DNA from: Jannaschia rubra
GTDB taxonomy: Bacteria > Pseudomonadota > Alphaproteobacteria > Rhodobacterales > Rhodobacteraceae
Reading direction: 5' to 3'
Length of the DNA stretch: 64,000 nt
NCBI RefSeq assembly: GCF_001403735.1
Contig: NZ_CXPG01000023.1
Span: forward strand, 1 to 64,000
Shown here: in pieces, positions 1 through 64,000 of the stretch
Position numbering within the stretch: position 1 is the first letter of the stretch
Layout: every line of letters begins with the position of its first letter
Made by a program: the position numbers and the translations under genes
Notes under the pieces: generated by a model
Databases searched by the model: none
What the model was told of the DNA's origin: nothing
Seen by the model: only the letters and a program-made list of their open reading frames with translations

Positions 1-1
1 G

Positions 2-493
2 GCGGCGCTGATGCTGGGCGGGATGGCCGCGCGCCGCGCGCTGCGCCGGATGCAGGAGGAGCGGCGGGGCGAGATGATCGCGGCGGCCGAGACGGCCTTC
101 GCCCGGCTGACCGGCGGCGCCTGGACGCGGCTGGAGACCGAACCGGGCGAGCGGGGCGGCGAGGAGCTTTGGGCCATCGGCGACGGGCGGCGGGTCCGGA
201 TCGACGGGCTGTCCACGGGGACGCGGGGGCAGATCTACCTGGCGCTGCGGCTGGCCGGGCACGCGGGGTTCGTGGCACAGGCCGGGCCGCTGCCCTTCAT
301 TCTGGACGACGTGGCCGAGACCTTCGACGACACGCGGGCGCGGGCGACGCTGGACATGCTGGGCGAGTTGGGCGGACGGGGGCAGGCGATCCTGTTCACG
401 CACCACCGGCATCTGGTCGACATGGCGCGCGCCGCGCTGCCCGGCGTGCGGGTCGAGAACCTGCCGCGGCGCTTGAACGGCGGGGCGTCCTGA
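2..493 (+). CDS. AAA/SMC-like ATPase, C-terminal part (YhaN-type), cut by window edge
   Basis: The reading frame is already open at the left edge, so only the last 163 residues are visible. They form the C-terminal half of an SMC/Rad50-like ATP-binding head. There is an ABC-like signature stretch (LSTGTRGQIYLALRLA), a Walker B motif with two acidic residues (PFILDDVAETFDD), and a D/H-loop region ending in FTHH. This arrangement is typical of YhaN family ATPases, which usually lie downstream of a YhaO/SbcD-like nuclease. That partner would be outside the window, so its presence is inference. Family assignment is fairly safe; the exact cellular role (DNA end processing) is by analogy only. Confidence 0.75.
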   Translation, partial: AALMLGGMAARRALRRMQEERRGEMIAAAETAFARLTGGAWTRLETEPGERGGEELWAIGDGRRVRIDGLSTGTRGQIYLALRLAGHAGFVAQAGPLPFILDDVAETFDDTRARATLDMLGELGGRGQAILFTHHRHLVDMARAALPGVRVENLPRRLNGGAS

Positions 494-497
494 CCTA

Positions 498-512
498 TGT
501 TGTTGACCAACA
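498..512. promoter_or_regulatory. Inverted repeat before vapB, possible autoregulatory operator
   Basis: TGTTG and CAACA form a perfect 5-bp inverted repeat with a 5-nt spacer. It begins 4 nt after the stop of the upstream ATPase gene and ends 17 nt before the antitoxin ATG. VapB/Phd antitoxins usually repress their own operon through short palindromes in this position. The function here is inference. Confidence 0.4.
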
Positions 513-529
513 CTTCGGAGGGCCGCCCC

Positions 530-763
530 ATGCAGATCAACGTGGCCGACGCCAAGGCCCATTTCGCCGACCTGATCCGCCGCGCCGAGGCGGGCGAGGA
601 GATCGAGCTGACGCGCTATGGCCGGCCCGTGGCGCGGCTGGTGGCGCCCGCACCGGTGGGGCAGGGGGCGCTGGTGGGGTGTCTGAAGGGGCGGTTCACC
701 CTGCCGAGCGACGCCGAGGATGCCGAGATGGATGCCGAGATCGCCGCCGCCTTCGGCGCATGA
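530..763 (+). CDS. Phd/YefM-type antitoxin
   Basis: This 77-residue protein starts MQINVADAKAHFADLIRRAE, the N-terminal swapped-hairpin DNA-binding region of Phd/YefM antitoxins. It continues with ITRYG-like wording (ELTRYGRPVARLV) that is standard for the family. The start at 530 is preferred over an in-frame ATG at 497 because CGGAGG lies about 9 nt upstream and the family motif begins here. Its stop overlaps the next ATG (ATGA). The protein should bind and neutralise the PIN toxin and repress the operon. The C-terminal tail (residues ~45-77) is the expected toxin-binding part. Confidence 0.88.
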   Translation: MQINVADAKAHFADLIRRAEAGEEIELTRYGRPVARLVAPAPVGQGALVGCLKGRFTLPSDAEDAEMDAEIAAAFGA

Positions 764-1137
764 GGCTGCTTCTCGACACGCAGATCGTGCTCTGGAGCGT
801 GCTGGACGACCCGCGCCTGACGCCCGCCTGCCGCGACGCGCTGTCGGACGGGGCCCATGCGCTGCACGTCAGCGCGGTGTCGGTCTGGGAGGTGGCGATC
901 AAGACCGGGCTGGGCAAGCTGCGCGTGCCGCCGGAGTTGTGGGAAGCGGTGCGCGGCGCCGGGGTGTCGCCCCTGCCGATCACCTGGGCCCATGCGCGGG
1001 CGGTGGAGGGGTTGCCGCGGCTGCACGCCGACCCTTTCGACCGGATGCTGATCGCGCAGGCGCGGGTGGAGGGGATGGTGCTGATGAGCGCCGACGCCCA
1101 GATCGCCCGCTATGACGTGGCCCTTTTCGCGGGATGA
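760..1137 (+). CDS. vapC: PIN-domain toxin ribonuclease (VapC family)
   Basis: This 125-residue PIN domain begins MRLLLDTQIVLW. Conserved acidic residues expected to hold Mg2+ are D6, E44 (SVWEVAIK), D94 (DPFDRMLIAQA) and D112 (SADAQIARY). The set matches the VapC subgroup that pairs with Phd/YefM-like antitoxins. The ATG overlaps the antitoxin stop by 4 nt, so translation is probably coupled. VapC enzymes cleave tRNA or rRNA when freed from antitoxin; the target here cannot be read from sequence. The pair appears intact and likely active. Confidence 0.9.
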   Translation: MRLLLDTQIVLWSVLDDPRLTPACRDALSDGAHALHVSAVSVWEVAIKTGLGKLRVPPELWEAVRGAGVSPLPITWAHARAVEGLPRLHADPFDRMLIAQARVEGMVLMSADAQIARYDVALFAG

Positions 1138-1265
1138 GGCTGGACGGGCAGGGCGTCGCCCGCGACCACCGCGGGCGGAGCGAGGACGGCGAGCCGGTCC
1201 TTGCAGGCGACGTGGCCGAGGCTGGGCGCGAGGAGCGCGAGCAGGAGGATGTCGATCCACTTCAT
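1110..1265 (-). CDS. Possible small exported protein (51 aa), uncertain
   Basis: The reading frame gives a short protein starting MKWIDILLLALLAPSLGHVAC, which looks like an N-terminal hydrophobic signal. A cysteine at residue 21 could be lipidated, but the lipobox is poor. The tail is low in complexity. Its 3' end overlaps the end of the PIN toxin gene on the other strand by 28 nt, and the ribosome binding site is weak. I do not recognise a family. It could be a chance frame in GC-rich DNA. Confidence 0.25.
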   Translation of the reverse strand: MKWIDILLLALLAPSLGHVACKDRLAVLAPPAVVAGDALPVQPHPAKRATS

Positions 1266-1290
1266 GCGGGCACGTCCCATGGGGCAGGCA

Positions 1291-1314
1291 GGGGGGCGCG
1301 GCACGGCGCCCCCC
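1291..1314 (-). terminator. Hairpin after the metalloprotease gene
   Basis: GGGGGGCGC and GCGCCCCCC form a perfect 9-bp stem with a 6-nt loop, 7 nt beyond the stop of the metalloprotease gene on the minus strand. No long T-run follows, as is common in GC-rich alphaproteobacteria. It probably ends or stabilises that transcript. Confidence 0.6.
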
Positions 1315-1321
1315 GGGATCG

Positions 1322-2491
1322 TCAGGCGAACAGGCCGTCGTTCGCCGCGGCGGTCAGGTCCGCCACGCTGAGGCCGGCGAGCAGGATCGAGGCGCCGTCG
1401 TCGTTTGCGGTCAGCAGCGCGCCACCCTCGGTATCCTCGGCCGCCAGGTCGTCGAGCGCCACGCCGCCGTCGAAGGCCAGCCTGTCGGCGCCGGTCTCGA
1501 AATCCGTGACGACGTCGTCGCCGAAGCCGCCCCGGGCGAAGACGAAGGTATCGTCGCCCGCGCCGCCGGTCAGGGTGTTGTCGCCACCGTTGCCGACCAA
1601 CACGTCGTCGCCGCTGCCGCCCAGGGCGTCCTCGATGGCGGTGCCGCGCGCGATCGAGAGGTTGCCCCGGCCGCCGCCCACGTCGGAATAGGTCAGCGGG
1701 TTGAGGTCGATCACCTGATCGTCGGAATAGCCCGTGAGGTTCAGGCTGTCGCGGCCCCCCGAATCCACCAGCGTCAGGGCGACGGGGTTGTCGAACCGCG
1801 TGAAGTCGAGCCGCGCCTCGCCCGTGGTGTCGCCGAAGCCGTAGGTGGTGTCGCCCGTGCGCGTGTCGGTGGCCGCGCCGTACATGTCCTGCACCGCGAT
1901 CACGTCGGCGGGCATGGGCGTGGTGGTGTAGCCGAAGCTCGCGTCGACGAAGGTGTTTGCGGTCTGCGAGAAGTAGGACATGACCGAGGCCTGCCAGCTG
2001 TCGTTCGCATAGGCGGCATCGCGGGGATAGTCGGCCGCGCCGTCGTAGGGTCCGCCGTGGCCCAGCCCCAGGGCATGGCCGATTTCGTGGACGTAGAGTC
2101 GGTAGCCTTGGCTGTCGACGTCGGTGCCGTAGCGGGCGAGCGTGTCGGTGCCGACGTTGACCTCCGCGCCGGTGATCTCACCCCCCCGGGTGGACCAGGA
2201 GGCGAAGGCGCCGTCCTCGTCGTCGTCGAAGGCGATCTGCGCGTCGCCGCGGGTTTCGACGAAGTCGATGCCGGTCACGTCGGTCCAGCTTTCCAGCGCC
2301 TCCCGCGCGAGGCGATGGCCGTCGCCGGTCAGCGCGGTGAGGTCGACGCCGATCGCGTCGTCGGGGCCGGTGTCGAACTGCCGCGCCGGGTCGGTGCCGG
2401 TGCGGAGGTAGTCGGCGATGCCGTCGAGGCCGAGCGGACCGCCGGGGGCGGAGAGCCGGTCGTCGCCGGCATGGTTGTGGGTATCGGGCAT
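1322..2491 (-). CDS. Serralysin-like zinc metalloprotease with RTX repeats
   Basis: This 389-residue protein has a metzincin zinc site HEIGHALGLGH (H135, E136, H139, H145) and a Met-turn SVMSYF around M171, with the following tyrosine at 173. Residues ~285-325 hold glycine/aspartate nonapeptides (GGSGDDVLVGNGG, GGAGDDTFVF), the calcium-binding RTX repeats. A short hydrophobic/acidic tail follows, as in substrates of type I secretion. There is no N-terminal signal peptide. The layout is that of M10B serralysins (usually 450-500 aa), so this is a compact member with few repeats. No type I secretion genes lie next to it. It should be an exported protease that digests external protein. Confidence 0.9.
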   Translation of the reverse strand: MPDTHNHAGDDRLSAPGGPLGLDGIADYLRTGTDPARQFDTGPDDAIGVDLTALTGDGHRLAREALESWTDVTGIDFVETRGDAQIAFDDDEDGAFASWSTRGGEITGAEVNVGTDTLARYGTDVDSQGYRLYVHEIGHALGLGHGGPYDGAADYPRDAAYANDSWQASVMSYFSQTANTFVDASFGYTTTPMPADVIAVQDMYGAATDTRTGDTTYGFGDTTGEARLDFTRFDNPVALTLVDSGGRDSLNLTGYSDDQVIDLNPLTYSDVGGGRGNLSIARGTAIEDALGGSGDDVLVGNGGDNTLTGGAGDDTFVFARGGFGDDVVTDFETGADRLAFDGGVALDDLAAEDTEGGALLTANDDGASILLAGLSVADLTAAANDGLFA

Positions 2492-2913
2492 GGGATCATT
2501 CCTTTTCGAGTCGATCGAGACAGGCGACGGGCCTCCAGGCGAAGCGGTCCATCATGTCTTCGGTCAGGTCCGTGTCGGGGCATGGCACTACGCAGCGTGA
2601 GGAGGGTGAGGGGAAAGGATCGGTGTCATGCTGTCGCCTGACGGGGGCAGGGTGGGCCGGCGCACCGGGAAGGCGCATCGTGGGGCGGACCCTGCGCCGG
2701 GGCGCAGGGGGGCGGAACGGGCGTGGCCGGAGCGGGGGGTTTCCGGCGCCGGATCGCGGGGCGGGGGGTGCGCGGCGCGCGGCCGGGCGCCGGTCGAAGG
2801 CGGGGCGCCGCCGGGGGGCGAAACGGGCGTCTTTCCGCGCTGCGGCATGGGGCGGAGGGGGCGATTACGGGCGGTGTGCCGCCCGGTGCGCCGCGGACCC
2901 CTTGCGGGACAGG
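2492..2913. other. Intergenic region, 422 nt, no gene recognised
   Basis: This stretch separates the metalloprotease start from the end of the permease gene; both are on the minus strand. Several open frames cross it, but none has family features or a good start. It should hold the metalloprotease promoter, but no clear -35/-10 pair was seen. A 12-bp palindrome, TCCGGCGCCGGA, at 2742-2753 is the only symmetrical element noticed and may be chance in such GC-rich DNA. Confidence 0.5.
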
Positions 2914-4035
2914 TCAGGCGGAGGCCACGGACCGGCGGAACAGCGCGAGCGCGACGCCGAGGAAGGCCGCGCCGAGGACGGCGACGAGCAGGAACTCCGG
3001 CCAGACGATGGACAGGCCCGCGCCGCGGTAGACCACCCCTTCGGCGAAGGCCATGTAGTGCCGCGAGGGCAGGAACCAGGTCAGGTATTGCAGCCACTGG
3101 GGCTGGCTTTCCACGGGGCTCATGCCGCCCGAGAGGATCATCATGGGCAGGACGGTGATGATGACCAGAAGCGCGAACTGCGACATGGTGCGCGCCACCG
3201 TGGCCAGAAGCACCCCCACGGCGGCGGCGGCGAACAGATAGACGAAGGTGCCCGACAGCAGGAGCGGCACCGACCCCGCGACCGGCACGCCGAGCGCCAT
3301 CTGCACCACCAGCACCAGCGACAGGATGAAGGCCGCGAAGACCACCGCCGCGTTCGACAGCACCTTGGCCATGGCGATGTCGAAGGGGGTGATGGGCATC
3401 ACGAGCAGGTGGCCGATGGTGCCGTGTTCGCGTTCGCGGATCAGCGCCGCGCCGGTCAGGATGATGGTGAGGATGGTGAGCCAGTTGAGGAGGCCCGACA
3501 CGGCCTCGAACCAGGTGTTGTTGCCGTTGGGGTTGAAGGCGCGGTGCACCACGAGGTCAACCTGCGGCGCGGGCAGGGTGCCGCCCAGCGTGTCGCGCAC
3601 GGCGCGCAGCAGGATCGATTCGACGTAGCCCGCCCCCACGGAGGCCTGCGACACGTCGGTGGCGTCGACGTTGAGCTGCACCACCGCCGCGCGGCCCCGC
3701 CGCAAGTCGGATTCGAGCCCGCGCGGCACCACGACGACGAAGGTATAGAGGTCGGCGTCCATCGCCGCGTCGATCTCGCTGCCCTCGATCAGGTCGGGGC
3801 GCTGGAACCAGGGGCCGTGCAGCGCGTCCTGCATGGCGCGCGACAGGGCGGAGCGGTCGTTGTCGACGAAGGCCACGGCGGCGTTGTTCACCGATTCGCC
3901 CGCGGCGTTCGATTGCAGGTAGATGCCCGGCCCGAAGGCATAGACCACGAGGCCCAGCAGCAGGACGTCGCGGAGGATGCCCAGGATCTCCTTGCGGGCG
4001 AGCCACCAGATATTGCCGAGCGCGCGTCGCATCAT
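2914..4035 (-). CDS. ABC-2 type export permease (YhhJ-like)
   Basis: This 373-residue inner-membrane protein has one N-terminal transmembrane segment (LLLGLVVYAFGPGIYL) and a large periplasmic domain. The C-terminal half carries about five more helices, with the ABC-2 signature REREHGTIGHLLVMP near residue 195. This is the YhhJ/YbhS/YbhR class. The ATG at 4035 overlaps the stop of the upstream fused ATPase gene (ATGA) and sits just behind AGGAGG; a second ATG at 4032 has better spacing. With the HlyD and double-ATPase proteins it should form a three-part exporter. The substrate is unknown. Confidence 0.88.
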   Translation of the reverse strand: MMRRALGNIWWLARKEILGILRDVLLLGLVVYAFGPGIYLQSNAAGESVNNAAVAFVDNDRSALSRAMQDALHGPWFQRPDLIEGSEIDAAMDADLYTFVVVVPRGLESDLRRGRAAVVQLNVDATDVSQASVGAGYVESILLRAVRDTLGGTLPAPQVDLVVHRAFNPNGNNTWFEAVSGLLNWLTILTIILTGAALIREREHGTIGHLLVMPITPFDIAMAKVLSNAAVVFAAFILSLVLVVQMALGVPVAGSVPLLLSGTFVYLFAAAAVGVLLATVARTMSQFALLVIITVLPMMILSGGMSPVESQPQWLQYLTWFLPSRHYMAFAEGVVYRGAGLSIVWPEFLLVAVLGAAFLGVALALFRRSVASA

Positions 4036-6746
4036 GCCTCCTGCTTTTTCAGCAGGAGCAGCGCGGGGGCGATGAAGACGGGGATGAAGACCGCGATCCA
4101 GAGAAGATTGTGCGCCAGCCCGTCCCAGCCCAGCCCCTTGGTGAAGGCGCCGACGCTGGTCTGCATGTAGTAGCGCGTGGGCCAGGCCGAGCCGATGAGG
4201 CGGGCGCCGCCTTCGAGCGTCTCGACCGGCTGCATCATGCCCGAGAAGATGACCGTGGGCATCATCGAGATGACCATGGTGGCGAAGACCGCCGCGACCT
4301 GCGTGGTCGTGAAGACCGACACGAGGAGCCCGAAGCCGGTGGACGCCAGCAGGTAGAGAACCGCTGCCAGCGTCAGCACCGACAGGCTGCCGGTGAGGGG
4401 GACGCCGAAGAGGAAGACCGCCATCGCCGTCATCAGCGCGAAGTTCACGAGGCCGATCCCGAGGTAGGGAAGCTGCTTGCCGCCCATGAACTCGACCCGG
4501 CGGGTGGGGGTGACGTGGAAGTTGGTGATGGTGCCGATCTCGCGCTCGCGCGCGACGGAGATGGCCATGAGGATCGCGGGAAACATCATCAGGAGCATCG
4601 CGGGGACCGAGGGCGCGATGGCATAGATGCTGTCCACCGTGGGGTTGTAGCGCCAGCGGGTCTGCACGTCGACGCCGCCCGCGCCGGGGCGCGCGCCTTC
4701 GGCGAGGTAGCTTTGATGCCCGCCCCGGACGTAGCCTTCGACGATGCCCGCGCGCTGCGTGTTGGCGCCGTCGATCCAGGCCTGCGCCTCGACCGGGCGG
4801 CCCTGGCGGATGGCGCGGCCGAAGTCGGGCGGGATGTCGAGAACCATGGTCGTGTCGCCCGCCCGGAGCCGCCGGACCAGCGCGTCGGTATCGGCCACGG
4901 GGGGCATGGGCAGGAAGTAGGGCGAGGCCTCGAAGGTCTGGAGGTAGGCGCGGCTTTCGGGGCTGCGGTCCTGGTCGAGGACGGCGAACTTCATGTCCTC
5001 CACGTCCATCGAGATGCCGAAGGCGAAGATCAGCATGAGGATGACCGTGCCGCCGAAGGCGAAGACGAGGCGGATGGGGTCGCGCAGGATCTCGACCGTC
5101 TCGCGCCCGGCGTAGGCCAGCGCGCGGGTCAGCGCGGCGGAGGCGCCGCTGCGGGTATCCTGCCCGGCGGGGCCCATCTCGATGCCGCGCGCGGCGCGGG
5201 CCGCCGCCTCGGCCCCGCCGCCGTCGGCCTGTTCGATGAGGGCGATGAAGGCCGCCTCCAGGTCGCCGTCGCCGTGACGGGCGGCGATTTCGGCCGGGGG
5301 GCCTTCGTCGAGGACCTTTCCCGCGTGCATCAGCGCCATGCGGTCGCAGAGCGCGGCCTCGGACATGAAGTGGGTCGAGACGAAGATCGTCACCCCGTCG
5401 TCGCGCGACAGCCCGGCGAGGATGCGCCAGAAGGCGTCGCGCGCCATCGGGTCCACGCCCGAGGTGGGTTCGTCCAGGATCAGGACCTCGGGTCGGTGGA
5501 TGACGGCCACGGCGAGCGACAGCCGCTGGCGCAGCCCGAGCGGCAGGTCGCCCGCCCCCGCGTCGGCATGATCGGACAGGTCGAACCGGTCGAGCAGGTC
5601 GGCGATGCGGTCGCGCGTCTGCCGCGCGTCGAGGCGGAACAGCCGGGCGTGGAGGGCGAGGTTCTCGCGCACGGTCATGTCGCCGTAGAGCGAGAAGGCC
5701 TGCGACATGTAGCCCACGCGCGCGCGGCCGCCGATGTCGGTGGCGTCGACCGGCTGCCCGAAGAGCGACACGTCGCCTTCGGTCGCGGGCATAAGGCCGG
5801 TCAGCATCTTCATCGTCGTGGTCTTGCCCGAGCCGTTCGAGCCGATGAAGCCGTAGATCTCGCCCCGGGGAATGTCGAAGCTGACCGTATCGACGGCGGT
5901 GAAATCGCCGAAGCGGCGGGTCAGGTCGCGGGCGGCGATGGCGGTCTCGCCGCCGTGGTCGGGCCGGGGCGGCATGGTCAGGGGCGGGCGGTCGTCGCGC
6001 GCCCCGTCGGGCAGGAGGGCGGTGAAGGCACGCTCCAGCGTCTCCTCGCCCGTCCGCTTGCGAAGCTCCTCGGCGCTGCCCCGGCCCAGGACGCGGCCGT
6101 GCCACATGGCATGGAGGGTGTCGAAGCGCCCCGCCTCGTCCATGTAGGCGGTCGAGACGAGGACGCCCATGTCGGGGCGGCTGTCGCGGATGGCGTCGAT
6201 CAGGGTCCAGAACTGCCGCCGCGACAGGGGATCGACGCCGGTGGTGGGCTCATCCAGGATCAGGAGGTCGGGGTCGTGGATCAGCGCGCAGCAGAGGCCC
6301 AGCTTCTGCTTCATGCCCCCCGAGAGCTTGCCCGCCGGGCGGTCGGCGAAAGGGTCGAGCCGGGTGGCGCGCAGCAGCGCGTCGATGCGCGCGCGGCTGT
6401 CGGCGTCGCGCAGGCCGAAGAGGCGGCCGAAGAAGCGCAGGTTCTCCATCACCGACAGCGTCATGTAGAGGTTCTGGCCCAGCCCCTGCGGCATGTAGGC
6501 GATGCGGGGGAAGACCGCGGAGCGGTGCCGCGCGTCGCGGAGCGAGCCGCCGAGAACCTCGATCTCGCCCTCCTGCATCCGGCGGGCACCCGCGACGAGG
6601 CCCATGAGCGTGGATTTCCCGGCCCCGTCAGGCCCCACCAGCCCGACGATGCGCCCCGGCGGCACGTCGAGCGTGACGCCGTCCACAGCCAGCGTGTCGC
6701 CGTAGCGGTGGATCACGTCGCGGACCTGGACGACGGGGGCGGCCAC
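4032..6746 (-). CDS. Fused ABC exporter: two ATPase domains plus ABC-2 permease (RbbA/YhiH-like)
   Basis: This 904-residue protein has a first nucleotide-binding domain at ~1-235 (Walker A GPDGAGKST with K44, signature LSGGMKQK, Walker B LLILDEPTTG). A second lies at ~270-500 (GSNGSGKTT, LPLGLRQRLS, LILDEPTSG). An ABC-2 membrane domain of about six helices starts near residue 540 and contains REREIGTITNF. This order matches E. coli YhiH/RbbA. Gene order HlyD-RbbA-YhhJ also matches the yhiI-yhiH-yhhJ operon. The protein should power export through the inner membrane with the adaptor encoded upstream. The second signature is degenerate (PLGLRQ), so the two sites may be unequal. Confidence 0.9.
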   Translation of the reverse strand: MAAPVVQVRDVIHRYGDTLAVDGVTLDVPPGRIVGLVGPDGAGKSTLMGLVAGARRMQEGEIEVLGGSLRDARHRSAVFPRIAYMPQGLGQNLYMTLSVMENLRFFGRLFGLRDADSRARIDALLRATRLDPFADRPAGKLSGGMKQKLGLCCALIHDPDLLILDEPTTGVDPLSRRQFWTLIDAIRDSRPDMGVLVSTAYMDEAGRFDTLHAMWHGRVLGRGSAEELRKRTGEETLERAFTALLPDGARDDRPPLTMPPRPDHGGETAIAARDLTRRFGDFTAVDTVSFDIPRGEIYGFIGSNGSGKTTTMKMLTGLMPATEGDVSLFGQPVDATDIGGRARVGYMSQAFSLYGDMTVRENLALHARLFRLDARQTRDRIADLLDRFDLSDHADAGAGDLPLGLRQRLSLAVAVIHRPEVLILDEPTSGVDPMARDAFWRILAGLSRDDGVTIFVSTHFMSEAALCDRMALMHAGKVLDEGPPAEIAARHGDGDLEAAFIALIEQADGGGAEAAARAARGIEMGPAGQDTRSGASAALTRALAYAGRETVEILRDPIRLVFAFGGTVILMLIFAFGISMDVEDMKFAVLDQDRSPESRAYLQTFEASPYFLPMPPVADTDALVRRLRAGDTTMVLDIPPDFGRAIRQGRPVEAQAWIDGANTQRAGIVEGYVRGGHQSYLAEGARPGAGGVDVQTRWRYNPTVDSIYAIAPSVPAMLLMMFPAILMAISVAREREIGTITNFHVTPTRRVEFMGGKQLPYLGIGLVNFALMTAMAVFLFGVPLTGSLSVLTLAAVLYLLASTGFGLLVSVFTTTQVAAVFATMVISMMPTVIFSGMMQPVETLEGGARLIGSAWPTRYYMQTSVGAFTKGLGWDGLAHNLLWIAVFIPVFIAPALLLLKKQEA

Positions 6747-6750
6747 GGGG

Positions 6751-7743
6751 TCAGTCGGCCCGAACGGGCGGGGGCGTCGGGGCGAGGTCGGCGGGCCAGG
6801 GCGCGTCGGACCCGGCGAGCCGCACGGTGGCGGTGCCGCGCATCCCCGTCTTCACGTAGGCGATGTTGTCCTCGATCAGTTGCTGGGGCACGCGCAGGCG
6901 GACGCGGAACATGAGGTCGGCGCGCACGTCCTGCGTCTCGACGTGTTCGGGGGTGAACTGCGCCTCGGGCGAGACGAAGCTGACGGTGGCGGGAAGCACG
7001 AGGCCCAGCCCGTCGAGCCTTATGCGCGCCTCCGCGCCCAAGGCCAGGCGAGCGGTCTGTTCGGTGGGCAAAAACACCTCCATGTAGACGCGCGACAGGT
7101 CCACCAGCGTCACGACGCGGCCGCCGGCGGCGATGACCTCGCCCGGCTGGGCCAGGCGGTAGAGGACGCGGCCCTGCACCGGCGCGGTCAGGGTGGCGTC
7201 GTCGATCCGGCTCTGGATCTCACGCGCCTGGGCGCGGGCGGCGTCGGCGGCGCGCTGCGCGGCGGTGAGGCTGGCGCGGGCGGCATCGGCCCCGGCGGCG
7301 GCGGAGGACAGCTCCGACCGGGCGCGGTCGACGGCTTCCTCGGTGCCGACGTTGCGGGTGCGCAGGGTCTCGGCCCGGTCGTATTCGGTCTGGGCCAGGT
7401 CGCGGGCGGCGTCGCGCTGGTCGATCATGGCGCGGGCCTGCTGGATCTCGCTCTCGGCGCGGGCGACGTCGGCCTCGGCACGGGCGAGCTGCGCCTCCAG
7501 CGTGTCGGTGTCGATGCGCGCGAGGACGTCGCCCGCCGCCACGAGGTCGCCTTCGTCCGCCGAGATCTCCGCGATGCGGCCCGCGATCTGCGATGCGACG
7601 TCGATCAGGTCGGCCTCGACCCTGCCGTTGCCGGTGGCGAAGGCGGCGGGGCCGACCTCCGGGCGGGTGAGCCACCACCAGGCGCCGCCGCCGAGCGCGA
7701 GGAGCAGGACGATGCCGCCGATGATGAGCGTTCTTCGGGACAT
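6751..7743 (-). CDS. HlyD-family periplasmic adaptor (YhiI-like)
   Basis: This 330-residue membrane fusion protein has an N-terminal anchor at residues 5-25 (TLIIGGIVLLLALGGGAWWW). A lipoyl/barrel-sandwich half follows, then a long alanine-rich coiled coil at ~85-195. A beta-barrel region comes after APVQGRVLYRLAQPGEVI. It is the first gene of the export operon, 4 nt before the double-ATPase gene. It should bridge the inner-membrane exporter to an outer-membrane channel that is not encoded here. A 14-bp FNR-type box lies 60 nt upstream, suggesting control by oxygen. Confidence 0.9.
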   Translation of the reverse strand: MSRRTLIIGGIVLLLALGGGAWWWLTRPEVGPAAFATGNGRVEADLIDVASQIAGRIAEISADEGDLVAAGDVLARIDTDTLEAQLARAEADVARAESEIQQARAMIDQRDAARDLAQTEYDRAETLRTRNVGTEEAVDRARSELSSAAAGADAARASLTAAQRAADAARAQAREIQSRIDDATLTAPVQGRVLYRLAQPGEVIAAGGRVVTLVDLSRVYMEVFLPTEQTARLALGAEARIRLDGLGLVLPATVSFVSPEAQFTPEHVETQDVRADLMFRVRLRVPQQLIEDNIAYVKTGMRGTATVRLAGSDAPWPADLAPTPPPVRAD

Positions 7744-7803
7744 GGTGCCTCCGGCCGTCGATTCGGTTCGGGGTCCAGACTGGCGCGCCGGGGCGGGCCC
7801 GCA

Positions 7804-7817
7804 TTGATCGGGGTCAA
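7804..7817 (-). promoter_or_regulatory. FNR-type box upstream of the exporter operon
   Basis: TTGATCGGGGTCAA matches the FNR/FnrL consensus TTGAT-N4-ATCAA with one change. It ends 60 nt before the HlyD gene ATG, and its other side abuts the stop of the amidohydrolase gene (7814). Exactly the same 14 bases occur upstream of phaC. An fnrL gene lies at 54.3 kb. Function is inferred from match and position. Confidence 0.65.
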
Positions 7818-8635
7818 AGGCGGTAGAATTCCGCCGCCGTGCCGCCGAAGACCATCGCGCGTTCGGCCGGGACGAGGTCGGCGGTCAGCGTTTCCGCCGC
7901 GGCCAGCCAGTCGTCATAGGACGCGCGCAGGCGGCAGACGGGCCAGTCCGATCCCCACATGATGCGCGAGGGCCCGAACTCGGCCAGGAGATGCTCCGCC
8001 ACCGGGCGCAGGTCGTCGACCGTCCAGTCCGGCCCCGCCTCGGTCACGAGGCCCGAGAGCTTGACCCGCGCGTCGGTCTCACGCGCGAGGCGGGTCATGT
8101 TGGCGGCCCAGTCGGTCAGGTCGCCGCCCCGGATGCCGGGCTTCATCGCGTGGTCGATGACGGTCCGCATCGGGTGGCGGTCGAGCAGGCGGCGGAAGTT
8201 GTCGAGGTGGCGGGGAAAGCCGAGCGCGTCGAAGGTCAGGTCCATGTCCGCGATGGCGGCGAAGCCCCATTGCACCGACGCGCCCAGCATCCAGTCGGGG
8301 TCGGGGATGTCCTGGATCATCGGGCGGACGCCGCGAAACGCCGGATGCCGGGCCAGCCGGTCGAGGGTCGCGCGGTCGCCCGCGTCGTCGAAATCGACCC
8401 AGCCCACGACGCCCGCGACCCAGGGCGTCGCATCGGCCAGCCCCAGCATGTAGTCGGTTTCCGCCACCGTGGGCGCGGCCTGCACGAGGACCGTGCGGTC
8501 GATGCCGTGCGCGGCCAGATGGGGCGCGAGGTCGGCGGGGGCATAGGGGCGGTTCAACAGCGGCTCCTCCTCCGGCATCCAGTCGTAGTCGCCGCGGAGG
8601 GGCTGCCAGAGGTGGTGGTGGGCGTCGATCTTCAT
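7814..8635 (-). CDS. Amidohydrolase, L-fuconolactonase-like
   Basis: The 273-residue protein begins MKIDAHHHLW, the HxH metal motif of COG3618 amidohydrolases (L-fucono/L-rhamnono-1,5-lactonases, PDC lactonase). It ends with IMWGSDWPVC, which carries the conserved aspartate. These enzymes open sugar lactones in the cytoplasm. The gene follows an L-fucose dehydrogenase-like aldo/keto reductase and two sugar permeases, so fuconolactonase is the best guess. The start at 8635 places the HxH motif normally. An upstream ATG at 8659 would add 8 residues and overlap the preceding gene. Either ribosome site is weak. Confidence 0.8.
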   Translation of the reverse strand: MKIDAHHHLWQPLRGDYDWMPEEEPLLNRPYAPADLAPHLAAHGIDRTVLVQAAPTVAETDYMLGLADATPWVAGVVGWVDFDDAGDRATLDRLARHPAFRGVRPMIQDIPDPDWMLGASVQWGFAAIADMDLTFDALGFPRHLDNFRRLLDRHPMRTVIDHAMKPGIRGGDLTDWAANMTRLARETDARVKLSGLVTEAGPDWTVDDLRPVAEHLLAEFGPSRIMWGSDWPVCRLRASYDDWLAAAETLTADLVPAERAMVFGGTAAEFYRL

Positions 8636-8645
8636 GTCAGGGGCT

Positions 8646-9671
8646 TCATGTGGGGGCATCCTCGCGCATCAGCCCCTCGGCCTTGAGGTCGGACCAGAGG
8701 GCGGCGGGAATGTCGGCGGTGGCGGCGCGGAGGTTGCTTTCCATCTCGGCCACGCCCTGCCCGCCGGGGATGACCGAGACGGTGCAGGGGTGCAGGAGCG
8801 GAAAGCGGAAGGCGGCATCGACGAGGCGAACGCCGTGGCTGTCGCAGACACGTTCGATCGCGGCCACGCGGTCGAGGATGGGCTGCGGCGCGGTGTCGTA
8901 GTCGTAGAAGGCGCCGGGCCGTGCGCCGGTGGCGAGGATGCCGGAGTTGTAGGGCCCGCCGGTGACGATGCCGATGCCGCGCGCCTCGGCCAGCGGCAGG
9001 AAGGAGGTCAGCGCCTCCTGCTCCAGCAGGGTGTAGCGGCCGGCGAGGAGGAACAGGTCGAAGTCGCCGCGCCGGGCGAGTTGTTCGCAGACCTGCCATT
9101 CGTTGACGCCCGCGCCGAAGGCCGCGATGGCGCCTTCGCCGCGCAGCCGTTCCAGCGCGTGATAGCCGCCGGCCATGAGTTGATCGACCTTGGCATCGAC
9201 GTTGGCGCGGCTGCCCTGATTGGGGACGTCGATGTCGTGGACGAACAGAACGTCGATGCGGTCGACGCCCAGACGCTCGAAACTGGCATCGAGGGAGCGC
9301 AGGATGCCGTCGTGGCTGTAGTCGTAGATTTCGCGCCGGTTGGGAACGTCGAACCATTTGCCGATCCCGTCGCGGGTGTCGGCGGTGGCGGGGCGCAGGA
9401 TGCGGCCGACCTTGGTCGAGAGAACATAGTCACCCCGCGGCTTGTCCCGCAGGAAGCGGTTGAGGCGTGTTTCCGAAAGCCCCATGCCGTAGAGCGGCGC
9501 GGTGTCGTAATACCGCACCCCCGCCTGCCACGCCCGGTCGAGGATGGCGTCGGCGTCGTCGTCCGAAATCGCGCGGTAGAGGTTGCCCAGGGGTGCCGTG
9601 CCGAAGCCCAGTTCGGTGAAGGTCAGCCCGCCGTTCCCCAGCCTGTCCCAGTGTCGCGTCGCCAGTGCCAT
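8646..9671 (-). CDS. Aldo/keto reductase, L-fucose (D-threo-aldose) dehydrogenase-like
   Basis: This 341-residue protein has AKR motifs: TELGFGTAPLGNLYR at the N-terminus, AGVRYYDTAPLYGMGLSE with catalytic D and Y, and VLSTKVGRIL with catalytic K. The wording fits D-threo-aldose 1-dehydrogenases, which oxidise L-fucose or D-arabinose to the lactone with NAD(P)+. Its product would be the substrate of the downstream lactonase, 10 nt away. The upstream gene is an ABC sugar permease 11 nt away. The start at 9671 was chosen because the conserved N-terminus begins there; upstream in-frame sequence belongs to the permease gene region. Confidence 0.85.
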   Translation of the reverse strand: MALATRHWDRLGNGGLTFTELGFGTAPLGNLYRAISDDDADAILDRAWQAGVRYYDTAPLYGMGLSETRLNRFLRDKPRGDYVLSTKVGRILRPATADTRDGIGKWFDVPNRREIYDYSHDGILRSLDASFERLGVDRIDVLFVHDIDVPNQGSRANVDAKVDQLMAGGYHALERLRGEGAIAAFGAGVNEWQVCEQLARRGDFDLFLLAGRYTLLEQEALTSFLPLAEARGIGIVTGGPYNSGILATGARPGAFYDYDTAPQPILDRVAAIERVCDSHGVRLVDAAFRFPLLHPCTVSVIPGGQGVAEMESNLRAATADIPAALWSDLKAEGLMREDAPT

Positions 9672-9682
9672 CGCCCGCCCCC

Positions 9683-10606
9683 CTACTTCACCGCGCCCGC
9701 GGCCATTCCCTTGATGATGTAGCGTTCCAGCACGATCCCGATCAGGATGAGCGGCAGGATCGCGGCGAACGACAACGCGGCCATGGACCACCAACTGATC
9801 CCCTGCGACCCGGTCTGGCTGGCCACCATGACGGGCAGGGTGTTGGCGTGGGTCGAGGTCAGGAGGGCCGCGAAGAAATATTCGTTCCACGTCAGCACCA
9901 GCGACAGGATGAAGGCCGCGACCATGCCCGGCGCCGCGATGGGCAGCACGATGGTCAGGAAGGCGCCCCAGATGCCGAGGCCGTCGACCATCGCCGCCTC
10001 CTCCAGCTCGGTCGGAATGGCGCCGAACTGGTCGCGCATGATCCAGATGACGATGGGCAGGACGGTGAGGGTATAGAGGAGGATGAGGCCGATCCGGCTG
10101 TCGAGCAGGTTAAGCGATTTGTAGAGGACGAGGAAGGGCAGGGCGAGGACGACGGGCGGCAGGATGAGCTGCGACAGGAAGAAGAACCCGATGTCGCCGT
10201 TCCGCATCGGCCCGAAGCGGTAGTCGAAGCGCGACAGGCCGTAGGCCGCCATCGCCCCGAGCGCGGTCGCGAGCACCGATGCCGAGACCGAGACGATGAC
10301 CGAGTTCCAGAAGCGCTTGAGGAATTCGTCGCGCACCGTGCTGACCTGCCCGATGGTGTCGGGCGAGAGGCCGAGCGCGCGCCAGCCGAGGCGCTTGGGT
10401 TCGAAATCGACCCAGGGGATCATGTTGCCCTGCATCACGTCGGGCGCGGCCTTGAAGCTGGTGGTGACGGTCCAGTAGATCGGGAACAGGCAGACCACGG
10501 CCCAGAGGATGAGGAGCGCGTAGATGCCCGCGCGCCCCAGGACGAACCCCGGCCGGAAGGCGCGGTCGACGGCGTGGTCGCGGAAGATCTGCGGCCCGTC
10601 GGTCAT
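9683..10606 (-). CDS. Sugar ABC transporter permease (MalG-like)
   Basis: This 307-residue inner-membrane protein has about six helices and the EAA loop EEAAMVDGLGIWGAFLTIVLP, which contacts the ATPase. An insert of ~40 residues between helices 1 and 2 is seen in the subgroup that works with large (~550 aa) binding proteins. The ATG overlaps the stop of the first permease gene (ATGA). No binding protein or ATPase is adjacent. Both components occur 31-34 kb away beside fucU. Confidence 0.9.
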   Translation of the reverse strand: MTDGPQIFRDHAVDRAFRPGFVLGRAGIYALLILWAVVCLFPIYWTVTTSFKAAPDVMQGNMIPWVDFEPKRLGWRALGLSPDTIGQVSTVRDEFLKRFWNSVIVSVSASVLATALGAMAAYGLSRFDYRFGPMRNGDIGFFFLSQLILPPVVLALPFLVLYKSLNLLDSRIGLILLYTLTVLPIVIWIMRDQFGAIPTELEEAAMVDGLGIWGAFLTIVLPIAAPGMVAAFILSLVLTWNEYFFAALLTSTHANTLPVMVASQTGSQGISWWSMAALSFAAILPLILIGIVLERYIIKGMAAGAVK

Positions 10607-11694
10607 CCGTGCGGCCGGGTCCAGCGATCGGTGAGCTTCATCGCCCCGGTCATGGCGACGACGATCAGCACGAGGTAGATGAAGGCCAGCATCGTGCCGT
10701 AGCCCACGTTGCTGCGGTCGCGGTATTCGCGGAAGATGAAGCTGGTCACGGTGTCGGTGGCGCCCCCCGGCCCGCCCGCGGTGATGTTGATGACGATATC
10801 CGCGAGCTTCAGCTTGAAGATGATGCGGATGAGGATGGCGGTGATCGAGACCGGCAGCATCAGGGGAAAGGTGACTTCCCAGAAGCGGCGCCAGGGGGTG
10901 GCGCCATCGACGCGGGCGGCCTCCGACAACTCCCGCGGGACGGCCTGGAGGCCGGCCAGAAGCATGATCATCATGAAGGGGATGTAGGTCCAGGCGTCCA
11001 TGACCATGATCATCGCGCGTGCGATCTCGGGCGAGCCGAAGAAGCTGGGCGTGTCCCAGCCGAGGCTGCGCGCGAGGCGGGCCATGGGACCGAAGCGCGG
11101 CTCGAACATGGACTTGCCGACCATCCAGGAGACGGCCACGGGCGACAGCATCAGCGGCAGCAGGAAGGCCACGCGGAAGAACTTGCGCCCCCTGATCTGC
11201 GCGTTGAGGAGGAGGGCGAGGCCGAAGGCGATGACGTATTCGACCGCGATGGCGGCGATGTACCAGACCATGTTGAGGAGCGCGTTGAGGTAGAACGGGT
11301 CGTTCCAGGCCTGCCGCAGGTTGTCGAGCCCGTTGAATTGCCGCCCCGTGGGGGAGGCCAGGTTCCAGTCGCTGAGCGCGATGCCGATGCCGAAGATCAG
11401 GGGGAAGACGACCATCGCGCCCACGAAGATCGCGGCGGGAAGGACGAAAAGCGCGCGTTTCCCCATCTCGCCCCGCCGCACCACCTGCGACCAGCACAGA
11501 AGCGTGGCGAAGGCCGCGAAGGCATAGAGCGTCGGCCGCCAGTCGCGGAACCCCGCGTCGATGCGCCCCGCCTGGTCGAGCCACTGCAGCGCCGCGACGC
11601 CGAGGAGGAGCGCGAGCCCGCCCCAGACCATCGCCCGCCCGGCGAGCAGGCGGGCGGGAGTGATGCGGTCTTCGGTCACGATGTGCAGCGCCAT
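10603..11694 (-). CDS. Sugar ABC transporter permease (MalF-like)
   Basis: This 363-residue protein has about eight predicted helices, two of them in an N-terminal extension (residues ~20-65). The EAA motif SEAARVDGATPWRRFWEVTFP is present. It is the first gene of a four-gene minus-strand operon (permease, permease, dehydrogenase, lactonase). A binding protein would normally come directly before it; instead there is a secreted protein of unknown function. The region before its ATG has no clear Shine-Dalgarno, which fits loss of its original upstream context. Confidence 0.9.
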   Translation of the reverse strand: MALHIVTEDRITPARLLAGRAMVWGGLALLLGVAALQWLDQAGRIDAGFRDWRPTLYAFAAFATLLCWSQVVRRGEMGKRALFVLPAAIFVGAMVVFPLIFGIGIALSDWNLASPTGRQFNGLDNLRQAWNDPFYLNALLNMVWYIAAIAVEYVIAFGLALLLNAQIRGRKFFRVAFLLPLMLSPVAVSWMVGKSMFEPRFGPMARLARSLGWDTPSFFGSPEIARAMIMVMDAWTYIPFMMIMLLAGLQAVPRELSEAARVDGATPWRRFWEVTFPLMLPVSITAILIRIIFKLKLADIVINITAGGPGGATDTVTSFIFREYRDRSNVGYGTMLAFIYLVLIVVAMTGAMKLTDRWTRPHG

Positions 11695-11743
11695 GGCGCG
11701 ACGTTAGCGGGCGGGTGCCGGTCTGCCTAGCCGGTTTGGAGCG

Positions 11744-12826
11744 TCAGTCCGCCCCGCCGGTGCCCCCGCCTTCGGCATCCGCGTCCCAGAACAGCTCGCA
11801 GCGTTCCTTGCACCGCTCGTTGAGCATGTCGCGCTGCGCCGCGGTGGCGAAGACCGCGGCCTGCCCGCAGATGCCGCCCGCGCCCGCGGCCTCCAGCAGC
11901 AGCGCTCCGAGGGACGAGACGCCGAAGGTCTCCGGCCCGAGGGTGAGGCCCGCGGTCAGCAGGCCCGCGCCGCAGAGATAGGTGGCGTTGAAGTTGTTGA
12001 ACGACTCCAGCATCTCCTCGCAGTCGTCGCAGCGTTCCTTGCAGGCCTCCAGCGTGGGGCGGTTCATCAGCGCCGTCTCGCTGCACGAGGGGCCGGAGGC
12101 CACGGCGTCGGGGCGCGCGGTCAGGCTCAGGACGGCGATGCGCCGGTCGCGGTTCACCTGCGCCAGAAGGGGCGCCGCGGCGGCCCGGCCGGGCACCGGG
12201 GTCGCGTCGATGTCGATGCCGGGGCAGTTGGGCGCCGAGGGGTGGGAGACGCAGTTCAGGACGGGGACGAGGCCGCCCACGGCATGTTCCTGCGCGCCGC
12301 CGGTGCCGGTCCCGCCGTCGTCGTCGGGGTCGTTCGCCGCGTCCCAGTCGTGGATGGACTGGGGGATGGCGGCCTCGGCCTCGGCCACGGTGGCGAGCCA
12401 TTCGGCCTGTGTCGGATAGAACCCCAGGTGGTGCGTGTCGGGCGAGTTGAACGCCTGTTCCATCCCGTCGACCAGCACCGGGCCCCAGTACATCAGGGTG
12501 GCGAAATCTGTCTCCGACAGGGTCACGCCGGCCGACCCGCCGACCCGCTGGGCCAGGTGCGCGTCGATCCAGAGCGTGACCGACCCGAAGGCACCGGGCG
12601 GGGAGTCGTAGATCCAGCGGAACTTCGGCGTGGCGAGGCCGCCGGTGGCGGAGGTGATCTCGACCACCAGTTGCCGGTGGTCGACGCCCTCGCCCTGATA
12701 GACGGCGGCGCAGGCGAGCTGGCCGCAGTTGAGGGCATCGACGTCGTAGACATCGGCGGCGGCGGGCGCGGTCGGACACAGCGCGGCAAGCGCGCCGAAC
12801 CCGAGGTGGCGGAGGATGCGGAGCAT
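11744..12826 (-). CDS. Secreted cysteine-rich protein, unknown function
   Basis: The 360-residue protein begins with a clear Sec signal (hydrophobic core FGALAALCPTAP, cleavage likely after AAA near residue 24). The mature part has more than ten cysteines. Two copies of the string CKERC appear (CKERCDDCEEM and CKERCELFWD), and spaced pairs such as NCGQLAC and NCVSHPSAPNC. These suggest disulfide bonds in the periplasm or outside. A glycine/threonine/aspartate linker lies near residue 175. I do not recognise a family. It is monocistronic, 49 nt upstream of the sugar permease start and 125 nt after the carotenoid operon. A frame starting further upstream is a shadow. Confidence 0.65.
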   Translation of the reverse strand: MLRILRHLGFGALAALCPTAPAAADVYDVDALNCGQLACAAVYQGEGVDHRQLVVEITSATGGLATPKFRWIYDSPPGAFGSVTLWIDAHLAQRVGGSAGVTLSETDFATLMYWGPVLVDGMEQAFNSPDTHHLGFYPTQAEWLATVAEAEAAIPQSIHDWDAANDPDDDGGTGTGGAQEHAVGGLVPVLNCVSHPSAPNCPGIDIDATPVPGRAAAAPLLAQVNRDRRIAVLSLTARPDAVASGPSCSETALMNRPTLEACKERCDDCEEMLESFNNFNATYLCGAGLLTAGLTLGPETFGVSSLGALLLEAAGAGGICGQAAVFATAAQRDMLNERCKERCELFWDADAEGGGTGGAD

Positions 12827-12951
12827 GGCGGATTCCTGCGTGGTGCCGGGCCATCATACCACGAAACGCGCCTTTTCCGGCCGGCTTCCGGCAAGCCGTT
12901 GACCCAAGGGAAACTTCGGGCGGTCGCGGCGCGCGAATCGCGCCTGCGGCC

Positions 12952-14310
12952 TCAGCGGGCCAGGCGTTCGATGGCGCGGCGGGCGAGGGTGGAATAGGGC
13001 GGGACGAGGAGGCGCGTCCAGCGGCCGGAGGCCACGGTCATCACCCCGCGTTCGTGGCTGAACTCCGCCAGCCCCCGGTCGCCGTGATAGGCGCCCATGC
13101 CGGAGGTGCCGATCCCGCCGAAGGGCAGGTCGTGCGCGGCGAGATGCAGGATCGTGCCGTTGATCGTGGCCCCGCCCGACCGGATGCGGGCGACGAGCGC
13201 GCGGGCCTGCCCGGCATCCCGACCGAAGGCATAGAGGGCGAGGGGCGGTTGGCCGGCGTTCACCTGCGCCACCGCGTCGTCGGGGCTGTCGTATTCGAGG
13301 ATCGGCAGGACGGGGCCGAAGATCTCCTCGGTCATCAGGCGGCCGCCCTCGGGCGGGTTCAGGACGACGGCGGGCGCCATCCGGCCGGGCAGGTCGGTGT
13401 CGAGGGCGCGCACCTCGCCCCCCTCGGCCAGCATGTCGCGCAGGCGGTCGCCGTGGTCCGCGTCGATGAGCGCGGTGTAGTCGTCGGGGTTCTCGAGAAA
13501 GCCCCGCGCGACGTCGAGCATCGCCCGGGCCCAGCGGTCTGCCGTGCCGCGCGGCACGAGGAGGTAGTCGGGCGCCACGCAGGTCTGCCCGGCGCTGAAC
13601 CACTTGCCCCAGCCCGCGAGGGGGGCGTGGGTGTCGGGGTCGGCGTCGGGCATCATGATGCAGGGGCTCTTGCCGCCGAGTTCGAGCGTCACGGGCGTGA
13701 GGTTTTCCGCCGCCGCCTGCGCCACCAGCCGCCCCGTCGCGGTGGAGCCGGTGAAGAACAGGTGATCGAAGGGCAGGGCGGAGACGGCGCGGGCGACGTC
13801 GGGGCCGCCGGTGACGACCGTCGCCTCGTCCGGGGGGAAGACCTCGGCCACGATCCGCGCCAGCAGGTCGGAGGTGGCGGGCGTCCGCTCCGACGGCTTG
13901 AGCAAGGCGCGGTTGCCTGCGGCGATGGCGGTGGCGAGCGGCACGAGCGCCAGTTGCACCGGGTAGTTCCAGGGCGAGAGGATGCCCGCGACGCCCTTTG
14001 GTTCGCGCCAGACCTCGGTCCGGGCGGGCAGGGGGCGCAGGACGCGGGAGCGGTGTGGCTTGGCCCAACCGGGCAGGCGGCGGGTCAGGTGGCGGATGGC
14101 CTCACGCGTGAAGGCGATCTCGGCCACGCCCGTTTCCATGGCGGAGCGGTGGCCGAAGTCCTGCGACACGGTGCGGGCCACTTCGTCGTGGCGGTCCGAA
14201 AGGGCGGTGGAGAGCGCGCGCAGGCGGTCGATCCGGGCGGACACCGGCGGCACCGCGTCGAGCGAGAAGGCCGCGCGCAGGGTGGCGAAGGGGATTGCGG
14301 GATCCGTCAT
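12952..14310 (-). CDS. Aldehyde dehydrogenase, C30 carotenoid type (CrtNc-like)
   Basis: This 452-residue ALDH has the NAD site FFTGSTATGRLVAQAA, catalytic ELGGKSPC and the nucleophile region GQTCVAPDYLLVP. The length and short form match class 3/coniferyl-type ALDHs. Such an enzyme (CrtNc/AldH) oxidises 4,4'-diapocarotenals to acids in C30 pathways. It is the last gene of a six-gene minus-strand operon with two CrtN/CrtP-type desaturases, so the carotenoid role is strongly supported by context. Its ATG overlaps the stop of the glycosyltransferase gene (ATGA). Confidence 0.85.
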   Translation of the reverse strand: MTDPAIPFATLRAAFSLDAVPPVSARIDRLRALSTALSDRHDEVARTVSQDFGHRSAMETGVAEIAFTREAIRHLTRRLPGWAKPHRSRVLRPLPARTEVWREPKGVAGILSPWNYPVQLALVPLATAIAAGNRALLKPSERTPATSDLLARIVAEVFPPDEATVVTGGPDVARAVSALPFDHLFFTGSTATGRLVAQAAAENLTPVTLELGGKSPCIMMPDADPDTHAPLAGWGKWFSAGQTCVAPDYLLVPRGTADRWARAMLDVARGFLENPDDYTALIDADHGDRLRDMLAEGGEVRALDTDLPGRMAPAVVLNPPEGGRLMTEEIFGPVLPILEYDSPDDAVAQVNAGQPPLALYAFGRDAGQARALVARIRSGGATINGTILHLAAHDLPFGGIGTSGMGAYHGDRGLAEFSHERGVMTVASGRWTRLLVPPYSTLARRAIERLAR

Positions 14311-15443
14311 TGGAAATCGTACCTCCGTCCGCGCCAGACCGCCTGCCGCCCGCGCCGCGCGCCGATGAGGGCGGACCACTGGATCGCGAGGGTGAGGGCG
14401 ACGCCCGCCGGATGCAACAGGACCGACAGCCAGGATTGCCGCACCCGCAGGGCCAGCACCGCGCGGGCCGACAGGACCAGCGCGATGGCGAGGGCCGAGA
14501 GCGCGGCGGCCCATCCGGCCCCCGCGGCCCCCGCGGCGGGCAGCAGGAGCCAGGGCAGGATGTGCCCCCCCCCGAGCAGCACGGTCCAGACGGGCAGGGC
14601 CACGGGTTTGGCCATGCCTTCGGTCGCGTTCTTGGTGAAGCCGGAGCGGATGTCGGCCCAGTTGTCGTACATCCGGCAGGAGGCGAGCGGCGTCGCATCG
14701 ACGATGTCGGTGGAGCCGCCCGCGCGGCGGACGTTGCGCGGCATGTTCAGCCCGTCGTGCATGAGGTGCGCGAAGCGGGCATGGCCGCCGGCGCGCCCGT
14801 AAGCCCCGGCGCGCACCATCAGGAGCTGGCCGCAACCGGCGGCGAAGGCGGGCGCGTCGGAGCGTCGCGCCATCCAGAGCGGCAGGTAGCCCAGGAGGAC
14901 GACGAGGATCTGGGGGATCGCGACCTTTTCGATCAGGGTGCGGGTGATCTGGTGCGGGAAGCCCGACACGAGGTCGAGGCCCCGGCGGTCGAGATGGGCG
15001 CAAAGGCGCGCGGCGGCGTCCGGGGCCAGGCGGACGTCGGCATCGACGAAGAGGAACGTCTCGTGGCGCGCGTGCTGGGAAAGCTGGTGGCAGGCGTGCT
15101 GCTTGCCGTTCCAGCCGTCCGGCAGGGGCGCGCCCTGCGCCAGCCGGACGCGGGGGTCGCGGGCGGCACGGTCGGCCACGATGGCGGCGGTCGCGTCGGT
15201 GGAGCCGTCGTCGAGGACGACGAGTTCCACCGTCACGCCGGTCTGCGCGAGCGCCGCGTCGATGGCCGCGGGCATGTTCGCGGCCTCGTCGCGCGCGGGG
15301 ATGAGGATGGAGATGCGGGGGGTGCCGTCGGGGGACCCTTCGGGCGCGCGGAAGATCGACAGGTTCGCCAGCGTCACCGCTGCGTAGAGCACGGCCAGCC
15401 CGAAGGCGACGAACGCCAGGACGGTCAGGACGACGGCGGTCAT
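14307..15443 (-). CDS. Family 2 glycosyltransferase, CrtQ-like
   Basis: This 378-residue membrane-bound GT-A enzyme has an N-terminal helix (residues 3-27) and the GT2 core ISILIPARDEAANMPAAI. A DDGS motif (VVLDDGSTDAT) and VDADVRL (DxD) follow, with three or four C-terminal helices. The same architecture is found in CrtQ, which adds a sugar to the carotenoid acid in staphyloxanthin-type pathways. Overlaps of 4 nt with both neighbours indicate one operon. The sugar donor cannot be told from sequence. Confidence 0.82.
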   Translation of the reverse strand: MTAVVLTVLAFVAFGLAVLYAAVTLANLSIFRAPEGSPDGTPRISILIPARDEAANMPAAIDAALAQTGVTVELVVLDDGSTDATAAIVADRAARDPRVRLAQGAPLPDGWNGKQHACHQLSQHARHETFLFVDADVRLAPDAAARLCAHLDRRGLDLVSGFPHQITRTLIEKVAIPQILVVLLGYLPLWMARRSDAPAFAAGCGQLLMVRAGAYGRAGGHARFAHLMHDGLNMPRNVRRAGGSTDIVDATPLASCRMYDNWADIRSGFTKNATEGMAKPVALPVWTVLLGGGHILPWLLLPAAGAAGAGWAAALSALAIALVLSARAVLALRVRQSWLSVLLHPAGVALTLAIQWSALIGARRGRQAVWRGRRYDFQ

Positions 15444-16216
15444 TCGCCCGACTCCGGCAGGTGTTCGGGGCGGTAGGAGCGACCCCGGATGCGCGCGCGA
15501 AGGCGCGACCAGCCGCCGTAGATGCCCCCCACCCCGACGCGCCCGCCGAGGATGGTATCGAAGGCGGCGGGGGACCGGGCCTTCGCGCGCGCGGCCAGCG
15601 CATTTGCGGTGTCCTGAAGCGCCTGTTCGAGGCGTTCGTGCGTCGCCTCGGCCGCCGGTATGGCGTCGCCGAAGGCCGCGAGTGCCTCGGGGCGTTTCTC
15701 GGACCAGAAGGGGTATTCGAGGGCCACGGGAACGGCCAGCGCCTGCGGCGCGCGCGACAGCAGGCGGGACAGGCCGCGTTGCAGTTCGACCGGCGTGCGC
15801 GGGTCGGCGAAATGGCCCTGCGCGGTCAGCCAGAGGACATGCGCCGGGTCCGACAGGATGTGGCCGCCCACGCGCAGCAGGCGCGCGGCGCCCGAGGTGG
15901 TGCCCGGCTCGATCCCGAAGATGCCGATGCGGCGCATGAAGCGGTACCGCTCCAGCGCCCGCGCCTCCATCGGGCCGAAGCTGCACCGGCCCGGCAAAAG
16001 GGCGGCGGAGAGGACGATGTAGAACGCCGGATCCCACCAGGAGGGGTGGTTGGAGAAGAAGACGACCGGGCGGTCGTCCGGCAGCGCGGGAAGCCCCGGC
16101 TCTGCCACGCGGACGGCGCGGAAGGCGCGGCGCATCTGACGCTGCATCACGCCGTCGAAGAACCGCACCATCGCGGGCGAGCGCAGCGCGACCGGATCGC
16201 CCGCGGGCCCGGTCAC
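15440..16216 (-). CDS. PlsC-type acyltransferase, CrtO-like role
   Basis: This 258-residue acyltransferase has the HX4D motif in SNHPSWWDPAFY and a second block FGIEPGTTSG. It belongs to the lysophospholipid acyltransferase fold. In this operon it probably esterifies the glycosylated carotenoid with a fatty acid, as CrtO does in staphyloxanthin synthesis; CrtO itself is a different fold, so this is functional analogy. The start is taken as GTG at 16216, which overlaps the stop of the upstream desaturase gene (GTGA). An in-frame ATG 15 codons later is an alternative. Confidence 0.78.
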   Translation of the reverse strand: MTGPAGDPVALRSPAMVRFFDGVMQRQMRRAFRAVRVAEPGLPALPDDRPVVFFSNHPSWWDPAFYIVLSAALLPGRCSFGPMEARALERYRFMRRIGIFGIEPGTTSGAARLLRVGGHILSDPAHVLWLTAQGHFADPRTPVELQRGLSRLLSRAPQALAVPVALEYPFWSEKRPEALAAFGDAIPAAEATHERLEQALQDTANALAARAKARSPAAFDTILGGRVGVGGIYGGWSRLRARIRGRSYRPEHLPESGE

Positions 16217-17730
16217 TCCGCCGCCACGCGGGCGTTCCCCCGCGCGTCGCCGTCGAGGCTGTCGGCGGCGATCCACCCGGACATGAGGGCCATGGGCATC
16301 CCCGGCCCCGGATGCGCCGACCCGCCGGCCAGGTAGAGGCCGCGCACCTGCCGCGAGCGGTTGCCCGGCTTGAAGGCGCCCAGCACCTTGCCGTGGCTCG
16401 CCAGCCCGTAGATCGCGCCGTCGAGGACGTTGTAGCGGTCGTGGATGTCCTGCGGCGTCAGGACGCGCTCGGTGACGATGCGGCTCTCGATATCCTCCAT
16501 CCCCGCGCTGCGCCCCAGCTTGTCGAGGATGGTGCGGCGGTAGTCGGGCAGCATCTTGGACCAGTCCTGCCCCGGATGCAGGTAGGGGGTGTGGACGAGG
16601 ACATAGAGCGCCTCGCCCCCCTCGGGCGCCACATCCGGCTCGGTGCGGGCGGGGGCGGCGACATAGGCGGTCGGGTCGGGGGCCGGGCGCCCCTCGTCGT
16701 AGATGGCGCCGAACTCCTCCTCCGGGTCGCGCGAGAAGACGAAGTTGTGATGCGCGAGGTGGTCGTAGGCGCGGTCGAGCCCGAGGTAGAGCACGACGCC
16801 GGAGCACGCGGGCTCCCGCTTGCGGCCCCTCGCGAAATCGCGCCAGACGTCGCCGCCGATCAGGTCGCGGTAGGTGCGGACCGAATCCATGTTGCTGACG
16901 ACACGGTCGAAGGCCATCCGCTCGCCCCCCGCGACCACCGCGGTGGCGCGGCGGCCCTCGGTCTCGATCGCGGTGACGTCCGCGCCGGTGCGGATGTCCA
17001 CGCCCAGCTCCTCCGCCAGCCGCGTCAGCGCGAGGGGGACGGCGCGGGTGCCGCCCATGGGATACCAGACGCCCTCGCCCAATTGCATCTGCGCGATGCC
17101 GCAGAGGACGGCGGGCGAGGCGAGGGGGGAGGAGCCGACATACTGGATGAAGTGCTCCAGCATCTGCGCCACGCGTTTGTCGGAGATGTCGCGCTTGATC
17201 TGGCCCGCGACGGTGCGGTGCATCCGGAGCGCCATGACGTCGCGCAGCGTGTCGAGCGTCATGTTCTGCTTGAGGTCCATCGTGTCGCGCAGGTCTTCCA
17301 CCGACTTCCAGAAGAAGAACCTGTCGGAGACGTCCGACAGGCGCGAGGCCACGGCCATGAAGCGGTCGAAGCCTTCGGCCGCGTCGGGGGCCAGCTTCGC
17401 GATCTCTGCACGGGAGGCGGCCATGTCGTCGCGCAGGTCGAGGACGGTGCCGTCGTCGTAGAAGCAGCGCCACTGCGGGTCGAGGCGCCGCAGGTCGAGA
17501 TAGTCGGCCATGTCGCGCCCGGCCTCGGCGAACACGCGCTCCAGCACGCGGGGCATGGTCAGGATGGTGGGGCCCATGTCGAAGCGGAAGCCCCGATCCT
17601 CGTGCAGCGCGGCCTTGCCGCCCAGCCAGTCGTTCCGCTCCAGAAGCGTGACCTTGTGGCCCCGCGCGGCCAGCGTGCAGGCGGCGGCCAGACCGCCCAG
17701 CCCCGCGCCGATGATGCCGACGTCGCTCAT
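16213..17730 (-). CDS. CrtN/CrtP-type carotenoid FAD oxidoreductase
   Basis: This 505-residue flavoprotein has the Rossmann FAD motif GIIGAGLGGLAAACTLAARG at its N-terminus. The carotenoid-desaturase C-terminal block is LYLAGGSAHPGPGMPMALMS. It resembles CrtI/CrtN-family proteins. As the second such gene in the operon, it is a candidate for CrtP, the oxygenase that converts terminal methyl groups of diapolycopene to aldehydes. The CrtN/CrtP split cannot be proved from sequence alone. Start and stop overlap both neighbours by 4 nt. Confidence 0.85.
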   Translation of the reverse strand: MSDVGIIGAGLGGLAAACTLAARGHKVTLLERNDWLGGKAALHEDRGFRFDMGPTILTMPRVLERVFAEAGRDMADYLDLRRLDPQWRCFYDDGTVLDLRDDMAASRAEIAKLAPDAAEGFDRFMAVASRLSDVSDRFFFWKSVEDLRDTMDLKQNMTLDTLRDVMALRMHRTVAGQIKRDISDKRVAQMLEHFIQYVGSSPLASPAVLCGIAQMQLGEGVWYPMGGTRAVPLALTRLAEELGVDIRTGADVTAIETEGRRATAVVAGGERMAFDRVVSNMDSVRTYRDLIGGDVWRDFARGRKREPACSGVVLYLGLDRAYDHLAHHNFVFSRDPEEEFGAIYDEGRPAPDPTAYVAAPARTEPDVAPEGGEALYVLVHTPYLHPGQDWSKMLPDYRRTILDKLGRSAGMEDIESRIVTERVLTPQDIHDRYNVLDGAIYGLASHGKVLGAFKPGNRSRQVRGLYLAGGSAHPGPGMPMALMSGWIAADSLDGDARGNARVAAE

Positions 17731-19274
17731 TCCGCAGCCTCCCTTTCCCTGTCGGGTATCGCATAGTCAGCGGGGTCGAGCCCCATGTCGTCGCCCGCCA
17801 GCCGCGCGGCGATCTTGGCGCTTTCGAAGATCGTGGGCAGGCCCGACCCCGGATGCGTGCCGCCCCCCGTCAGATAGACGCCGTCCACGTCCTCGAACCG
17901 GTTGCGCGGGCGGAAGTGGAGCATCTGCCCCAGGTTGTGCGCCAGGTTGAAGGTCGCGCCGCGGTGGATGCCCATCTGCGCCTGCCAGTCGGCGGGGGTC
18001 AGCATCCGCTCCGTCCGGATGCGCGGCCGGATGTCGTGGCCCGACAGGCGCGACACGCGGTCGAGCACCTTCTCGCGGTAGGCGGGGGCGATGGCGGGCC
18101 AGTCCACCTTGCCCGAGAGGTTGCCGGTGGGCACGAGGATGTAGAGCGTCGAATGCCCCTCCGGCGCCAGCGTCGGGTCGGTCACGCCCGCGTTCTGGAC
18201 GTAGATCGTGGGTTCCTCGGGAGCGAGGCCCGCGTCGATCTCGCGGATGTTCTCCTGATAGTCGTCGGACATGAAGATCGTGTGATGGGCCAGATCGTCA
18301 AGCCGCCCCTCGATGCCGAGATACAGCATGAAGGTCGAGCAGGAGTACTTCTTGGCGGCGATCCTGGCATCGGTCCAGCGCTTGCGCCGGGCATCGGGGA
18401 TGAGGCTGGGGATCGTGCCGGCGAAGTCGCCGTTCACGACCACGGCATCCGCCGGGATCGTGCCCGTTTTCGTGCGCACCGAGGTCGCGCGCCGGCCGTC
18501 GAAGCCGATCTCCTCCGCCGGCTCCGACAGGCGGATGTCGACGCCCATCTCGGTCGCGATCCGGGCCATCGCCTGCGGAATGGCGTTGCAGCCGCCGATG
18601 GGATGAAACACGCCGTGGCCGTATTCGACATGGGCGATGATGGTGAACAGCGACGGGCACTTGAACGGCGACATGCCGAGATATTTCGACTGGAAGCTGA
18701 AGGCGAGCCGCAGGTCGGGGTCGCGGAACCAGCGCTTCAGGTCGGTGTCCACGCTGGACCAGGGGCGCAGGTTCGGCAGGGCGGCCAGCATGTCGCGCCG
18801 CATCAGGTCGCCCAGACCCAGAAAGGGGCGTTGCAGGATCGGGATGAAGCTGTCGAACTTGGTCGCGTTGGTTTCAAGATAGCGGCGCACGTTCGGCGCG
18901 TCTTCGGGCGACAGGCGCGCGGCCTCGGCCGTCAGGCGGTCGATGTCGGCGGTCGCGTCGAAGGTGCGGCCGTCGTCGAACTGCAACCGGTACATCGGGT
19001 CGAGACGGCGCAGGTCGACCTCTGCGTCGAGGTCGCGCCCGCAGGCGGCGAAGATCTCGCGCAGGACCTGGGGATAGAGATAGAAGGTCGGACCGTAGTC
19101 GAAGGTGAAGCCGTCCTGCGTGAACCCGGCGGTGCGCCCGCCCACGCGGTCCGACCGCTCCAGCACGGTCACATCGGCCCCCGCCGCGCGCAACAGCATG
19201 GCGGAGGCGAGCCCACCCGGACCGGCCCCGATCACCACGGCGCGACGTCCCACCGGATCGTTCATCATGTTCAC
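17727..19274 (-). CDS. crtN: CrtN-type dehydrosqualene/squalene desaturase
   Basis: The 515-residue FAD protein has VVIGAGPGGLASAMLLRAAG at the N-terminus, FHPIGGCNAIPQAMARIA in the middle, and VYLTGGGTHPGSGLPTIFES at the C-terminus. These are the hallmarks of bacterial CrtI/CrtN desaturases. With hpnCDE next door, the substrate is likely squalene, converted stepwise to coloured diapo-carotenes. The start is GTG at 19274, overlapping the stop of the DUF2141 gene (GTGA); an ATG two codons later is possible. It lies second in the operon. Confidence 0.85.
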   Translation of the reverse strand: MNMMNDPVGRRAVVIGAGPGGLASAMLLRAAGADVTVLERSDRVGGRTAGFTQDGFTFDYGPTFYLYPQVLREIFAACGRDLDAEVDLRRLDPMYRLQFDDGRTFDATADIDRLTAEAARLSPEDAPNVRRYLETNATKFDSFIPILQRPFLGLGDLMRRDMLAALPNLRPWSSVDTDLKRWFRDPDLRLAFSFQSKYLGMSPFKCPSLFTIIAHVEYGHGVFHPIGGCNAIPQAMARIATEMGVDIRLSEPAEEIGFDGRRATSVRTKTGTIPADAVVVNGDFAGTIPSLIPDARRKRWTDARIAAKKYSCSTFMLYLGIEGRLDDLAHHTIFMSDDYQENIREIDAGLAPEEPTIYVQNAGVTDPTLAPEGHSTLYILVPTGNLSGKVDWPAIAPAYREKVLDRVSRLSGHDIRPRIRTERMLTPADWQAQMGIHRGATFNLAHNLGQMLHFRPRNRFEDVDGVYLTGGGTHPGSGLPTIFESAKIAARLAGDDMGLDPADYAIPDREREAAE

Positions 19275-19678
19275 TGAAAATACCTCATGTTGACGGTTAT
19301 GGTGCCGTCGCCTTCCACGGCAAGCGCCGCGTCGCCGAAACGGGGTGGGCCGCGGCGCATCGGCGCATCGCGCGAGAAGCCGAGCCCTTCGAGCGGCAGC
19401 AGCCGCAGGCGGCGGTCGAGCTTGTCGTTCGCGTTCTCGTCGTGGATCGCCTGCACCGCATAGATGCCGGGGGGCAGCCCGCGGATCGTCGCGGCCCCCT
19501 CGGACGCGGGCGCGCGGGCGGTGAACGGGCAGTCGGCGGTGGTGAACCGTGCCTCGTCGCAGGCCGCGACGAGGATCTGGCCTTCGGTGGAGCGCAGGTT
19601 CGCGATCTCGACGCGCAGGTCCGCCGCGACGGCCGGAACGGCGACGGTGAGCAGCGACAGGGTCAGAATGGTGTGCAT
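19271..19678 (-). CDS. DUF2141 periplasmic protein
   Basis: This 135-residue protein has a signal peptide (MHTILTLSLLTVAVPAVAAD) and a DUF2141 beta-sandwich with GIYAVQAIHDENANDKLD, the family core. The family is common beside carotenoid genes in proteobacteria, but its function is unknown. It is the first gene of the minus-strand crt operon, overlapping the next start by 4 nt. It lies 108 nt from the divergent hpnC start, so the crt and hpn promoters share that gap. Confidence 0.85.
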   Translation of the reverse strand: MHTILTLSLLTVAVPAVAADLRVEIANLRSTEGQILVAACDEARFTTADCPFTARAPASEGAATIRGLPPGIYAVQAIHDENANDKLDRRLRLLPLEGLGFSRDAPMRRGPPRFGDAALAVEGDGTITVNMRYFQ

Positions 19679-19786
19679 CGGCTTGGCCCTTTCCTCATCT
19701 TACGGCAGACCTAGAACAACGGTTTGAGGAATCACGCGAAGACGGCGGGTGATCGCGCGGAATTGCGCCGCGGAGGGGAGGGCGTC

Positions 19787-20623
19787 ATGGGAGAGACCGT
19801 TGCCGATCGCATCCGCGATGCCGGGACCGAGAACTTTCCGGTCGCATCGCGCCTGCTGACGGGGCGCAAGCGCGGGGCGGTCATGGCCTTCTATCGCTAC
19901 GCCCGCGCCGCCGACAACGTGGCGGACGATGCCGATCTGGCGGCCGCCGTGAAGCTTTCCGAGCTCGACGCCTTCGAGGCGGGGCTGGACGGCGACCCGG
20001 ACGGTCGGCCGGAGGCGCTGGCGCTGCGCTCGGCGCTGGCCGACCGACCGGAGGCCCTGGCCGAAGCGCGCCGTCTGCTGGGAGCCTTCCGGCAGGACGC
20101 GCGGGGTGCCTGCTATGCCACGTGGGACGACCTGCGGGCCTATTGCGCGATGTCCGCCGACCCGGTGGGGCGGTTCCTCCTGGCGCTCCACGGCGAGGAC
20201 AGGCGCGTGGCGGCGCTGTCGGACCCGCTGTGCACCGCATTGCAGGTTCTCAACCACCTTCAGGACCTGGCCGAGGACCGTGCCCGGTTGGGCCGGGTCT
20301 ATCTGCCCGCCGACTGGCTGGAGGAAGCCGGCGCGCGGCCCGAAGATCTGTCGGAGCCGCGCCTCACCCCCGAACTTTCCCGCGTCGTGACCCGGACGCT
20401 CGACACCTGCGCCACGCTCCTGAACCGCGCCGCGCCCCTGCCGGGGGCGATCCGATCGCGGGGGCTGCGCGGGCAGGCGGCAGCGACGCTGTGGCTCGCC
20501 CGGCGGCTTTGCCAGCGGTTGCGGCGGGGCGATCCGTTGGCCCGTCGCGTGGCGCTGTCGCGGGCGGATGTCCTGCGCGCGGGCGCCGTGGGCCTGACCC
20601 ATGCGGCGCGGAGGCCCCGGTGA
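19787..20623 (+). CDS. hpnC: Squalene biosynthesis protein HpnC
   Basis: This 278-residue trans-isoprenyl diphosphate synthase-fold protein has a first aspartate motif DNVADD (D43-D47) and a second region HLQDLAEDRARLGRVYLP. HpnC releases diphosphate from presqualene diphosphate and adds water to give hydroxysqualene. The start at 19787 is preferred because GGAGGGGAG precedes it by 6 nt; an upstream in-frame ATG at 19724 would add 21 unconserved residues. It is the first of three genes that together convert farnesyl diphosphate to squalene, and it lies opposite the crt operon. Confidence 0.9.
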   Translation: MGETVADRIRDAGTENFPVASRLLTGRKRGAVMAFYRYARAADNVADDADLAAAVKLSELDAFEAGLDGDPDGRPEALALRSALADRPEALAEARRLLGAFRQDARGACYATWDDLRAYCAMSADPVGRFLLALHGEDRRVAALSDPLCTALQVLNHLQDLAEDRARLGRVYLPADWLEEAGARPEDLSEPRLTPELSRVVTRTLDTCATLLNRAAPLPGAIRSRGLRGQAAATLWLARRLCQRLRRGDPLARRVALSRADVLRAGAVGLTHAARRPR

Positions 20624-21501
20624 CGGGTCTGTCGTCGGCGGACCGGGCCAGCGATCGCCGGGCGGACCGGGCGGTGGTCCGCTCCATCGTCGCCGCCTCC
20701 GGATCGTCCTTCGCCTTGGGAATGAGCATCCTTCCCCCCGTCCGGCGCGACGCGATCCGCGCGGTCTATGCCTTCTGCCGCATCGTCGACGACATCGCGG
20801 ACGGCGATTCCCCCATGGGCACGGACCCGGCCGCCTGCGCGGCCGCGCTCGACGCCTGGGAGGAGGAGATCGTGCGCGCCCACGGCGGCATCCCGCGCAC
20901 CGCCGTCGGCGCCGAGCTTGCGCGCGCCATCGACCGCCACGACCTGCCGCAGGCGGAGTTCCTGCTGCTGCTCGACGGGATGCGGATGGACGCGGCCTGC
21001 ATCGTCGCCCCGAGCGGGGAGATGCTGACCGCCTATATCCGCCGGGTCGCGGGATCGGTCGGCGTCCTGTCGATGCATTGCTTCGGCGCCTGGCGCGGCC
21101 ATTCGTCGGAGCGGTTCGCCCTGTCGCTGGCGCGGGGCCTGCAACTGACCAACATCCTGCGCGACGTGGCCGAGGACGCGCGCCGCGGGCGTCTCTACCT
21201 GCCCGCGCATGTCCTGCGGGGGGCGGGTCTGCCCGACGATCCGAAGGCGGCCGTGGACCATCCGGCCCTGCCGCGCGCCCGTGCGATCCTCGGCCGCGAG
21301 GCGCGCGCCGCCTATGCGGAGGCCGCGCTGGAGATCCCGTCGCACAGCCGCGCGCGGCTGCTGCCCGCGCTGATGATGATGGGGCCCTACGAGCGGCTGC
21401 TCGGCCGGATGGAGGACGACTGGACGGTCGTGCCGCCCCGGCGGTCCGGCGTGGGCAAGCTGATCGACGGTACGCGGCGCGTCCTCGCGCGGGGGGGCTG
21501 A
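20620..21501 (+). CDS. hpnD: Presqualene diphosphate synthase HpnD
   Basis: The 293-residue protein has the motifs VDDIAD (D57-D61) and NILRDVAEDARRGRLYLP, typical of squalene/phytoene synthase folds. HpnD condenses two farnesyl diphosphates to presqualene diphosphate. The start is GTG at 20620, overlapping the hpnC stop (GTGA). Its neighbours hpnC and hpnE make the assignment firm, although HpnD and phytoene synthases share motifs. Confidence 0.9.
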   Translation: MTGLSSADRASDRRADRAVVRSIVAASGSSFALGMSILPPVRRDAIRAVYAFCRIVDDIADGDSPMGTDPAACAAALDAWEEEIVRAHGGIPRTAVGAELARAIDRHDLPQAEFLLLLDGMRMDAACIVAPSGEMLTAYIRRVAGSVGVLSMHCFGAWRGHSSERFALSLARGLQLTNILRDVAEDARRGRLYLPAHVLRGAGLPDDPKAAVDHPALPRARAILGREARAAYAEAALEIPSHSRARLLPALMMMGPYERLLGRMEDDWTVVPPRRSGVGKLIDGTRRVLARGG

Positions 21502-21517
21502 CCTGACCGGCAGGGTT

Positions 21518-22753
21518 GTGATCGTGGGCGCGGGCCTTGCGGGCCTCGTGGCGGCGGAGGCGCTGTCGCGGCGCGGCCGGGACGTCCTGATGCTGGAGGC
21601 GTCGCCCAAGGCGGGCGGCCGGTGCCGCAGCTTTGCCGACGACCGGCTGGGGCGGCGGATCGACAACGGCAACCACCTGATCCTGTCGGCCAACCGGGGC
21701 GTGCTGGACTGGGCCGACCGGATCGGCGGGCGCGATGCGCTGAGCGTGATGCCGGAGGCGGCCTTTCCGTTCCTCGACCTCGCCTCCGGCGCGCGGTGGA
21801 GCCTTCGCCTGCCGCCCGGACCTCTGGGCATGCTCAGCGGCGTGGCGCGGCCGCCGGGGGTGACCCTTGGCCGTGCGGCGTCGCAGGCGTTCGGGCTGCT
21901 GCGGGCGGGCAGGGGGCGCACCGTCGCCAAGGCCGTGACCGACCGTGGCCCCATGTGGCGCGGGTTCTGGGATCCGATGACCCGCGCCATCCTCAACGCG
22001 CCGCCGGAGGAGGCGGACGCGGGCCTCCTGCGCGCCGTCCTTCTGCGCAGCTTCGCACGGGGCGCGGGGGCGTGCCGGCCGGTGCTGGCGCCCGAGGGGC
22101 TGGGGCCCGCGCTGATCGACCCGGCGGTGGAGGTGCTGGCGGGCAGGGGTGTCCCGATCCGCTATCGCGCGCCGGTCCGCGAGGTGGAGATCGCGGATCG
22201 GCGCGTCACCACGCTGCACCTGCGCGAGGGGCCGCTGGAGATCGGGCCGCGGGATGCCGTGATCCTCGCCCTGCCGCCGCAGGAGGTGGCGCCGATGTTG
22301 CCCGACCTCACGCTGCCCGGTCCGGGGCCGTCCATCGCCAACGCACACTTCCTGCTGCCCGACAGCGGCCTGCCCCCGATCCTGGCCCTTCTGGGCGGGG
22401 CGGCGCAGTGGCTGTTCCGGCGCGGCGACGTGGTGTCGGTCACGGTCTCGGCGGCGGAACATTCGCCGTTGCAGGGACTGGGCCGGGATGCCTCGCTGCG
22501 GCTTTTGTGGTCCGAGGTCGCGGCGGCCGTCCGCGCCCATGGGGGCCGGGTACCAGACGCCCTGCCGCCCGCGCGCTTTCTGCGGGAAAGGGCGGCGACC
22601 TTCGACCAGTCGCCCGCCGGCGTGGCGCGGCGGCCGGCCACGCGGACGCGGTGGCGGAACCTGATCCTCGCCGGCGATCACGTCGACACGGGCCTGCCCG
22701 CGACGCTGGAGGGGGCGGTGCAGTCAGGGCTGGCGGCGGCGCGCGCGGTCTGA
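21518..22753 (+). CDS. hpnE: Hydroxysqualene dehydroxylase HpnE
   Basis: This ~411-residue FAD amine-oxidase-fold protein begins VIVGAGLAGLVAAEALSRRG and ends with LILAGDHVDTGLPATLEGAV. HpnE reduces hydroxysqualene to squalene, finishing the HpnCDE route. The start is uncertain: GTG at 21518 gives a very short N-terminus, and an in-frame CTG at 21503 would add five residues. There is no squalene-hopene cyclase in the window, so squalene here more likely feeds the carotenoid operon. Its 3' end overlaps the convergent membrane-protein gene by 30 nt. Confidence 0.88.
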   Translation: MIVGAGLAGLVAAEALSRRGRDVLMLEASPKAGGRCRSFADDRLGRRIDNGNHLILSANRGVLDWADRIGGRDALSVMPEAAFPFLDLASGARWSLRLPPGPLGMLSGVARPPGVTLGRAASQAFGLLRAGRGRTVAKAVTDRGPMWRGFWDPMTRAILNAPPEEADAGLLRAVLLRSFARGAGACRPVLAPEGLGPALIDPAVEVLAGRGVPIRYRAPVREVEIADRRVTTLHLREGPLEIGPRDAVILALPPQEVAPMLPDLTLPGPGPSIANAHFLLPDSGLPPILALLGGAAQWLFRRGDVVSVTVSAAEHSPLQGLGRDASLRLLWSEVAAAVRAHGGRVPDALPPARFLRERAATFDQSPAGVARRPATRTRWRNLILAGDHVDTGLPATLEGAVQSGLAAARAV

Positions 22754-23416
22754 CAGGTCGGGATAGAGGACCGGGTTGTCCGCCATGAACCGGCCGAGCA
22801 GGCGGGCCAGCGGCCAGCGGGCGCCCCGGTCCACCCGCGCGTGGCCCGCCACCGCGCCCAGCGTCGCGCCCAGCAGGTTGACCGCCTGGTCCCCCATCGT
22901 GTCGGGCAGGCCGGAACGTTGCGCGTTGGTGCCGAAGATCGCGTCGATCGAGAACTCCATCAGCTCCCACATGGCGCCGACCATCATCGAGAAGGCGAAG
23001 GCCAGGACGGCGAGCACCCAGACGGCCACCCGCGGCCGCGCGCCCCCTGTCGCCGTCATCGCCAGCGCCATGCCGACCACGGCGAGGACGGAGGACGCCA
23101 CGAGGTGCAGGGCCAGATCCCACCACCACAGGGTGACGTAGAGCCCGCCCCATTCGCCCGCCAGAAGGGCCGCGGCGCAGAAGATCAGGATGCCGGTGGT
23201 GAAGCCCGCGGGAAACACGATCCCCGAGACGGCGGTGAAGGCCTTGGGCAGCAGCGCCAGACCCGCGCAGGCGGCCGCGACCCAAGCGAACTGCCAGTCG
23301 CCCAGCACCGCGCCCGCGCCCGAGGCCAAGGCGACCGCCGCCCAGGGCAGGGCGCGCAGGACGGGCCTGGCCGCGGGGCGGGGGGTGCCGAGAGGCGAGG
23401 CGGAGGGATGGGTCAT
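22724..23416 (-). CDS. DUF2238/YjdF-like membrane protein
   Basis: This 230-residue polytopic protein has about six helices. The family segment is SMMVGAMWELMEFSIDAIFG, followed by GLPDTMGDQAVNLLGATLGA. DUF2238 (YjdF) proteins have no settled function. It is monocistronic, converges on hpnE with a 30-nt overlap of the coding ends, and diverges from phaC across a 319-nt gap. Confidence 0.8.
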   Translation of the reverse strand: MTHPSASPLGTPRPAARPVLRALPWAAVALASGAGAVLGDWQFAWVAAACAGLALLPKAFTAVSGIVFPAGFTTGILIFCAAALLAGEWGGLYVTLWWWDLALHLVASSVLAVVGMALAMTATGGARPRVAVWVLAVLAFAFSMMVGAMWELMEFSIDAIFGTNAQRSGLPDTMGDQAVNLLGATLGAVAGHARVDRGARWPLARLLGRFMADNPVLYPDLSDRARRRQP

Positions 23417-23668
23417 CGCGGCGCGCCCCTTGCGGGGGTCGGCCGCGGGGCCGCGAACCCGGTCCCACCGACCGCCGCCGCATCCCGCGTCCCCCTACGG
23501 GCGGAGAGGCGGTCGGGATGTTCGGCCGTTCGGGCAGGGACGTCGGGCAAGGCGGGCTCCGCTGGGCAGGTTCGGGACGGATCGGAAAGGCTTGCCGCAC
23601 CGTCGGTTCATTTCGTCTATCTGGGGCGATGGACCGGGCCAGCAAGATGCCGCGCGCCCCGCGAAAGG
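23417..23668. other. Intergenic region between membrane protein and phaC
   Basis: The first 252 nt of the 319-nt gap hold no recognisable gene. Short open frames on both strands lack family features. The gap must contain divergent promoters for the DUF2238 gene and phaC; only the FNR-type box just downstream (23669-23682) was recognised. Confidence 0.5.
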
Positions 23669-23682
23669 TTGATCGGGGTCAA
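23669..23682 (+). promoter_or_regulatory. FNR-type box upstream of phaC
   Basis: TTGATCGGGGTCAA lies 53 nt before the phaC ATG. It is identical in all 14 bases to the box before the HlyD exporter operon and matches the FNR consensus with one change. Oxygen-dependent control of PHA synthesis is inferred. Confidence 0.65.
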
Positions 23683-23735
23683 TGCGGGGCCGTTCTTCGC
23701 GGCGTATCCTCGGCGGTTCAAGGGGAGGATGCGCA

Positions 23736-25613
23736 ATGACGGCTTCATCACCTAAGAGCGGACAGACTGGGACGAAACGGCCCGCGAATCGCGGCCGCGC
23801 ACCAGGCGCCGCGCCGGAGGTCCGGGCAAAACGGCCCCGCCCTGCCGCGACCCCGCCTGCCGGCGGATCGGGCACCGGGATCGTCCCCTTCGACACCATG
23901 ACGACGATGATCGACCGGCTGACCCGCGCCAACATGGCCAGGATGACCGCCGGCGTCTCACCCGCGGCGCTGGCCGGGGCCTATCTCGACTGGTTCGCGC
24001 ATCTGGCGACGGAGCCGGGCAAGCAGATGCAGCTCGGGCACAAGGCTTGGCAGAACTGGGTGCAGCTGTCGCGCTATGCGGCGACCTGCGCGGGAACCCG
24101 GTATCGCGCGCGCCCCTGCGTCACGCCGCCGGCGACCGACCGCAGGTTCCGGCATGAAGGGTGGCAGAAATGGCCCTACAACCTCTATCACCAGCAGTTC
24201 CTTCTCAATCAGCGGTGGTGGAACGACGTCACGACCGGGGTGCGCGGCGTGACCGACAGGCACGAACGGGTGATGGAATTCGTCGCCCGCCAGATGCTCG
24301 ACGCCTTCTCGCCCTCCAACTTTCCCGCGACCAATCCCGAGGTGCTGGAGCGGACGCGGAAGGAGGGCGGCCGGAACCTTGCCCGCGGCTTCGGCATCTT
24401 CCTCGACGACCTGGACCGGCAGTTGCGCGACAAGCCTCCGGCAGGGGCGGAGGCATTCCGTCCGGGCCATGAGGTCGCGGCGACGCCGGGCAAGGTCATC
24501 CATCGCAACCGCCTGATGGAGCTGATCCAGTATTCGCCGACCACGGGCAAGGTGAACCCCGAGCCGGTCCTGATCGTCCCGGCGTGGATCATGAAGTACT
24601 ACATCCTCGACCTGTCGGAGCGGAACTCCATGGTGAAGTTCCTGGTCGACCGGGGGCATACCGTCTTCATGGTCTCCTGGCGCAACCCCGATGCGGAGGA
24701 CCGCGACCTGGGGATGGACGACTACCGCCGGATGGGCGTGCTCGACGCCGTCGAGGCGGTGCAGGCCGTCGTGCCGGGGCGCAAGATCCACGGCGTCGGC
24801 TACTGCCTCGGCGGGACGCTCCTGTCGATCGCGGCGGCGGCCATGGGGCGCGACGGGGAGGACCCGTTCGCCACGCTGACGTTCCTCGCCTCGCAGATCG
24901 ACTTCACCGAAGCCGGGGAGCTGCAGCTGTTCACGAGCGAGAGCCAGGTCACCTATCTGGAGGACATGATGTGGGACCAGGGCTATCTGGACGCGCGCCA
25001 GATGACCGGGGCGTTCCAGATCATGGGCAGCGTCGACCTGATCTGGTCGCGGGTCATGCGGAGCTACCTCATGGGAGAGGAGCCGCCGATGTTCGATCTG
25101 ATGGCCTGGAACGCCGACGGGACTCGGATGCCCTATCGGATGCATTCGGAATACCTGCGCTCGCTCTATCTCGACAACGACCTGACCGAAGGGAACTACA
25201 CCGTGGACGGCCGGCCCGTGTCGGTGGTCGACATCCGCCCGCCGGTCTTTGCCGTGGGCACGGTGACGGACCACGTCGCGCCCTGGCAGTCGGTCTACAA
25301 GATGCACCTGTTTCTCGACACCGACGTGACCTTCGTGCTGACCAGCGGTGGCCACAACGCGGGCATCGTGTCGGAGCCGGGGCACCCCCGCCGGACCTAC
25401 CGGATCGCCACGGCGCGGCACGACGATACCTATGTCGATCCCGAAACATGGCAGGCGCAGACGCCGGAGCAGGACGGGTCCTGGTGGCTGGAATGGGACG
25501 ACTGGCTCAAGGAGCGGTCGGGCGCCCCGGTCGCGCCGCCCGCCATGGGCGCCCCCGATGCGGGCTTCGCGCCGCTGGCGGATGCGCCGGGGACCTATGT
25601 CTTGCAGAAGTAG
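23736..25613 (+). CDS. phaC: Class I poly(3-hydroxyalkanoate) synthase
   Basis: This 625-residue alpha/beta-hydrolase-type polymerase has the lipase-like box GVGYCLGGT with catalytic C357, D512 (TVTDHVAPW) and H540 (SGGHNAGIV). It polymerises (R)-3-hydroxyacyl-CoA into storage polyester at the granule surface. The first ~55 residues are basic and proline/alanine-rich, longer than usual. The start at 23736 follows AGGGGAGG. No phaA, phaB, phasin or depolymerase gene is adjacent. A strong hairpin follows the stop and an FNR-type box precedes the gene. Confidence 0.95.
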   Translation: MTASSPKSGQTGTKRPANRGRAPGAAPEVRAKRPRPAATPPAGGSGTGIVPFDTMTTMIDRLTRANMARMTAGVSPAALAGAYLDWFAHLATEPGKQMQLGHKAWQNWVQLSRYAATCAGTRYRARPCVTPPATDRRFRHEGWQKWPYNLYHQQFLLNQRWWNDVTTGVRGVTDRHERVMEFVARQMLDAFSPSNFPATNPEVLERTRKEGGRNLARGFGIFLDDLDRQLRDKPPAGAEAFRPGHEVAATPGKVIHRNRLMELIQYSPTTGKVNPEPVLIVPAWIMKYYILDLSERNSMVKFLVDRGHTVFMVSWRNPDAEDRDLGMDDYRRMGVLDAVEAVQAVVPGRKIHGVGYCLGGTLLSIAAAAMGRDGEDPFATLTFLASQIDFTEAGELQLFTSESQVTYLEDMMWDQGYLDARQMTGAFQIMGSVDLIWSRVMRSYLMGEEPPMFDLMAWNADGTRMPYRMHSEYLRSLYLDNDLTEGNYTVDGRPVSVVDIRPPVFAVGTVTDHVAPWQSVYKMHLFLDTDVTFVLTSGGHNAGIVSEPGHPRRTYRIATARHDDTYVDPETWQAQTPEQDGSWWLEWDDWLKERSGAPVAPPAMGAPDAGFAPLADAPGTYVLQK

Positions 25614-25642
25614 GGCCGGCAGGGGGTGCACCCCGCCGGCCC
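25613..25642. terminator. Strong bidirectional hairpin between phaC and NCS1 gene
   Basis: GGGCCGGC and GCCGGCCC pair perfectly, with an inner GGGG/CCCC stem separated by one bulged A and a 5-nt loop. It begins on the last base of the phaC stop and lies 10 nt beyond the convergent transporter stop. It probably ends both transcripts. Confidence 0.8.
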
Positions 25643-25651
25643 GACCGGGCG

Positions 25652-27097
25652 TCAGACGCGGACGTTGCCGCGCGCGAGGACGTGATAGATCGCGCCGCCC
25701 AGAAGGGCGCCGATGACCCAGTTGTAGCCCGACAGGAAGGCGAACCACGGCACCCAGACCGTCGCCACCGAGAAGATGGCCGCCACCCCGAAGGCCTGCA
25801 CCGCCGTGCCGTTCCAGCCGTTGCCGTAGCGGTAGACGCCGCCTTCGGTGTCGTAGAGGTCATCCAGCCGCAGCTCCTGCTTGCGGTGCCAGTAGTAGTC
25901 CACGATCATGATGCCGAAGATCGGGGCCAGCGTCGCGCCCAGCGTGTTGACGAAGCCGCTGATGCCGAACTCGCTGATGAAGCTGTTCCAGAAGCCGCCG
26001 ATCACCAGCGCGAAGCCCGAGGTGATGAGGCCCGCAGTGCGGAAGCTGATGCGCGTCGGGCTGAGGTTGGCGATGCCGTTCACCGCGGGGATGAAGTTGG
26101 CCACCAGGTTGATGCCCACGGTCGCCGCGAAGAAGGTGATCGCCGCGATGACGCCCAGCAGGACGCTGTCGGTGCGCTCCACGATCTCGGTCGGGTTGAT
26201 GATCTCCTCGCCGAAGACGACCGCCGCGCCCGCCGTGGTCAGAAGCGCCAGCGCCGAGAACAGGATCATGTTGAACGGCAGCCCTGCGAGGTTGCCGAGC
26301 TTCATCGCCTTCTTGTCGCGAGCATAGCGCGAGAAATCGCTGAAGTTGATCATCACCGCCGCGAAATAGGCCACCATGGTGCCGACGATGGCGATGAAGC
26401 CGCTGAACTCGGTGGCGAATGTGCCTTCGGGGTTGGCGAAGATCGTGGCCGTGGCCGACAGGAGCTGCCCGTCGGCGCGCTGCCACAGGACGATCACGAG
26501 GCCGATCATCACGACATAGACGAAGGGGCCGGCGATGTTGAGGAAGGTCTCGACCCAGTCCATGCCGCGCCAGAAGATGACGATGTGGAAGGCCCAGACG
26601 ATGAGGAAGGCCGTCCAGTCGACGCCGGTCAGGCCCATGATCTCGGCCCCGCCCGACAGCCCCGTGACCGACCGGATCAGGAGCGCCACGGCGGTCGAGG
26701 CGAAATAGACCTGCACGCCGTACCAGAAGACCGCGACGATGGCCCGCAGGATGGCCGGCAGCTTGGCACCCTGGGTTCCCAGGCTGGCGCGGGCGAAGAC
26801 GGGGTAGGGGATGCCGTATTTCTCGCCCGCGGCACCCGACAGGTTCACCATCCACATGACGAACAGGCCCGCCGCGATCAGCGCGGCGAAGGCCGTCCAG
26901 CCGCCCACCCCGTAGGAGATGAACAGCGAGGCCACCAGCGAATAGCCGAACAGCGACTGCACGTCGTTGGCCCAGATGTTGAAGATGGCGAACCAGCCCC
27001 AGGTCTTTTCGTCCGCCCCCACGGGGTTCAGCGTGTTGTGTCCCTCGGCGTCCATCGTCCCGCCGGGGGCCACGTGACCGTGATCCGTTGCCGTCAT
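25652..27097 (-). CDS. NCS1-family nucleobase/hydantoin-type transporter
   Basis: This 481-residue protein has about twelve helices. Its N-terminus NPVGADEKTWGWFAIFNIWA, the block SLGTQGAKLPAILRAIVAVFWYG and FSDFSRYARDKK match nucleobase:cation symporter-1 proteins (cytosine, allantoin, hydantoin, thiamine-precursor importers). The substrate cannot be assigned. It is divergent from a GntR/FCD regulator with 168 nt between, containing two inverted repeats, so regulation by that protein is likely. Confidence 0.88.
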   Translation of the reverse strand: MTATDHGHVAPGGTMDAEGHNTLNPVGADEKTWGWFAIFNIWANDVQSLFGYSLVASLFISYGVGGWTAFAALIAAGLFVMWMVNLSGAAGEKYGIPYPVFARASLGTQGAKLPAILRAIVAVFWYGVQVYFASTAVALLIRSVTGLSGGAEIMGLTGVDWTAFLIVWAFHIVIFWRGMDWVETFLNIAGPFVYVVMIGLVIVLWQRADGQLLSATATIFANPEGTFATEFSGFIAIVGTMVAYFAAVMINFSDFSRYARDKKAMKLGNLAGLPFNMILFSALALLTTAGAAVVFGEEIINPTEIVERTDSVLLGVIAAITFFAATVGINLVANFIPAVNGIANLSPTRISFRTAGLITSGFALVIGGFWNSFISEFGISGFVNTLGATLAPIFGIMIVDYYWHRKQELRLDDLYDTEGGVYRYGNGWNGTAVQAFGVAAIFSVATVWVPWFAFLSGYNWVIGALLGGAIYHVLARGNVRV

Positions 27098-27181
27098 GGT
27101 TCCCTCCCTTGCCGCATGAGATCGCGGCCCGTCGTTTCCGGCGCTGCCCGCGCCCGTCTGCTATTGCAACTGACATTTTAC

Positions 27182-27217
27182 AGGATATTCTAGAAATTCG
27201 ACTATGAAGAATATCCT
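27182..27217. repeat. 10-bp inverted repeat in the NCS1/GntR divergent promoter
   Basis: AGGATATTCT (27182-27191) and AGAATATCCT (27208-27217) are perfect complements separated by 16 nt. The element sits in an AT-rich island within the 168-nt gap between the transporter and its regulator. It may be an operator or the 5' hairpin of a leader RNA. Confidence 0.7.
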
Positions 27218-27244
27218 TCAACACCTGTCTGGAAATGTTGAAGG
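27215..27244. repeat. 8-bp inverted repeat overlapping the previous one
   Basis: CCTTCAAC (27215-27222) and GTTGAAGG (27237-27244) are perfect complements with a 14-nt spacer. The left arm shares three bases with the right arm of the preceding inverted repeat, so the two hairpins could not form fully at once. It ends 21 nt before the regulator ATG. Confidence 0.65.
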
Positions 27245-27265
27245 TCTCTGCCGCCTGGGTGAACC

Positions 27266-27922
27266 ATGAATGCAACCCATGATATCCGCCTGCTCGGCGA
27301 CAAGGCGCAGCACGCGCTCTGGACTGCGCTCAGGTCGGGACAGCTGCGCGAGGGGCAGTTCCTGTCCATGTCGCAACTGGTCGAGCTTCTCGACTGTCCG
27401 ATCGCCGCCATTCGCGACGCGGTGAAGCAGGGTAGCGCCTGGGGCCTGCTCACGACCTTGCCCAAGCGCGGCGTGCAGGTGATGGAAGCGCGCCCCGAGA
27501 CCATCCGCGAATGCCTCGACTTCCGCATGGCGCTGGATCAGGAGGGGGCCCGCCGCCGCATCGCGGAGGGCGCGGTCGAGGGGCTGGCCGACCTGCGCCA
27601 ACGACACGCCGCGATACGCGACGCGGCCCGGACAGGCGGGGCGGGCGACCTGCCGCCCCAGGCCATCACGGTCGACCTGTCGCTGCACGACTACCTGTCC
27701 GAGGGCCTGGGCAATTCGCTGCTGACGGGGGCCTATGCCGCCAACCGGATGCGGATCGCCATCATCCAGAACTCCCGTCCGTTCCTTCAGGACCGCATCG
27801 TCTCTGCGATGGAGGAACACCTAGTCGTCATCGACGCCCTCGACCGCCGCGACGCCGGTGCCGCCGCCGAGGCGATCCGCGTCCATTTCGAGCAGACCCT
27901 GCGGTGGTGGGGCGTGCCGTAG
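27266..27922 (+). CDS. GntR-family (FCD) transcriptional regulator
   Basis: This 218-residue regulator has an N-terminal winged helix (residues ~10-72; MSQLVELLDCPIAAIRDAVK as helix-turn-helix). It is followed by a helical FCD effector domain (~80-210) with RMALDQEGARRRIA. The HTH wording is slightly atypical for GntR. It is divergent from the NCS1 transporter, so it probably senses that substrate or its product. The start at 27266 is just beyond the inverted repeats. Confidence 0.85.
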   Translation: MNATHDIRLLGDKAQHALWTALRSGQLREGQFLSMSQLVELLDCPIAAIRDAVKQGSAWGLLTTLPKRGVQVMEARPETIRECLDFRMALDQEGARRRIAEGAVEGLADLRQRHAAIRDAARTGGAGDLPPQAITVDLSLHDYLSEGLGNSLLTGAYAANRMRIAIIQNSRPFLQDRIVSAMEEHLVVIDALDRRDAGAAAEAIRVHFEQTLRWWGVP

Positions 27923-28061
27923 GGCATGTCCCAGGAAGCGGCAGGCTTCGATGGGCGACTGGCGGACCGCAGCCCCGGATACGGCGAAATGAGGCGCGTC
28001 CTTTCAGCAAGAGCGCCGTTCCCGGCAGGACGGCGGTAATGGCCGTTATGTATTTGTTAAC

Positions 28062-28076
28062 CGGGCGTCCGGCCCG
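28062..28076 (-). terminator. Short hairpin after the SDR gene
   Basis: CGGGC and GCCCG form a 5-bp stem with a 5-nt loop, 13 nt past the SDR stop on the minus strand. It is followed by an AT-rich stretch (GTTAACAAATACATAA on that strand). It is weak but in the right place. Confidence 0.35.
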
Positions 28077-28089
28077 TGTCGGAAATCCG

Positions 28090-28857
28090 TCACGCCAGCG
28101 CGCGGGTGTCGCCGCAGACCGAGATGGCCTGTCCCGAAATCGTGCGCCCGCGTTCGCTGGCAAGGAACAGCACCTGGTCCGCGATCTGCTCGGGCGTCAC
28201 GTATTCGGCGATGGAGGTGAGCGAGAACGCCTCCGCCTCGACCTCCGCGAAGCTTCGGCCGCGGTTCTGGGCGCGCGCTTCCAGCACGCGGCGCTGCCGG
28301 TCGCCCGCGACGAGGCCGGGCATGATGGCGTTGACCCGGATGCGATCCGGCCCCAGTTCGATGGACAGGGATTTCGTCAGGCCGACGACGCCCCATTTCG
28401 CCGCCGCATAGGGGGTGCGCTGCGGAAACCCGACGCGCCCGGCCACCGACGACAGGTTCACGATGGAGGCGTTGGCGCTGCGCCGCAGGGCCTCCACGGC
28501 GCGCGACGCGCAGACGAACTGGCTGGTCAGGCAGATGGCGAGCGTGCGGTTCCAGTCGGCAAGGTCGATGGCCTCGATCCCGGCGGAAGGCCCCGCGATG
28601 CCCGCGTTGTTCACAAGGCAGTCGAGCCCGCCCAGATGCGCGATGGCGTCCTCGATGAACGCCGCCAGATCCTCCGCGATGCCCACGTCCACGCGCCGGT
28701 GGAACACGCCGTCGGGCAGCCGGCCGAGCGCATCGGCGTCGATGTCGCAGACCGCCACCGCGGCCCCTTCGGCGAGGAAGCCGTCGACGATGGCCCGCCC
28801 GATCCCGGCGCCGCCGCCCGTGACGATGACCCTGGTGTCGTGAAGTTTCAGATCCAT
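28090..28857 (-). CDS. Short-chain dehydrogenase/reductase
   Basis: This 255-residue classical SDR has the cofactor motif VTGGGAGIG near the N-terminus, an acidic residue after strand 2 (VCDIDA) favouring NAD+, and NNAG. The catalytic S (NLSSVAGRVG) and YAAAK follow. It probably oxidises a hydroxyl group of the compound handled by the neighbouring catabolic genes, but the substrate is unknown. It lies 12 nt downstream of the GntR regulator gene and is probably co-transcribed with it. Confidence 0.85.
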   Translation of the reverse strand: MDLKLHDTRVIVTGGGAGIGRAIVDGFLAEGAAVAVCDIDADALGRLPDGVFHRRVDVGIAEDLAAFIEDAIAHLGGLDCLVNNAGIAGPSAGIEAIDLADWNRTLAICLTSQFVCASRAVEALRRSANASIVNLSSVAGRVGFPQRTPYAAAKWGVVGLTKSLSIELGPDRIRVNAIMPGLVAGDRQRRVLEARAQNRGRSFAEVEAEAFSLTSIAEYVTPEQIADQVLFLASERGRTISGQAISVCGDTRALA

Positions 28858-28869
28858 GTCCCTGCCCTC

Positions 28870-29565
28870 CTAGCTGGCCAGAATGTCGCGCGACAGGATG
28901 AACTCGGCCGCGGATTGGATGTCGTCGCCCAGGGCGTCCGCGGCGGCATCTGAATCCCCGCGCAGGATGGCCGCGACCATGCGGCCGTGCGTCTCGAGCG
29001 AGGCGGAATGGCGGCTGCGGCGCGATTGCTCGCCCAGGTCGAGGTTGATGATCGGGCCGGCCTTCAGCCACATGATGGTGATGAGCTCCATGAGGACCGG
29101 CGACCCCGCCGCCGCATAGATGTCGAAATGCAGCGCCTTGTTGGCCCGCACCGCCTCCTGCGCGTCGTCGCGACCGAGGGCGCTGCGGAACGCCTGCTCG
29201 GCCGTTCGCAGGGGGGCCGACGCCATGCCGCCCTGCGCCGCCAGCGACACCGCCCAACGTTCGAGATGCAGGCGGTTGCGCGTGAGGTCGGCGAATTCGG
29301 CGCGGCTGAGGATCGGGACCGAGATCGCGCGCTTGGGCTCCACGCGAAGCGCGCCGCGTGCGGCCAGCCGGCCGATGGCCGCGCGGATCGGCATGACCGA
29401 AACGCCCAGCTGGTCGGCGAGCCGGCGCAGCGGAATCCGGTCGCCCGGCCGCAGCGCACCCGACAGCAGCATCTCCGCGACGACATCGTAGACATGCGCG
29501 GAAAGCGACGCCCCGTCGGTGGGCGCGCCCGGTGTTCCGGCGGTTTCGAAGGCCGCATCGGTCAT
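28870..29565 (-). CDS. GntR-family (FCD) regulator of the LIV/BKACE locus
   Basis: This 231-residue regulator has a canonical GntR winged helix (residues ~22-90, GDRIPLRRLADQLGVSVMPIR) and a C-terminal FCD domain. The domain contains HLERWAVSLAA, and HFDIYAAAGSPVL with its metal-type histidine. The start at 29565 was chosen for the GGGA upstream; an ATG at 29577 is also possible. It is divergent from a seven-domain import/catabolism operon and shares a 151-nt gap that holds a near-perfect 16-bp palindrome. Confidence 0.87.
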   Translation of the reverse strand: MTDAAFETAGTPGAPTDGASLSAHVYDVVAEMLLSGALRPGDRIPLRRLADQLGVSVMPIRAAIGRLAARGALRVEPKRAISVPILSRAEFADLTRNRLHLERWAVSLAAQGGMASAPLRTAEQAFRSALGRDDAQEAVRANKALHFDIYAAAGSPVLMELITIMWLKAGPIINLDLGEQSRRSRHSASLETHGRMVAAILRGDSDAAADALGDDIQSAAEFILSRDILAS

Positions 29566-29629
29566 CTGTGATCCCATGAAGTTCCAGCCATCGCAGGTGC
29601 CGTCGAGACCATGCTGCGTGCGTGAAGTC

Positions 29630-29635
29630 TTGACA
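29630..29635 (+). promoter_or_regulatory. Possible -35 element for the LIV operon
   Basis: TTGACA is a perfect match to the sigma-70 -35 consensus, 81 nt before the binding-protein ATG. No good -10 hexamer was seen at 17-18 nt; that position is occupied by the 16-bp palindrome at 29654, so a bound repressor there would block transcription. Confidence 0.4.
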
Positions 29636-29653
29636 GAAGTCGAATCCCCCCGC

Positions 29654-29669
29654 AACTGTGATCGCAGTT
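29654..29669. promoter_or_regulatory. Palindrome, likely GntR operator
   Basis: AACTGTGATCGCAGTT is a 16-bp palindrome with 7 of 8 pairs matched. It lies 88 nt from the regulator start and 47 nt from the binding-protein start, just downstream of a TTGACA. Size and symmetry suit a GntR dimer. A second element, CCGATC-N6-GATCGG, follows at 29676-29693. Confidence 0.5.
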
Positions 29670-29716
29670 ATCAGACCGATCCGAAGCGATCGGACGTCAC
29701 TCGGGAGGAGACGACG

Positions 29717-30967
29717 ATGACCTTTATCCGGAACATGAACCGGCGTGCCGTACTGCGGACCGGGGGCGCCATGGCCCTGGGCACGCTGGCCGCGCCCACG
29801 ATCCTGCGGGCGCAGGAGGGGCCGATCGTGCTGGGCCACCTGACGCCGCGAACGGGATTTCTGGGCCCCCTGGGGGATTATGCGGTGATGGGGGTCGATC
29901 TGGCGGTCGAGCACATCAACGCCGAGGGCGGGATCATGGGCCGCGACCTTCAGGTCCTCAAGGAGGATTCGGTCAATCCCCAGACCGCCTCCACCAAGGC
30001 CGAACGGATGATCGAGCGCGACGGCGTGGCGGCGATCACGGGCGAGATCTCGTCCGCCTCGACGCTGGCCATCGGACAGGTCGCGGAGCGGACGGGCACG
30101 GTCTTCGTCAACACCGGCGGCAACTCGGACACGCTGCGCGGATCGGACTGCAAGCGGCACATGTTCCACGTCGAGACGCAGAACGCGATGTATCTGAACG
30201 GCGAGGGGCTGCACTTCCTCAACGCCGATCTGGTCGAGGGAAAGAAGTGGTATCTGCCCACCGCCGACTATGCCTTCGGCCACGACCTGCTGAACGGCGC
30301 GCGCGCCTTCCTTGACCGCAACGGCGGCGAAATCGTGGGCGACGACCTCGTGGCGACGGATGCGACCGACTTCTCGGCCATCATGCTCAAGATCCGCAGC
30401 GCGCAGCCCGACGTGGTCGCGCTGAACCTCGCCGGCACGCAGATCACGGGGTTCCTCAAGCAGTACGGCGAGTTCGGCCTCGACTATCCCATCGGCGGCT
30501 TCGGCTTCGACACGCAATCGGCCTGGGCGGCGGGTCCGCAGAACTTCTCGGGCACCTGGCCCAGCGTCTGGAACCACCTCATCGACACCGAGGAGAGCCA
30601 GGCCTTCGCCAAGGCCTTCGCCGACAAATACGGCAAGCCGCCCGAGAACCAGGCCTGGTCGGATTACACGGCACTCAGGATCATGGCGAAAGCCATGACC
30701 GAAATCGGCGGAACGGATGCGGATGCCCTGATCGAATACCTTGAGAGCGGCGCGACCTTCGATCTGATGAAAAGCCGGCCGGGATACTTCAACCCCGACT
30801 CTCATCAGCTTTTGCAGGACATCTACGCGATCACCGCGCTGCCCGAGGCGGAGGTCGAGAACGAGTGGGACATCTTCACCACCTCCGGCCCCGTCCTCGG
30901 CGCCGACCAGCCGCTCGAGGTGCTGATCGAGGACGCCGTCGGCGGCACCTGCACCTTCGCCGCCTGA
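29717..30967 (+). CDS. LIV-type ABC transporter substrate-binding protein (Tat-exported)
   Basis: The 416-residue protein begins with a twin-arginine signal (NRRAVLRTGGAMALG, cleavage near ILRAQ, residue ~32). It has a Peripla_BP_6 fold like LivK/AmiC, seen in GPIVLGHLTPRTGFLGPLGD and the AADAIT-like repeats. It binds a small organic compound in the periplasm and delivers it to the permeases encoded next. The ATG follows GGGAGGAG. Tat export suggests folding before export. The ligand is not obvious; the downstream dehydrogenase and keto acid lyase suggest a 3-hydroxy or 3-oxo acid or a precursor. Confidence 0.9.
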   Translation: MTFIRNMNRRAVLRTGGAMALGTLAAPTILRAQEGPIVLGHLTPRTGFLGPLGDYAVMGVDLAVEHINAEGGIMGRDLQVLKEDSVNPQTASTKAERMIERDGVAAITGEISSASTLAIGQVAERTGTVFVNTGGNSDTLRGSDCKRHMFHVETQNAMYLNGEGLHFLNADLVEGKKWYLPTADYAFGHDLLNGARAFLDRNGGEIVGDDLVATDATDFSAIMLKIRSAQPDVVALNLAGTQITGFLKQYGEFGLDYPIGGFGFDTQSAWAAGPQNFSGTWPSVWNHLIDTEESQAFAKAFADKYGKPPENQAWSDYTALRIMAKAMTEIGGTDADALIEYLESGATFDLMKSRPGYFNPDSHQLLQDIYAITALPEAEVENEWDIFTTSGPVLGADQPLEVLIEDAVGGTCTFAA

Positions 30968-30976
30968 CCCGACACC

Positions 30977-31002
30977 GCCCGCCGCGCCCGGCCGCGGCGG
31001 GC
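30977..31002 (+). terminator. Intercistronic hairpin after the binding-protein gene
   Basis: GCCCGCCGCG and CGCGGCGGGC form a perfect 10-bp stem with a 6-nt loop in the 58-nt gap before the permease gene. Such hairpins commonly protect the binding-protein mRNA and reduce read-through, giving more binding protein than permease. Confidence 0.65.
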
Positions 31003-31025
31003 CCCTCCGATAGTCGAGACCCCGC

Positions 31026-31904
31026 ATGGAAACGGCACTTTTCCTGTCGCAGCTGCTCAACGGTCTGCTCGACGGGTTCTATTACCTCCTGATCGCGCTC
31101 GGCCTGTCGCTGATCTTCTCGCTGGGCGGGATCATCAACCTGGCCCACGGCGCCTTCTTCGCGGTCGGGGCCTACATGGCGATCGTGCTGGCGCCCCATG
31201 TCGGCTTCTTCGGCGCCGTGATCGTCGGGCCGATCCTGGTGGGCGCGCTCGGCATCGTGGTCGAGCGGCTGCTGTTCAAGCGTTTCTACCGGATCGATCC
31301 GCTCTATTCGCTGCTTTTGACCTTCGGCCTCGCCATGGTGCTGGAGCAGACGCTGCGCCTGATCTTCGGATCGGCCCCGCTGGCCTTCAACATCCCCGAC
31401 GTGCTGCGGGGGCAGGTCTTCATGGGGGAGTTCATCTATTCGCGCTACCGCATCTTCACCATCGTGGTGGCCGTGGTCGTCGTGGCGGCGCTCTGGTGGC
31501 TCCTGAACCGCACCGCCTTCGGGCGCATCGTGCGCGCGGGCATCCAGAACCCCGACATCCTCGCCACGCTCGGCATCTCGCTGCGCCCCTACCTGTCTGC
31601 GGTCGCGGCTATCGGCATCGGGCTCGCGGGGCTGGCGGGCGTGCTGATGGCGCCGATCCATCCCGTCCATCCCGCCATGGGGATCGAGGTTCTGGTCGCG
31701 GCCTTCGTCGTGGTCGTCATCGGCGGGCTGGGGTCCTTCTGGGGCGTGGTCCTCGCCGCGATGCTCGTGGGCGTGGTCAAGGGCTTCATGGTGGCCATCG
31801 ACCTGTCGTCCTGGTCGCTCGCCTCGATCTACCTGCTCATGTTCGTCGTCCTTCTGGTCCGCCCCCGCGGATTGATGGGCGAACGCATCACCCGGTTCGA
31901 ATAG
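31026..31904 (+). CDS. LivH-type ABC permease
   Basis: This 292-residue inner-membrane protein has about eight helices. It has the LivH hallmarks IINLAHGAFFAVGAYMAIVL near residue 38 and GLAGVLMAPIHPVHPAMG, with VVVIGGLGSFWGVVLAAMLVG toward the end. It forms half of the import channel, pairing with the permease domain of the next protein, whose gene starts 4 nt later. Confidence 0.92.
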   Translation: METALFLSQLLNGLLDGFYYLLIALGLSLIFSLGGIINLAHGAFFAVGAYMAIVLAPHVGFFGAVIVGPILVGALGIVVERLLFKRFYRIDPLYSLLLTFGLAMVLEQTLRLIFGSAPLAFNIPDVLRGQVFMGEFIYSRYRIFTIVVAVVVVAALWWLLNRTAFGRIVRAGIQNPDILATLGISLRPYLSAVAAIGIGLAGLAGVLMAPIHPVHPAMGIEVLVAAFVVVVIGGLGSFWGVVLAAMLVGVVKGFMVAIDLSSWSLASIYLLMFVVLLVRPRGLMGERITRFE

Positions 31905-31908
31905 GTCC

Positions 31909-34416
31909 ATGACGCGCATCCATCCCCTTCTCATCGCCACCGTCGCGCTGGCCCTCCTGCCCTTCGCCCTCACGCTGATCGGGCTGACGACCACGTCCGC
32001 CGCCGAAGTGGTGATCTATGCGCTGGCGGCGACGGGGCTGAACCTGCTGGTCGGGCGCACGGGCCTCGTCTCCTTCGGGCACGGCGCCTGGTTCGGGCTG
32101 GGCGCCTATACGGCGGGGCTGCTGGCGCTGGCGCTGCCGGGCACGGCCTTCGTGCTGCCGATCCTGGCCGCGCTCGCCGTCACGGCCGTCGTCGCGGCGG
32201 GCTTCGGCGTCCTGATGCTCCGGCGCAGCGGCGTCTACTTCTCGCTCATGACGCTGGCGCTTTCGGCGCTGGCGTTCTCCGTCGCCTTCCGCTGGACCGC
32301 GCTCACCGGCGGCGAGAACGGGTTGGGCGGCATCCGCCGGCCGGATTGGGGGGCGGTCGATCTCAACGACGGCTGGACCTTCTACTGGCTCGTCGCGCTC
32401 GTCGCGCTGGCCGTCGCCTTCGTCCTCTGGCGGTTCCTCGACGCGCCGCTGGGCAAGGTGCTGGTCGCCATCCGCGAGAACGAGACCCGGGCCCTTGCCC
32501 TCGGCTACGACGTCACCCGCTACAAGCTCGCCGCCTTCGTCGCCTCGGCCATGGTCACGGGGCTGGCAGGGTCGCTTCTGGTGTTCAAGAACCGCCTGAC
32601 GTCGGCCGAACCCATGTCGGTGGCCTTCTCGGGCGAGCTTCTGGCGATGGTGGTCATCGGGGGGATGCGCGGGTTCCTCGGGCCGTCGCTGGGCGCGCTG
32701 TTCTATATCCTGTTCCGCGAATACCTGTCGATCTACACCGAGAACTGGCTTTTGTGGTTCGGCCTTATCTTCATGGCCTTCGTCTTCTTCGCGCGCGAGG
32801 GGCTGGTGGGCATCGGGCAGCAGGTGGCGGAGCGTTTCAACCCCGGCCCCGAAACCGGCGCCGCCATGGCCGACCGCAAGGCCGAGGCCCTGCCCCTGCC
32901 CGCGATGATCGAAGGCGCCGGGCAGGGCGGCGCCGTTCTGGAGGCGCGGGGCATCGCCAAGTCCTTCGGCGCCTTCCGCGCGGTCGACGGCGTCGACCTC
33001 AGGGTCGCGGACCGAACCTTGCACGCGCTGATCGGGCCGAACGGGGCGGGCAAGACGACGACGTTCAACCTGCTGACCGGAATGATCCCGCCCGACGACG
33101 GCACCGTGACGCTGGGCGGGACGGACATCGCGGGCGCGGCCCCGCACCGCGCCGCGCAACTGGGCATCGGCAGGTCGTTCCAGATCACCAGCCTGTTCCC
33201 CGACCTGACCGTGCACGAGAACGTCCGCCTCGCCGTTCAGGCGAGCCATGCCGCCCGCATGAACGCCTGGCGTCCGGCGACCGGGTTCGACGACATCGGG
33301 CACGAGACGGGCGAGATGCTCCGCTGGGCGGGCCTTTCGGGGATGGAGGACGCGCCGGCGTCGTCGCTTTCCTACGGCGGGCAGCGGCTCCTCGACCTCG
33401 CGCTGGCGCTGGCCTCGCGGCCGAGCATCCTTCTGGCGGACGAGCCGCTGGCGGGTCTTTCGGCGGCGGAGCGTGAACGGGTGGGCAACCTTCTCAAGCA
33501 GGTGTCGGGCGTGCTGCCAGTCCTGCTGGTGGAGCATGACATCGACCGGGTGTTCCGCCTGTCCGACCATGTCACGGTGATGAACGAAGGCCGCGTCCTT
33601 CTCGACGGGCCGGTGGAGACGGTGCGCGGCGACGACAAGGTGCGCGAGATCTACATCGGTTCGGGCACGACCGAGGTGGCCGCGATGGCCCACCACGGGG
33701 TGCGCGAGGGGGTGCTGGCAAAGTTGACGGACGTCAACGTCCACTACGGCAAGAGCCACATCCTGCAGGACGTGAGCTTCGACATCCGCGAAGGCGAGAT
33801 CCTGGCCCTTCTGGGCCGCAACGGCGCCGGAAAGTCGACGCTGCTCAAGGCGATCCTGGGCATCGCGCCCGTCACCGGCGGGTCGATCACCCTGGCCGGT
33901 CGCGAGTTGGTCGGGCTGGAGGCCGCCGAGGTGGCGCGCGCCGGCGTGGGCTACGTCCCCCAGGGGCGCGGCCTGTTCGCCGGCATGACCGTGCGCCAGA
34001 ACCTCGAACTCGGGCGCATCCGGCGGCGCACCGGCGCGGGGACGCATTGGTCGGAGGAGGAGATCCTCGACTATTTCCCCCGCCTCGCCGAACGCATGGA
34101 CACCGACGCCGACAGGCTTTCGGGGGGCGAGCAGCAGATGGCGGCCGTGGCGCGCGCGCTGTCCGGCGACACGCGCCTTCTCCTGCTGGACGAGCCGTTC
34201 GAGGGGCTGGCCCCGGCCATCGTCGAGCAGTTGTTCGTCAGCTTCGACCGCTTGCGCGAACGGCTCTCCATCGTGATCGTGGACCACAATCTCGACCTGG
34301 CGCTCGGCCTGTCGGACCGGACGGTGGCGCTGGAAACCGGGCGGGTGTTCCACGAGGGTCCGTCGCGCGACCTGGCCGAAGACATCGACCTGCGCCGCAA
34401 GGTGCTTTGGCTATGA
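31909..34416 (+). CDS. Fused LivM permease - LivG ATPase - LivF ATPase
   Basis: This single 835-residue polypeptide contains three ABC importer parts. Residues ~1-300 are a LivM-type permease (GLNLLVGRTGLVSFGHGAWF). Residues ~345-580 are a LivG-type ATPase (Walker A GPNGAGKTT with K382, signature LSYGGQRLLDLA). Residues ~600-830 are a LivF-type ATPase (GRNGAGKST with K642, signature LSGGEQQMAAVARAL). Usually these are three genes. The frame is continuous with no sign of frameshift. Together with LivH and the binding protein it makes a complete importer. The fused order fixes one permease to two different ATPases. Confidence 0.93.
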   Translation: MTRIHPLLIATVALALLPFALTLIGLTTTSAAEVVIYALAATGLNLLVGRTGLVSFGHGAWFGLGAYTAGLLALALPGTAFVLPILAALAVTAVVAAGFGVLMLRRSGVYFSLMTLALSALAFSVAFRWTALTGGENGLGGIRRPDWGAVDLNDGWTFYWLVALVALAVAFVLWRFLDAPLGKVLVAIRENETRALALGYDVTRYKLAAFVASAMVTGLAGSLLVFKNRLTSAEPMSVAFSGELLAMVVIGGMRGFLGPSLGALFYILFREYLSIYTENWLLWFGLIFMAFVFFAREGLVGIGQQVAERFNPGPETGAAMADRKAEALPLPAMIEGAGQGGAVLEARGIAKSFGAFRAVDGVDLRVADRTLHALIGPNGAGKTTTFNLLTGMIPPDDGTVTLGGTDIAGAAPHRAAQLGIGRSFQITSLFPDLTVHENVRLAVQASHAARMNAWRPATGFDDIGHETGEMLRWAGLSGMEDAPASSLSYGGQRLLDLALALASRPSILLADEPLAGLSAAERERVGNLLKQVSGVLPVLLVEHDIDRVFRLSDHVTVMNEGRVLLDGPVETVRGDDKVREIYIGSGTTEVAAMAHHGVREGVLAKLTDVNVHYGKSHILQDVSFDIREGEILALLGRNGAGKSTLLKAILGIAPVTGGSITLAGRELVGLEAAEVARAGVGYVPQGRGLFAGMTVRQNLELGRIRRRTGAGTHWSEEEILDYFPRLAERMDTDADRLSGGEQQMAAVARALSGDTRLLLLDEPFEGLAPAIVEQLFVSFDRLRERLSIVIVDHNLDLALGLSDRTVALETGRVFHEGPSRDLAEDIDLRRKVLWL

Positions 34417-34426
34417 GGGGAACGGG

Positions 34427-35350
34427 ATGACGCGGATCGCAATCGTCGGCGCCGGCCTGATCGGACGCTCCTGGGCCGTGGTCTTCGCGCGTGCCGGCAT
34501 GGACGTCGCCGCCTGGGACGCCGAGGCCACCGTATTGGCCGCGCTGGAGGGCGAGATCGCGGCCATGCTGCGCGAAGCCGGAACCCCCGACGCCGACGCC
34601 ATCGCAGCCCGCGTGACGCCGGCCACCACGATGGAAGCGGCGCTCGACGGTGCCGACCTCGTGCAGGAGAGCGGGCCGGAACGCATCGACCTGAAGCGGG
34701 ACCTGTTCGCCCGCCTCGACGCCGCCGCGGCGCCGGAGACGATCCTCGCCTCGTCCAGCTCAGCGCTGGTGCCGTCGCTGTTCTCCGACGGCCTCGCCGG
34801 GGCCGCGCGCTGCCTCGTGGCCCATCCGGTGAACCCCCCGCACCTCGTCCCGGTCGTCGAACTCTGCCCCTCGCCCGTGACGTCTTCGGAAACGATGGAC
34901 CGTGCCGAAGCGATCTACCGCGACGCGGGGCAGGTGCCCGTCCGCCTGTCGCGCGAGATCGACGGCTTCGTCCTCAACCGCCTGCAGGCCGCGCTGCTGG
35001 CCGAGGCGTTGCGGCTGGTGTCAGAGGGCGTGGTCAGCGTCGAGGGACTGGACGACACGGTGCGCCACGGCCTCGGGCGCCGGTGGGCCTTCATGGGCCC
35101 GATGGAAACCATCGTGCTGAACGCGCCGGGCGGGGCCGCCGACTACATGCTGCGCTATGGCCCGCCCATGGGGAAGCTGGCCGCCGACGCCGCGGGCGCG
35201 GAGGCCTTCAGCGACGCCGCCGCAGCACTCGTGGCCGCCGCCTTCCCCGCGCTGGCCGACCCCCCCGCCATCCGCGCGCGACAGGCTTGGCGGGACGGCG
35301 AGCTGGCGGCGCTCGACACCCATCTGCGAACCAGATCAACGGGAGACTGA
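34427..35350 (+). CDS. Lambda-crystallin-type 3-hydroxyacid dehydrogenase
   Basis: The 307-residue NAD-dependent dehydrogenase begins IAIVGAGLIGRSWAVVFARA. It has VAHPVNPPHLVPVVELCP, the catalytic histidine block shared by L-gulonate 3-dehydrogenase (lambda-crystallin) and L-carnitine dehydrogenase. The end (RARQAWRDGELAAL) also resembles lambda-crystallin. It should oxidise a 3-hydroxy acid to a 3-keto acid in the cytoplasm. The next gene, 2 nt later, encodes a beta-keto acid cleavage enzyme, so the product is probably passed on. The exact acid is unknown. Confidence 0.85.
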   Translation: MTRIAIVGAGLIGRSWAVVFARAGMDVAAWDAEATVLAALEGEIAAMLREAGTPDADAIAARVTPATTMEAALDGADLVQESGPERIDLKRDLFARLDAAAAPETILASSSSALVPSLFSDGLAGAARCLVAHPVNPPHLVPVVELCPSPVTSSETMDRAEAIYRDAGQVPVRLSREIDGFVLNRLQAALLAEALRLVSEGVVSVEGLDDTVRHGLGRRWAFMGPMETIVLNAPGGAADYMLRYGPPMGKLAADAAGAEAFSDAAAALVAAAFPALADPPAIRARQAWRDGELAALDTHLRTRSTGD

Positions 35351-35352
35351 CC

Positions 35353-36285
35353 ATGGCCAGCCAACGGAAGACGATCATCACCTGCGCGATCACGGGCGCC
35401 ATCCACACCCCGTCGATGTCGCCCCATCTGCCCGTCACCCCCGATGAAATCGCCCGCGCCGCCATCGACGCGCATGAGGCCGGGGCCGCCATCGTCCACC
35501 TGCACGCCCGCGATCCCGAAGACGGCCGCCCCGACCAGACGGCCGAGGCGTTCGAGCCGTTCCTGCGGACGATCAAGGAACAGGCGGCCTGCATCGTCAA
35601 CATCACCACCGGCGGCGCGCCTACCATGTCGATCGAGGAGCGGATCCGCCCCGCCGCCACCTGGAAGCCGGAGCTTGCGTCGCTCAACATGGGGACGATG
35701 AACTTCGGCCTGTTCCCGATGCTGGGGCGCTTCGCGGACGATCTGAAGCACGACTGGGAAAAGACCTATCTGTCGAACCGCGACATCGTGTTCCGCAACA
35801 CCTTCGGCGACATCGAGCATATCGTGACGACCCTGGGCGCGAACGGCACGAGGTTCGAGTTCGAGTGCTACGACACTTCGCATCTGTACAACCTCAAGTA
35901 TTTCCTCGACGCGGGGCTGGTGAAGGCGCCCCTGTTCATCCAGACGGTCTTCGGCCTCATGGGCGGGATCGGCGCGCACCCGGACGATGTGTGGCACATG
36001 AAGCGCACGGCGGACCGGCTGTTCGGGGACCAGTATCGCTGGTCCGTCCTCGGCGCGGGGCGCAACCAGCTCAACATCGCCGCGATGTCGGCCGCCATGG
36101 GCGGGCACGTCCGCGTGGGGCTGGAGGATTCGCTCTGGGCCGGGCCGGGGCGTCTGGCCGAAAGCAGTTCCGAACAGGTCCGCGCCGCGCGCCAGATCAT
36201 CGAGGGGCTGGGCCTGTCGGTGGCGACCCCGGACGAGGCGCGCGAGATCCTGCACCTGAAGGGCGCGGACGGCGTGGCGTTCTGA
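35353..36285 (+). CDS. Beta-keto acid cleavage enzyme (BKACE, DUF849)
   Basis: This 310-residue TIM-barrel zinc enzyme has the family start KTIITCAITGAIHTPSMSPH, the metal motif VHLHARDPEDG, NITTGG and FECYDTSHLYNL, with late GRNQLNIAAMSAAMGGHVRV. BKACEs condense a 3-keto acid with acetyl-CoA and split it, giving acetoacetate and a new CoA ester. The start at 35353 is where the family begins and lies 2 nt after the dehydrogenase stop. Context suggests the keto acid comes from the dehydrogenase. Carnitine-derived dehydrocarnitine is one candidate, but no other carnitine gene is present. Confidence 0.88.
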   Translation: MASQRKTIITCAITGAIHTPSMSPHLPVTPDEIARAAIDAHEAGAAIVHLHARDPEDGRPDQTAEAFEPFLRTIKEQAACIVNITTGGAPTMSIEERIRPAATWKPELASLNMGTMNFGLFPMLGRFADDLKHDWEKTYLSNRDIVFRNTFGDIEHIVTTLGANGTRFEFECYDTSHLYNLKYFLDAGLVKAPLFIQTVFGLMGGIGAHPDDVWHMKRTADRLFGDQYRWSVLGAGRNQLNIAAMSAAMGGHVRVGLEDSLWAGPGRLAESSSEQVRAARQIIEGLGLSVATPDEAREILHLKGADGVAF

Positions 36286-36295
36286 CACCCGCCCC

Positions 36296-37879
36296 CTATT
36301 CCGCCAGCCACCGCAGCAGCGCCACCTCCTGCGGCGAAAGGTCGGGGTGCCAGAGGTCGACGATCAGGACGACGCGCGGGTCGGGGGAGTCGTTGCGGAC
36401 GTCGTGAAAGAAGCTGTCGTCGAAGACCGTGCAGCGGCCGGTCCGCCAGGTGCCGGCCTCGCCGGCCACGGTCATCGTGCAGCCCTCGGCCGGGATGTCG
36501 ATGCCGAGGTGCAGGCGCAGCCGGGTGTTGGTCGCGCCGCGGTGCGACGCGATGCGGGTGCCGGGCGCGAGACGCGAGAAATAGGCCACGCCCGCCCCCT
36601 CCACCGCGGCCCCATGCGCGTCGAGGATGCCGGCCGTCACCGGACAGGCGGCGCGCACGTCGTCGCGCGGGCCGTCCTCTCCGTGCAGGAACAGGACGGT
36701 CCAGCGGCCGGTGCGGGCGATGTCCTCGGACTCGTCGGCGAAATCGGCGGGGTGCAGGGCGGCGAACTCCTCGGCGATGGCCCCGGCGGCCTCCTCCAGC
36801 GCGCGGGCCACGGGAACGGCGGGGGCATCGTGCCAGGGCCGGGCGGACAGCCCCGGGTAGATGCCGACGCCGGGGCCGTGCGGTCCGGGGTCGGCCTTGC
36901 GCCGCGCGACATAGGTGCGGAACCGGGGCGGCACCCTGATGTCGCCGCCCTCGGGCAAGGGGGCGGCCAGCAGGTCGCGCGGCGAGGCCGTCACCCCGTC
37001 GAACCCCGCCTCCGGCCAGTGATCCGACCCCGCCAGCCGCAGCCATTCCGACAGGCCCAGACGCTTGTCCCAGGGCGTGCCCCAGGCCCGCAGTGCCGCC
37101 GCCCCCCGTGCCATCGCGGCGCGCCCGGCCGAACGATCGCCCGTGGCGAGGTGCAGGAGGCCGCGCAGGATCGCAGGCTCCCCCACGCAGGGCAGCAGAC
37201 GCATCGCCGTGTCGAGCCGGGCGGCCGCGCCGGCCCTGTCCCGCGCGATCACGCGCAGCGCTGTGTCATAGGCCTCCAGCCCTTCCTCCTCGGCGCGGAC
37301 GGTCACGCGGGTGCGGCCGCGGTCCAGCACGGGGGGCACGACCTCCGCCCGCGGCACCGCCAGCGCCAGCAGCTCCGACGCGCGGGCCAGCCAATGCGTC
37401 GGGCCGCCGTCGCGCAGGCAGGCCTGGTCGGCCACGTTGGCGAGGTAGAGCACCAGCAGGTCCCCGATGTCGCGCGGCCCGAGGCGCAGCATCGGCCCCC
37501 CGCGCCGGTCGGGCAGGCGCAGGACGGCGGTCGGCGCGGGTCGTTCGGACACCGCCTCGAACAGCGCCACGCGCGACAGCCCGCCGAACAGGTGGACCAG
37601 ACGCTCCGCCCGCTCGCCCAGCAGCGCGCGCAGCGGGGCGCGGTCGCCGGGGTCGAACAGCGCGGCCTCGTGCCCGTCGGTGGAATAGACGTTATGCGCC
37701 AGCCCTGCCAGGCACAGGCGCTCGGGCTGGTTCCAGCCGCTCAGGATGGCATGGGTGTTCACCAGGTGGCGCAGCACGCTGCCGCGCCCGTGGGCCGCGC
37801 GGTCGGCGCCGCGATCGGCCAGGGCGGTGACGATGGGGCCGATGGGCCGCGTGCGGGGGGCGTCGAGAGTCTGGGTCAT
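36296..37879 (-). CDS. HD-like domain fused to aspartyl/asparaginyl beta-hydroxylase
   Basis: The 527-residue protein has three parts. Residues ~30-165 look like an HD-type helical domain (RHLVNTHAILSGW, LAHNVYSTDGHE; candidate metal residues H38, H43, H62, H70), similar to DUF6817 proteins. Residues ~195-270 are TPR-like. Residues ~335-515 form an Fe(II)/2-oxoglutarate aspartyl/asparaginyl beta-hydroxylase domain with H446 (ASHRGATNTRLRLHLG), R453/R455 and H492 (SFFHDVRNDS). It is the last gene of an operon with two radical SAM enzymes, a diiron-type oxidase and a short peptide. It may hydroxylate that peptide, which is inference. GGAG lies 8 nt before the ATG. Confidence 0.75.
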   Translation of the reverse strand: MTQTLDAPRTRPIGPIVTALADRGADRAAHGRGSVLRHLVNTHAILSGWNQPERLCLAGLAHNVYSTDGHEAALFDPGDRAPLRALLGERAERLVHLFGGLSRVALFEAVSERPAPTAVLRLPDRRGGPMLRLGPRDIGDLLVLYLANVADQACLRDGGPTHWLARASELLALAVPRAEVVPPVLDRGRTRVTVRAEEEGLEAYDTALRVIARDRAGAAARLDTAMRLLPCVGEPAILRGLLHLATGDRSAGRAAMARGAAALRAWGTPWDKRLGLSEWLRLAGSDHWPEAGFDGVTASPRDLLAAPLPEGGDIRVPPRFRTYVARRKADPGPHGPGVGIYPGLSARPWHDAPAVPVARALEEAAGAIAEEFAALHPADFADESEDIARTGRWTVLFLHGEDGPRDDVRAACPVTAGILDAHGAAVEGAGVAYFSRLAPGTRIASHRGATNTRLRLHLGIDIPAEGCTMTVAGEAGTWRTGRCTVFDDSFFHDVRNDSPDPRVVLIVDLWHPDLSPQEVALLRWLAE

Positions 37880-37903
37880 GGGTCTGTCTCCGGGTCAGGC
37901 GGG

Positions 37904-38596
37904 TCATTCGGCCGCCATGGGTCCGACGGCGCGGGCGTGGATGGTTTCGAGAATGGTCATGCCTGCATCGACGGTGTGCAGCCCGCTCAGCGCCATGACC
38001 TTCTCGTGCTCCGGCCGCAGCGGCAGGCGGTCGATCAGGTCGATCAGGTCGCGGCGGTGGTGGACGTCGAGAACCTCGTGCCGGGCGATGGCGCGGAAGG
38101 CGGAGCGGGGCCAGCCGGTCAGCTCCTCCAGCCGCCGGGCAAAGCCTTCGGGCGGGTGATAGGCCTCGATCGCGGCGATGTGGCCCAGGAGCGCGACGGG
38201 ATGCACATGCGCGATCCAGTAGTATTGCGCGCCCACCATCTCGGCCACGGCGGGCGGGGGAACCTGCGCAAGCGCGGCCGCGGGGTCGTGTCCGGTGGCG
38301 GCCAGATCCTCCAGCAGCCAGACGTCGTGGCCCGTCTCCTCCGGGATGTGGTGCGCGAAATAGGCGTCGAGTTCGACCCCCAGCGGGTCGTCCGGCCCCA
38401 AGGCCCGCGCCGCCCGCTGCGCCGCCTGCATCAGCGGCACGGCGGAGCGCACGACCCCGTGCATCATCGACAGGTAGACGGGATAGACCAGCCGCGCCTC
38501 CGGTCCGGTCCACAGCTTGCGCGCCTGCGCGGAAAAGGCCCGGTGCACCAGATCCAGACGCGCGATCAGGCGTTCGCTCGGGGTTCGACGGGTCAT
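37904..38596 (-). CDS. Heme-oxygenase-like diiron oxidase (HDO-type, PqqC/TenA fold)
   Basis: This 230-residue all-helical protein has metal-type motifs: HHIPEETGHDVWLLEDL (H82-D91), YYWIAHVHPVALLGHIAAIE (E144 near the end) and RHEVLDVHHRRDLIDLID (H173, D177, H180). Such E/H/D sets in a heme-oxygenase-like fold mark non-heme diiron oxidases and PqqC-like enzymes. The ATG overlaps the stop of the second radical SAM gene (ATGA). It probably oxidises the peptide or an intermediate. The family is called 'iron-containing redox enzyme' in many genomes; the reaction here is unknown. Confidence 0.75.
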   Translation of the reverse strand: MTRRTPSERLIARLDLVHRAFSAQARKLWTGPEARLVYPVYLSMMHGVVRSAVPLMQAAQRAARALGPDDPLGVELDAYFAHHIPEETGHDVWLLEDLAATGHDPAAALAQVPPPAVAEMVGAQYYWIAHVHPVALLGHIAAIEAYHPPEGFARRLEELTGWPRSAFRAIARHEVLDVHHRRDLIDLIDRLPLRPEHEKVMALSGLHTVDAGMTILETIHARAVGPMAAE

Positions 38597-39603
38597 TGCG
38601 GGGTCTCCTGTCCCAAGGCGGCCATGGCCGACATCAGGCGGTCCGGCGGGCCTCGGCCCTCCATCCGGTCGAGCGCCTTCCAGCACAGGTCGCAGTTGTT
38701 GGCGAAACATGCGTCGCCCAGATCGTTCAGGCGGGGATGCCGCGTCAGCGCGCCGAAGCCGCTGTCGCCGATCACCCGCAGAAGGGGGTCGTCGTGGAAC
38801 GCGCGGGCCGCCTCGGCGAAGCCCTGCGCGGTTTCGGCCCGGCGGCGCAGGCGGGCCGGCCCCCGCCCCATCAGCACGTCCTCGTTGCAGCAGCCGACGA
38901 CCGTGCCGTCGTAGCGGACCATCGGATTGCGGACGAGGGTGCACGGCCCGAAGTCGGCGCCCGGCGTGTGCGCGGTCGGAAAGAACAGCGCCGCACCCCG
39001 CCCGTTGGCCAATGGCGCGTTCAGGTTCACCTCCGCCCGCGCCGGCCACTCCGGGCCGAACGCGCGGGCCAGCAGATCCTCGATGCGCCGCCGCGTGGTC
39101 GCGTCGTCGAGCCCCTGCACCACGAGCCACGCGCCCGAGGTCGCCACCTGCCGGGCCGCACGGACGAAATCGTCGCCGGTGACGTGGCTCATGTGGAAGG
39201 CATCGGTGCTGAGATAGACGGTCGTGCTCTGCTCCAGCACGCGGCGGGTCCAGGCGGGGGTGCGGGCCTGCCGGGCCCAGACGCCGCTGGTGAAAAGGAC
39301 GATGCGCTTGCCCGCCGCCGCGAGCCGGTCGCACGCCAGCGTCAGGCCGCGCCGCTCGACGAAGGGCTCCCCGCCCGAGAATGCGACCACGTCGAAGGCA
39401 TCTTCCCGCGCGATCCAGTCGAGGATGCGGCCGAACAGGTCGAAATCGGCGATGGTCGGGCTGTCCCCGCGCGAGTCGACCGAGCAATGCGCGCAGCCCA
39501 CCGGGCAGCGGTCCGTCAGGAACAGCAGGATCGACCGACCCCGGCGGGCGCGCACACGCTCGATCGCCGCGTGGTCGAGCCTGGGGGACGCCGCGCGGGT
39601 CAT
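38593..39603 (-). CDS. Radical SAM protein B of the peptide-maturation operon
   Basis: The 336-residue protein has the radical SAM cluster motif DRCPVGCAHCS (C33, C37, C40) and AFSGGEP for SAM binding. The C-terminal third has further cysteines: C221, the pair C238-C239 in VGCCNEDVLMG, then C299, C304 and C307 in ACFANNCDLCWKAL. This resembles SPASM/twitch auxiliary iron-sulfur domains of peptide-modifying enzymes. Its start overlaps the first radical SAM gene by 4 nt. It shares the CGN/CCN-E/D-DV motif with protein A, so the two are probably paralogues with different jobs. Confidence 0.85.
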   Translation of the reverse strand: MTRAASPRLDHAAIERVRARRGRSILLFLTDRCPVGCAHCSVDSRGDSPTIADFDLFGRILDWIAREDAFDVVAFSGGEPFVERRGLTLACDRLAAAGKRIVLFTSGVWARQARTPAWTRRVLEQSTTVYLSTDAFHMSHVTGDDFVRAARQVATSGAWLVVQGLDDATTRRRIEDLLARAFGPEWPARAEVNLNAPLANGRGAALFFPTAHTPGADFGPCTLVRNPMVRYDGTVVGCCNEDVLMGRGPARLRRRAETAQGFAEAARAFHDDPLLRVIGDSGFGALTRHPRLNDLGDACFANNCDLCWKALDRMEGRGPPDRLMSAMAALGQETPQ

Positions 39604-40652
39604 GCCGGACGCCCCAGTTGCGACAGCCCCGCAAAGCGCGGGATGCCGTGGCGGCGCAGGAACGCCTCGCCGCCGCCGCCGCGCAGCAGGGCCTGCACCC
39701 CCCGCTCCAGCACGCGGGTGGCCGGGCGGTCCATCAGGGCGGACAGGTCCGTCGCTGCATTCGCGTCGAGCGCCATGCACGCCGCGCAATAGCCGTCGCA
39801 CCCCTGCCCCAGCCGACGTGCCGTGGCGCGCGGGCCGAACAGGCGGATCGCCCGCAGGAGGGCGGAGCGTTCCGTTCGCGCGCGGATCGTGGGCCAGCCG
39901 TCGGTCGCGGCGTGGCCCAGCAGCAGATGCGGGGGCCTGCGGTCGAAGACGTCGTCGTTGCCGCAGGCCGACACGGTGCCGTCGAAGCCCACCACCGGCC
40001 AGGCGGCCATGGCGCAGGGGTTCGCGGCGGCGGTGTCGGCGCCCTCGCCTTCGAGGGGCGCCAGCCAGTCGCGCGCTCGGCCGAAGGGCGCGAGCGCGTT
40101 GACCACCATGGGCACGGCGTCGCCGAAACGCCGCCGCACGTCGCCGATGAAGGTGCCGAGCCAAGGGTCGTCGGCCCCCTGCCCCACCAGGTGCAGGCTG
40201 ACGTCGACGCCCCGGTCCATGATCGCGCCCAGGGTGCGGAACAGACGGTCGCGCGGCACCTCGGGTTCGTGGAAGACGTCGAAGCTGGTCGAGAAGTGGT
40301 CGACCGCGTCGACGGCCCGCAGGATCGGCGGCGGGATGCGGTCGGCCCGCGCGAAGAACAGACCCGACAGGACGCTGGTGCGCGTGCCGACCTTGCGCGC
40401 CGTGGATGCAAGCGCTTGCACGAGGTCCGGGCGCAGCAGCGCCTCGCCCCCCGACAGGGCCAGGATCTCCGGTCGGTCGTCGCGGCGGAAGGTGCCGACG
40501 AAGCGGGTGAAGATCTCGGCTGGGGCCTCCTCGCTTTCCATCGTCGAGCGGGTCGAGCAATGGGCGCAACTGAGTGGGCAGCGCCGCGTCAATCCGATCG
40601 AAACGCCGCCGCCGATATCGTTCCGCATATCCAGTATCTCGGCAAGATGCAT
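39600..40652 (-). CDS. Radical SAM protein A of the peptide-maturation operon
   Basis: The 350-residue protein has LTRRCPLSCAHCS (C25, C29, C32) and ILALSGGEALLRPDLV. C-terminal cysteines C213, C230 (SACGNDDVF), C285, C289 and C292 (GQGCDGYCAACMAL) look like an auxiliary iron-sulfur cluster domain. It is the first enzyme gene after the short peptide gene, 157 nt away. The start at 40652 has AAAGGA about 7 nt upstream; an in-frame ATG at 40697 would add 15 unconserved residues. By analogy with SPASM enzymes it should modify the precursor peptide through a 5'-deoxyadenosyl radical. Confidence 0.85.
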   Translation of the reverse strand: MHLAEILDMRNDIGGGVSIGLTRRCPLSCAHCSTRSTMESEEAPAEIFTRFVGTFRRDDRPEILALSGGEALLRPDLVQALASTARKVGTRTSVLSGLFFARADRIPPPILRAVDAVDHFSTSFDVFHEPEVPRDRLFRTLGAIMDRGVDVSLHLVGQGADDPWLGTFIGDVRRRFGDAVPMVVNALAPFGRARDWLAPLEGEGADTAAANPCAMAAWPVVGFDGTVSACGNDDVFDRRPPHLLLGHAATDGWPTIRARTERSALLRAIRLFGPRATARRLGQGCDGYCAACMALDANAATDLSALMDRPATRVLERGVQALLRGGGGEAFLRRHGIPRFAGLSQLGRPA

Positions 40653-40760
40653 TGCGCGTCCTTTCGCGGCGTTCCGAATTGGCACGAGCCTTCCCATTGC
40701 CGGCGGACAATGCCGCCGGAGTCAGGCCCCTTCGCGTTTTCAATTCATGCGGTCATTCGC

Positions 40761-40801
40761 GCGCACGCCCCGTCGCAATCGGGCGCGGAAGGGGCGTGCG
40801 C
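40761..40801 (-). terminator. Hairpin between the precursor peptide gene and the enzyme genes
   Basis: GCGCACGCCCC and GGGGCGTGCGC are a perfect 11-bp inverted repeat with a 19-nt spacer, 8 nt past the peptide stop. No T-run follows. In peptide natural-product operons such a hairpin usually lets most transcripts stop after the precursor while some read through to the enzymes. Confidence 0.65.
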
Positions 40802-40809
40802 CGGTCGTC

Positions 40810-41025
40810 CTACCAGACGAATCCACCCACCACGTCGGCCGCGGCCTTCAGGTTGTCGGGTAGGTTCTTGTTGAGCTTGGCCTTCACGGACTCAAGCACC
40901 GCAAGCTCATCGTCGTCGAGCAGCGAGATCTGGTTCTGCAGGTCCTCGTTCAACGCGTCGATCTGCAGACCGCTCTTGCGGACGCGGACCATCCGCGCCG
41001 TCGTCATTTCTCTCTTGTCGGCCAT
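40810..41025 (-). CDS. Short RiPP precursor-like peptide ending GGFVW
   Basis: The 71-residue peptide begins MADKREMTTARMVRVRKSG. It has an acidic helical middle (LLDDDELAVLESVKAKLNKN, residues ~35-54) and ends LKAAADVVGGFVW. It has no signal peptide and no cysteine. A charged helical leader followed by Gly-Gly and a tiny aromatic tail fits a ribosomally made precursor. It lies directly upstream of two radical SAM genes, a diiron oxidase and a hydroxylase. The start at 41025 has GGAG at 9 nt; an upstream in-frame ATG at 41073 is less likely. The peptide family is not recognised and the processed product is unknown. Confidence 0.72.
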   Translation of the reverse strand: MADKREMTTARMVRVRKSGLQIDALNEDLQNQISLLDDDELAVLESVKAKLNKNLPDNLKAAADVVGGFVW

Positions 41026-41169
41026 GGCGAAACACTCCAATCGCTTGGTTACAGTTCCTGCCGAATGCCTCAATTCCAGTTTGATGACTCTTCCCGACAG
41101 TGTTTCGGGTCTTCGAGTCCGGCCCCTGCGCGGCGTCCGTTTCGCATCCGCAAAACGCCACGTATCCTG

Positions 41170-41225
41170 TCGATTGATTACAGATTATCACAAACGCCGA
41201 GTCGTGCGGAGTAAAAATGTGCCGA
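41170..41225 (-). promoter_or_regulatory. AT-rich promoter-like region upstream of the peptide gene
   Basis: In this GC-rich window the stretch stands out for its AT content, with an imperfect palindrome TGATTACAGATTATCA (41175-41190) and AAAAATG near 41213. It lies in the 223-nt gap between the peptide gene and the end of the ribokinase gene. It is the likely promoter or operator of the peptide operon. No exact -35/-10 pair can be named with confidence. Confidence 0.4.
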
Positions 41226-41235
41226 ATTGCCCGAA

Positions 41236-41253
41236 GGTAGGGAATACCCTACC
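41236..41253 (-). terminator. Hairpin overlapping the ribokinase stop
   Basis: GGTAGGG and CCCTACC form a perfect 7-bp stem with a 4-nt loop (AATA). The ribokinase stop codon (41249-41251) lies inside the stem. About 20 nt further on the minus strand comes a run of five T. It may be a terminator between ribokinase and the peptide operon, or an operator of the latter. Confidence 0.5.
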
Positions 41254-42166
41254 GGCCGAGCAGGGCCAGCACCTCGGCCCGGTCGGGCATGGAGGGCGCG
41301 GTGCCGGGCCGCGTCACGCTGATCGCGGCGGTGGCGCAGCCGAAACGGGTCGCCTCCTCCGGGTCCATCCCCTCCGCCACGGCGGCGGCGAACCCGCCGT
41401 TGAAGGCGTCGCCCGCGCCCGTCGTCTCGACCACGGGGCCCGCGTCGAAGGCGGGGACGTGGATGCTGCGGTCGGCCGAATGGAACAGCGCCCCCTGCGC
41501 GCCGAGCGTCAGGATCGCGGCGCGGCGCACGCCCTGGGCCAGCAGCGCGCGGCCCGCCCGGCGCGCGGTGTCGAGGTCGGTCACGGCCAGGCCGGTCAGC
41601 GCCTCCGCCTCGGTCTCGTTGGGGGTGACGTAGTCGCAGAGCGCCAGCATGCCGTCCGGCAGTTCGGCCGCCGGCGCGGGGTTCAGCACGGTGATCGCGC
41701 GCCCCTTCCGCGCGACGGTCAGCGCGCGCAGGGCGGCCTGCATCGGTTGTTCCAGCTGGGTGACGAAGACGCGTGCCGATCCGATCAGCCCCGCGTGCTG
41801 GTCGATAAAGGCCGCGTCGATCTCGGCGGCGGCGCCGGGGGCGATGATGATGGCGTTGTCGCCCGACCCCTCCTCGATGAAGATGTAGGCGGCGCCGGTG
41901 GGCGTCTCGCCCCGTTCGACGGCGGGGACGACGCCCGCGGCGGCCCAGGTGTCCATCGCCATGTCGCCGAAGGTGTCGCGGCCCAGCTTCGACAGGAAGG
42001 TCACGCGCCCGCCCGCGCGCGCGGCGGCGACGGCCTGGTTCGAGCCCTTCCCGCCGGGGCCGAGGGCGAACGACCGCCCCAGGATCGTCTCGCCCATGCG
42101 CGGCTGGCGGTCGGCGCGATAGGCGGTGTCGGCGACGAAGACGCCCAGGATCACGATGTCACTCAT
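41249..42166 (-). CDS. rbsK: Ribokinase-like PfkB sugar kinase
   Basis: This 305-residue PfkB kinase has the ribokinase motifs MGETILG, LGPGGKGSNQAVAAARAGG, VTPNETEAEAL and the catalytic TTGAGDAFNGGFAAA (aspartate base). The N-terminal sugar-binding motif, normally GSxNxD, reads GVFVAD here, so the asparagine is replaced and the sugar may not be ribose. It overlaps the FucU/RbsD gene by 8 nt. The partner mutarotase and a MalK-type ATPase suggest a role in sugar uptake and phosphorylation, possibly of an L-fucose-related sugar. Confidence 0.87.
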   Translation of the reverse strand: MSDIVILGVFVADTAYRADRQPRMGETILGRSFALGPGGKGSNQAVAAARAGGRVTFLSKLGRDTFGDMAMDTWAAAGVVPAVERGETPTGAAYIFIEEGSGDNAIIIAPGAAAEIDAAFIDQHAGLIGSARVFVTQLEQPMQAALRALTVARKGRAITVLNPAPAAELPDGMLALCDYVTPNETEAEALTGLAVTDLDTARRAGRALLAQGVRRAAILTLGAQGALFHSADRSIHVPAFDAGPVVETTGAGDAFNGGFAAAVAEGMDPEEATRFGCATAAISVTRPGTAPSMPDRAEVLALLGR

Positions 42167-42605
42167 CCGGCCCGATGACCCCCTTGCGCAGCATGATGCA
42201 TCCGTAGAACCGCCGCTCGCCCGTCTGGATCACGGCATAGGCCCGGCGGGCGAGGTCGTAGAAGGCGAAGCGTTCGATGCCGACCATCGCGCGCGTCTCG
42301 CCCGTGGCGGCGATCTCCTGCTGGACCTCGGCCTGCACGCCGGGCACGTCGTCGGGCGCATCCACCACCTGCATCCGGCCCGCGAAATCCTCGACGAAGG
42401 TATCGAGCGGCAGGACCGACAGGACCGCGCGCGCCACCTCGCCCATGGGGCGGTCGATCCGCAGCAGATGGCCCAGCACCGTGTCCTGCGCGATGGCGTC
42501 GGAGGGAAAGTTGGTATCCGCCAGGATCAGCATGTCGCCGTGGCCCATGGCGCGCAGCGCGCCCAGAACCTCGGCGTTCAGGATGGGGTCGATCCCCTTG
42601 AGCAT
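42159..42605 (-). CDS. fucU: FucU/RbsD-family sugar mutarotase
   Basis: The 148-residue protein begins MLKGIDPILNAEVLGALRAMGHGD, with the catalytic-site histidine, followed by ILADTNFPSD. It ends ERRFYGCIMLRKGVIGPDE. FucU proteins interconvert alpha and beta anomers of L-fucose; RbsD does so for ribose. The wording favours FucU. It overlaps the kinase gene by 8 nt and lies 12 nt after the ABC ATPase gene. Confidence 0.87.
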   Translation of the reverse strand: MLKGIDPILNAEVLGALRAMGHGDMLILADTNFPSDAIAQDTVLGHLLRIDRPMGEVARAVLSVLPLDTFVEDFAGRMQVVDAPDDVPGVQAEVQQEIAATGETRAMVGIERFAFYDLARRAYAVIQTGERRFYGCIMLRKGVIGPDE

Positions 42606-42617
42606 GGCCTGTCCCTT

Positions 42618-43664
42618 TCAGATGTCGAGCCGCGCGCCGCTGGCCTCGTCGAAGATGTGGACGCTGCCGGGAACCGGGCTCAGGTGGATGGTTTCGCCGG
42701 GCCGGACGGCGGGGCGGTCGCGGGTGACGGCGGTGACGTCGCGGTCGCCCAGACGGGCGATGACGTGGGTCTCGGACCCTGTGGGTTCGACCACCGAGAC
42801 CGTGGCGGCCATGCCGCTGTCCGACAGCACCAGATGTTCCGGACGCATCCCCAGCGTCACCTGCCGGCCCGGCGCCACGCCCGGCACGGGCAGGACGGCG
42901 CCCCCGGTGGCGACGCCGCCCTCCTCCCCCCGCCCCGGCATCAGGTTCATCGAGGGCGAGCCGATGAAGCCCGCGACGAAGGTGTTCGCCGGCCGGTCGT
43001 AGAGGTCCAGCGGCGCGCCGATCTGCTCGATATGCCCGCCCTGCAGGACGACGATCTTGTCGGCCATGGTCATCGCCTCGATCTGGTCGTGGGTGACGTA
43101 GACGGTGGTCGTGGACAGCCGCTGGTGCAATTCGCGGATCTCGGCGCGCATCTGCACGCGCAGCTTGGCGTCGAGGTTGGACAGGGGCTCGTCGAACAAG
43201 AACACCTGCGGGTCGCGCACGATGGCGCGGCCCATGGCTACCCGCTGCCGCTGACCCCCCGACAGGGCGCGGGGATGGCGAGAGAGATAGGGCGTGAGGC
43301 CCAGCACCTCGGCCGCGCGGGCGACGCGGGCGTCGATCTCGTCGCGCGGCATGTTCCGCATCCGCAGGGAAAACGCCATGTTCGCCGCCACCGTCTTGTG
43401 GGGGTAGAGCGCGTAGTTCTGGAACACCATGGCGATGTCGCGTTTCGCGGGCGGCAGGTGGTTCACCACGCGGTCGCCGATGGCGATGGTGCCGCCGGTC
43501 ACGTCCTCCAGCCCCGCGATCATGCGCAGAAGGGTGGATTTGCCGCAGCCGGAGGGGCCGACCAGCACGACGAACTCCCCGTCGGCGATGTCGATGTCCA
43601 GCCCGTGAATGACCTCGACCGCGCCGTATGCCTTGCGCAGGTCCCTGATCGTGACTTCGGCCAT
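42618..43664 (-). CDS. Sugar ABC importer ATPase (MalK/UgpC-like)
   Basis: This 348-residue ATPase has Walker [12 protein letters not shown]-loop [12 protein letters not shown], signature [14 protein letters not shown], Walker [16 protein letters not shown] and a C-terminal OB-type regulatory domain ([11 protein letters not shown]). It energises a carbohydrate importer. No permease genes are adjacent; a divergent binding protein lies 185 nt away. An upstream in-frame ATG at 43685 adds seven residues; 43664 is preferred because the family begins MAEVTIRDL and GGGGGA lies upstream. Confidence 0.92.
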
Positions 43665-43849
43665 CCGTCCCCCCGGTTTCCCCACGGGCGACGCTAGCGG
43701 GGCCTGCCGGTCCTGTCACGCCCTCCTTGACAGGCGGGGGGCGGGCCAGTGACTGTCTCAGGGCCGGCCGCGCGGGGAGGACGCGGGGCGCGGCATCCGA
43801 TCAGGTCAGGCCCCGGAGCGGGCCCCGTCACGGGAGGGACGCGAGACCC

Positions 43850-45520
43850 ATGAGACACGATATCTTCGCCCATATGCTGCGCGCCGGTAAGATCAGCCGC
43901 CGGTCCATGCTGCGCGGCGCCGCCGCCACCGGCGGTCTGGCCGCGCTGACCGGAGCCGGGCTTCTGCCGCGCCCGGCCTTTGCCCAGTCGGACCTGCGCG
44001 CGCAGATCCTGCAGATCCCCGGTGTGGGCACCGGCAGCCCCACCGACGCCGACTGGCAGAAGGTGGGCGAGATGTGCCTGCAATCCACGCGCGACACCGT
44101 CGAGGAAGGCGAGTTCGCGGGCGTGGAGCTCACGTTCATGGGCCTCAACAACCAGAACACCCACAACTTCCTGTTCCGCGGTTTCCTGAAGTCGTGGGAG
44201 GATTACACGGGCGCGCGCATCAGCTGGATCGACCTCGCGCAGGCCGATTACAACGCGCGCCTGCAACAGAGCATCGCCACCGGCACCGTCGATTTCGACA
44301 TGATCGAGATGGGCGCCCCGTTCGAGGGCGACGTGCTTGGCCGGGGCATGGCGTCCGAGATGCCCCAGTGGGTCGCCGACATCATCGACATGGACGACTA
44401 TGTCGATTACCTGAAGGCCCCCGTGGGCACATGGGACGGCAAGACCTATCGCGTGTCGATCGACGGCGACTGCCATACCTTCGCCTATCGCAAGGACTAC
44501 TACGAGAACCCCGAGTTCGCCGAAGCCTGGGCCGCGTCGGGCGGCGAAGGCGACTGGGCGCCGCCGACCACCTGGGACCAGGTGAACGCGCATTCCAAGT
44601 TCCTCGCCGGCAAGACCGATCCGCTGACCGGGCTGCCGGCGCATGGCTTCCTCGATCCGCTCAAGGGATGGGGCGGCTTCGGGTTCTATTTCCTGGAGGA
44701 TCGGGCCACGGCCTATGCCAAGCATCCCGACGACCCCGCCTGGCTGTTCGACCCCGACACGATGAAGCCGCGCGTGAACAACCCCGCCTTCGTCAAGGCG
44801 ATCCAGGACGTGATGGACCTGATCGCCACGCCCGGCGCCTATCCCGCCGACCAGATCAACGCCGACCCCGGCACGACCGCCTTCCAGCAGTTCCTCGCCG
44901 GCACCGGCGGCGCGCTGACGTGGTGGGGCGACGTGGGCGCGGGGGCGCGGACCTCGGACACCTCGGTCGTGGGGGACGTCGCGGCGTTCTCCACCCTGCC
45001 GGGGTCGGACCGGGTGTGGAACGCGACCACGGGCCAGTGGGACGAACAGGCCAACGAGGCGCCGAACCTCGCCTATATCGGCTGGGGCGTCTACGTCATG
45101 GCCACGGTCGATTCGGACGAGAAGCGCAAGAAGGCCGCCTGGTCGGCCGCCGCGCATCTGGGGGGCAAGGACCTGTCGCTCTGGACGTCGGCCTATCCGT
45201 CGGGGTTCCAGCCCTATCGCAACTCGCACTTCCAGTACGACGAATGGGACGCGGCGGGATACGACCGGGCCTATGTCGAGGATTACCTCGGCGCCAACCT
45301 CGACAGCTACAACCACCCCAACGGCGCGATCGAGCCGCGCATCCCCGGCATCTTCCAGTATTATTCCGTGGCCGAGGACGAGCTGGCCAAGGGATACGCC
45401 GGGCAATACGCCTCCGCGCAGGAGACGGCGGACGCCATCGCCGCCGCCTGGGAGAAGATCACCGACCAGATCGGCCGCGACAGCCAGATCGCGCTCTACA
45501 AGGCGTCTCTGGGGATGTGA
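43850..45520 (+). CDS. Large sugar ABC transporter binding protein (Tat-exported)
   Basis: The 556-residue protein begins with a twin-arginine signal (ISRRSMLRGAAATGGLAAL, cleavage near AFAQ, residue ~45). It has a type 1 extracellular solute-binding fold (FRGFLKSWEDYTGARISWID, GALTWWGDVGAGA). Its length is that of the long-binding-protein subgroup whose permeases have extra segments, such as the two at 9.7-11.7 kb. The ATG follows GGGAGGG. It is divergent from the MalK-type ATPase. Downstream, where permeases are expected, there is only a hairpin and a pseudogene. Confidence 0.88.
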   Translation: MRHDIFAHMLRAGKISRRSMLRGAAATGGLAALTGAGLLPRPAFAQSDLRAQILQIPGVGTGSPTDADWQKVGEMCLQSTRDTVEEGEFAGVELTFMGLNNQNTHNFLFRGFLKSWEDYTGARISWIDLAQADYNARLQQSIATGTVDFDMIEMGAPFEGDVLGRGMASEMPQWVADIIDMDDYVDYLKAPVGTWDGKTYRVSIDGDCHTFAYRKDYYENPEFAEAWAASGGEGDWAPPTTWDQVNAHSKFLAGKTDPLTGLPAHGFLDPLKGWGGFGFYFLEDRATAYAKHPDDPAWLFDPDTMKPRVNNPAFVKAIQDVMDLIATPGAYPADQINADPGTTAFQQFLAGTGGALTWWGDVGAGARTSDTSVVGDVAAFSTLPGSDRVWNATTGQWDEQANEAPNLAYIGWGVYVMATVDSDEKRKKAAWSAAAHLGGKDLSLWTSAYPSGFQPYRNSHFQYDEWDAAGYDRAYVEDYLGANLDSYNHPNGAIEPRIPGIFQYYSVAEDELAKGYAGQYASAQETADAIAAAWEKITDQIGRDSQIALYKASLGM

Positions 45521-45525
45521 TCGCG

Positions 45526-45552
45526 GGGCCGGGGCAACACGCGCCCCGGCCC
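45526..45552 (+). terminator. Hairpin after the large binding-protein gene
   Basis: GGGCCGGGGC and GCCCCGGCCC form a perfect 10-bp stem with a 7-nt loop, 5 nt past the stop codon. It may have served as the usual intercistronic hairpin between binding protein and permease genes, but now acts as a terminator. Confidence 0.65.
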
Positions 45553-45570
45553 TTCCGGGCGGGGCCCGCA

Positions 45571-45975
45571 ATGGAGACCCATGACCCCCGTCATACCCTC
45601 AAGCCCTTCGACGACGCTCTCTGGGCCGCCGATGGCGGCATCGTGCGGGGGCACCATCCCGGCGGCTCACTGCCTTTTCCACGCGGATGGTGCTCGTGCG
45701 GCTGCCCTGCGGCGGGCTATGGGCCTGGTCACCGTCGAACTGACGCCGGCCTGCGCGCGCGTCTGGGCGTCGCCCCGGCGGAAAGGCGCCGCTGGACATG
45801 CGGCTGGCCTGTCTGGGGCGCCACGATGCCGCGCGGCGGTCGCTGGCGATGGTGATGGGCTGGCGGCCCGAGCGGACCACCGTGGCGCAGGGCCGCTGCT
45901 ACGAGGCCGGCGCGATGGGGGAATTGCGTCGCGCGTTCCGCTGGCTCCGGCGGCTGCCCGGCCGAGGCGCCTCAA
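45571..45975 (+). pseudogene. Decayed DUF4336 gene, several frameshifts
   Basis: Fragments of a DUF4336 protein can be read in order but in different frames. HTLKPFDDALWAADGGIV is in frame with the ATG at 45571. TRMVLVRLPCGGLWAWSP follows from 45681 in another frame and then hits a stop. VELTPA (from 45734) is in the third frame, and GLRARL returns to the first. The C-terminal block MGWRPERTTVAQGRCYEAG then ELRRAFRWL (up to ~45955) is in the second. The middle of the protein (usually ~230 aa in all) is mostly missing. No single frame gives a plausible protein. Confidence 0.75.
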
Positions 45976-46667
45976 TCCCTGAAGAAATCGGGATAGAGCA
46001 TCCGCGCCTGCATCAGGAACGCCTTGATGACGAGGAGGACGCCCAGAACCTCCAGCCCCTCCTCGATGTTGGCCATGAGGCGATAGGAAAGCGAGACGAA
46101 GATCTCCTCGGACTCCTCGCCGGTCACGTATTGTCCCGCCACCATCTCCATCCCCACGGCGCCCGCGACGAAGACCGCGCCCGCGGCGACCATGGTGCCG
46201 GCGACCCGCCGGGGCAGCTGACGCAGGAACGGCAGGAACAGGATCGCGACGATCGCCACGAGGGCCAGCGCCGGGATGACCCAGGCGAACTTGAAGATGC
46301 CCGTCGTGGTGACGACCCCGCCCAGAATGCCCGAAAGGCGTTCGTGGAACGACAGGGATTCGTCCATCGACAGCAGAAGCAGGATCGCCCCGATCGTCGC
46401 CCATTGCCGCGCGAACCCCCGGCTTCCCTCCCCCCGCCAGGACGCGAGGACGAAGGCGAGGACGCCGGCGAAGGCGAGAAGGAGGGTCGAGAACCAGGTG
46501 TAGATGCTCCCCTCGAAATCCACGTCCAGAAGCCAGATCTTCCGGTCGAACCCGGTGAGGGCGAGGAACAGATCCTGCAGCACGCTCGCCGACCAGAGCA
46601 CGAGCCAGGCGATGAACAGCGCCGAAAGGACGGTCTTCGGCCTGACGCCGCTCGGTCTGGTCGTCAT
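45972..46667 (-). CDS. Six-helix membrane protein, unknown function
   Basis: The 231-residue protein has about six predicted helices (for example VLSALFIAWLVLWSASVLQD and WVIPALALVAIVAILFLPFL). A polar segment LSMDESLSFHERLSG lies between helices 3 and 4, and a second acidic stretch, GEESEEIFVSLSYRLMANIEEGLE, near the C-terminus. The conserved look of the E/H residues hints at metal or substrate binding, but no family is recognised. It is divergent from an ABC importer operon 182 nt away, and its 3' end meets the DUF4336 remnant. Confidence 0.7.
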   Translation of the reverse strand: MTTRPSGVRPKTVLSALFIAWLVLWSASVLQDLFLALTGFDRKIWLLDVDFEGSIYTWFSTLLLAFAGVLAFVLASWRGEGSRGFARQWATIGAILLLLSMDESLSFHERLSGILGGVVTTTGIFKFAWVIPALALVAIVAILFLPFLRQLPRRVAGTMVAAGAVFVAGAVGMEMVAGQYVTGEESEEIFVSLSYRLMANIEEGLEVLGVLLVIKAFLMQARMLYPDFFRD

Positions 46668-46849
46668 TCTGCATCCTTCTCCTTTTCGGTCAGCATCAAA
46701 CCCCCCGGTCGGCGGAGGGTTTCATGCGCCGGGCATTTCCTGCCGAAACCAGCCGCCCCGGCCCGTGAGCCGAACCGTTGACGCGATGCGAAATCGGCGC
46801 AGATCAGCAGGATCACGGCCGGGGGCCGGTGTCGAGCGGGAGGGTTCGG

Positions 46850-48058
46850 GTGGAGACAGTCAGAGCGGGCGATGCCGTGGCCGACCGGGCCGCCGCCCTG
46901 TCGATCCGGGGCGTGACGCGGAGGTTCGGGGATGTGGCCGCGCTCGACGACGTGTCCATCGACCTGGAACCGGGCGAATTCATGTCGATCATCGGCCCGT
47001 CCGGCTGCGGCAAATCGACCCTTCTGCGCAGCATCGCGGGGCTGGAGGAGATCGACGCGGGCCACATCCTGATCGGCGACCGCGACGTGCGCGGCCTGCG
47101 CCCGAGCGAGCGGGAGGTGGCCTTCGTCTTCCAGTCCTACGCGCTCTATCCGCACATGACCTGCCGCCAGAACCTCGCCGCGCCGCTGATGATGCAGGAG
47201 CTGTCGGCCCTGGGCCGCGCGCCCGGCCTGCACCGCCTGTCGCCCCGCGCGCGACGGCGGCGCGCCGACATCGCCCGCCGCGTCGACCGCATCGCCGCTC
47301 AGTTGCAGATCGAGACGCTGCTCGACCGGCGGCCGCTGCAACTCTCGGGCGGGCAGCGGCAGCGGGTCGCCCTCGGCCGCGCGCTGATCCGGGAGCCGAA
47401 GCTCTTTCTGCTGGACGAGCCCTTGGCCAACCTCGACGCCGCGCTGCGCAACACGACACGGGCCGAACTCCATGCGCTGCAACGGAGGGTCGGCGCGACC
47501 ACCCTGTTCGTCACCCATGACCAGGCCGAGGCGATGGCGATTTCCGACCGCATCGCGGTGATGTTCGCGGGTCGCGTGCGGCAGGTGGGCACCCCGGACG
47601 AGCTTTACCGCAACCCCGTCGATCTGGATGTGGCGCGGTTCCTGTCGCAGCCGTGGCTCAACCGGATCGACGCCGCCACCGTGGCGCGGCGGCTGGAACG
47701 CGGCCCCGCCCGACCCGTCGCGCGGATCAGGGGCGAGGCGCTGCGCGACGCGACCGGCGTGGTGGCCTTCCGCCCCGAACACGCCACCGTTCACCCCGAG
47801 GAGGACCGCGCCACCCCCGGCCTGCGGGTGGAGGTGGAGCGGGCCGAACATGCGGGCTCCGACGCCAACCTTTTCGTGCGCCTGCGCGACGACGGCACGC
47901 CCTGCGTCGTGCGGATCGCGTCGGAGGGGATCGACGACTGGCCGCCGGGGCGGCCCGCGCTGATGCGGTTCGACATGGATGCGGCCTGGGTCTTTCCCCA
48001 CCCCGACCCCGACCCCGATGCGGCGGCGTCCGCCGGCCCGGCCGCGCAGGTCGCCTGA
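46850..48058 (+). CDS. Sugar ABC importer ATPase (second system)
   Basis: This 402-residue MalK-type ATPase has [52 protein letters not shown] and a C-terminal regulatory domain (VAFRPEHATVH). An arginine-rich insert (LSPRARRRRADIARR) lies between the Q-loop and the signature. The start is taken as GTG at 46850 behind CGGGAGGG; an ATG at 46778 would add 24 residues without homology. It is the first of four genes for a complete importer and is followed 1 nt later by the first permease. Confidence 0.9.
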   Translation: METVRAGDAVADRAAALSIRGVTRRFGDVAALDDVSIDLEPGEFMSIIGPSGCGKSTLLRSIAGLEEIDAGHILIGDRDVRGLRPSEREVAFVFQSYALYPHMTCRQNLAAPLMMQELSALGRAPGLHRLSPRARRRRADIARRVDRIAAQLQIETLLDRRPLQLSGGQRQRVALGRALIREPKLFLLDEPLANLDAALRNTTRAELHALQRRVGATTLFVTHDQAEAMAISDRIAVMFAGRVRQVGTPDELYRNPVDLDVARFLSQPWLNRIDAATVARRLERGPARPVARIRGEALRDATGVVAFRPEHATVHPEEDRATPGLRVEVERAEHAGSDANLFVRLRDDGTPCVVRIASEGIDDWPPGRPALMRFDMDAAWVFPHPDPDPDAAASAGPAAQVA

Positions 48059-48059
48059 C

Positions 48060-48980
48060 GTGACCGCCGTCCCCGACACGGCCGCCCCCGCGGCGACGGC
48101 CCCCGACCGCGGCGACACCGGCCGGGCGGGAGCCCTGCTGGCGGGGCCGGCGGCGTTCCTTCTGGCGGCGCTCTTGTTCCTGCCGTCGAGCGGGGTGCTT
48201 CTGCTCTCGCTCACGGACTACCGCTTCGGGATGCCGGATTTCGGCTTCGCGGGCCTTGCCAACTACCGCGCGATGCTGGGCGATGCGCGGGTCGTGAACG
48301 CGCTCGGCAACACGTTCCTCTATGTGGGCGTGGTCACGCCGCTGTCGATCGTGCTGGGCCTGATCCTCGCCGTCCTGATCGAGGCGCAGGGCCGCCTGCG
48401 GGGCCTTCTGCGCGGGGTGTTCTTCCTGCCGGTGACGGCGACGCTGGTGGCGATGGCGACGGCGTGGGAGGTGATGCTGCACCCCAGTTTCGGGCTGGTG
48501 AACACGGCGCTCGCGGCGCTCGGCTTCGACAAGCAGCGGTTCCTGACCGATCCCGACATCGCGCTCTGGTCGCTGGCGGCCATCGGAGTGTGGAAGCTCA
48601 TGGGCTACAACGTGCTCCTCTTCATCGCGGGCATGAGCCAGATCCCCCGCGACCTCTACGAGGCGGCGGCCATCGACGGGGCCGACGGCGGCTGGCGGCG
48701 GTTCACGCTGGTGACGTGGCCGCTGCTGGGGCCGGTCACGCTCTTCGTGACGACGATCACGCTCATCCGCGCGTTTTCCGAGTTCGAGACGGTCGCGGTG
48801 CTGACGAACGGCGGGCCGAACGGGGCCACCGACATGATGCTGTTCACCCTCTACGAGGAAGCCTTCCGTTATTTCGACATCGGGCTCGCCGCGGCCATCG
48901 CGGTGGCGTTCCTGGGGTTCGTGGCGGCACTGTCGATCCTCAAGGTGCGGTTGTTCGACCGGCGGGTGCATTATGTCTAG
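48060..48980 (+). CDS. Sugar ABC permease (MalF-like, second system)
   Basis: This 306-residue inner-membrane protein has six helices after a ~25-residue polar N-terminus. The EAA loop is YEAAAIDGADGGWRRFTLVTWP. The start is GTG at 48060, one base after the ATPase stop; an earlier frame opening lies within the ATPase gene and is not used. It overlaps the next permease gene by 8 nt. Confidence 0.9.
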   Translation: MTAVPDTAAPAATAPDRGDTGRAGALLAGPAAFLLAALLFLPSSGVLLLSLTDYRFGMPDFGFAGLANYRAMLGDARVVNALGNTFLYVGVVTPLSIVLGLILAVLIEAQGRLRGLLRGVFFLPVTATLVAMATAWEVMLHPSFGLVNTALAALGFDKQRFLTDPDIALWSLAAIGVWKLMGYNVLLFIAGMSQIPRDLYEAAAIDGADGGWRRFTLVTWPLLGPVTLFVTTITLIRAFSEFETVAVLTNGGPNGATDMMLFTLYEEAFRYFDIGLAAAIAVAFLGFVAALSILKVRLFDRRVHYV

Positions 48981-49785
48981 GGCGCTCGGCACGGCGGTCC
49001 TGCTGCTGGCGGCGGTGCTGGTGCTTTTGCCCTTCGTCTACATGATCGCGGTCAGCCTCGCGCCCGCGGGCGCGCTCTGGTCCGGGTCGCTCCTGCCCCG
49101 GCCCGGCCTTGCGGCGGCACGCGACAACTACGCCTTCGCGCTGACGCAGGTGCCCCTTCTGCGCTACATGGCGAACGGGGCCTTCGTCTGCGGGATGATC
49201 CTGCTTTTGCAGGTGTTGATCGCCGCGCCCGCCGGATACGCGCTGGCCAAGCTGCCGTTCCGGGGGCGGGGCGTGCTGTTCGGGGCGGTGATCCTCGCGC
49301 TGATGATCCCGATCCAGGTGCCGGCGATCCCGCTTTACGTAGGCCTCGCCTACGCGGGGCTTCTCAATACCTATACGGCGCTGATCCTGCCCTTCGTCAT
49401 CTCGGCCTTCGCCATCTTCCTGTTCCGCCAGTTCTTCGCCTCCTACCCCGACGAGGTGCTGGACGCCGCCCGCCTCGACGGCTTCTCGGAGCTGGCGATC
49501 GTCTGGCGGCTGATGCTGCCCGCCGCCTGGCCCGCCGTCGCGGCCTTCGCCACGATCAGCGTCATCGCCCATTGGAACGACCTCTACTGGCCGCTGGTGG
49601 TCATCACCGACACCGACATGATGACGCCGCCTCTGGGCCTCGCCGCGTTCCGGTCGTCGGGGGAAAGCACCGGCAACCCCGGCGCGCTGATGGCCGGGGG
49701 GGTGATGGTGACGGCGCCGCTGGTGATCGGCTTCGCGTTCTTCCAGCGCCACCTGATCCGCGGCCTGGGGATCGGCGCGACATGA
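48973..49785 (+). CDS. Sugar ABC permease (MalG-like, second system)
   Basis: This 270-residue protein has six helices and the EAA loop LDAARLDGFSELAIVWRLMLP. It completes the membrane channel with the preceding permease. The ATG lies inside the end of the previous gene (8-nt overlap), so translation is coupled. The binding-protein gene follows 26 nt later. Confidence 0.9.
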   Translation: MSRALGTAVLLLAAVLVLLPFVYMIAVSLAPAGALWSGSLLPRPGLAAARDNYAFALTQVPLLRYMANGAFVCGMILLLQVLIAAPAGYALAKLPFRGRGVLFGAVILALMIPIQVPAIPLYVGLAYAGLLNTYTALILPFVISAFAIFLFRQFFASYPDEVLDAARLDGFSELAIVWRLMLPAAWPAVAAFATISVIAHWNDLYWPLVVITDTDMMTPPLGLAAFRSSGESTGNPGALMAGGVMVTAPLVIGFAFFQRHLIRGLGIGAT

Positions 49786-49811
49786 TTTTTCAACCTCGAA
49801 AGGATATGCCC

Positions 49812-51044
49812 ATGAAGACGTTGTTCCCCCTGACGGGGCTGGCGCTCGCCGCCGCACTGCCCGCGACGGCCCAGACCGAACTCACGGTCTATCACGCCTG
49901 GCCCCACCACGCCGAATGGCAGCAGGAGATCGCGGACCGCTTCATCGCCGCGAACCCGGACGTCAGCATCGACTTCCAGGCCCCCGCGCCCGACTACGAC
50001 GAAGGGCTGGTGTCGGTGATCCGCCAGAACCTCGCCGGCGATCCGCCCGACGTCTTCATGGCCGGCTCGCACCTTCTGGGCGATCTGGTTGCCCGGGACA
50101 TGGTGCAGCCGCTCGACGACATGATCGGCGACACCGACCTGAACGCCGAAGGATACACCGACGCGGTGCTGGCCTTCACGCAGGTGAACGGCACGCAATA
50201 CGGCCTGCCCTGGACGTCCTCGACCCCGGTGATGTTCTACAATGCCGAACTGGTGGAACAGGCGGGCGGCGACCCGGACGACCTGCCCGACACCTGGGAG
50301 GAGACCATCGCGCTCGCCGCCGACATCGACGCCCTGGGCGATGACATCATGGGGATGTACTACACCCCCGGCGACGACGACTGGATGACGCAGAACCTGC
50401 TCGCTTCCGCCGGTCTGGCGCCCATCGCCGAGGACGGCACCATCGCCTTCGACACGGACCGGGGCCGCGAGGCCATCGCCCTGTTCGAGCGGCTCCACGA
50501 CGAGGGCGGACAGACCGCCATCTCCAACAACGACGCGCGCCAGCAGATGTATGCGGGCAAGCTGGGCCTCTATTTCAACTCCACCGCCGCCGTCCGCAGC
50601 TTCGAGCGCGAGATCGGAGACCGCTTCGCCTGGGGCACGGCGCAGATGCCGAAGCTGGTGGACGAGGGCGGCGTGGCCTCGGGCGGGATGGCGGCCGTGA
50701 TCCTGACCGACGATCCCGAAAAGCGGGCGGCGGCCTGGGATTACCTCCTGTTCGGCACCGGCCCGGAGGCACAGGCGCTGGTGGTCGAGAACACCGGCTA
50801 CATGCCCGTCAACACCGGCGCGCTGGAGGTTCTGGGCGACTTCTACCAGGATCATCCGCAGTTCGAGACAAGCGCGCAGCAGACCGACCGCGCCTATCCC
50901 TGGTTCGGCTGGCCCGGCCAGAACGGCGCGCGGATCAGCCAGATCGTGCTCGACCGCATGGCTGCCATCGCCAACGACCAGCAGAGCGCGGAGGAAGCGG
51001 CCGCCGGCATGACCGAGGAGATCGCGGCCCAACTGCCGCAGTAG
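49812..51044 (+). CDS. Sugar ABC binding protein (second system)
   Basis: The 410-residue protein has a Sec signal peptide (MKTLFPLTGLALAAALPATAQ, cut after TAQ) and a type 1 solute-binding fold beginning TELTVYHAWPHHAEWQQEIA. It resembles binding proteins for glycerol-phosphate or sugars, but the ligand is not clear. The start at 49812 has AAAGGA upstream; ATG at 49806 is an alternative. It is the last gene of its operon and converges on the kinase gene with 8 nt between stops. Confidence 0.88.
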   Translation: MKTLFPLTGLALAAALPATAQTELTVYHAWPHHAEWQQEIADRFIAANPDVSIDFQAPAPDYDEGLVSVIRQNLAGDPPDVFMAGSHLLGDLVARDMVQPLDDMIGDTDLNAEGYTDAVLAFTQVNGTQYGLPWTSSTPVMFYNAELVEQAGGDPDDLPDTWEETIALAADIDALGDDIMGMYYTPGDDDWMTQNLLASAGLAPIAEDGTIAFDTDRGREAIALFERLHDEGGQTAISNNDARQQMYAGKLGLYFNSTAAVRSFEREIGDRFAWGTAQMPKLVDEGGVASGGMAAVILTDDPEKRAAAWDYLLFGTGPEAQALVVENTGYMPVNTGALEVLGDFYQDHPQFETSAQQTDRAYPWFGWPGQNGARISQIVLDRMAAIANDQQSAEEAAAGMTEEIAAQLPQ

Positions 51045-51052
51045 CGCCTCCC

Positions 51053-51844
51053 TCAGCGGGCGTCGTGGGGGGTGGCGACGGTGCGGGCGGCATGGTCCTG
51101 CGCCCGCGCCACCGCCTCCTCCGGCGCCGCCCCCGCATCGAGCGCGGCCGCCAGCGCGCCGCAGAAGGCGTCGCCCGCCCCGTGGGTCGAGGCGACGGCG
51201 ACGGCGGGCGCGGGGAAATGGCGGCTGCCGGTCGCGTCGCGCATCCGGCAGCCGCCTTCGCCCAGCGTCTCGATCAGCAGGGGCACGGCGCGGGCGGCCT
51301 CGCCCATCTGCGCCGCCTCCACCCGGTTGACGACCAGGATGTCCACGCGGGCCAGAAGCGCGGCGTCCACCTTTCGCGCGGGGGCCGCGTTCCAGATCAG
51401 CGTGACGTCGCGCGGCAACATGCGGGCCAACGCCCGGTTCGCCGCTTCCGGCACCTCGTTCTGGATCAGGGCTACGCGGATGCCGGGGGGCGCGTCCGTG
51501 GCGCGCGCGTGCAGGTTGGCGCCCGCGACGACCACGGCGCCATAGCCCGCGTCGGTGTCGATGGCGACCGACATGCCCGAGGCCCCCGCGACGCACGCCA
51601 CCCCGACCCGGTCGACCCCCGCCCGGTCCAACGCCGCCAGAAGCTGCCGTCCCGCGTCGTCGCGGCCCACGGCGCCCGCCATCGCCACCCGCGCACCACA
51701 TCGGGCCGCGGCCACCGCCTGATTGCCGCCCTTGCCGCCGAACCGCCAGGCGGCCCCCCGCCCCGGCAGCGTCTCGTCCAGCGCGGGCAGGCGCGGGGCA
51801 CGGACCATCGTGTCCCAGTTGAGCGAGCCGAAGACGAGGATCAC
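51053..51844 (-). CDS. PfkB-family sugar kinase
   Basis: This 263-residue kinase is shorter than the usual ~300. It keeps the sugar-binding start FGSLNWD, GGKGGNQAVAAARCG, VVNRVEAAQMG (in place of NxxE) and catalytic STHGAGDAFCGALAA. It probably phosphorylates the sugar brought in by the convergent importer after isomerisation by the enzyme encoded upstream. Its ATG overlaps the stop of that gene (ATGA). Confidence 0.85.
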   Translation of the reverse strand: MILVFGSLNWDTMVRAPRLPALDETLPGRGAAWRFGGKGGNQAVAAARCGARVAMAGAVGRDDAGRQLLAALDRAGVDRVGVACVAGASGMSVAIDTDAGYGAVVVAGANLHARATDAPPGIRVALIQNEVPEAANRALARMLPRDVTLIWNAAPARKVDAALLARVDILVVNRVEAAQMGEAARAVPLLIETLGEGGCRMRDATGSRHFPAPAVAVASTHGAGDAFCGALAAALDAGAAPEEAVARAQDHAARTVATPHDAR

Positions 51845-52806
51845 GCGCCGAAGACCTCTCGCGCGACGATGCGCTGCGACGCGGCCGCGTCCTGCCGGTC
51901 GATGGCGGCACGAAGGTCGGGCAGGTCGCCGATCCGCCCCGCCAGCGTCCGCAGCCGTTCGACCAGCGCGATGTTCGTCCGCGCCTCCTCCACCGGGTCG
52001 AGGCCGCCGTGGTCGGGGAAGGTGTCGAAATAGATCACGCCATCATATCCGATGCGGCCGAGTTCCACGAAAAGCTCCACCGTGGCCACGGGATGCACCG
52101 TCCCTGCCATCAGCCCGTCGTCGCGCTTGCCGTAGCCGTCGTTGAGATGCACGCCCAGCAGGCGCGAGTGCCGGGCGATCAGATGCGCCGTGTGGGCCGG
52201 CATCTCGTCGGCATAGAGCACATGCGCGAAGTCGAGCGTCACGCCCAGGTTCGGCCGGTCTGCCTCCCGCACGCCCAGAAGGGTCGTGCCCACATCGGGC
52301 ATGAGCGCATGGGCGCGCGGCTCGTTCGGTTTGTATTCGACGGCCACGTCCATCTGCGGATCGTGGTCGGCCACCGCCTGCAACGCCGCGACGGTGTCGT
52401 CCCACATCCGGGCATAGTCGCCCTGGAAGGCATAGTCGAAGCCGTCCTGCCCCATCCAGAGCGTCATCACCCCGCCCCCCATGGCGCGGCAGGCGTCGAT
52501 GCCCTGCCGGGTCAGGTCGATGGCCTTCTGCCGCACGGTGCGGTCGGGGTTGGTGAAGGCGCCGATGGAGAAGGCGGGTTCGGTGTAATACCGCATCGCC
52601 AGCCCGTTCAGCGCCATCCCCGCCCGCCCCAGCATCCCCGACAGCGCCTCGGGCGTCTGGCCGTCGAAATGATCGGGATAGTTCAGGTCCGCCGCATCGA
52701 GCCCGCCCACGCGCCCCGCCGCGGCGATCATGCCCGCGATCCCCTCGCCCGGTTGCCGGAAGGCGTTGAGGCGGGCGGCATAGCGCGGGCGGTTCGGGCG
52801 GGTCAT
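51841..52806 (-). CDS. Xylose-isomerase-like TIM-barrel sugar isomerase/epimerase
   Basis: The 321-residue protein belongs to the AP endonuclease 2/xylose isomerase superfamily. Metal-binding positions are visible in VAVEYKPNEPR (E), VTLDFAHVLYADEM (D, H), LGVHLNDGYGKRDDGL (H, D) and YFDTFPD. Such enzymes isomerise or epimerise ketoses and aldoses. The start at 52806 is the first ATG in a sensible position; an upstream one overlaps hemN. It forms a two-gene operon with the PfkB kinase. Confidence 0.85.
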   Translation of the reverse strand: MTRPNRPRYAARLNAFRQPGEGIAGMIAAAGRVGGLDAADLNYPDHFDGQTPEALSGMLGRAGMALNGLAMRYYTEPAFSIGAFTNPDRTVRQKAIDLTRQGIDACRAMGGGVMTLWMGQDGFDYAFQGDYARMWDDTVAALQAVADHDPQMDVAVEYKPNEPRAHALMPDVGTTLLGVREADRPNLGVTLDFAHVLYADEMPAHTAHLIARHSRLLGVHLNDGYGKRDDGLMAGTVHPVATVELFVELGRIGYDGVIYFDTFPDHGGLDPVEEARTNIALVERLRTLAGRIGDLPDLRAAIDRQDAAASQRIVAREVFGA

Positions 52807-52876
52807 GGGCGGTCTCCGGTGCGGGGATGTCGCGCCGAGGTTACGCGGGTGCCGCCCCGTCCGGCAATCGCGCAGG

Positions 52877-54223
52877 TCAGGCGACGATGCAGGCCCGCCG
52901 GACGGGCTTGGCATAGGCGTCGAGGTCCATGGCGACGAGCCGCACCAGGGGCCAGGCTTCGGGCCGCAGGGTCACGCCGCCCTCCGCATCCGTCTCGACC
53001 GCCGCGGGCCAGCGGGCGGCGAGCCGCGTCAGCAGGTCGCGCGCCGCCCCCGCCCGGTCGCCGAAGTCACGCGGATGGGCCGCGAAATGGCACAGAAGCT
53101 GCTGGATCAGGTCGCCCCGCAGGTCGTCGTCGGCGGTCATCGCGTGGCCCCTGACGGTGGCGAGCCGCCCGGCCGCGATCCGCGCCGCCCAATCTGCGGT
53201 GCGCGCCGCGTTCTGCGCATGCCCCTGCGGCAGACGCGACACGGCCGAGGCGCCGAGCCCGATCAGCACGGGGGCCGCATCCTCGGTATAGCCCTGGAAG
53301 GTGCGGCGCAGCGCCCCGCGCGCGGCGGCGTCCACCAGCGGATCGTCGGGGCGGGCGAAATGGTCCACGCCCACGCGGATGTATCCTGCATCGACGATCC
53401 GCGCCGCCGCCAGGTCGAACAGCCGCAGCCGCGTCGGCCCGTCGGGCAGCGCCGCCTTGTCGATCATCAACTGCCGCCGCGACGCCCAGGGCACATGGGC
53501 ATAGCCATAGAGCGCGATCCGGTCCGGCCCCATGGAGAGCGCGGCATCAACCGTGCGCGTCATGCTGTCGCGCGACTGGTGCGGCAGGCCGTAGAGAAGG
53601 TCCATCTTGATGCGCCGGACGCCCCGCGCGCGCAGGCCCTCCACCGCGGTCCGGGTCTCGGCTTCGGTCTGGACGCGGCCGATGGCGGCCTGCACCGTCG
53701 GGTCGAAGTCCTGAAGCCCCAGCGTCGCGCGGGTCAGCCCCGCCTCCGCCATGGCGTCGAGCCGCCCGTCGTCGAGCATCGTCGGGTCCACCTCGACCGA
53801 GACGATGGCCTCCTCGGCCGCCGCAAATCCGTCGCGCAGGCCGGTAAGAAGCTCGCGCAGCAGGTCCGGCGGCAGGATGGTGGGGGTGCCTCCGCCAAGC
53901 GTCACCTGGCCCGCGCGGGTGCCCTGCGGCAAAAGGTCCGCCACCATCCGCGCCTCCGACAGAAGAGCCGCGACATAGGGGGCGAGCGGCGTGTCCGTCT
54001 TCAGGCCCTGCGTGCGGCTGGCGCAGAACCAGCAGAGCCTGCGGCAGAAGGGGACGTGGGCATAGACCGACAGGCGTGTGCCTGCGGGCGTGGCGCGCAG
54101 CCAGTCCTCCATCCGCTGCGGGCCGACGGCATCGGTGAAATGCGGCGCGGGCGGATAGCTCGTGTATCGCGGGGCGCGGGCATCGAACAGGCCGTGGGCC
54201 GCGAGGAAGGCATGCTGTGTCAT
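52877..54223 (-). CDS. hemN: Oxygen-independent coproporphyrinogen III oxidase
   Basis: This 448-residue radical SAM enzyme has the HemN motif YAHVPFCRRLCWFCASRTQ (C60, C64, C67) and GGGTPTILPPDLL. HemN decarboxylates coproporphyrinogen III without oxygen in heme synthesis. It is divergent from fnrL across 70 nt that hold an FNR box, so expression should rise at low oxygen. Proximity to the cbb3 operon fits supply of heme under the same conditions. Confidence 0.93.
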   Translation of the reverse strand: MTQHAFLAAHGLFDARAPRYTSYPPAPHFTDAVGPQRMEDWLRATPAGTRLSVYAHVPFCRRLCWFCASRTQGLKTDTPLAPYVAALLSEARMVADLLPQGTRAGQVTLGGGTPTILPPDLLRELLTGLRDGFAAAEEAIVSVEVDPTMLDDGRLDAMAEAGLTRATLGLQDFDPTVQAAIGRVQTEAETRTAVEGLRARGVRRIKMDLLYGLPHQSRDSMTRTVDAALSMGPDRIALYGYAHVPWASRRQLMIDKAALPDGPTRLRLFDLAAARIVDAGYIRVGVDHFARPDDPLVDAAARGALRRTFQGYTEDAAPVLIGLGASAVSRLPQGHAQNAARTADWAARIAAGRLATVRGHAMTADDDLRGDLIQQLLCHFAAHPRDFGDRAGAARDLLTRLAARWPAAVETDAEGGVTLRPEAWPLVRLVAMDLDAYAKPVRRACIVA

Positions 54224-54258
54224 GATGACGGGTTTGCGTCGGCGCAGGCGTGTCCGCC

Positions 54259-54272
54259 TTGATGCATGTCAA
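54259..54272. promoter_or_regulatory. FNR box between hemN and fnrL
   Basis: TTGATGCATGTCAA lies 35 nt from the hemN start and 21 nt from the fnrL start. It probably activates hemN; being so close to the fnrL ATG it may also let FnrL repress or tune itself. Confidence 0.75.
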
Positions 54273-54293
54273 CCGAAGTGACAGATAGGCGCC

Positions 54294-55025
54294 ATGACCG
54301 CAATCGACCTCACCCTTGCGACGCCGGCCTGTCGCGGCTGCCCCATACGCCACCGTGCCGTCTGCGCCACCTGCGAGCCGTCGGAGCTGTCGCGTCTGGA
54401 AGGGATGAAGAGCTACCGCAGCTGGTCCGCCGGCCAGACCATCGTGATGGAGGGGGCGGAACTCGACTTCGCGGCCTCGATCGTGACCGGCTGCGCCACG
54501 CTCACCCGGTCGATGGAGGACGGGCGCGTGCAGATGGTGGGCCTCCTGATGCCCTCGGACTTCATCGGACGTCCGGGCCGCGCCCAGGCCCCTTACGAGG
54601 TGGTCGCGGCCACCGACGTGACCCTGTGCATGTTCGACCGCCTCGGCTTCGAGCGTCTGCTGGCCGAGACGCCGCATCTGTCCACCCGCCTGCTGGAGAT
54701 GTCGCTCGACGAGATCGACGCGGCGCGGGAATGGATGCTGCTTCTGGGGCGCAAGACCGCGCGGGAAAAGGTGGCGACGCTCCTGTCGATCATCCTGCGG
54801 CGCGCGGCCACGGGGAAGACGCCGCTCCGGGCCGAGCTTCCCATCACGCGCGAGGCCATGGCCTCCTACCTGGGCCTCACGATCGAGACGGTCAGCCGCC
54901 AGATGACCTTGCTGCGCAAGGACGGGGTGATCTCGATGGCGGGTGCGCGCACGGTGCTCTGCGACGACCTGGCCGCGCTGATGGCCGAAGCGGGCGACGA
55001 CGCCGACGGCGACGTGATTTCCTGA
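54294..55025 (+). CDS. fnrL: FNR-type oxygen-sensing regulator
   Basis: This 243-residue Crp/Fnr protein has N-terminal cysteines C13, C16, C24 and C27 and an internal C112 (VTLCMFDR), enough for a [4Fe-4S] cluster. The HTH is EAMASYLGLTIETVSRQMTL, with the E-SR recognition residues typical of FNR that read TTGAT half-sites. It activates genes at low oxygen. It sits between hemN and ccoNOQP, each with a matching box, as in Rhodobacter. Confidence 0.93.
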   Translation: MTAIDLTLATPACRGCPIRHRAVCATCEPSELSRLEGMKSYRSWSAGQTIVMEGAELDFAASIVTGCATLTRSMEDGRVQMVGLLMPSDFIGRPGRAQAPYEVVAATDVTLCMFDRLGFERLLAETPHLSTRLLEMSLDEIDAAREWMLLLGRKTAREKVATLLSIILRRAATGKTPLRAELPITREAMASYLGLTIETVSRQMTLLRKDGVISMAGARTVLCDDLAALMAEAGDDADGDVIS

Positions 55026-55053
55026 CACATCCGCACGCGTGGGTCGCGGCACC

Positions 55054-55067
55054 TTGATTCATGTCAA
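55054..55067 (+). promoter_or_regulatory. FNR box upstream of ccoN
   Basis: TTGATTCATGTCAA lies 74 nt before the ccoN ATG and 28 nt after the fnrL stop. It should activate the cbb3 oxidase operon at low oxygen. Confidence 0.8.
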
Positions 55068-55141
55068 GGCGCGGCCCTCGCCCGGCCCCTAGGTCCAGCC
55101 TCCAAAAGGAAGGCCCCGCCTTTCGATTCGGAGGACGACGG

Positions 55142-56740
55142 ATGGACTATCTGAAGATCGCGGCGTTCGGCATCGTCGCATTGCTCGCGGCCATCGCCGC
55201 GAACTTTGCAAGAGATGCCGCATACCTGGCGAACGCTCTCATCATCATGGTGGCGGCGACGGTGATGCTGCTGTGGACGCTGCGGCAGACCGACCCGATG
55301 GGCGGCCCCCGCCGCGTGGCGGTCGAGACGGGCTACATGGACGGGCCAATCCGCTACGGCGTGGTGGCGACGGCCTTCTGGGGCGTCGTGGGGTTCCTCG
55401 TGGGAACCTTCATCGCGTTCCAGCTTGCCTTTCCGTCGCTCAACTTCGATTGGGCGCAGCCCTACGGCAACTTCGGCCGCCTGCGGCCCCTGCACACCAG
55501 CGCGGTGATCTTCGCCTTCGGGGGCAACGCCCTGATCGCGACGTCGCTCTATGTGGTGCAGCGGACCTGTTCGGCGCGGCTCTGGGGCGGCAACCTCGCC
55601 TGGTTCGTCTTCTGGGGCTACAACCTGTTCATCGTGCTGGCCGCGTCGGGCTACCTTCTGGGGGCCACGCAGTCCAAGGAATACGCCGAGCCGGAATGGC
55701 ACGTCGACCTGTGGCTGACGATCGTCTGGGTGGCCTATCTGGTCGTCTTCATGGGCACGATCTTCAAGCGCAAGGAACGGCACATCTACGTCGCCAACTG
55801 GTTCTACCTGTCGTTCATCATCACCATCGCGATGCTCCACATCGTCAACAACCTGTCGATCCCGGTCAGCATCTTCGGCACCAAGTCGGTGCAGGTCTTC
55901 GCCGGCGTGCAGGACGCGATGACGCAGTGGTGGTACGGCCACAACGCCGTGGGCTTCTTCCTGACGGCGGGCTTTCTGGGGATGATGTACTACTTCGTGC
56001 CCAAGCAGGCGGGCCGGCCGATCTATTCCTACAAGCTCAGCATCATCCACTTCTGGGCGCTGATCTTCCTCTATATCTGGGCGGGTCCGCACCACCTGCA
56101 CTACACGGCGCTTCCCGACTGGGCCGCGACGCTGGGCATGGTGTTCTCGATCATCCTCTGGATGCCCAGCTGGGGCGGCATGATCAACGGCCTGATGACG
56201 CTCCAGGGCGCATGGGACAAGATCCGCACCGACCCGATCATCCGCATGTTCGTGGCGTCGCTGGCCTTCTACGGCATGTCCACCTTCGAGGGGCCGATGA
56301 TGTCGATCCGCGCGGTCAACTCGCTGTCGCACTACACCGACTGGACCATCGGGCACGTCCACTCGGGCGCGCTCGGCTGGAACGGCCTCATCACCTTCGG
56401 CGCGCTCTACTTCCTGACGCCGAAGCTCTGGAACCGGCGCGAGATGTACTCGATCCCCGCGATCAACGCGCACTTCTGGCTCGCGACGGTGGGGATCGTG
56501 CTCTACGCCTCGTCGATGTGGGTCACGGGCATCATGGAAGGCCTGATGTGGCGCGAGGTGGATGCCAACGGCTTCCTCGTCAACAGCTTCGCCGACACGG
56601 TGGATGCCAAGTTCCCGATGTACGTCGTGCGGGGCCTGGGCGGTGTTCTCTACCTCGCCGGCGGCCTTATCATGGTGTGGAACATGTGGATGACCATCCG
56701 CAGCCCCCGCACCGCCATCGTCACCAGCCCCGCGGAGTGA
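55142..56740 (+). CDS. ccoN: cbb3-type cytochrome c oxidase subunit I
   Basis: This 532-residue catalytic heme-copper subunit has about twelve to fourteen helices. Heme and copper ligands lie in [42 protein letters not shown] and [15 protein letters not shown]. It reduces oxygen at the inner membrane with high affinity. The start at 55142 follows GGAGGAC. It is the first gene of ccoNOQP, with ccoO starting 4 nt after its stop. Confidence 0.97.
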
Positions 56741-56744
56741 GATC

Positions 56745-57575
56745 ATGAGCAAGGATCCGAGAAGCCCCGACTATGATCCCGCCGACGACCCGAAGGTCTC
56801 GACCGCCTCGGACATGCCGGAGGAGCTTCCCAACGAGCTTCCGCCCGAGACCGAGACGATCACCTTCCACCAGCGGCTGGAACGCAACGCCACGCTCCTC
56901 TTCATCGGCGCCCTCCTCGTGGTCAGCGTCGGCGGCGTGGTCGAGATCGCGCCCCTGTTCTGGCTGGAGAACACCATCGAGGACGTGGAGGGGATGCGCC
57001 CCTACTCGCCGCTGGAGCTGGCCGGGCGCGACATCTACGTCCGCGAGGGCTGCTATCTGTGCCACAGCCAGATGATCCGCCCCATGCGCGACGAGGTGGA
57101 GCGTTACGGGCATTATTCGCTGGCGGCCGAGTCGATGTACGACCACCCGTTCCAGTGGGGGTCCAAGCGGACGGGGCCCGACCTCGCCCGCGTGGGGGGC
57201 CGCTATTCGGACGAATGGCACGTCGATCACCTGACCGACCCGCAATCCGTGGTGCCCGAAAGCGTCATGCCGAAATACGCCTTCCTGTCGGACGTGCGCC
57301 TGACCGGCGAGCATATCGCCGAGACGATGGCCACGCACCGCATGGTGGGCGTGCCCTATACCGACGAGATGATCGAGGTGGCGCAGGCCGACTTCCAGGT
57401 GCAGACCGATCCCTGGGGCGACATCGACGGCCTTCTGGAGCGCTATCCCGGCGCGCAGGTCCGCAACTTCGACGGGCTGGAGCCGGTGACCGAGATGGAT
57501 GCGCTGATCGCGTATCTGCAGATGATGGGCACGCTGGTCGACTTCTCGACCTTCACGCCCGACGCAAGCCGCTGA
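56745..57575 (+). CDS. ccoO: cbb3-type oxidase subunit II, monoheme cytochrome c
   Basis: The 276-residue protein has an N-terminal membrane anchor ([18 protein letters not shown]) and a single heme c site [14 protein letters not shown]. It passes electrons from CcoP toward CcoN in the periplasm. The N-terminal ~40 residues are acidic and longer than in many homologues. It lies in operon with ccoN and ccoQ. Confidence 0.96.
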
Positions 57576-57586
57576 GGGGAGGGCCG

Positions 57587-57814
57587 ATGGAGACCTATAC
57601 CTTCCTGCGCCAGCTTGCCGACAGCTGGGTCCTGCTGGCGCTCACGCTGTTCTTTCTGGGGGTCGTGTTCTGGGCCTTCCGGCCCGGATCCCGCGCGCTC
57701 CACGACGATGCGGCCTCCGTCCCCTTCCGGGACGAGGAGCCGCAGGGCGGCGACGAACGCCGCGCCGACCGCACTTCCGACGATACCGACATGAAAGGCC
57801 GCAGCCATGGCTGA
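57587..57814 (+). CDS. ccoQ: cbb3-type oxidase subunit CcoQ
   Basis: This 75-residue single-helix protein (METYTFLRQLADSWVLLALT, helix at ~12-32) ends in a polar tail. CcoQ stabilises the cbb3 complex. The ATG at 57587 has GAGGGGAGGG upstream. It overlaps ccoP by 8 nt. It was placed by its position between ccoO and ccoP and by the FWAFRPGSRALHDDAA segment typical of CcoQ. Confidence 0.9.
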   Translation: METYTFLRQLADSWVLLALTLFFLGVVFWAFRPGSRALHDDAASVPFRDEEPQGGDERRADRTSDDTDMKGRSHG

Positions 57815-58841
57815 CGACAAGCGCATCGACGAACCCACGGGCGTCGAGACCACCGGCCATTCCTGGGACGGCATCGAGGAGCTGAACAACCCCCTGCCCC
57901 GCTGGTGGCTGTGGTCGTTCTACGCCACCATCGTCTGGGGGATCATCTACGTCATCCTGTTCCCCGCCTGGCCGCTGGTGACGGGTGCGACCAAGGGCGT
58001 GCTGAACTATTCCACCCGCGCCAACGTCGCCGCCGACATCGAACGGGTGAACCTGTCCAACGCCGAGTTGCAGCAGAGCCTTCTCAACGTCGACCTCCAT
58101 GCGCTCGACCGCAACGAGGCGCTCAACGCCTATGCCGTCTCGGCCGGCGCGGCGGTCTTCGCCAACAACTGCTCGCAGTGCCACGGACGCGGCGCGGCGG
58201 GGGTGCAGGCGGCGGGCTATCCGAACCTCCTGGACGACGACTGGCTCTGGGGCGGACAGGTCGAGGACATCGCCTATACGGTGCGCCACGGCATCCGCAA
58301 CGAGGACGACCCCGAGGCGCGCTATTCCGAGATGCCCGCCTTCGGCGAGATCCTCGCGGAGGAGGAGATCGACATCCTGGTCCAGCACGTCCGCAGCCTC
58401 GCCGGACTGGACGAGCCCGTCGTGGGCGGCGAGCAGCTGTTCCTCGACAACTGCGCGGCCTGCCATGCCGACGACGGGACCGGCATGCGCGAACTGGGCG
58501 CGCCCAACCTGACAGACGCGATCTGGCTCTATGGCGGGACCGAGGAGGCCGTGTCCGAGACGATCCACAACTCCCGCTTCGGCGTCATGCCCCCTTGGGG
58601 CGAGCGTCTGGGCGAGGTCCAGGTCCGCGCCGTGGCCGCCTATGTGCACGGTCTGGGCGGCGGCGAGCAGCAGGTGGCGGAGCCCGTCACCGAAGCCGAG
58701 CGCGACGCCGCCGCCGACGTGCCCGAGGCAAGCTTCCCCGCCTCCGCCGAGGAAACCCCCGCGGAGGCAGGCGCGCCGCCCGTCGCCCCCGTCACCGACG
58801 ACGCCGGTCCGGTCAGGCTGCCGCCGCTGCCTTCGGACTGA
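57807..58841 (+). CDS. ccoP: cbb3-type oxidase subunit III, diheme cytochrome c
   Basis: The 344-residue protein has an N-terminal anchor (PLPRWWLWSFYATIVWGIIY) and two heme c sites, NNCSQCHGRG and DNCAACHADD. It receives electrons from soluble cytochrome c. The last ~50 residues are an acidic proline/alanine-rich tail, longer than in most CcoP proteins. A strong hairpin follows the stop, so ccoNOQP is probably its own transcript. Confidence 0.96.
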   Translation: MADDKRIDEPTGVETTGHSWDGIEELNNPLPRWWLWSFYATIVWGIIYVILFPAWPLVTGATKGVLNYSTRANVAADIERVNLSNAELQQSLLNVDLHALDRNEALNAYAVSAGAAVFANNCSQCHGRGAAGVQAAGYPNLLDDDWLWGGQVEDIAYTVRHGIRNEDDPEARYSEMPAFGEILAEEEIDILVQHVRSLAGLDEPVVGGEQLFLDNCAACHADDGTGMRELGAPNLTDAIWLYGGTEEAVSETIHNSRFGVMPPWGERLGEVQVRAVAAYVHGLGGGEQQVAEPVTEAERDAAADVPEASFPASAEETPAEAGAPPVAPVTDDAGPVRLPPLPSD

Positions 58842-58863
58842 CGGGACACCGTCCGACGACCAC

Positions 58864-58898
58864 GGGGCCGCCGCGGGGACGCATCCCGCGGCGGCCCC
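58864..58898 (+). terminator. Strong hairpin between ccoP and ccoG
   Basis: GGGGCCGCCGCGGG and CCCGCGGCGGCCCC are a perfect 14-bp stem with a 7-nt loop, 22 nt past the ccoP stop. It separates the structural operon from the maturation operon, which has its own FNR box 21 nt further on. Confidence 0.8.
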
Positions 58899-58919
58899 GC
58901 CCCGTTCCGCCGCGTCCGC

Positions 58920-58933
58920 TTGATCCACGTCAA
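58920..58933 (+). promoter_or_regulatory. FNR box upstream of ccoG
   Basis: TTGATCCACGTCAA lies 52 nt before the ccoG ATG and just after the terminator hairpin, indicating a separate FnrL-driven promoter for ccoGHIS. Confidence 0.78.
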
Positions 58934-58985
58934 TGCACCGCGCGGGCCGACCTGCGATTGCGGCTCACGGAAAGACAGGAACACC

Positions 58986-60623
58986 ATGTCGAACGCACCC
59001 CTCTTCGCAGCCCAGGAACCGATCTTCCCCCGCCGGGTCAGCGGCTTCTTCCGCCGCCTGAAATGGTGGATCCTCGGGATCACGCTGGGCATCTACTACA
59101 TCACGCCCTGGATCCGCTGGGACCGGGGGCCGAACCTGCCCGACCAGGCCGTCCTGATCGACATGGCCAACCGCCGCTTCTACTTCTTCTGGATCGAGAT
59201 CTGGCCGCATGAGTTCTACTTCGTCGCGGGCCTTCTCATCATGGCGGGGCTGGGACTGTTCCTGTTCACCTCCGCCCTCGGCCGGGTCTGGTGCGGCTAT
59301 GCCTGCCCGCAGACCGTCTGGACCGACCTGTTCCTGCTCGTCGAACGCTGGATCGAAGGCGACCGCAACGCCCGCGTGCGCCTCTGGAAGGCGAAATGGG
59401 ATGCGCGCAAATGGCGCCTGCGCCTGACCAAATGGATGGTCTGGCTGCTCATCGCGGTGGCGACGGGCGGGGCCTGGGTGTTCTACTTCGCCGATGCGCC
59501 GACGCTGGCGCGCGACCTGGTCACGTTGCAGGCACCCATGGTGGCCTATGCGACGATCGGCGTGCTGACCGCCACGACCTTCGTCTTCGGCGGCTTCCTG
59601 CGCGAACAGGTCTGCATCTACATGTGCCCCTGGCCGCGCATCCAGGGCGCGATGATGGACGCGGGCACCCTGACCGTGGGCTACCGCGACTGGCGGGGCG
59701 AGCCGCGCGGCAAGGGCAGCGCCAAACGCGCCGCCGTGGCCGAGGACGTGGGCGAAGCCGCGCGCGTCCGCTACGGCGCGGGCGCCGACAAGGACGTGGC
59801 CACCCCCCGCCTGTCGCGCTCGGGCGAGACGCTGGGCGACTGCATCGACTGCATGGCCTGCGTCAACGTCTGCCCCATGGGCATCGACATCCGCGAGGGC
59901 CAGCAGATGGAGTGCATCACCTGCGCGCTCTGCATCGACGCCTGCGACGAGGTCATGGCCAAGATCGGCCGCCCGCGCGGGTTGATCGACTATCTCGCGC
60001 TCGACGACCGGCCGCCGGTCCTGCCGGGCGAACATGCCGCCGTGCGCCCCATGGGCACCGAGGCCGAGGGCGCGACGACCATCAAACCCGCGCCCGGCGA
60101 TCCGGCCCCGGCGCCCCATGCCGCCGCGCAGCCCTTCACTGCCGAAGGCAGCCGCGACTGGTCGCCGCAGCCGGTGTGGAAGCACATCTTCCGCCCCCGC
60201 ACGCTGGTCTACACGACGCTCTGGGCGGCGATCGGGGTGTTCCTGCTCGTCGCCCTGTTCATCCGCCCCGAGATCGAGATGACCGTGGCCCCCGTCCGCA
60301 ACCCGACCTTCGTCACCCTGTCGGACGGCACGATCCGCAACACCTACGACGTGCGCCTGCGCAACAAGCATGGCGAGGCGCGGGTCTTCGACCTCGCCGT
60401 GACCTCCACCGGCGCGCTCGACGTGACGCTGGAAGGGCAGCCCGGCACCGCCGTGACCGTGCCCCCCGACGCCACGCAGCGCCAGCGGCTCTACGTCACC
60501 GCCGAACCCGGCAGCCTCGCCGCCACGTCGGAGCGGACCGACGTTCGCATCTGGGCCGAGGATCGGATATCGGGTGAGCAGGCATCGCGCGACACCATCT
60601 TCAACGGGGCGGGCAACCAATGA
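58986..60623 (+). CDS. ccoG: CcoG/RdxB polyferredoxin, cupric reductase for cbb3 assembly
   Basis: This 545-residue membrane protein has about five helices and a ferredoxin-like middle. Cysteine sets include VWCGYACPQTVW, CIYMCPWPR, CIDCMACVNVCPMG and CITCALCIDACDEV, giving two [4Fe-4S] clusters plus extra cysteines. CcoG reduces Cu(II) so copper can be delivered to CcoN. The start at 58986 (AGGAACACC before it) is chosen over upstream openings without homology. ccoH overlaps its end by 4 nt. Confidence 0.95.
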   Translation: MSNAPLFAAQEPIFPRRVSGFFRRLKWWILGITLGIYYITPWIRWDRGPNLPDQAVLIDMANRRFYFFWIEIWPHEFYFVAGLLIMAGLGLFLFTSALGRVWCGYACPQTVWTDLFLLVERWIEGDRNARVRLWKAKWDARKWRLRLTKWMVWLLIAVATGGAWVFYFADAPTLARDLVTLQAPMVAYATIGVLTATTFVFGGFLREQVCIYMCPWPRIQGAMMDAGTLTVGYRDWRGEPRGKGSAKRAAVAEDVGEAARVRYGAGADKDVATPRLSRSGETLGDCIDCMACVNVCPMGIDIREGQQMECITCALCIDACDEVMAKIGRPRGLIDYLALDDRPPVLPGEHAAVRPMGTEAEGATTIKPAPGDPAPAPHAAAQPFTAEGSRDWSPQPVWKHIFRPRTLVYTTLWAAIGVFLLVALFIRPEIEMTVAPVRNPTFVTLSDGTIRNTYDVRLRNKHGEARVFDLAVTSTGALDVTLEGQPGTAVTVPPDATQRQRLYVTAEPGSLAATSERTDVRIWAEDRISGEQASRDTIFNGAGNQ

Positions 60624-61111
60624 CCGGAACGACGACCGAAACCTCGACCACGGGGCGCGAACGGCGCCTGACCGGCTGGCACGTGCTGGCGATGTTCGGG
60701 GGCGGCTTCGCCGTCATCATCGGCGTGAACCTCGCGCTCGCCTTCAACGCCATCCGCACCTTTCCGGGGCTGGAAACCGAGAGCAGCTATGTCGCCAGCC
60801 AGACCTTCGACGCCGACCGCGCCGCGCAGGACGCGCTCGGCTGGGACATGACGGCCAAGGTCGCGGGCGGCCAGCTGGTGCTGACCGTGGCCGGCCCCGA
60901 CGGCACACCCGTGCATCCCGACGTGGTGGACGCCGTGCTGGGCCGGCCGACGACCGTGGCAGATGACCGCACCCCCGCCTTCGCCTGGGATGGCACGGCC
61001 TTGCGCGCACCGGTGGACCTCGGCCCCGGCAACTGGAACCTGCGGCTCGACCTGCGCGCGCCGGACGGCACGCCCTTCCGCCGCCGCATCGTCCTGAACC
61101 ACGCACCATGA
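60620..61111 (+). CDS. ccoH: FixH/CcoH family assembly protein
   Basis: The 163-residue protein has one N-terminal helix (GWHVLAMFGGGFAVIIGVNL) and a periplasmic FixH domain (FPGLETESSYVASQTFD). It helps assemble the cbb3 oxidase, probably by contacting CcoP. It overlaps ccoG and ccoI by 4 nt each (ATGA). Confidence 0.93.
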   Translation: MTGTTTETSTTGRERRLTGWHVLAMFGGGFAVIIGVNLALAFNAIRTFPGLETESSYVASQTFDADRAAQDALGWDMTAKVAGGQLVLTVAGPDGTPVHPDVVDAVLGRPTTVADDRTPAFAWDGTALRAPVDLGPGNWNLRLDLRAPDGTPFRRRIVLNHAP

Positions 61112-63225
61112 GCGCGGTCGCCGCCTGCCCCGGCTGCCTTGTCGCGGCCGACGAACGCCCGGCCCTGCGCGACGCGGCGGGCGACGAGGTCATCCTGTCG
61201 CTGCCCGCCATCCACTGCGCCGGCTGCATCGCGGGGGTGGAGCGCACGCTCGCCACCGTACCAGGCGTCCGCTCGGCGCGCGTGAACCTCAGCCGCCGCC
61301 GCGTCCGCATCGTCACCGATCCGGGCGCGGGCCCCGACGCGGCGCTCGCGGCCCTCGACGCCGCCGGATACGACGCGCAGGAGATGGACGCGGGCGCCCT
61401 CGACGGGCCGGACCCGGCGGGGCGGATGCTGCTGGCGCGGATTGCGGTCGCGGGCTTCGCCATGATGAACGTCATGGCGCTCTCGGTCGCCGTCTGGTCC
61501 GGCGCCACCGATGTCACGCGCGAAATGTTCCACTGGATCACCGCCGTCATCGCCCTGCCCGCCACGGTGTTCTCGGCCCGGCCCTTCTTCGCCGGGGCCT
61601 GGGGCGCGCTGCGCGGCGGGCGCATGAACATGGACGTGCCGATCGCCGTGGCCATAGCACTCGCCTGCGGCAGCTCGATCTACGAGATGATCCTCGGCGG
61701 CGGCCATGCCTGGTTCGACGCCGCCCTGTCGCTGACGTTCTTCCTGCTGGTGGGGCGCTGGCTCGACCACCGCTCGCGGGGGCGCGCGCGATCGGCGGCC
61801 GCCGAACTTGCAGCACTCGAACAGGCCCGCGCGACGGTGGACCGCGACGGCACCCCCCGCGCCATCCCCGTGGCCGAGATCGTGCCGGGCGACACCGTCC
61901 TCCTCCACGCGGGCAGCCGCGCGCCCGTCGACGGCGTGGCGCTGGCGGATGCCACGCTCGACCGGTCGGCGCTGACCGGGGAAAGCCTTCCGGTGCAGAT
62001 CGCGGCCGGCGATGCCGTCTGCGCGGGCGAAATCGCGCTCGGCGCGCCGCTCCGCCTGCGCGCGACGGCGGCGGCGGGCGACAGCACCCTGCGCCGCCTC
62101 GCCGCCCTGGTCGAGGTGGCCGAGACGGGCCGCCACCGCTATTCCGGTCTCGCCGACCGCGCCGCCGCGATCTACGCGCCGTTGGTGCATGTGCTGGCCC
62201 TGGTGGCCTTCGCGGGCTGGTGGATCGGCGCCGGCAACCTGCACCTCGCCATCGGCGTGGCCACCGCCGTCCTCATCATCACCTGCCCCTGCGCGCTCGG
62301 CCTCGCCGTGCCCGCGGTCACGACCACGGTGTCGGGGCGGCTCTTCCGCGCGGGCGTCCTTCTGAAGTCCGCCACGGCGCTGGAGCGTCTGGCCGAGATC
62401 GACACCGTCCTCCTCGACAAGACCGGTACGCTGACCACCGGGCGCGCCGACCTCTCGGGCCTCGACCCCCGGGCGGCCGGGATCGCCGCGGCCCTGTCGC
62501 GCGCCTCGTCGCACCCGGTCTCGCGGGCGGTGGCGGCGGCGCTCGACGGCGTGGCCGCCGCCCCCGTCACCGACCTGCGCGAGGAGACGGGCACCGCCAT
62601 GCGCGGCATGACGGCGGACGGCCCTGTCGCCCTGATCCGGGGGCGGACCGGCCCCGTCCTGTCGCTGCCCTCGGGCAAGGTGCCGCTCGACTTCGCCGAA
62701 ACCCTCAGGCCCGGCGCGGCCGAGATGGTGGCGGACCTGCGCGCAAGGGGTTTCGACGTGGCCATCGTCACCGGCGACGCTGCCGACCGGGCAGAGGCCA
62801 TCGCGGCGGACCTGGGCGTCGACCGCGTCCACGCCGCCACGGGGCCGGAGGCCAAGGCCGCGCTGGTGGCGGACCTCACGGCTGAGGGACGGCGCGTCCT
62901 GATGCTGGGCGACGGCCTCAACGACGCGACCGCGCTCGCCGCCGCGCACGCCAGCATGTCGCCCGCCACCGCGCTCGACGCGGCGCGCGCGGCCTCCGAC
63001 GTGGTGCTGCTGGGCGGCGACCTGCGGCTGGTGGGCACGACCCTGGCCGAGGCGCGGCTGGCCGCGCGGCGCATCCGCCAGAACTTCGCGCTGGCCGCGG
63101 GCTACAACCTCGTGGCGGTGCCGCTGGCATTGGCGGGGGTGGCGACGCCGCTGATGGCGGCGCTGGCCATGTCGGGCTCGTCCATCACCGTGGTGGGCAA
63201 CGCCCTTCGGGGGCGGGCGCGATGA
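61108..63225 (+). CDS. ccoI: Copper-translocating P-type ATPase CcoI/FixI
   Basis: This 705-residue P1B-type ATPase has a metal-binding HMA domain (IHCAGCIAGVERTL), an additional N-terminal CPGC, and about eight helices. The ion site is TCPCALGLAVPAV, with phosphorylation at DKTGTLTTG and the hinge GDGLNDATALAAA. CcoI exports copper needed for cbb3 assembly. It overlaps ccoH and ccoS by 4 nt each. Confidence 0.96.
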   Translation: MSAVAACPGCLVAADERPALRDAAGDEVILSLPAIHCAGCIAGVERTLATVPGVRSARVNLSRRRVRIVTDPGAGPDAALAALDAAGYDAQEMDAGALDGPDPAGRMLLARIAVAGFAMMNVMALSVAVWSGATDVTREMFHWITAVIALPATVFSARPFFAGAWGALRGGRMNMDVPIAVAIALACGSSIYEMILGGGHAWFDAALSLTFFLLVGRWLDHRSRGRARSAAAELAALEQARATVDRDGTPRAIPVAEIVPGDTVLLHAGSRAPVDGVALADATLDRSALTGESLPVQIAAGDAVCAGEIALGAPLRLRATAAAGDSTLRRLAALVEVAETGRHRYSGLADRAAAIYAPLVHVLALVAFAGWWIGAGNLHLAIGVATAVLIITCPCALGLAVPAVTTTVSGRLFRAGVLLKSATALERLAEIDTVLLDKTGTLTTGRADLSGLDPRAAGIAAALSRASSHPVSRAVAAALDGVAAAPVTDLREETGTAMRGMTADGPVALIRGRTGPVLSLPSGKVPLDFAETLRPGAAEMVADLRARGFDVAIVTGDAADRAEAIAADLGVDRVHAATGPEAKAALVADLTAEGRRVLMLGDGLNDATALAAAHASMSPATALDAARAASDVVLLGGDLRLVGTTLAEARLAARRIRQNFALAAGYNLVAVPLALAGVATPLMAALAMSGSSITVVGNALRGRAR

Positions 63226-63407
63226 ACATCCTCGTCATCCTGATCCCGGTGTCGGTCTTCCTCGGCGCGGTCGGCCTCGCCGCCTGCATCTGGACCCTGC
63301 GGAACGGTCAGTACGAGGATCTGGAGGGCGACGCCGCGCGCATCCTGCTCGACGGGTCCGACGACACGCCCGACAGCACCTCCTCCACCGGCCGCGACCA
63401 GAGCTGA
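63222..63407 (+). CDS. ccoS: cbb3 oxidase assembly protein CcoS
   Basis: This 61-residue single-helix protein begins MNILVILIPVSVFLGAVGLA with LRNGQYEDLEGDAARIL, the CcoS signature. It is required for cofactor insertion into the cbb3 oxidase. The last ~33 codons overlap the end of the convergent dehydrogenase gene by 100 nt. Its core (first ~45 residues) is certain; the tail is variable in the family. Confidence 0.93.
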   Translation: MNILVILIPVSVFLGAVGLAACIWTLRNGQYEDLEGDAARILLDGSDDTPDSTSSTGRDQS

Positions 63408-64000
63408 CCGATGGCGCCCGCGAAGGCCCCGGCGAAGACCTCGTCGCGGCCGAGCGGCCCGAACACCTCCTCCAGCCGCAAGAACGCGCCCGGATCGTCG
63501 CGCGTGGCCCGCGCCGCGGACCTCAGCGCATCGGCACGCGCGTCGTCGAGGTCGGTCGCCGGGTCGGCGCAGTAGCGGCACCAGAGCGCCACCTCCATCG
63601 CCAGCAGGTCCACCGGCGCCCCCGCCGCGCGGGCGTCGGCCACGGTGGGCAGCACGAACTTCGGCTGCCGGTTCGACCCGTCCTGGCACAGCCGCGCGAC
63701 GGTATCGCCCACGCGCGGGTTGGCGAAACGCCCGATGCAGGTGTCGAGATAGGCGTGGAAATCCACCCCCGGAATGGCGGGCAGGACGGGGATCACCTCC
63801 TCCGTCATCAACCGCCGCAGCCATCCCTCGATCAGCGGATCGGCCATGGCGTCGTGAACGTAGACATGGCCCCGCAGCGCGCCCGCATAGGCGATGGCCG
63901 CGTGCCCCGCGTTCAGGATCCGCAGCTTCATCGTCTCATAGGGGGCCACGTCGTCCACGAAGGTCGCGCCGACCCGGTCCAGCGCGGGCCGCCCGAGCGG
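63308..64000 (-). CDS. Mannitol dehydrogenase-family protein, 3' part, cut by window edge
   Basis: The frame is open at the right edge. The visible ~230 residues are the C-terminal domain of polyol/hexuronate dehydrogenases, with the catalytic motif ETMKLRILNAGHAAIAYAG, then RFANPRVGDTVARLCQDGSN and KFVLPTVADARAAG. These NAD-dependent enzymes oxidise mannitol, sorbitol or related sugars. The last ~30 codons (ending MRAASPSRSSY) overlap ccoS on the other strand by 100 nt and look unlike the family, so the true end may have been extended by stop loss. Confidence 0.85.
   Translation of the reverse strand, partial: PLGRPALDRVGATFVDDVAPYETMKLRILNAGHAAIAYAGALRGHVYVHDAMADPLIEGWLRRLMTEEVIPVLPAIPGVDFHAYLDTCIGRFANPRVGDTVARLCQDGSNRQPKFVLPTVADARAAGAPVDLLAMEVALWCRYCADPATDLDDARADALRSAARATRDDPGAFLRLEEVFGPLGRDEVFAGAFAGAIGQLWSRPVEEVLSGVSSDPSSRMRAASPSRSSY

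Follow-up and report, generated by a model that had tools for sequence, protein, structure and literature searches.

Peptides are the partners of radical SAM enzymes in the PQQ and mycofactocin pathways, in which PqqC has the heme-oxygenase (HO) fold and MftA a C-terminal aromatic residue. In the epipeptide EPE (YydF) system of Bacillus subtilis, the radical SAM enzyme EpeE (YydG) has a peptidase and an ABC exporter as genetic neighbours. That operon, epeXEPAB (PMC12871923), holds one radical SAM enzyme, which acts on the hydrophobic residues Val36 and Ile44 and for which Cys223 is the proposed hydrogen donor, its replacement reportedly leading to breakage of the peptide or failure to form the D-residue (PMC8326336). 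Two radical SAM proteins serve a single pathway in thuricin CD, where TrnC and TrnD form a tight complex; these are thioether-forming sactipeptide maturases, and the abstract describing them makes no mention of a heme-oxygenase-like diiron oxidase (HDO) (PMC12093266). HDO-type proteins include UndA, CADD and HrmI, and the heme-oxygenase-like protein VarO acts in the thiovarsolin RiPP pathway together with YcaO-TfuA enzymes (PMC6511847). StsA-type sactipeptides (Sts genes; PMC12710340) are a further point of comparison for the aroma-sacti leader domain of the peptide considered below.

The locus described here lies in the window, a stretch of 64,000 nucleotides of Jannaschia rubra DNA (contig NZ_CXPG01000023.1, positions 1 to 64,000), and encodes on the minus strand a short peptide, two related radical SAM proteins (RS1 and RS2), an HDO and a fusion protein with an aspartyl/asparaginyl beta-hydroxylase (AspH) domain, in that order:

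40810..41025, minus strand: precursor peptide gene, 71 aa, ending ADVVGGFVW, with a GGAG ribosome site 9 nt before the ATG; NF045560 family
40813..40827, minus strand: conserved C-terminal pentapeptide GGFVW, the proposed core, with Gly at -5 and an aromatic residue at -1
40755..40812, minus strand: GC-rich stem-loop directly 3' of the peptide gene, a 58-nt fold of -32 kcal/mol, z -2.57
39600..40652, minus strand: RS1, EpeE-like radical SAM protein, 350 aa, with CxxxCxxC plus C213, C230, C289 and C292, and G231 at the EpeE donor position
38593..39603, minus strand: RS2, EpeE-like radical SAM protein, 336 aa, with CxxxCxxC plus C221, C238, C239, C304 and C307; C239 corresponds to EpeE Cys223
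37904..38596, minus strand: HDO, heme-oxygenase-like diiron oxidase, 230 aa, with conserved E86, E87, H90, E144, H173, D177 and H180
36296..37879, minus strand: fusion of DUF6817 and aspartyl/asparaginyl beta-hydroxylase, 527 aa, a local accessory outside the conserved cassette

A sequence-only reading had placed a 71-aa peptide gene ahead of the enzyme genes on one strand, with enzyme junctions of 4-nt overlap or 24 nt, and the open reading frames bear this out: RS1 and RS2 share 4 nt, as do RS2 and HDO, and the fusion gene follows HDO after 24 nt. The gap from the peptide gene to RS1 is 157 nt. Its "five coupled parts" after the peptide gene are by count four enzyme genes. Matches above the curated Pfam cut-offs (Radical_SAM for RS1 and RS2, Haem_oxygenas_2 for HDO, DUF6817 and Asp_Arg_Hydrox for the fusion), with the additional C-terminal cysteines listed above, agree with its naming of two cysteine-rich radical SAM proteins, a heme-oxygenase-like diiron protein and an AspH fusion, the part it called HD-like being formally DUF6817. 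The operon thus set out differs from that of EPE in having two related radical SAM proteins and an HDO where EPE has one radical SAM enzyme, in its leader, and in its immediate neighbours, PfkB and BKACE, neither of which is an EpeP peptidase or an EpeAB exporter. It differs from thiovarsolin in using radical SAM enzymes. A promoter scan gave no match.

Comparison with 36 related loci, drawn from Proteobacteria, Actinobacteria and Chloroflexota, indicates which of these genes belong together. Within the fetched stretches, 27 of the 36 carry the full set of RS1, RS2, HDO and a homologous short peptide; 8 lack an NF045560-type peptide and 6 lack HDO. These loci are partly non-independent, since L025/L032, L018/L020 and L069-L071 are near copies and L024 and L078, though tallied separately, are two stretches of the same contig. 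Co-conservation of all five genes had been proposed as a test, and it holds for the peptide, RS1, RS2 and HDO and fails for the AspH fusion, which is absent from all 36 loci; the conserved unit is therefore four genes, not five. Enzyme sets consistently lacking a short peptide, an outcome that would have counted against a peptide pathway, were not what we found, peptides being present at most loci. NF045560 peptides were likewise detected in 18 of 20 genomes (the organism's own and 19 picked through RS2) versus none of 14 control genomes. Of 15 loci whose RS1-RS2 junction was checked, 14 have the two genes overlapping, and RS1 and RS2 divergence is correlated at r = 0.91, a value that has no background control; because L032 nearly duplicates L025, neither count includes it. 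The cassette is rare and patchy, occurring in 1/385, 11/297, 5/200, 2/201 and 1/199 genomes of five genome sets, with several Streptomyces and Nonomuraea species among its members. Because it recurs in several phyla, the four-gene set is more than a chance arrangement. Plasmid-borne spread found no support in a search of 72,556 plasmid records, in which RS2 had no match at E <= 1e-10.

The window peptide matches the NCBIfam model NF045560 ("aroma-sacti" leader domain) at 49.6 bits (E 3.4e-13, curated cut-off 30) and, weakly, NF045559, and no other model of that collection. Among 46 peptides, counted after two spurious L082 matches had been dropped and with the two SGGFIY tails of the distant relative L033 left out, 45 have Gly at -5, the last residue is Trp in 28, Phe in 14, Tyr in 3 and His in 1, and the positions between vary. 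The resulting G-x-x-x-aromatic C-terminus is present in 44 of 46, the exceptions being L022 (no Gly at -5) and L031 (ending in His), and in a set of 30 representatives less than 60% alike, Gly at -5 and an aromatic residue at -1 are each found in 29. The C-terminus is thus conserved beside the enzymes, an outcome that the sequence-only reading had named as support for its claim. Nor is the peptide free of constraint at the protein level: in 12 pairs dN/dS is 0.18-0.48 in nine, 0 in one and 0.89 in one, with one pair identical, so that 10 of the 11 computable ratios fall below 0.5.

The name of the leader domain suggests that the radical SAM enzymes could form thioethers, a reading for which five of six relatives' peptides scanned offer weak matches to the StsA-related model (18-35 bits, cut-off 75), while the one family peptide in a separate scan has none. 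Only 2 of the 46 peptides, however, have a Cys within the last 25 residues, the window peptide scores 16 bits against NF045559 (cut-off 75), and no RRE gene was seen among the operon genes. We regard thioether formation as extremely unlikely for the family, and for the window peptide it is excluded by the absence of cysteine.

Between an alpha- and a betaproteobacterium whose enzymes share 43-52% identity, the tail VGGFVW is unchanged. It is common to the window, L015 and L016, which supply all three of the proteobacterial peptides found, and the RS1 proteins of these loci group in a starred clade. Such constancy would fit an intracellular peptide-derived redox cofactor, like PQQ or mycofactocin, rather than a secreted peptide; the combination of radical SAM proteins, an HO-fold enzyme and a peptide with a C-terminal aromatic residue recalls both pathways. 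The few annotated adjoining genes also include neither exporter nor peptidase (PfkB and BKACE in the window, RNase E and a lipase-like protein at L016, a lytic transglycosylase at L015). Actinobacterial cassettes, on the other hand, are accompanied by MFS exporter genes (eight of these ORFs were confirmed) and by as many as four variable precursors, an arrangement typical for secreted peptides. The patchy distribution likewise argues against a cofactor, for which no dedicated partner enzyme came to light. The enzymes here match PqqE and PqqC only distantly (the two radical SAM proteins score 28 and 19.5 bits against the PqqE model TIGR02109, cut-off 381), and the NCBIfam matches of the precursor are confined to NF045560 and NF045559. 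A cofactor product appears improbable to us.

The nearest solved structure is EpeE for both radical SAM proteins, by profile for RS2 (E 2e-19, profile positions 16-311 of 329) and by profile and fold for RS1, whose structure model is closest to EpeE at TM 0.60-0.65. Alignment with the C223A mutant chain fixes C239 of RS2 as the equivalent of EpeE Cys223; for EpeE Asp210 the RS2 alignment offers no clear counterpart. Each RS2 cysteine is conserved in 35 or 36 of the 36 relatives, and the donor-type cysteine C239 in 35, although 20 loci were retrieved with short RS2 motifs that in one case include the CC pair, which makes cysteine conservation in these partly a matter of selection. RS1 of the window has G231 where EpeE has its donor cysteine, and 15 of 34 RS1 sequences, this one included, lack a cysteine there. 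An association of a cysteine at RS1 position 231 with Val at -2 of the peptide (29 rows; Fisher p 5e-4, ignoring kinship) was set aside, as kinship-independent pairs give no support. Neither protein reaches the 300-bit cut-off of the YydG model TIGR04078 (RS1 36.6, RS2 44.4 bits), and because RS2 falls so far below it (44 versus 300), a different radical reaction on an EpeE-like fold is possible.

One such reaction would be a crosslink by RS1 and RS2 between Gly at -5 and the aromatic residue at -1, giving a five-residue macrocycle that HDO finishes, with no epimerisation. These two are the only core residues that hardly change, and the distance between them is constant; positions -4 to -2 are variable. 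The radical of the window RS1, which has no donor cysteine, would have to end in some other way, and the cysteines expected for an auxiliary cluster, presumably those of the twitch pattern, are conserved. Set against this, the epimerase donor cysteine is present in the RS2 proteins of 35 out of 36 relatives, the nearest solved relative of both proteins is an epimerase, and L022 and L031 break the peptide pattern. We consider a pathway of crosslinking without epimerisation rather unlikely.

The AF2 model of HDO (pLDDT 94.9) is nearest in Foldseek to 3dde, CADD and UndA, with PqqC further down the list, so the PqqC-fold comparison drawn earlier applies loosely. Putative ligand-type residues, predicted from sequence, are invariant at E86, E87, H90, E144 and H173 (31/31) and nearly so at D177 and H180 (30/31); HDO thus shares with VarO, UndA, CADD and HrmI both the HO-like fold and the conserved Glu/Asp/His pattern. 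The AspH domain (PF05118, 131 bits, cut-off 22.6) aligns with human AspH 5apa through the catalytic region (E 1.3e-28), including what we take to be the catalytic His positions. At E <= 1e-30, a comparison across 289 genomes of the class found the fusion in the Jannaschia rubra genome alone; it is a local addition, tied to the cassette by operon position and not by co-conservation.

Two further features were considered and set aside. The stem-loop behind the peptide gene could suggest an attenuator, but the whole peptide-RS1 gap folds at only z -1.2 to -1.5, a control region also reaches z -3.7, and the hairpin is inconsistent among relatives (L016 z -4.0, L072 z -2.35, weaker at -1.67 in L017, absent in L083 and L031); the case is weak and we do not claim it. 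An apparent second copy in the same genome proved to be a fragment of 330 nt, 96% identical, that lies at the end of a contig and gathers its mismatches toward that end; it is probably an assembly effect.

In sum, a leader-type peptide with a G-x-x-x-aromatic end is co-conserved, at the level of sequence, with two EpeE/YydG-type radical SAM proteins and an HDO, and from this pattern we infer the chemistry. Very probably the two radical enzymes and the oxygen-using HDO convert the peptide into a modified product. It seems reasonably probable that the operon represents an uncharacterised RiPP family with a C-terminal pentapeptide core, in which RS2 epimerises, RS1 is its partner or a second radical enzyme, and HDO oxidises. 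The conserved middle of the peptide would serve as leader and the last five residues (GGFVW in the window) as core. At a hydrophobic core residue RS2 would abstract the C-alpha hydrogen, and C239 would supply a new one on the opposite face, so that RS2 probably makes a D-residue. RS1 would form a complex with RS2 and either position the peptide or subject the same five residues to a second radical reaction, and HDO would then oxidise the modified C-terminus with O2 by desaturation, hydroxylation or decarboxylation. The AspH fusion, added to the operon in Jannaschia rubra, may beta-hydroxylate the peptide, for example at Asp64. Cleavage and any export would use genes elsewhere, since the flanking PfkB and BKACE genes encode neither protease nor exporter. 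The co-occurrence in 27 of 36 loci and the C-terminal pattern in 44 of 46 peptides support the earlier suggestion that the set makes a small modified peptide or peptide-derived cofactor. More tentatively, the system may be a new RiPP class, in which an EpeE-like heterocomplex and HDO act on a fixed G-x-x-x-aromatic pentapeptide, RS2 epimerising, RS1 without its donor cysteine ending its radical otherwise (by dehydrogenation or a Gly-to-aromatic crosslink), and HDO finishing the C-terminus.

Literature term searches found no description of a peptide/RS1/RS2/HDO system, so the statement that no named pathway has this combination holds for the literature searched, with the qualification that NCBI curators had already modelled the leader domain. 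The locus thus points to an undescribed RiPP family, rare yet spread across several phyla, with a precise and testable core motif. RS1 and RS2 constitute a natural pair of EpeE-like proteins without and with the cysteine, with which one can ask why a C-alpha radical ends in epimerisation or in some other way, and HDO would provide a second setting for such chemistry on a ribosomal peptide. If the new-class reading is true, radical and diiron chemistry would be combined on one five-residue core. Products may be obtainable from the Streptomyces and Nonomuraea members of the family.

The gene set in the window is well supported as a RiPP operon. All five genes lie on the minus strand in the order peptide, two EpeE-like radical SAM (rSAM) proteins (RS1 and RS2), a heme-oxygenase-like diiron oxidase (HDO), and a fusion carrying an aspartyl/asparaginyl beta-hydroxylase (AspH) domain:

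41025-40810, minus strand: precursor peptide ORF, 71 aa, with a GGAG site
40652-39600, minus strand: RS1, Pfam domain above cut-off
39603-38593, minus strand: RS2, Pfam domain above cut-off
38596-37904, minus strand: HDO, Pfam domain above cut-off
37879-36296, minus strand: DUF6817-AspH fusion, Pfam domains above cut-off

The RS1/RS2 and RS2/HDO junctions each overlap by 4 nt, and gaps of 24 nt and 157 nt separate HDO from AspH and the peptide from RS1. The operon is immediately flanked by a PfkB (ribokinase-like) gene and, at its opposite end, by a convergent BKACE gene. GC content is comparable to that of the adjoining genes except in the peptide gene, where it is lower (0.606). Elsewhere in the window, positions 15662-21425 hold carotenoid genes (crtI-type, phytoene synthase) with ~76% identity to their counterparts on a Palleronia plasmid.

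The peptide matches no Pfam family above cut-off and scores 49.6 bits (cut-off 30) against NCBIfam NF045560, 'aroma-sacti cluster domain'; because NCBI has modelled this leader domain, the family is one already recognised by bioinformatics. Among 46 peptides, the window's included and two spurious hits removed beforehand, Gly occupies position -5 from the C-terminus in 45 and the peptide ends in W (28), F (14), Y (three) or H (one); 44 combine Gly(-5) with an aromatic end. Residues V, L, F or I fill -2 in 43/46, -4 is mainly Gly or Ala (36/46), and -3 is variable; the exceptions to the pattern are locus L022, with one additional Phe, and L031, with the His end. Thirty representatives less than 60% alike retain Gly(-5) and the aromatic last residue in 29 cases each, and the gapped alignment shows full conservation at the Gly column and at a single leader Glu. 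dN/dS over the last 64 codons of 12 pairs, a set with low counts in which certain pairs have a sequence in common, was 0.18-0.48 for nine, 0 for one and 0.89 for one, the remaining pair being identical. Two to four precursors occur in nine loci. In six loci an MFS exporter and a precursor share a single unbroken reading frame, either as a fusion or through an in-frame internal start:

L025 and L032, 8706-10271
L068, 7240-8745
L069, 11230-12960
L070, 4986-6782
L071, 6837-8546

Three small peptides, only one of them above the NF038399 cut-off, have an NHLP leader of the Os1348/Franean1_4349 type and share stretches with RS2-type genes; they may represent another kind of leader joined to an aromatic tail:

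L080, 8892-9170, ending GGGYY
L024, 6483-6740, ending GGSYY
L076, 17055-17267, ending PAYY

We examined 36 related loci (L014-L033 and L068-L083), which are not all independent given near copies (L025/L032, L018/L020, L069-L071), with L024 and L078 being two stretches of one contig. Counting genes as together when inside one fetched stretch, RS1 is present in 33, RS2 in 35, HDO in 30 and an NF045560-type peptide in 28, with all four in 27. RS1 and RS2 lie ~7 kb apart in L082, and HDO and RS2 ~3 kb apart in L022. L079 and L081 carry just the two rSAM genes RS1 and RS2, L073 and L076 carry all three enzymes with no NF045560-type peptide found, L033 is a distant rSAM gene pair with two ORFs ending SGGFIY, and L014 and L080 have RS2 alone. 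The orphan in L014 (6989-7981, Noviherbaspirillum denitrificans) is 53% identical to the window RS2; its stretch lacks RS1, HDO and peptide and has an N run ~300 nt downstream of RS2. Across 15 non-window loci with all three enzymes, RS1 and RS2 overlap in 14, taking best-guess starts, and in 13 the HDO start is no more than 80 nt from the end of RS2. Pairwise identities over 16 rows, without background control, correlate at r=0.91 (RS1/RS2), 0.80 (RS1/HDO) and 0.73 (RS2/HDO). NF045560 occurs in 18/20 genomes (17 above cut-off), a conditional figure because the genomes, the window's own and 19 others, were picked via RS2, and in 0/14 control genomes. Near the cassette, L023 (11393-14968) and L020 (9136-10971) encode large regulators, an adenylate-cyclase/AAA protein and a BTAD (SARP-type) activator, respectively, and Nonomuraea jabiensis L028 (11933-12790) a stand-alone lantibiotic dehydratase C-terminal-type protein (PF14028).

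The RS2 motif scan, which covered one genome per species and picks up only close relatives, yielded 20 loci, distributed over Alpha- and Betaproteobacteria, Actinobacteria and Chloroflexota. When groups of genomes were searched with an alignment of RS2, and with the centre genome included in each count, there were matches at E <= 1e-40 in 1/385 genomes of the window's class, 1/158 of its order, 1/160 of the order of L016, 11/297 of the Streptomyces himastatinicus family and 5/200 of the Nonomuraea order, and at 1e-30 in 2/201 Chloroflexota and 1/199 of the Sphingorhabdus family. The window's genus was covered by 19 further genomes; none had a good match (one weak, 3.4e-4), and several keep the pfkB-side flank (e.g. 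G012, 83% identity over 41259-43700 among matches listed). Given these low counts and the lack of a good match elsewhere in the genus despite the kept flank, the operon is rare, patchy and accessory.

The RS2 profile aligns nearly full-length with the Bacillus subtilis epipeptide epimerase EpeE/YydG (E 1.6e-19). The EpeE C223A chain shows Ala at the second Cys of the aligned CC pair, which establishes that RS2 C239 corresponds to Cys223, the proposed H-atom donor of an enzyme reported to target Val36 and Ile44 (PMC8326336). Eight RS2 cysteines are conserved in 35 or 36 of 36 sequences (the L077 match ends early), a conservation partly selected because one scan motif includes the CC pair. A stretch of 330 nt with 96% identity to RS2 (window 39192-39521) lies at a contig end in the window's own genome (L034, 7859-8188); its mismatches cluster nearer that end, and misassembly or poor sequence quality at the end probably explains it. 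For RS1, too, EpeE is the best match (E 2.5e-15), and the AF2 model of RS1 (pLDDT 90.3) superposes on EpeE with TM 0.60-0.65. Four of seven RS1 cysteines are kept in 34/34 and the CxxxCxxC three in 32/34, with gaps there in two rows. Since the donor Cys is kept in only 19/34 and is Gly in the window, RS1 could act as a partner protein or could carry out radical chemistry that ends differently; TrnC/TrnD provide a precedent for two rSAM enzymes working together (PMC12093266). RS2 would be an epimerase-like enzyme acting on the C-terminal pentapeptide, a role that, taken alone, we put at roughly even chances. The type of bond formed by the radical chemistry is not well supported, and the main rival is a Gly(-5)-to-aromatic crosslink in place of epimerisation.

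The HDO model (pLDDT 94.9) is nearest in fold to 3dde, CADD and UndA, followed by bacterial heme oxygenase, TenA, HrmI and PqqC, and its ligand-type residues E86, E87, H90, E144, H173, D177 and H180 are conserved in 30-31 of 31 sequences. A heme-oxygenase-like protein, VarO, is active in the thiovarsolin RiPP pathway (PMC6511847). In the present operon HDO would carry out an O2-dependent finishing step. The alignment between the AspH domain and human AspH extends across the catalytic region; found in 0/36 related loci, the domain is not tied to the cassette across the family and would be an addition local to the window's organism.

Term searches of open-licence PMC literature found no published description of the cassette among the results listed, and as far as could be checked the combination of two EpeE-like enzymes, HDO and a G-x-x-x-aromatic core is undescribed. 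The VGGFVW tail of the window peptide is shared exactly by Sphingorhabdus L015 and the Burkholderiales MAG L016, although the enzymes of these two share only 43-52% identity with the window's; the RS1 proteins of all three form a starred clade. With this constant tail and no obvious exporter in the three proteobacterial cases, a cofactor is a possible product. Actinobacterial clusters, however, do have exporters, with MFS proteins confirmed as three ORFs in one scan and five in another, and a secreted product is therefore favoured.
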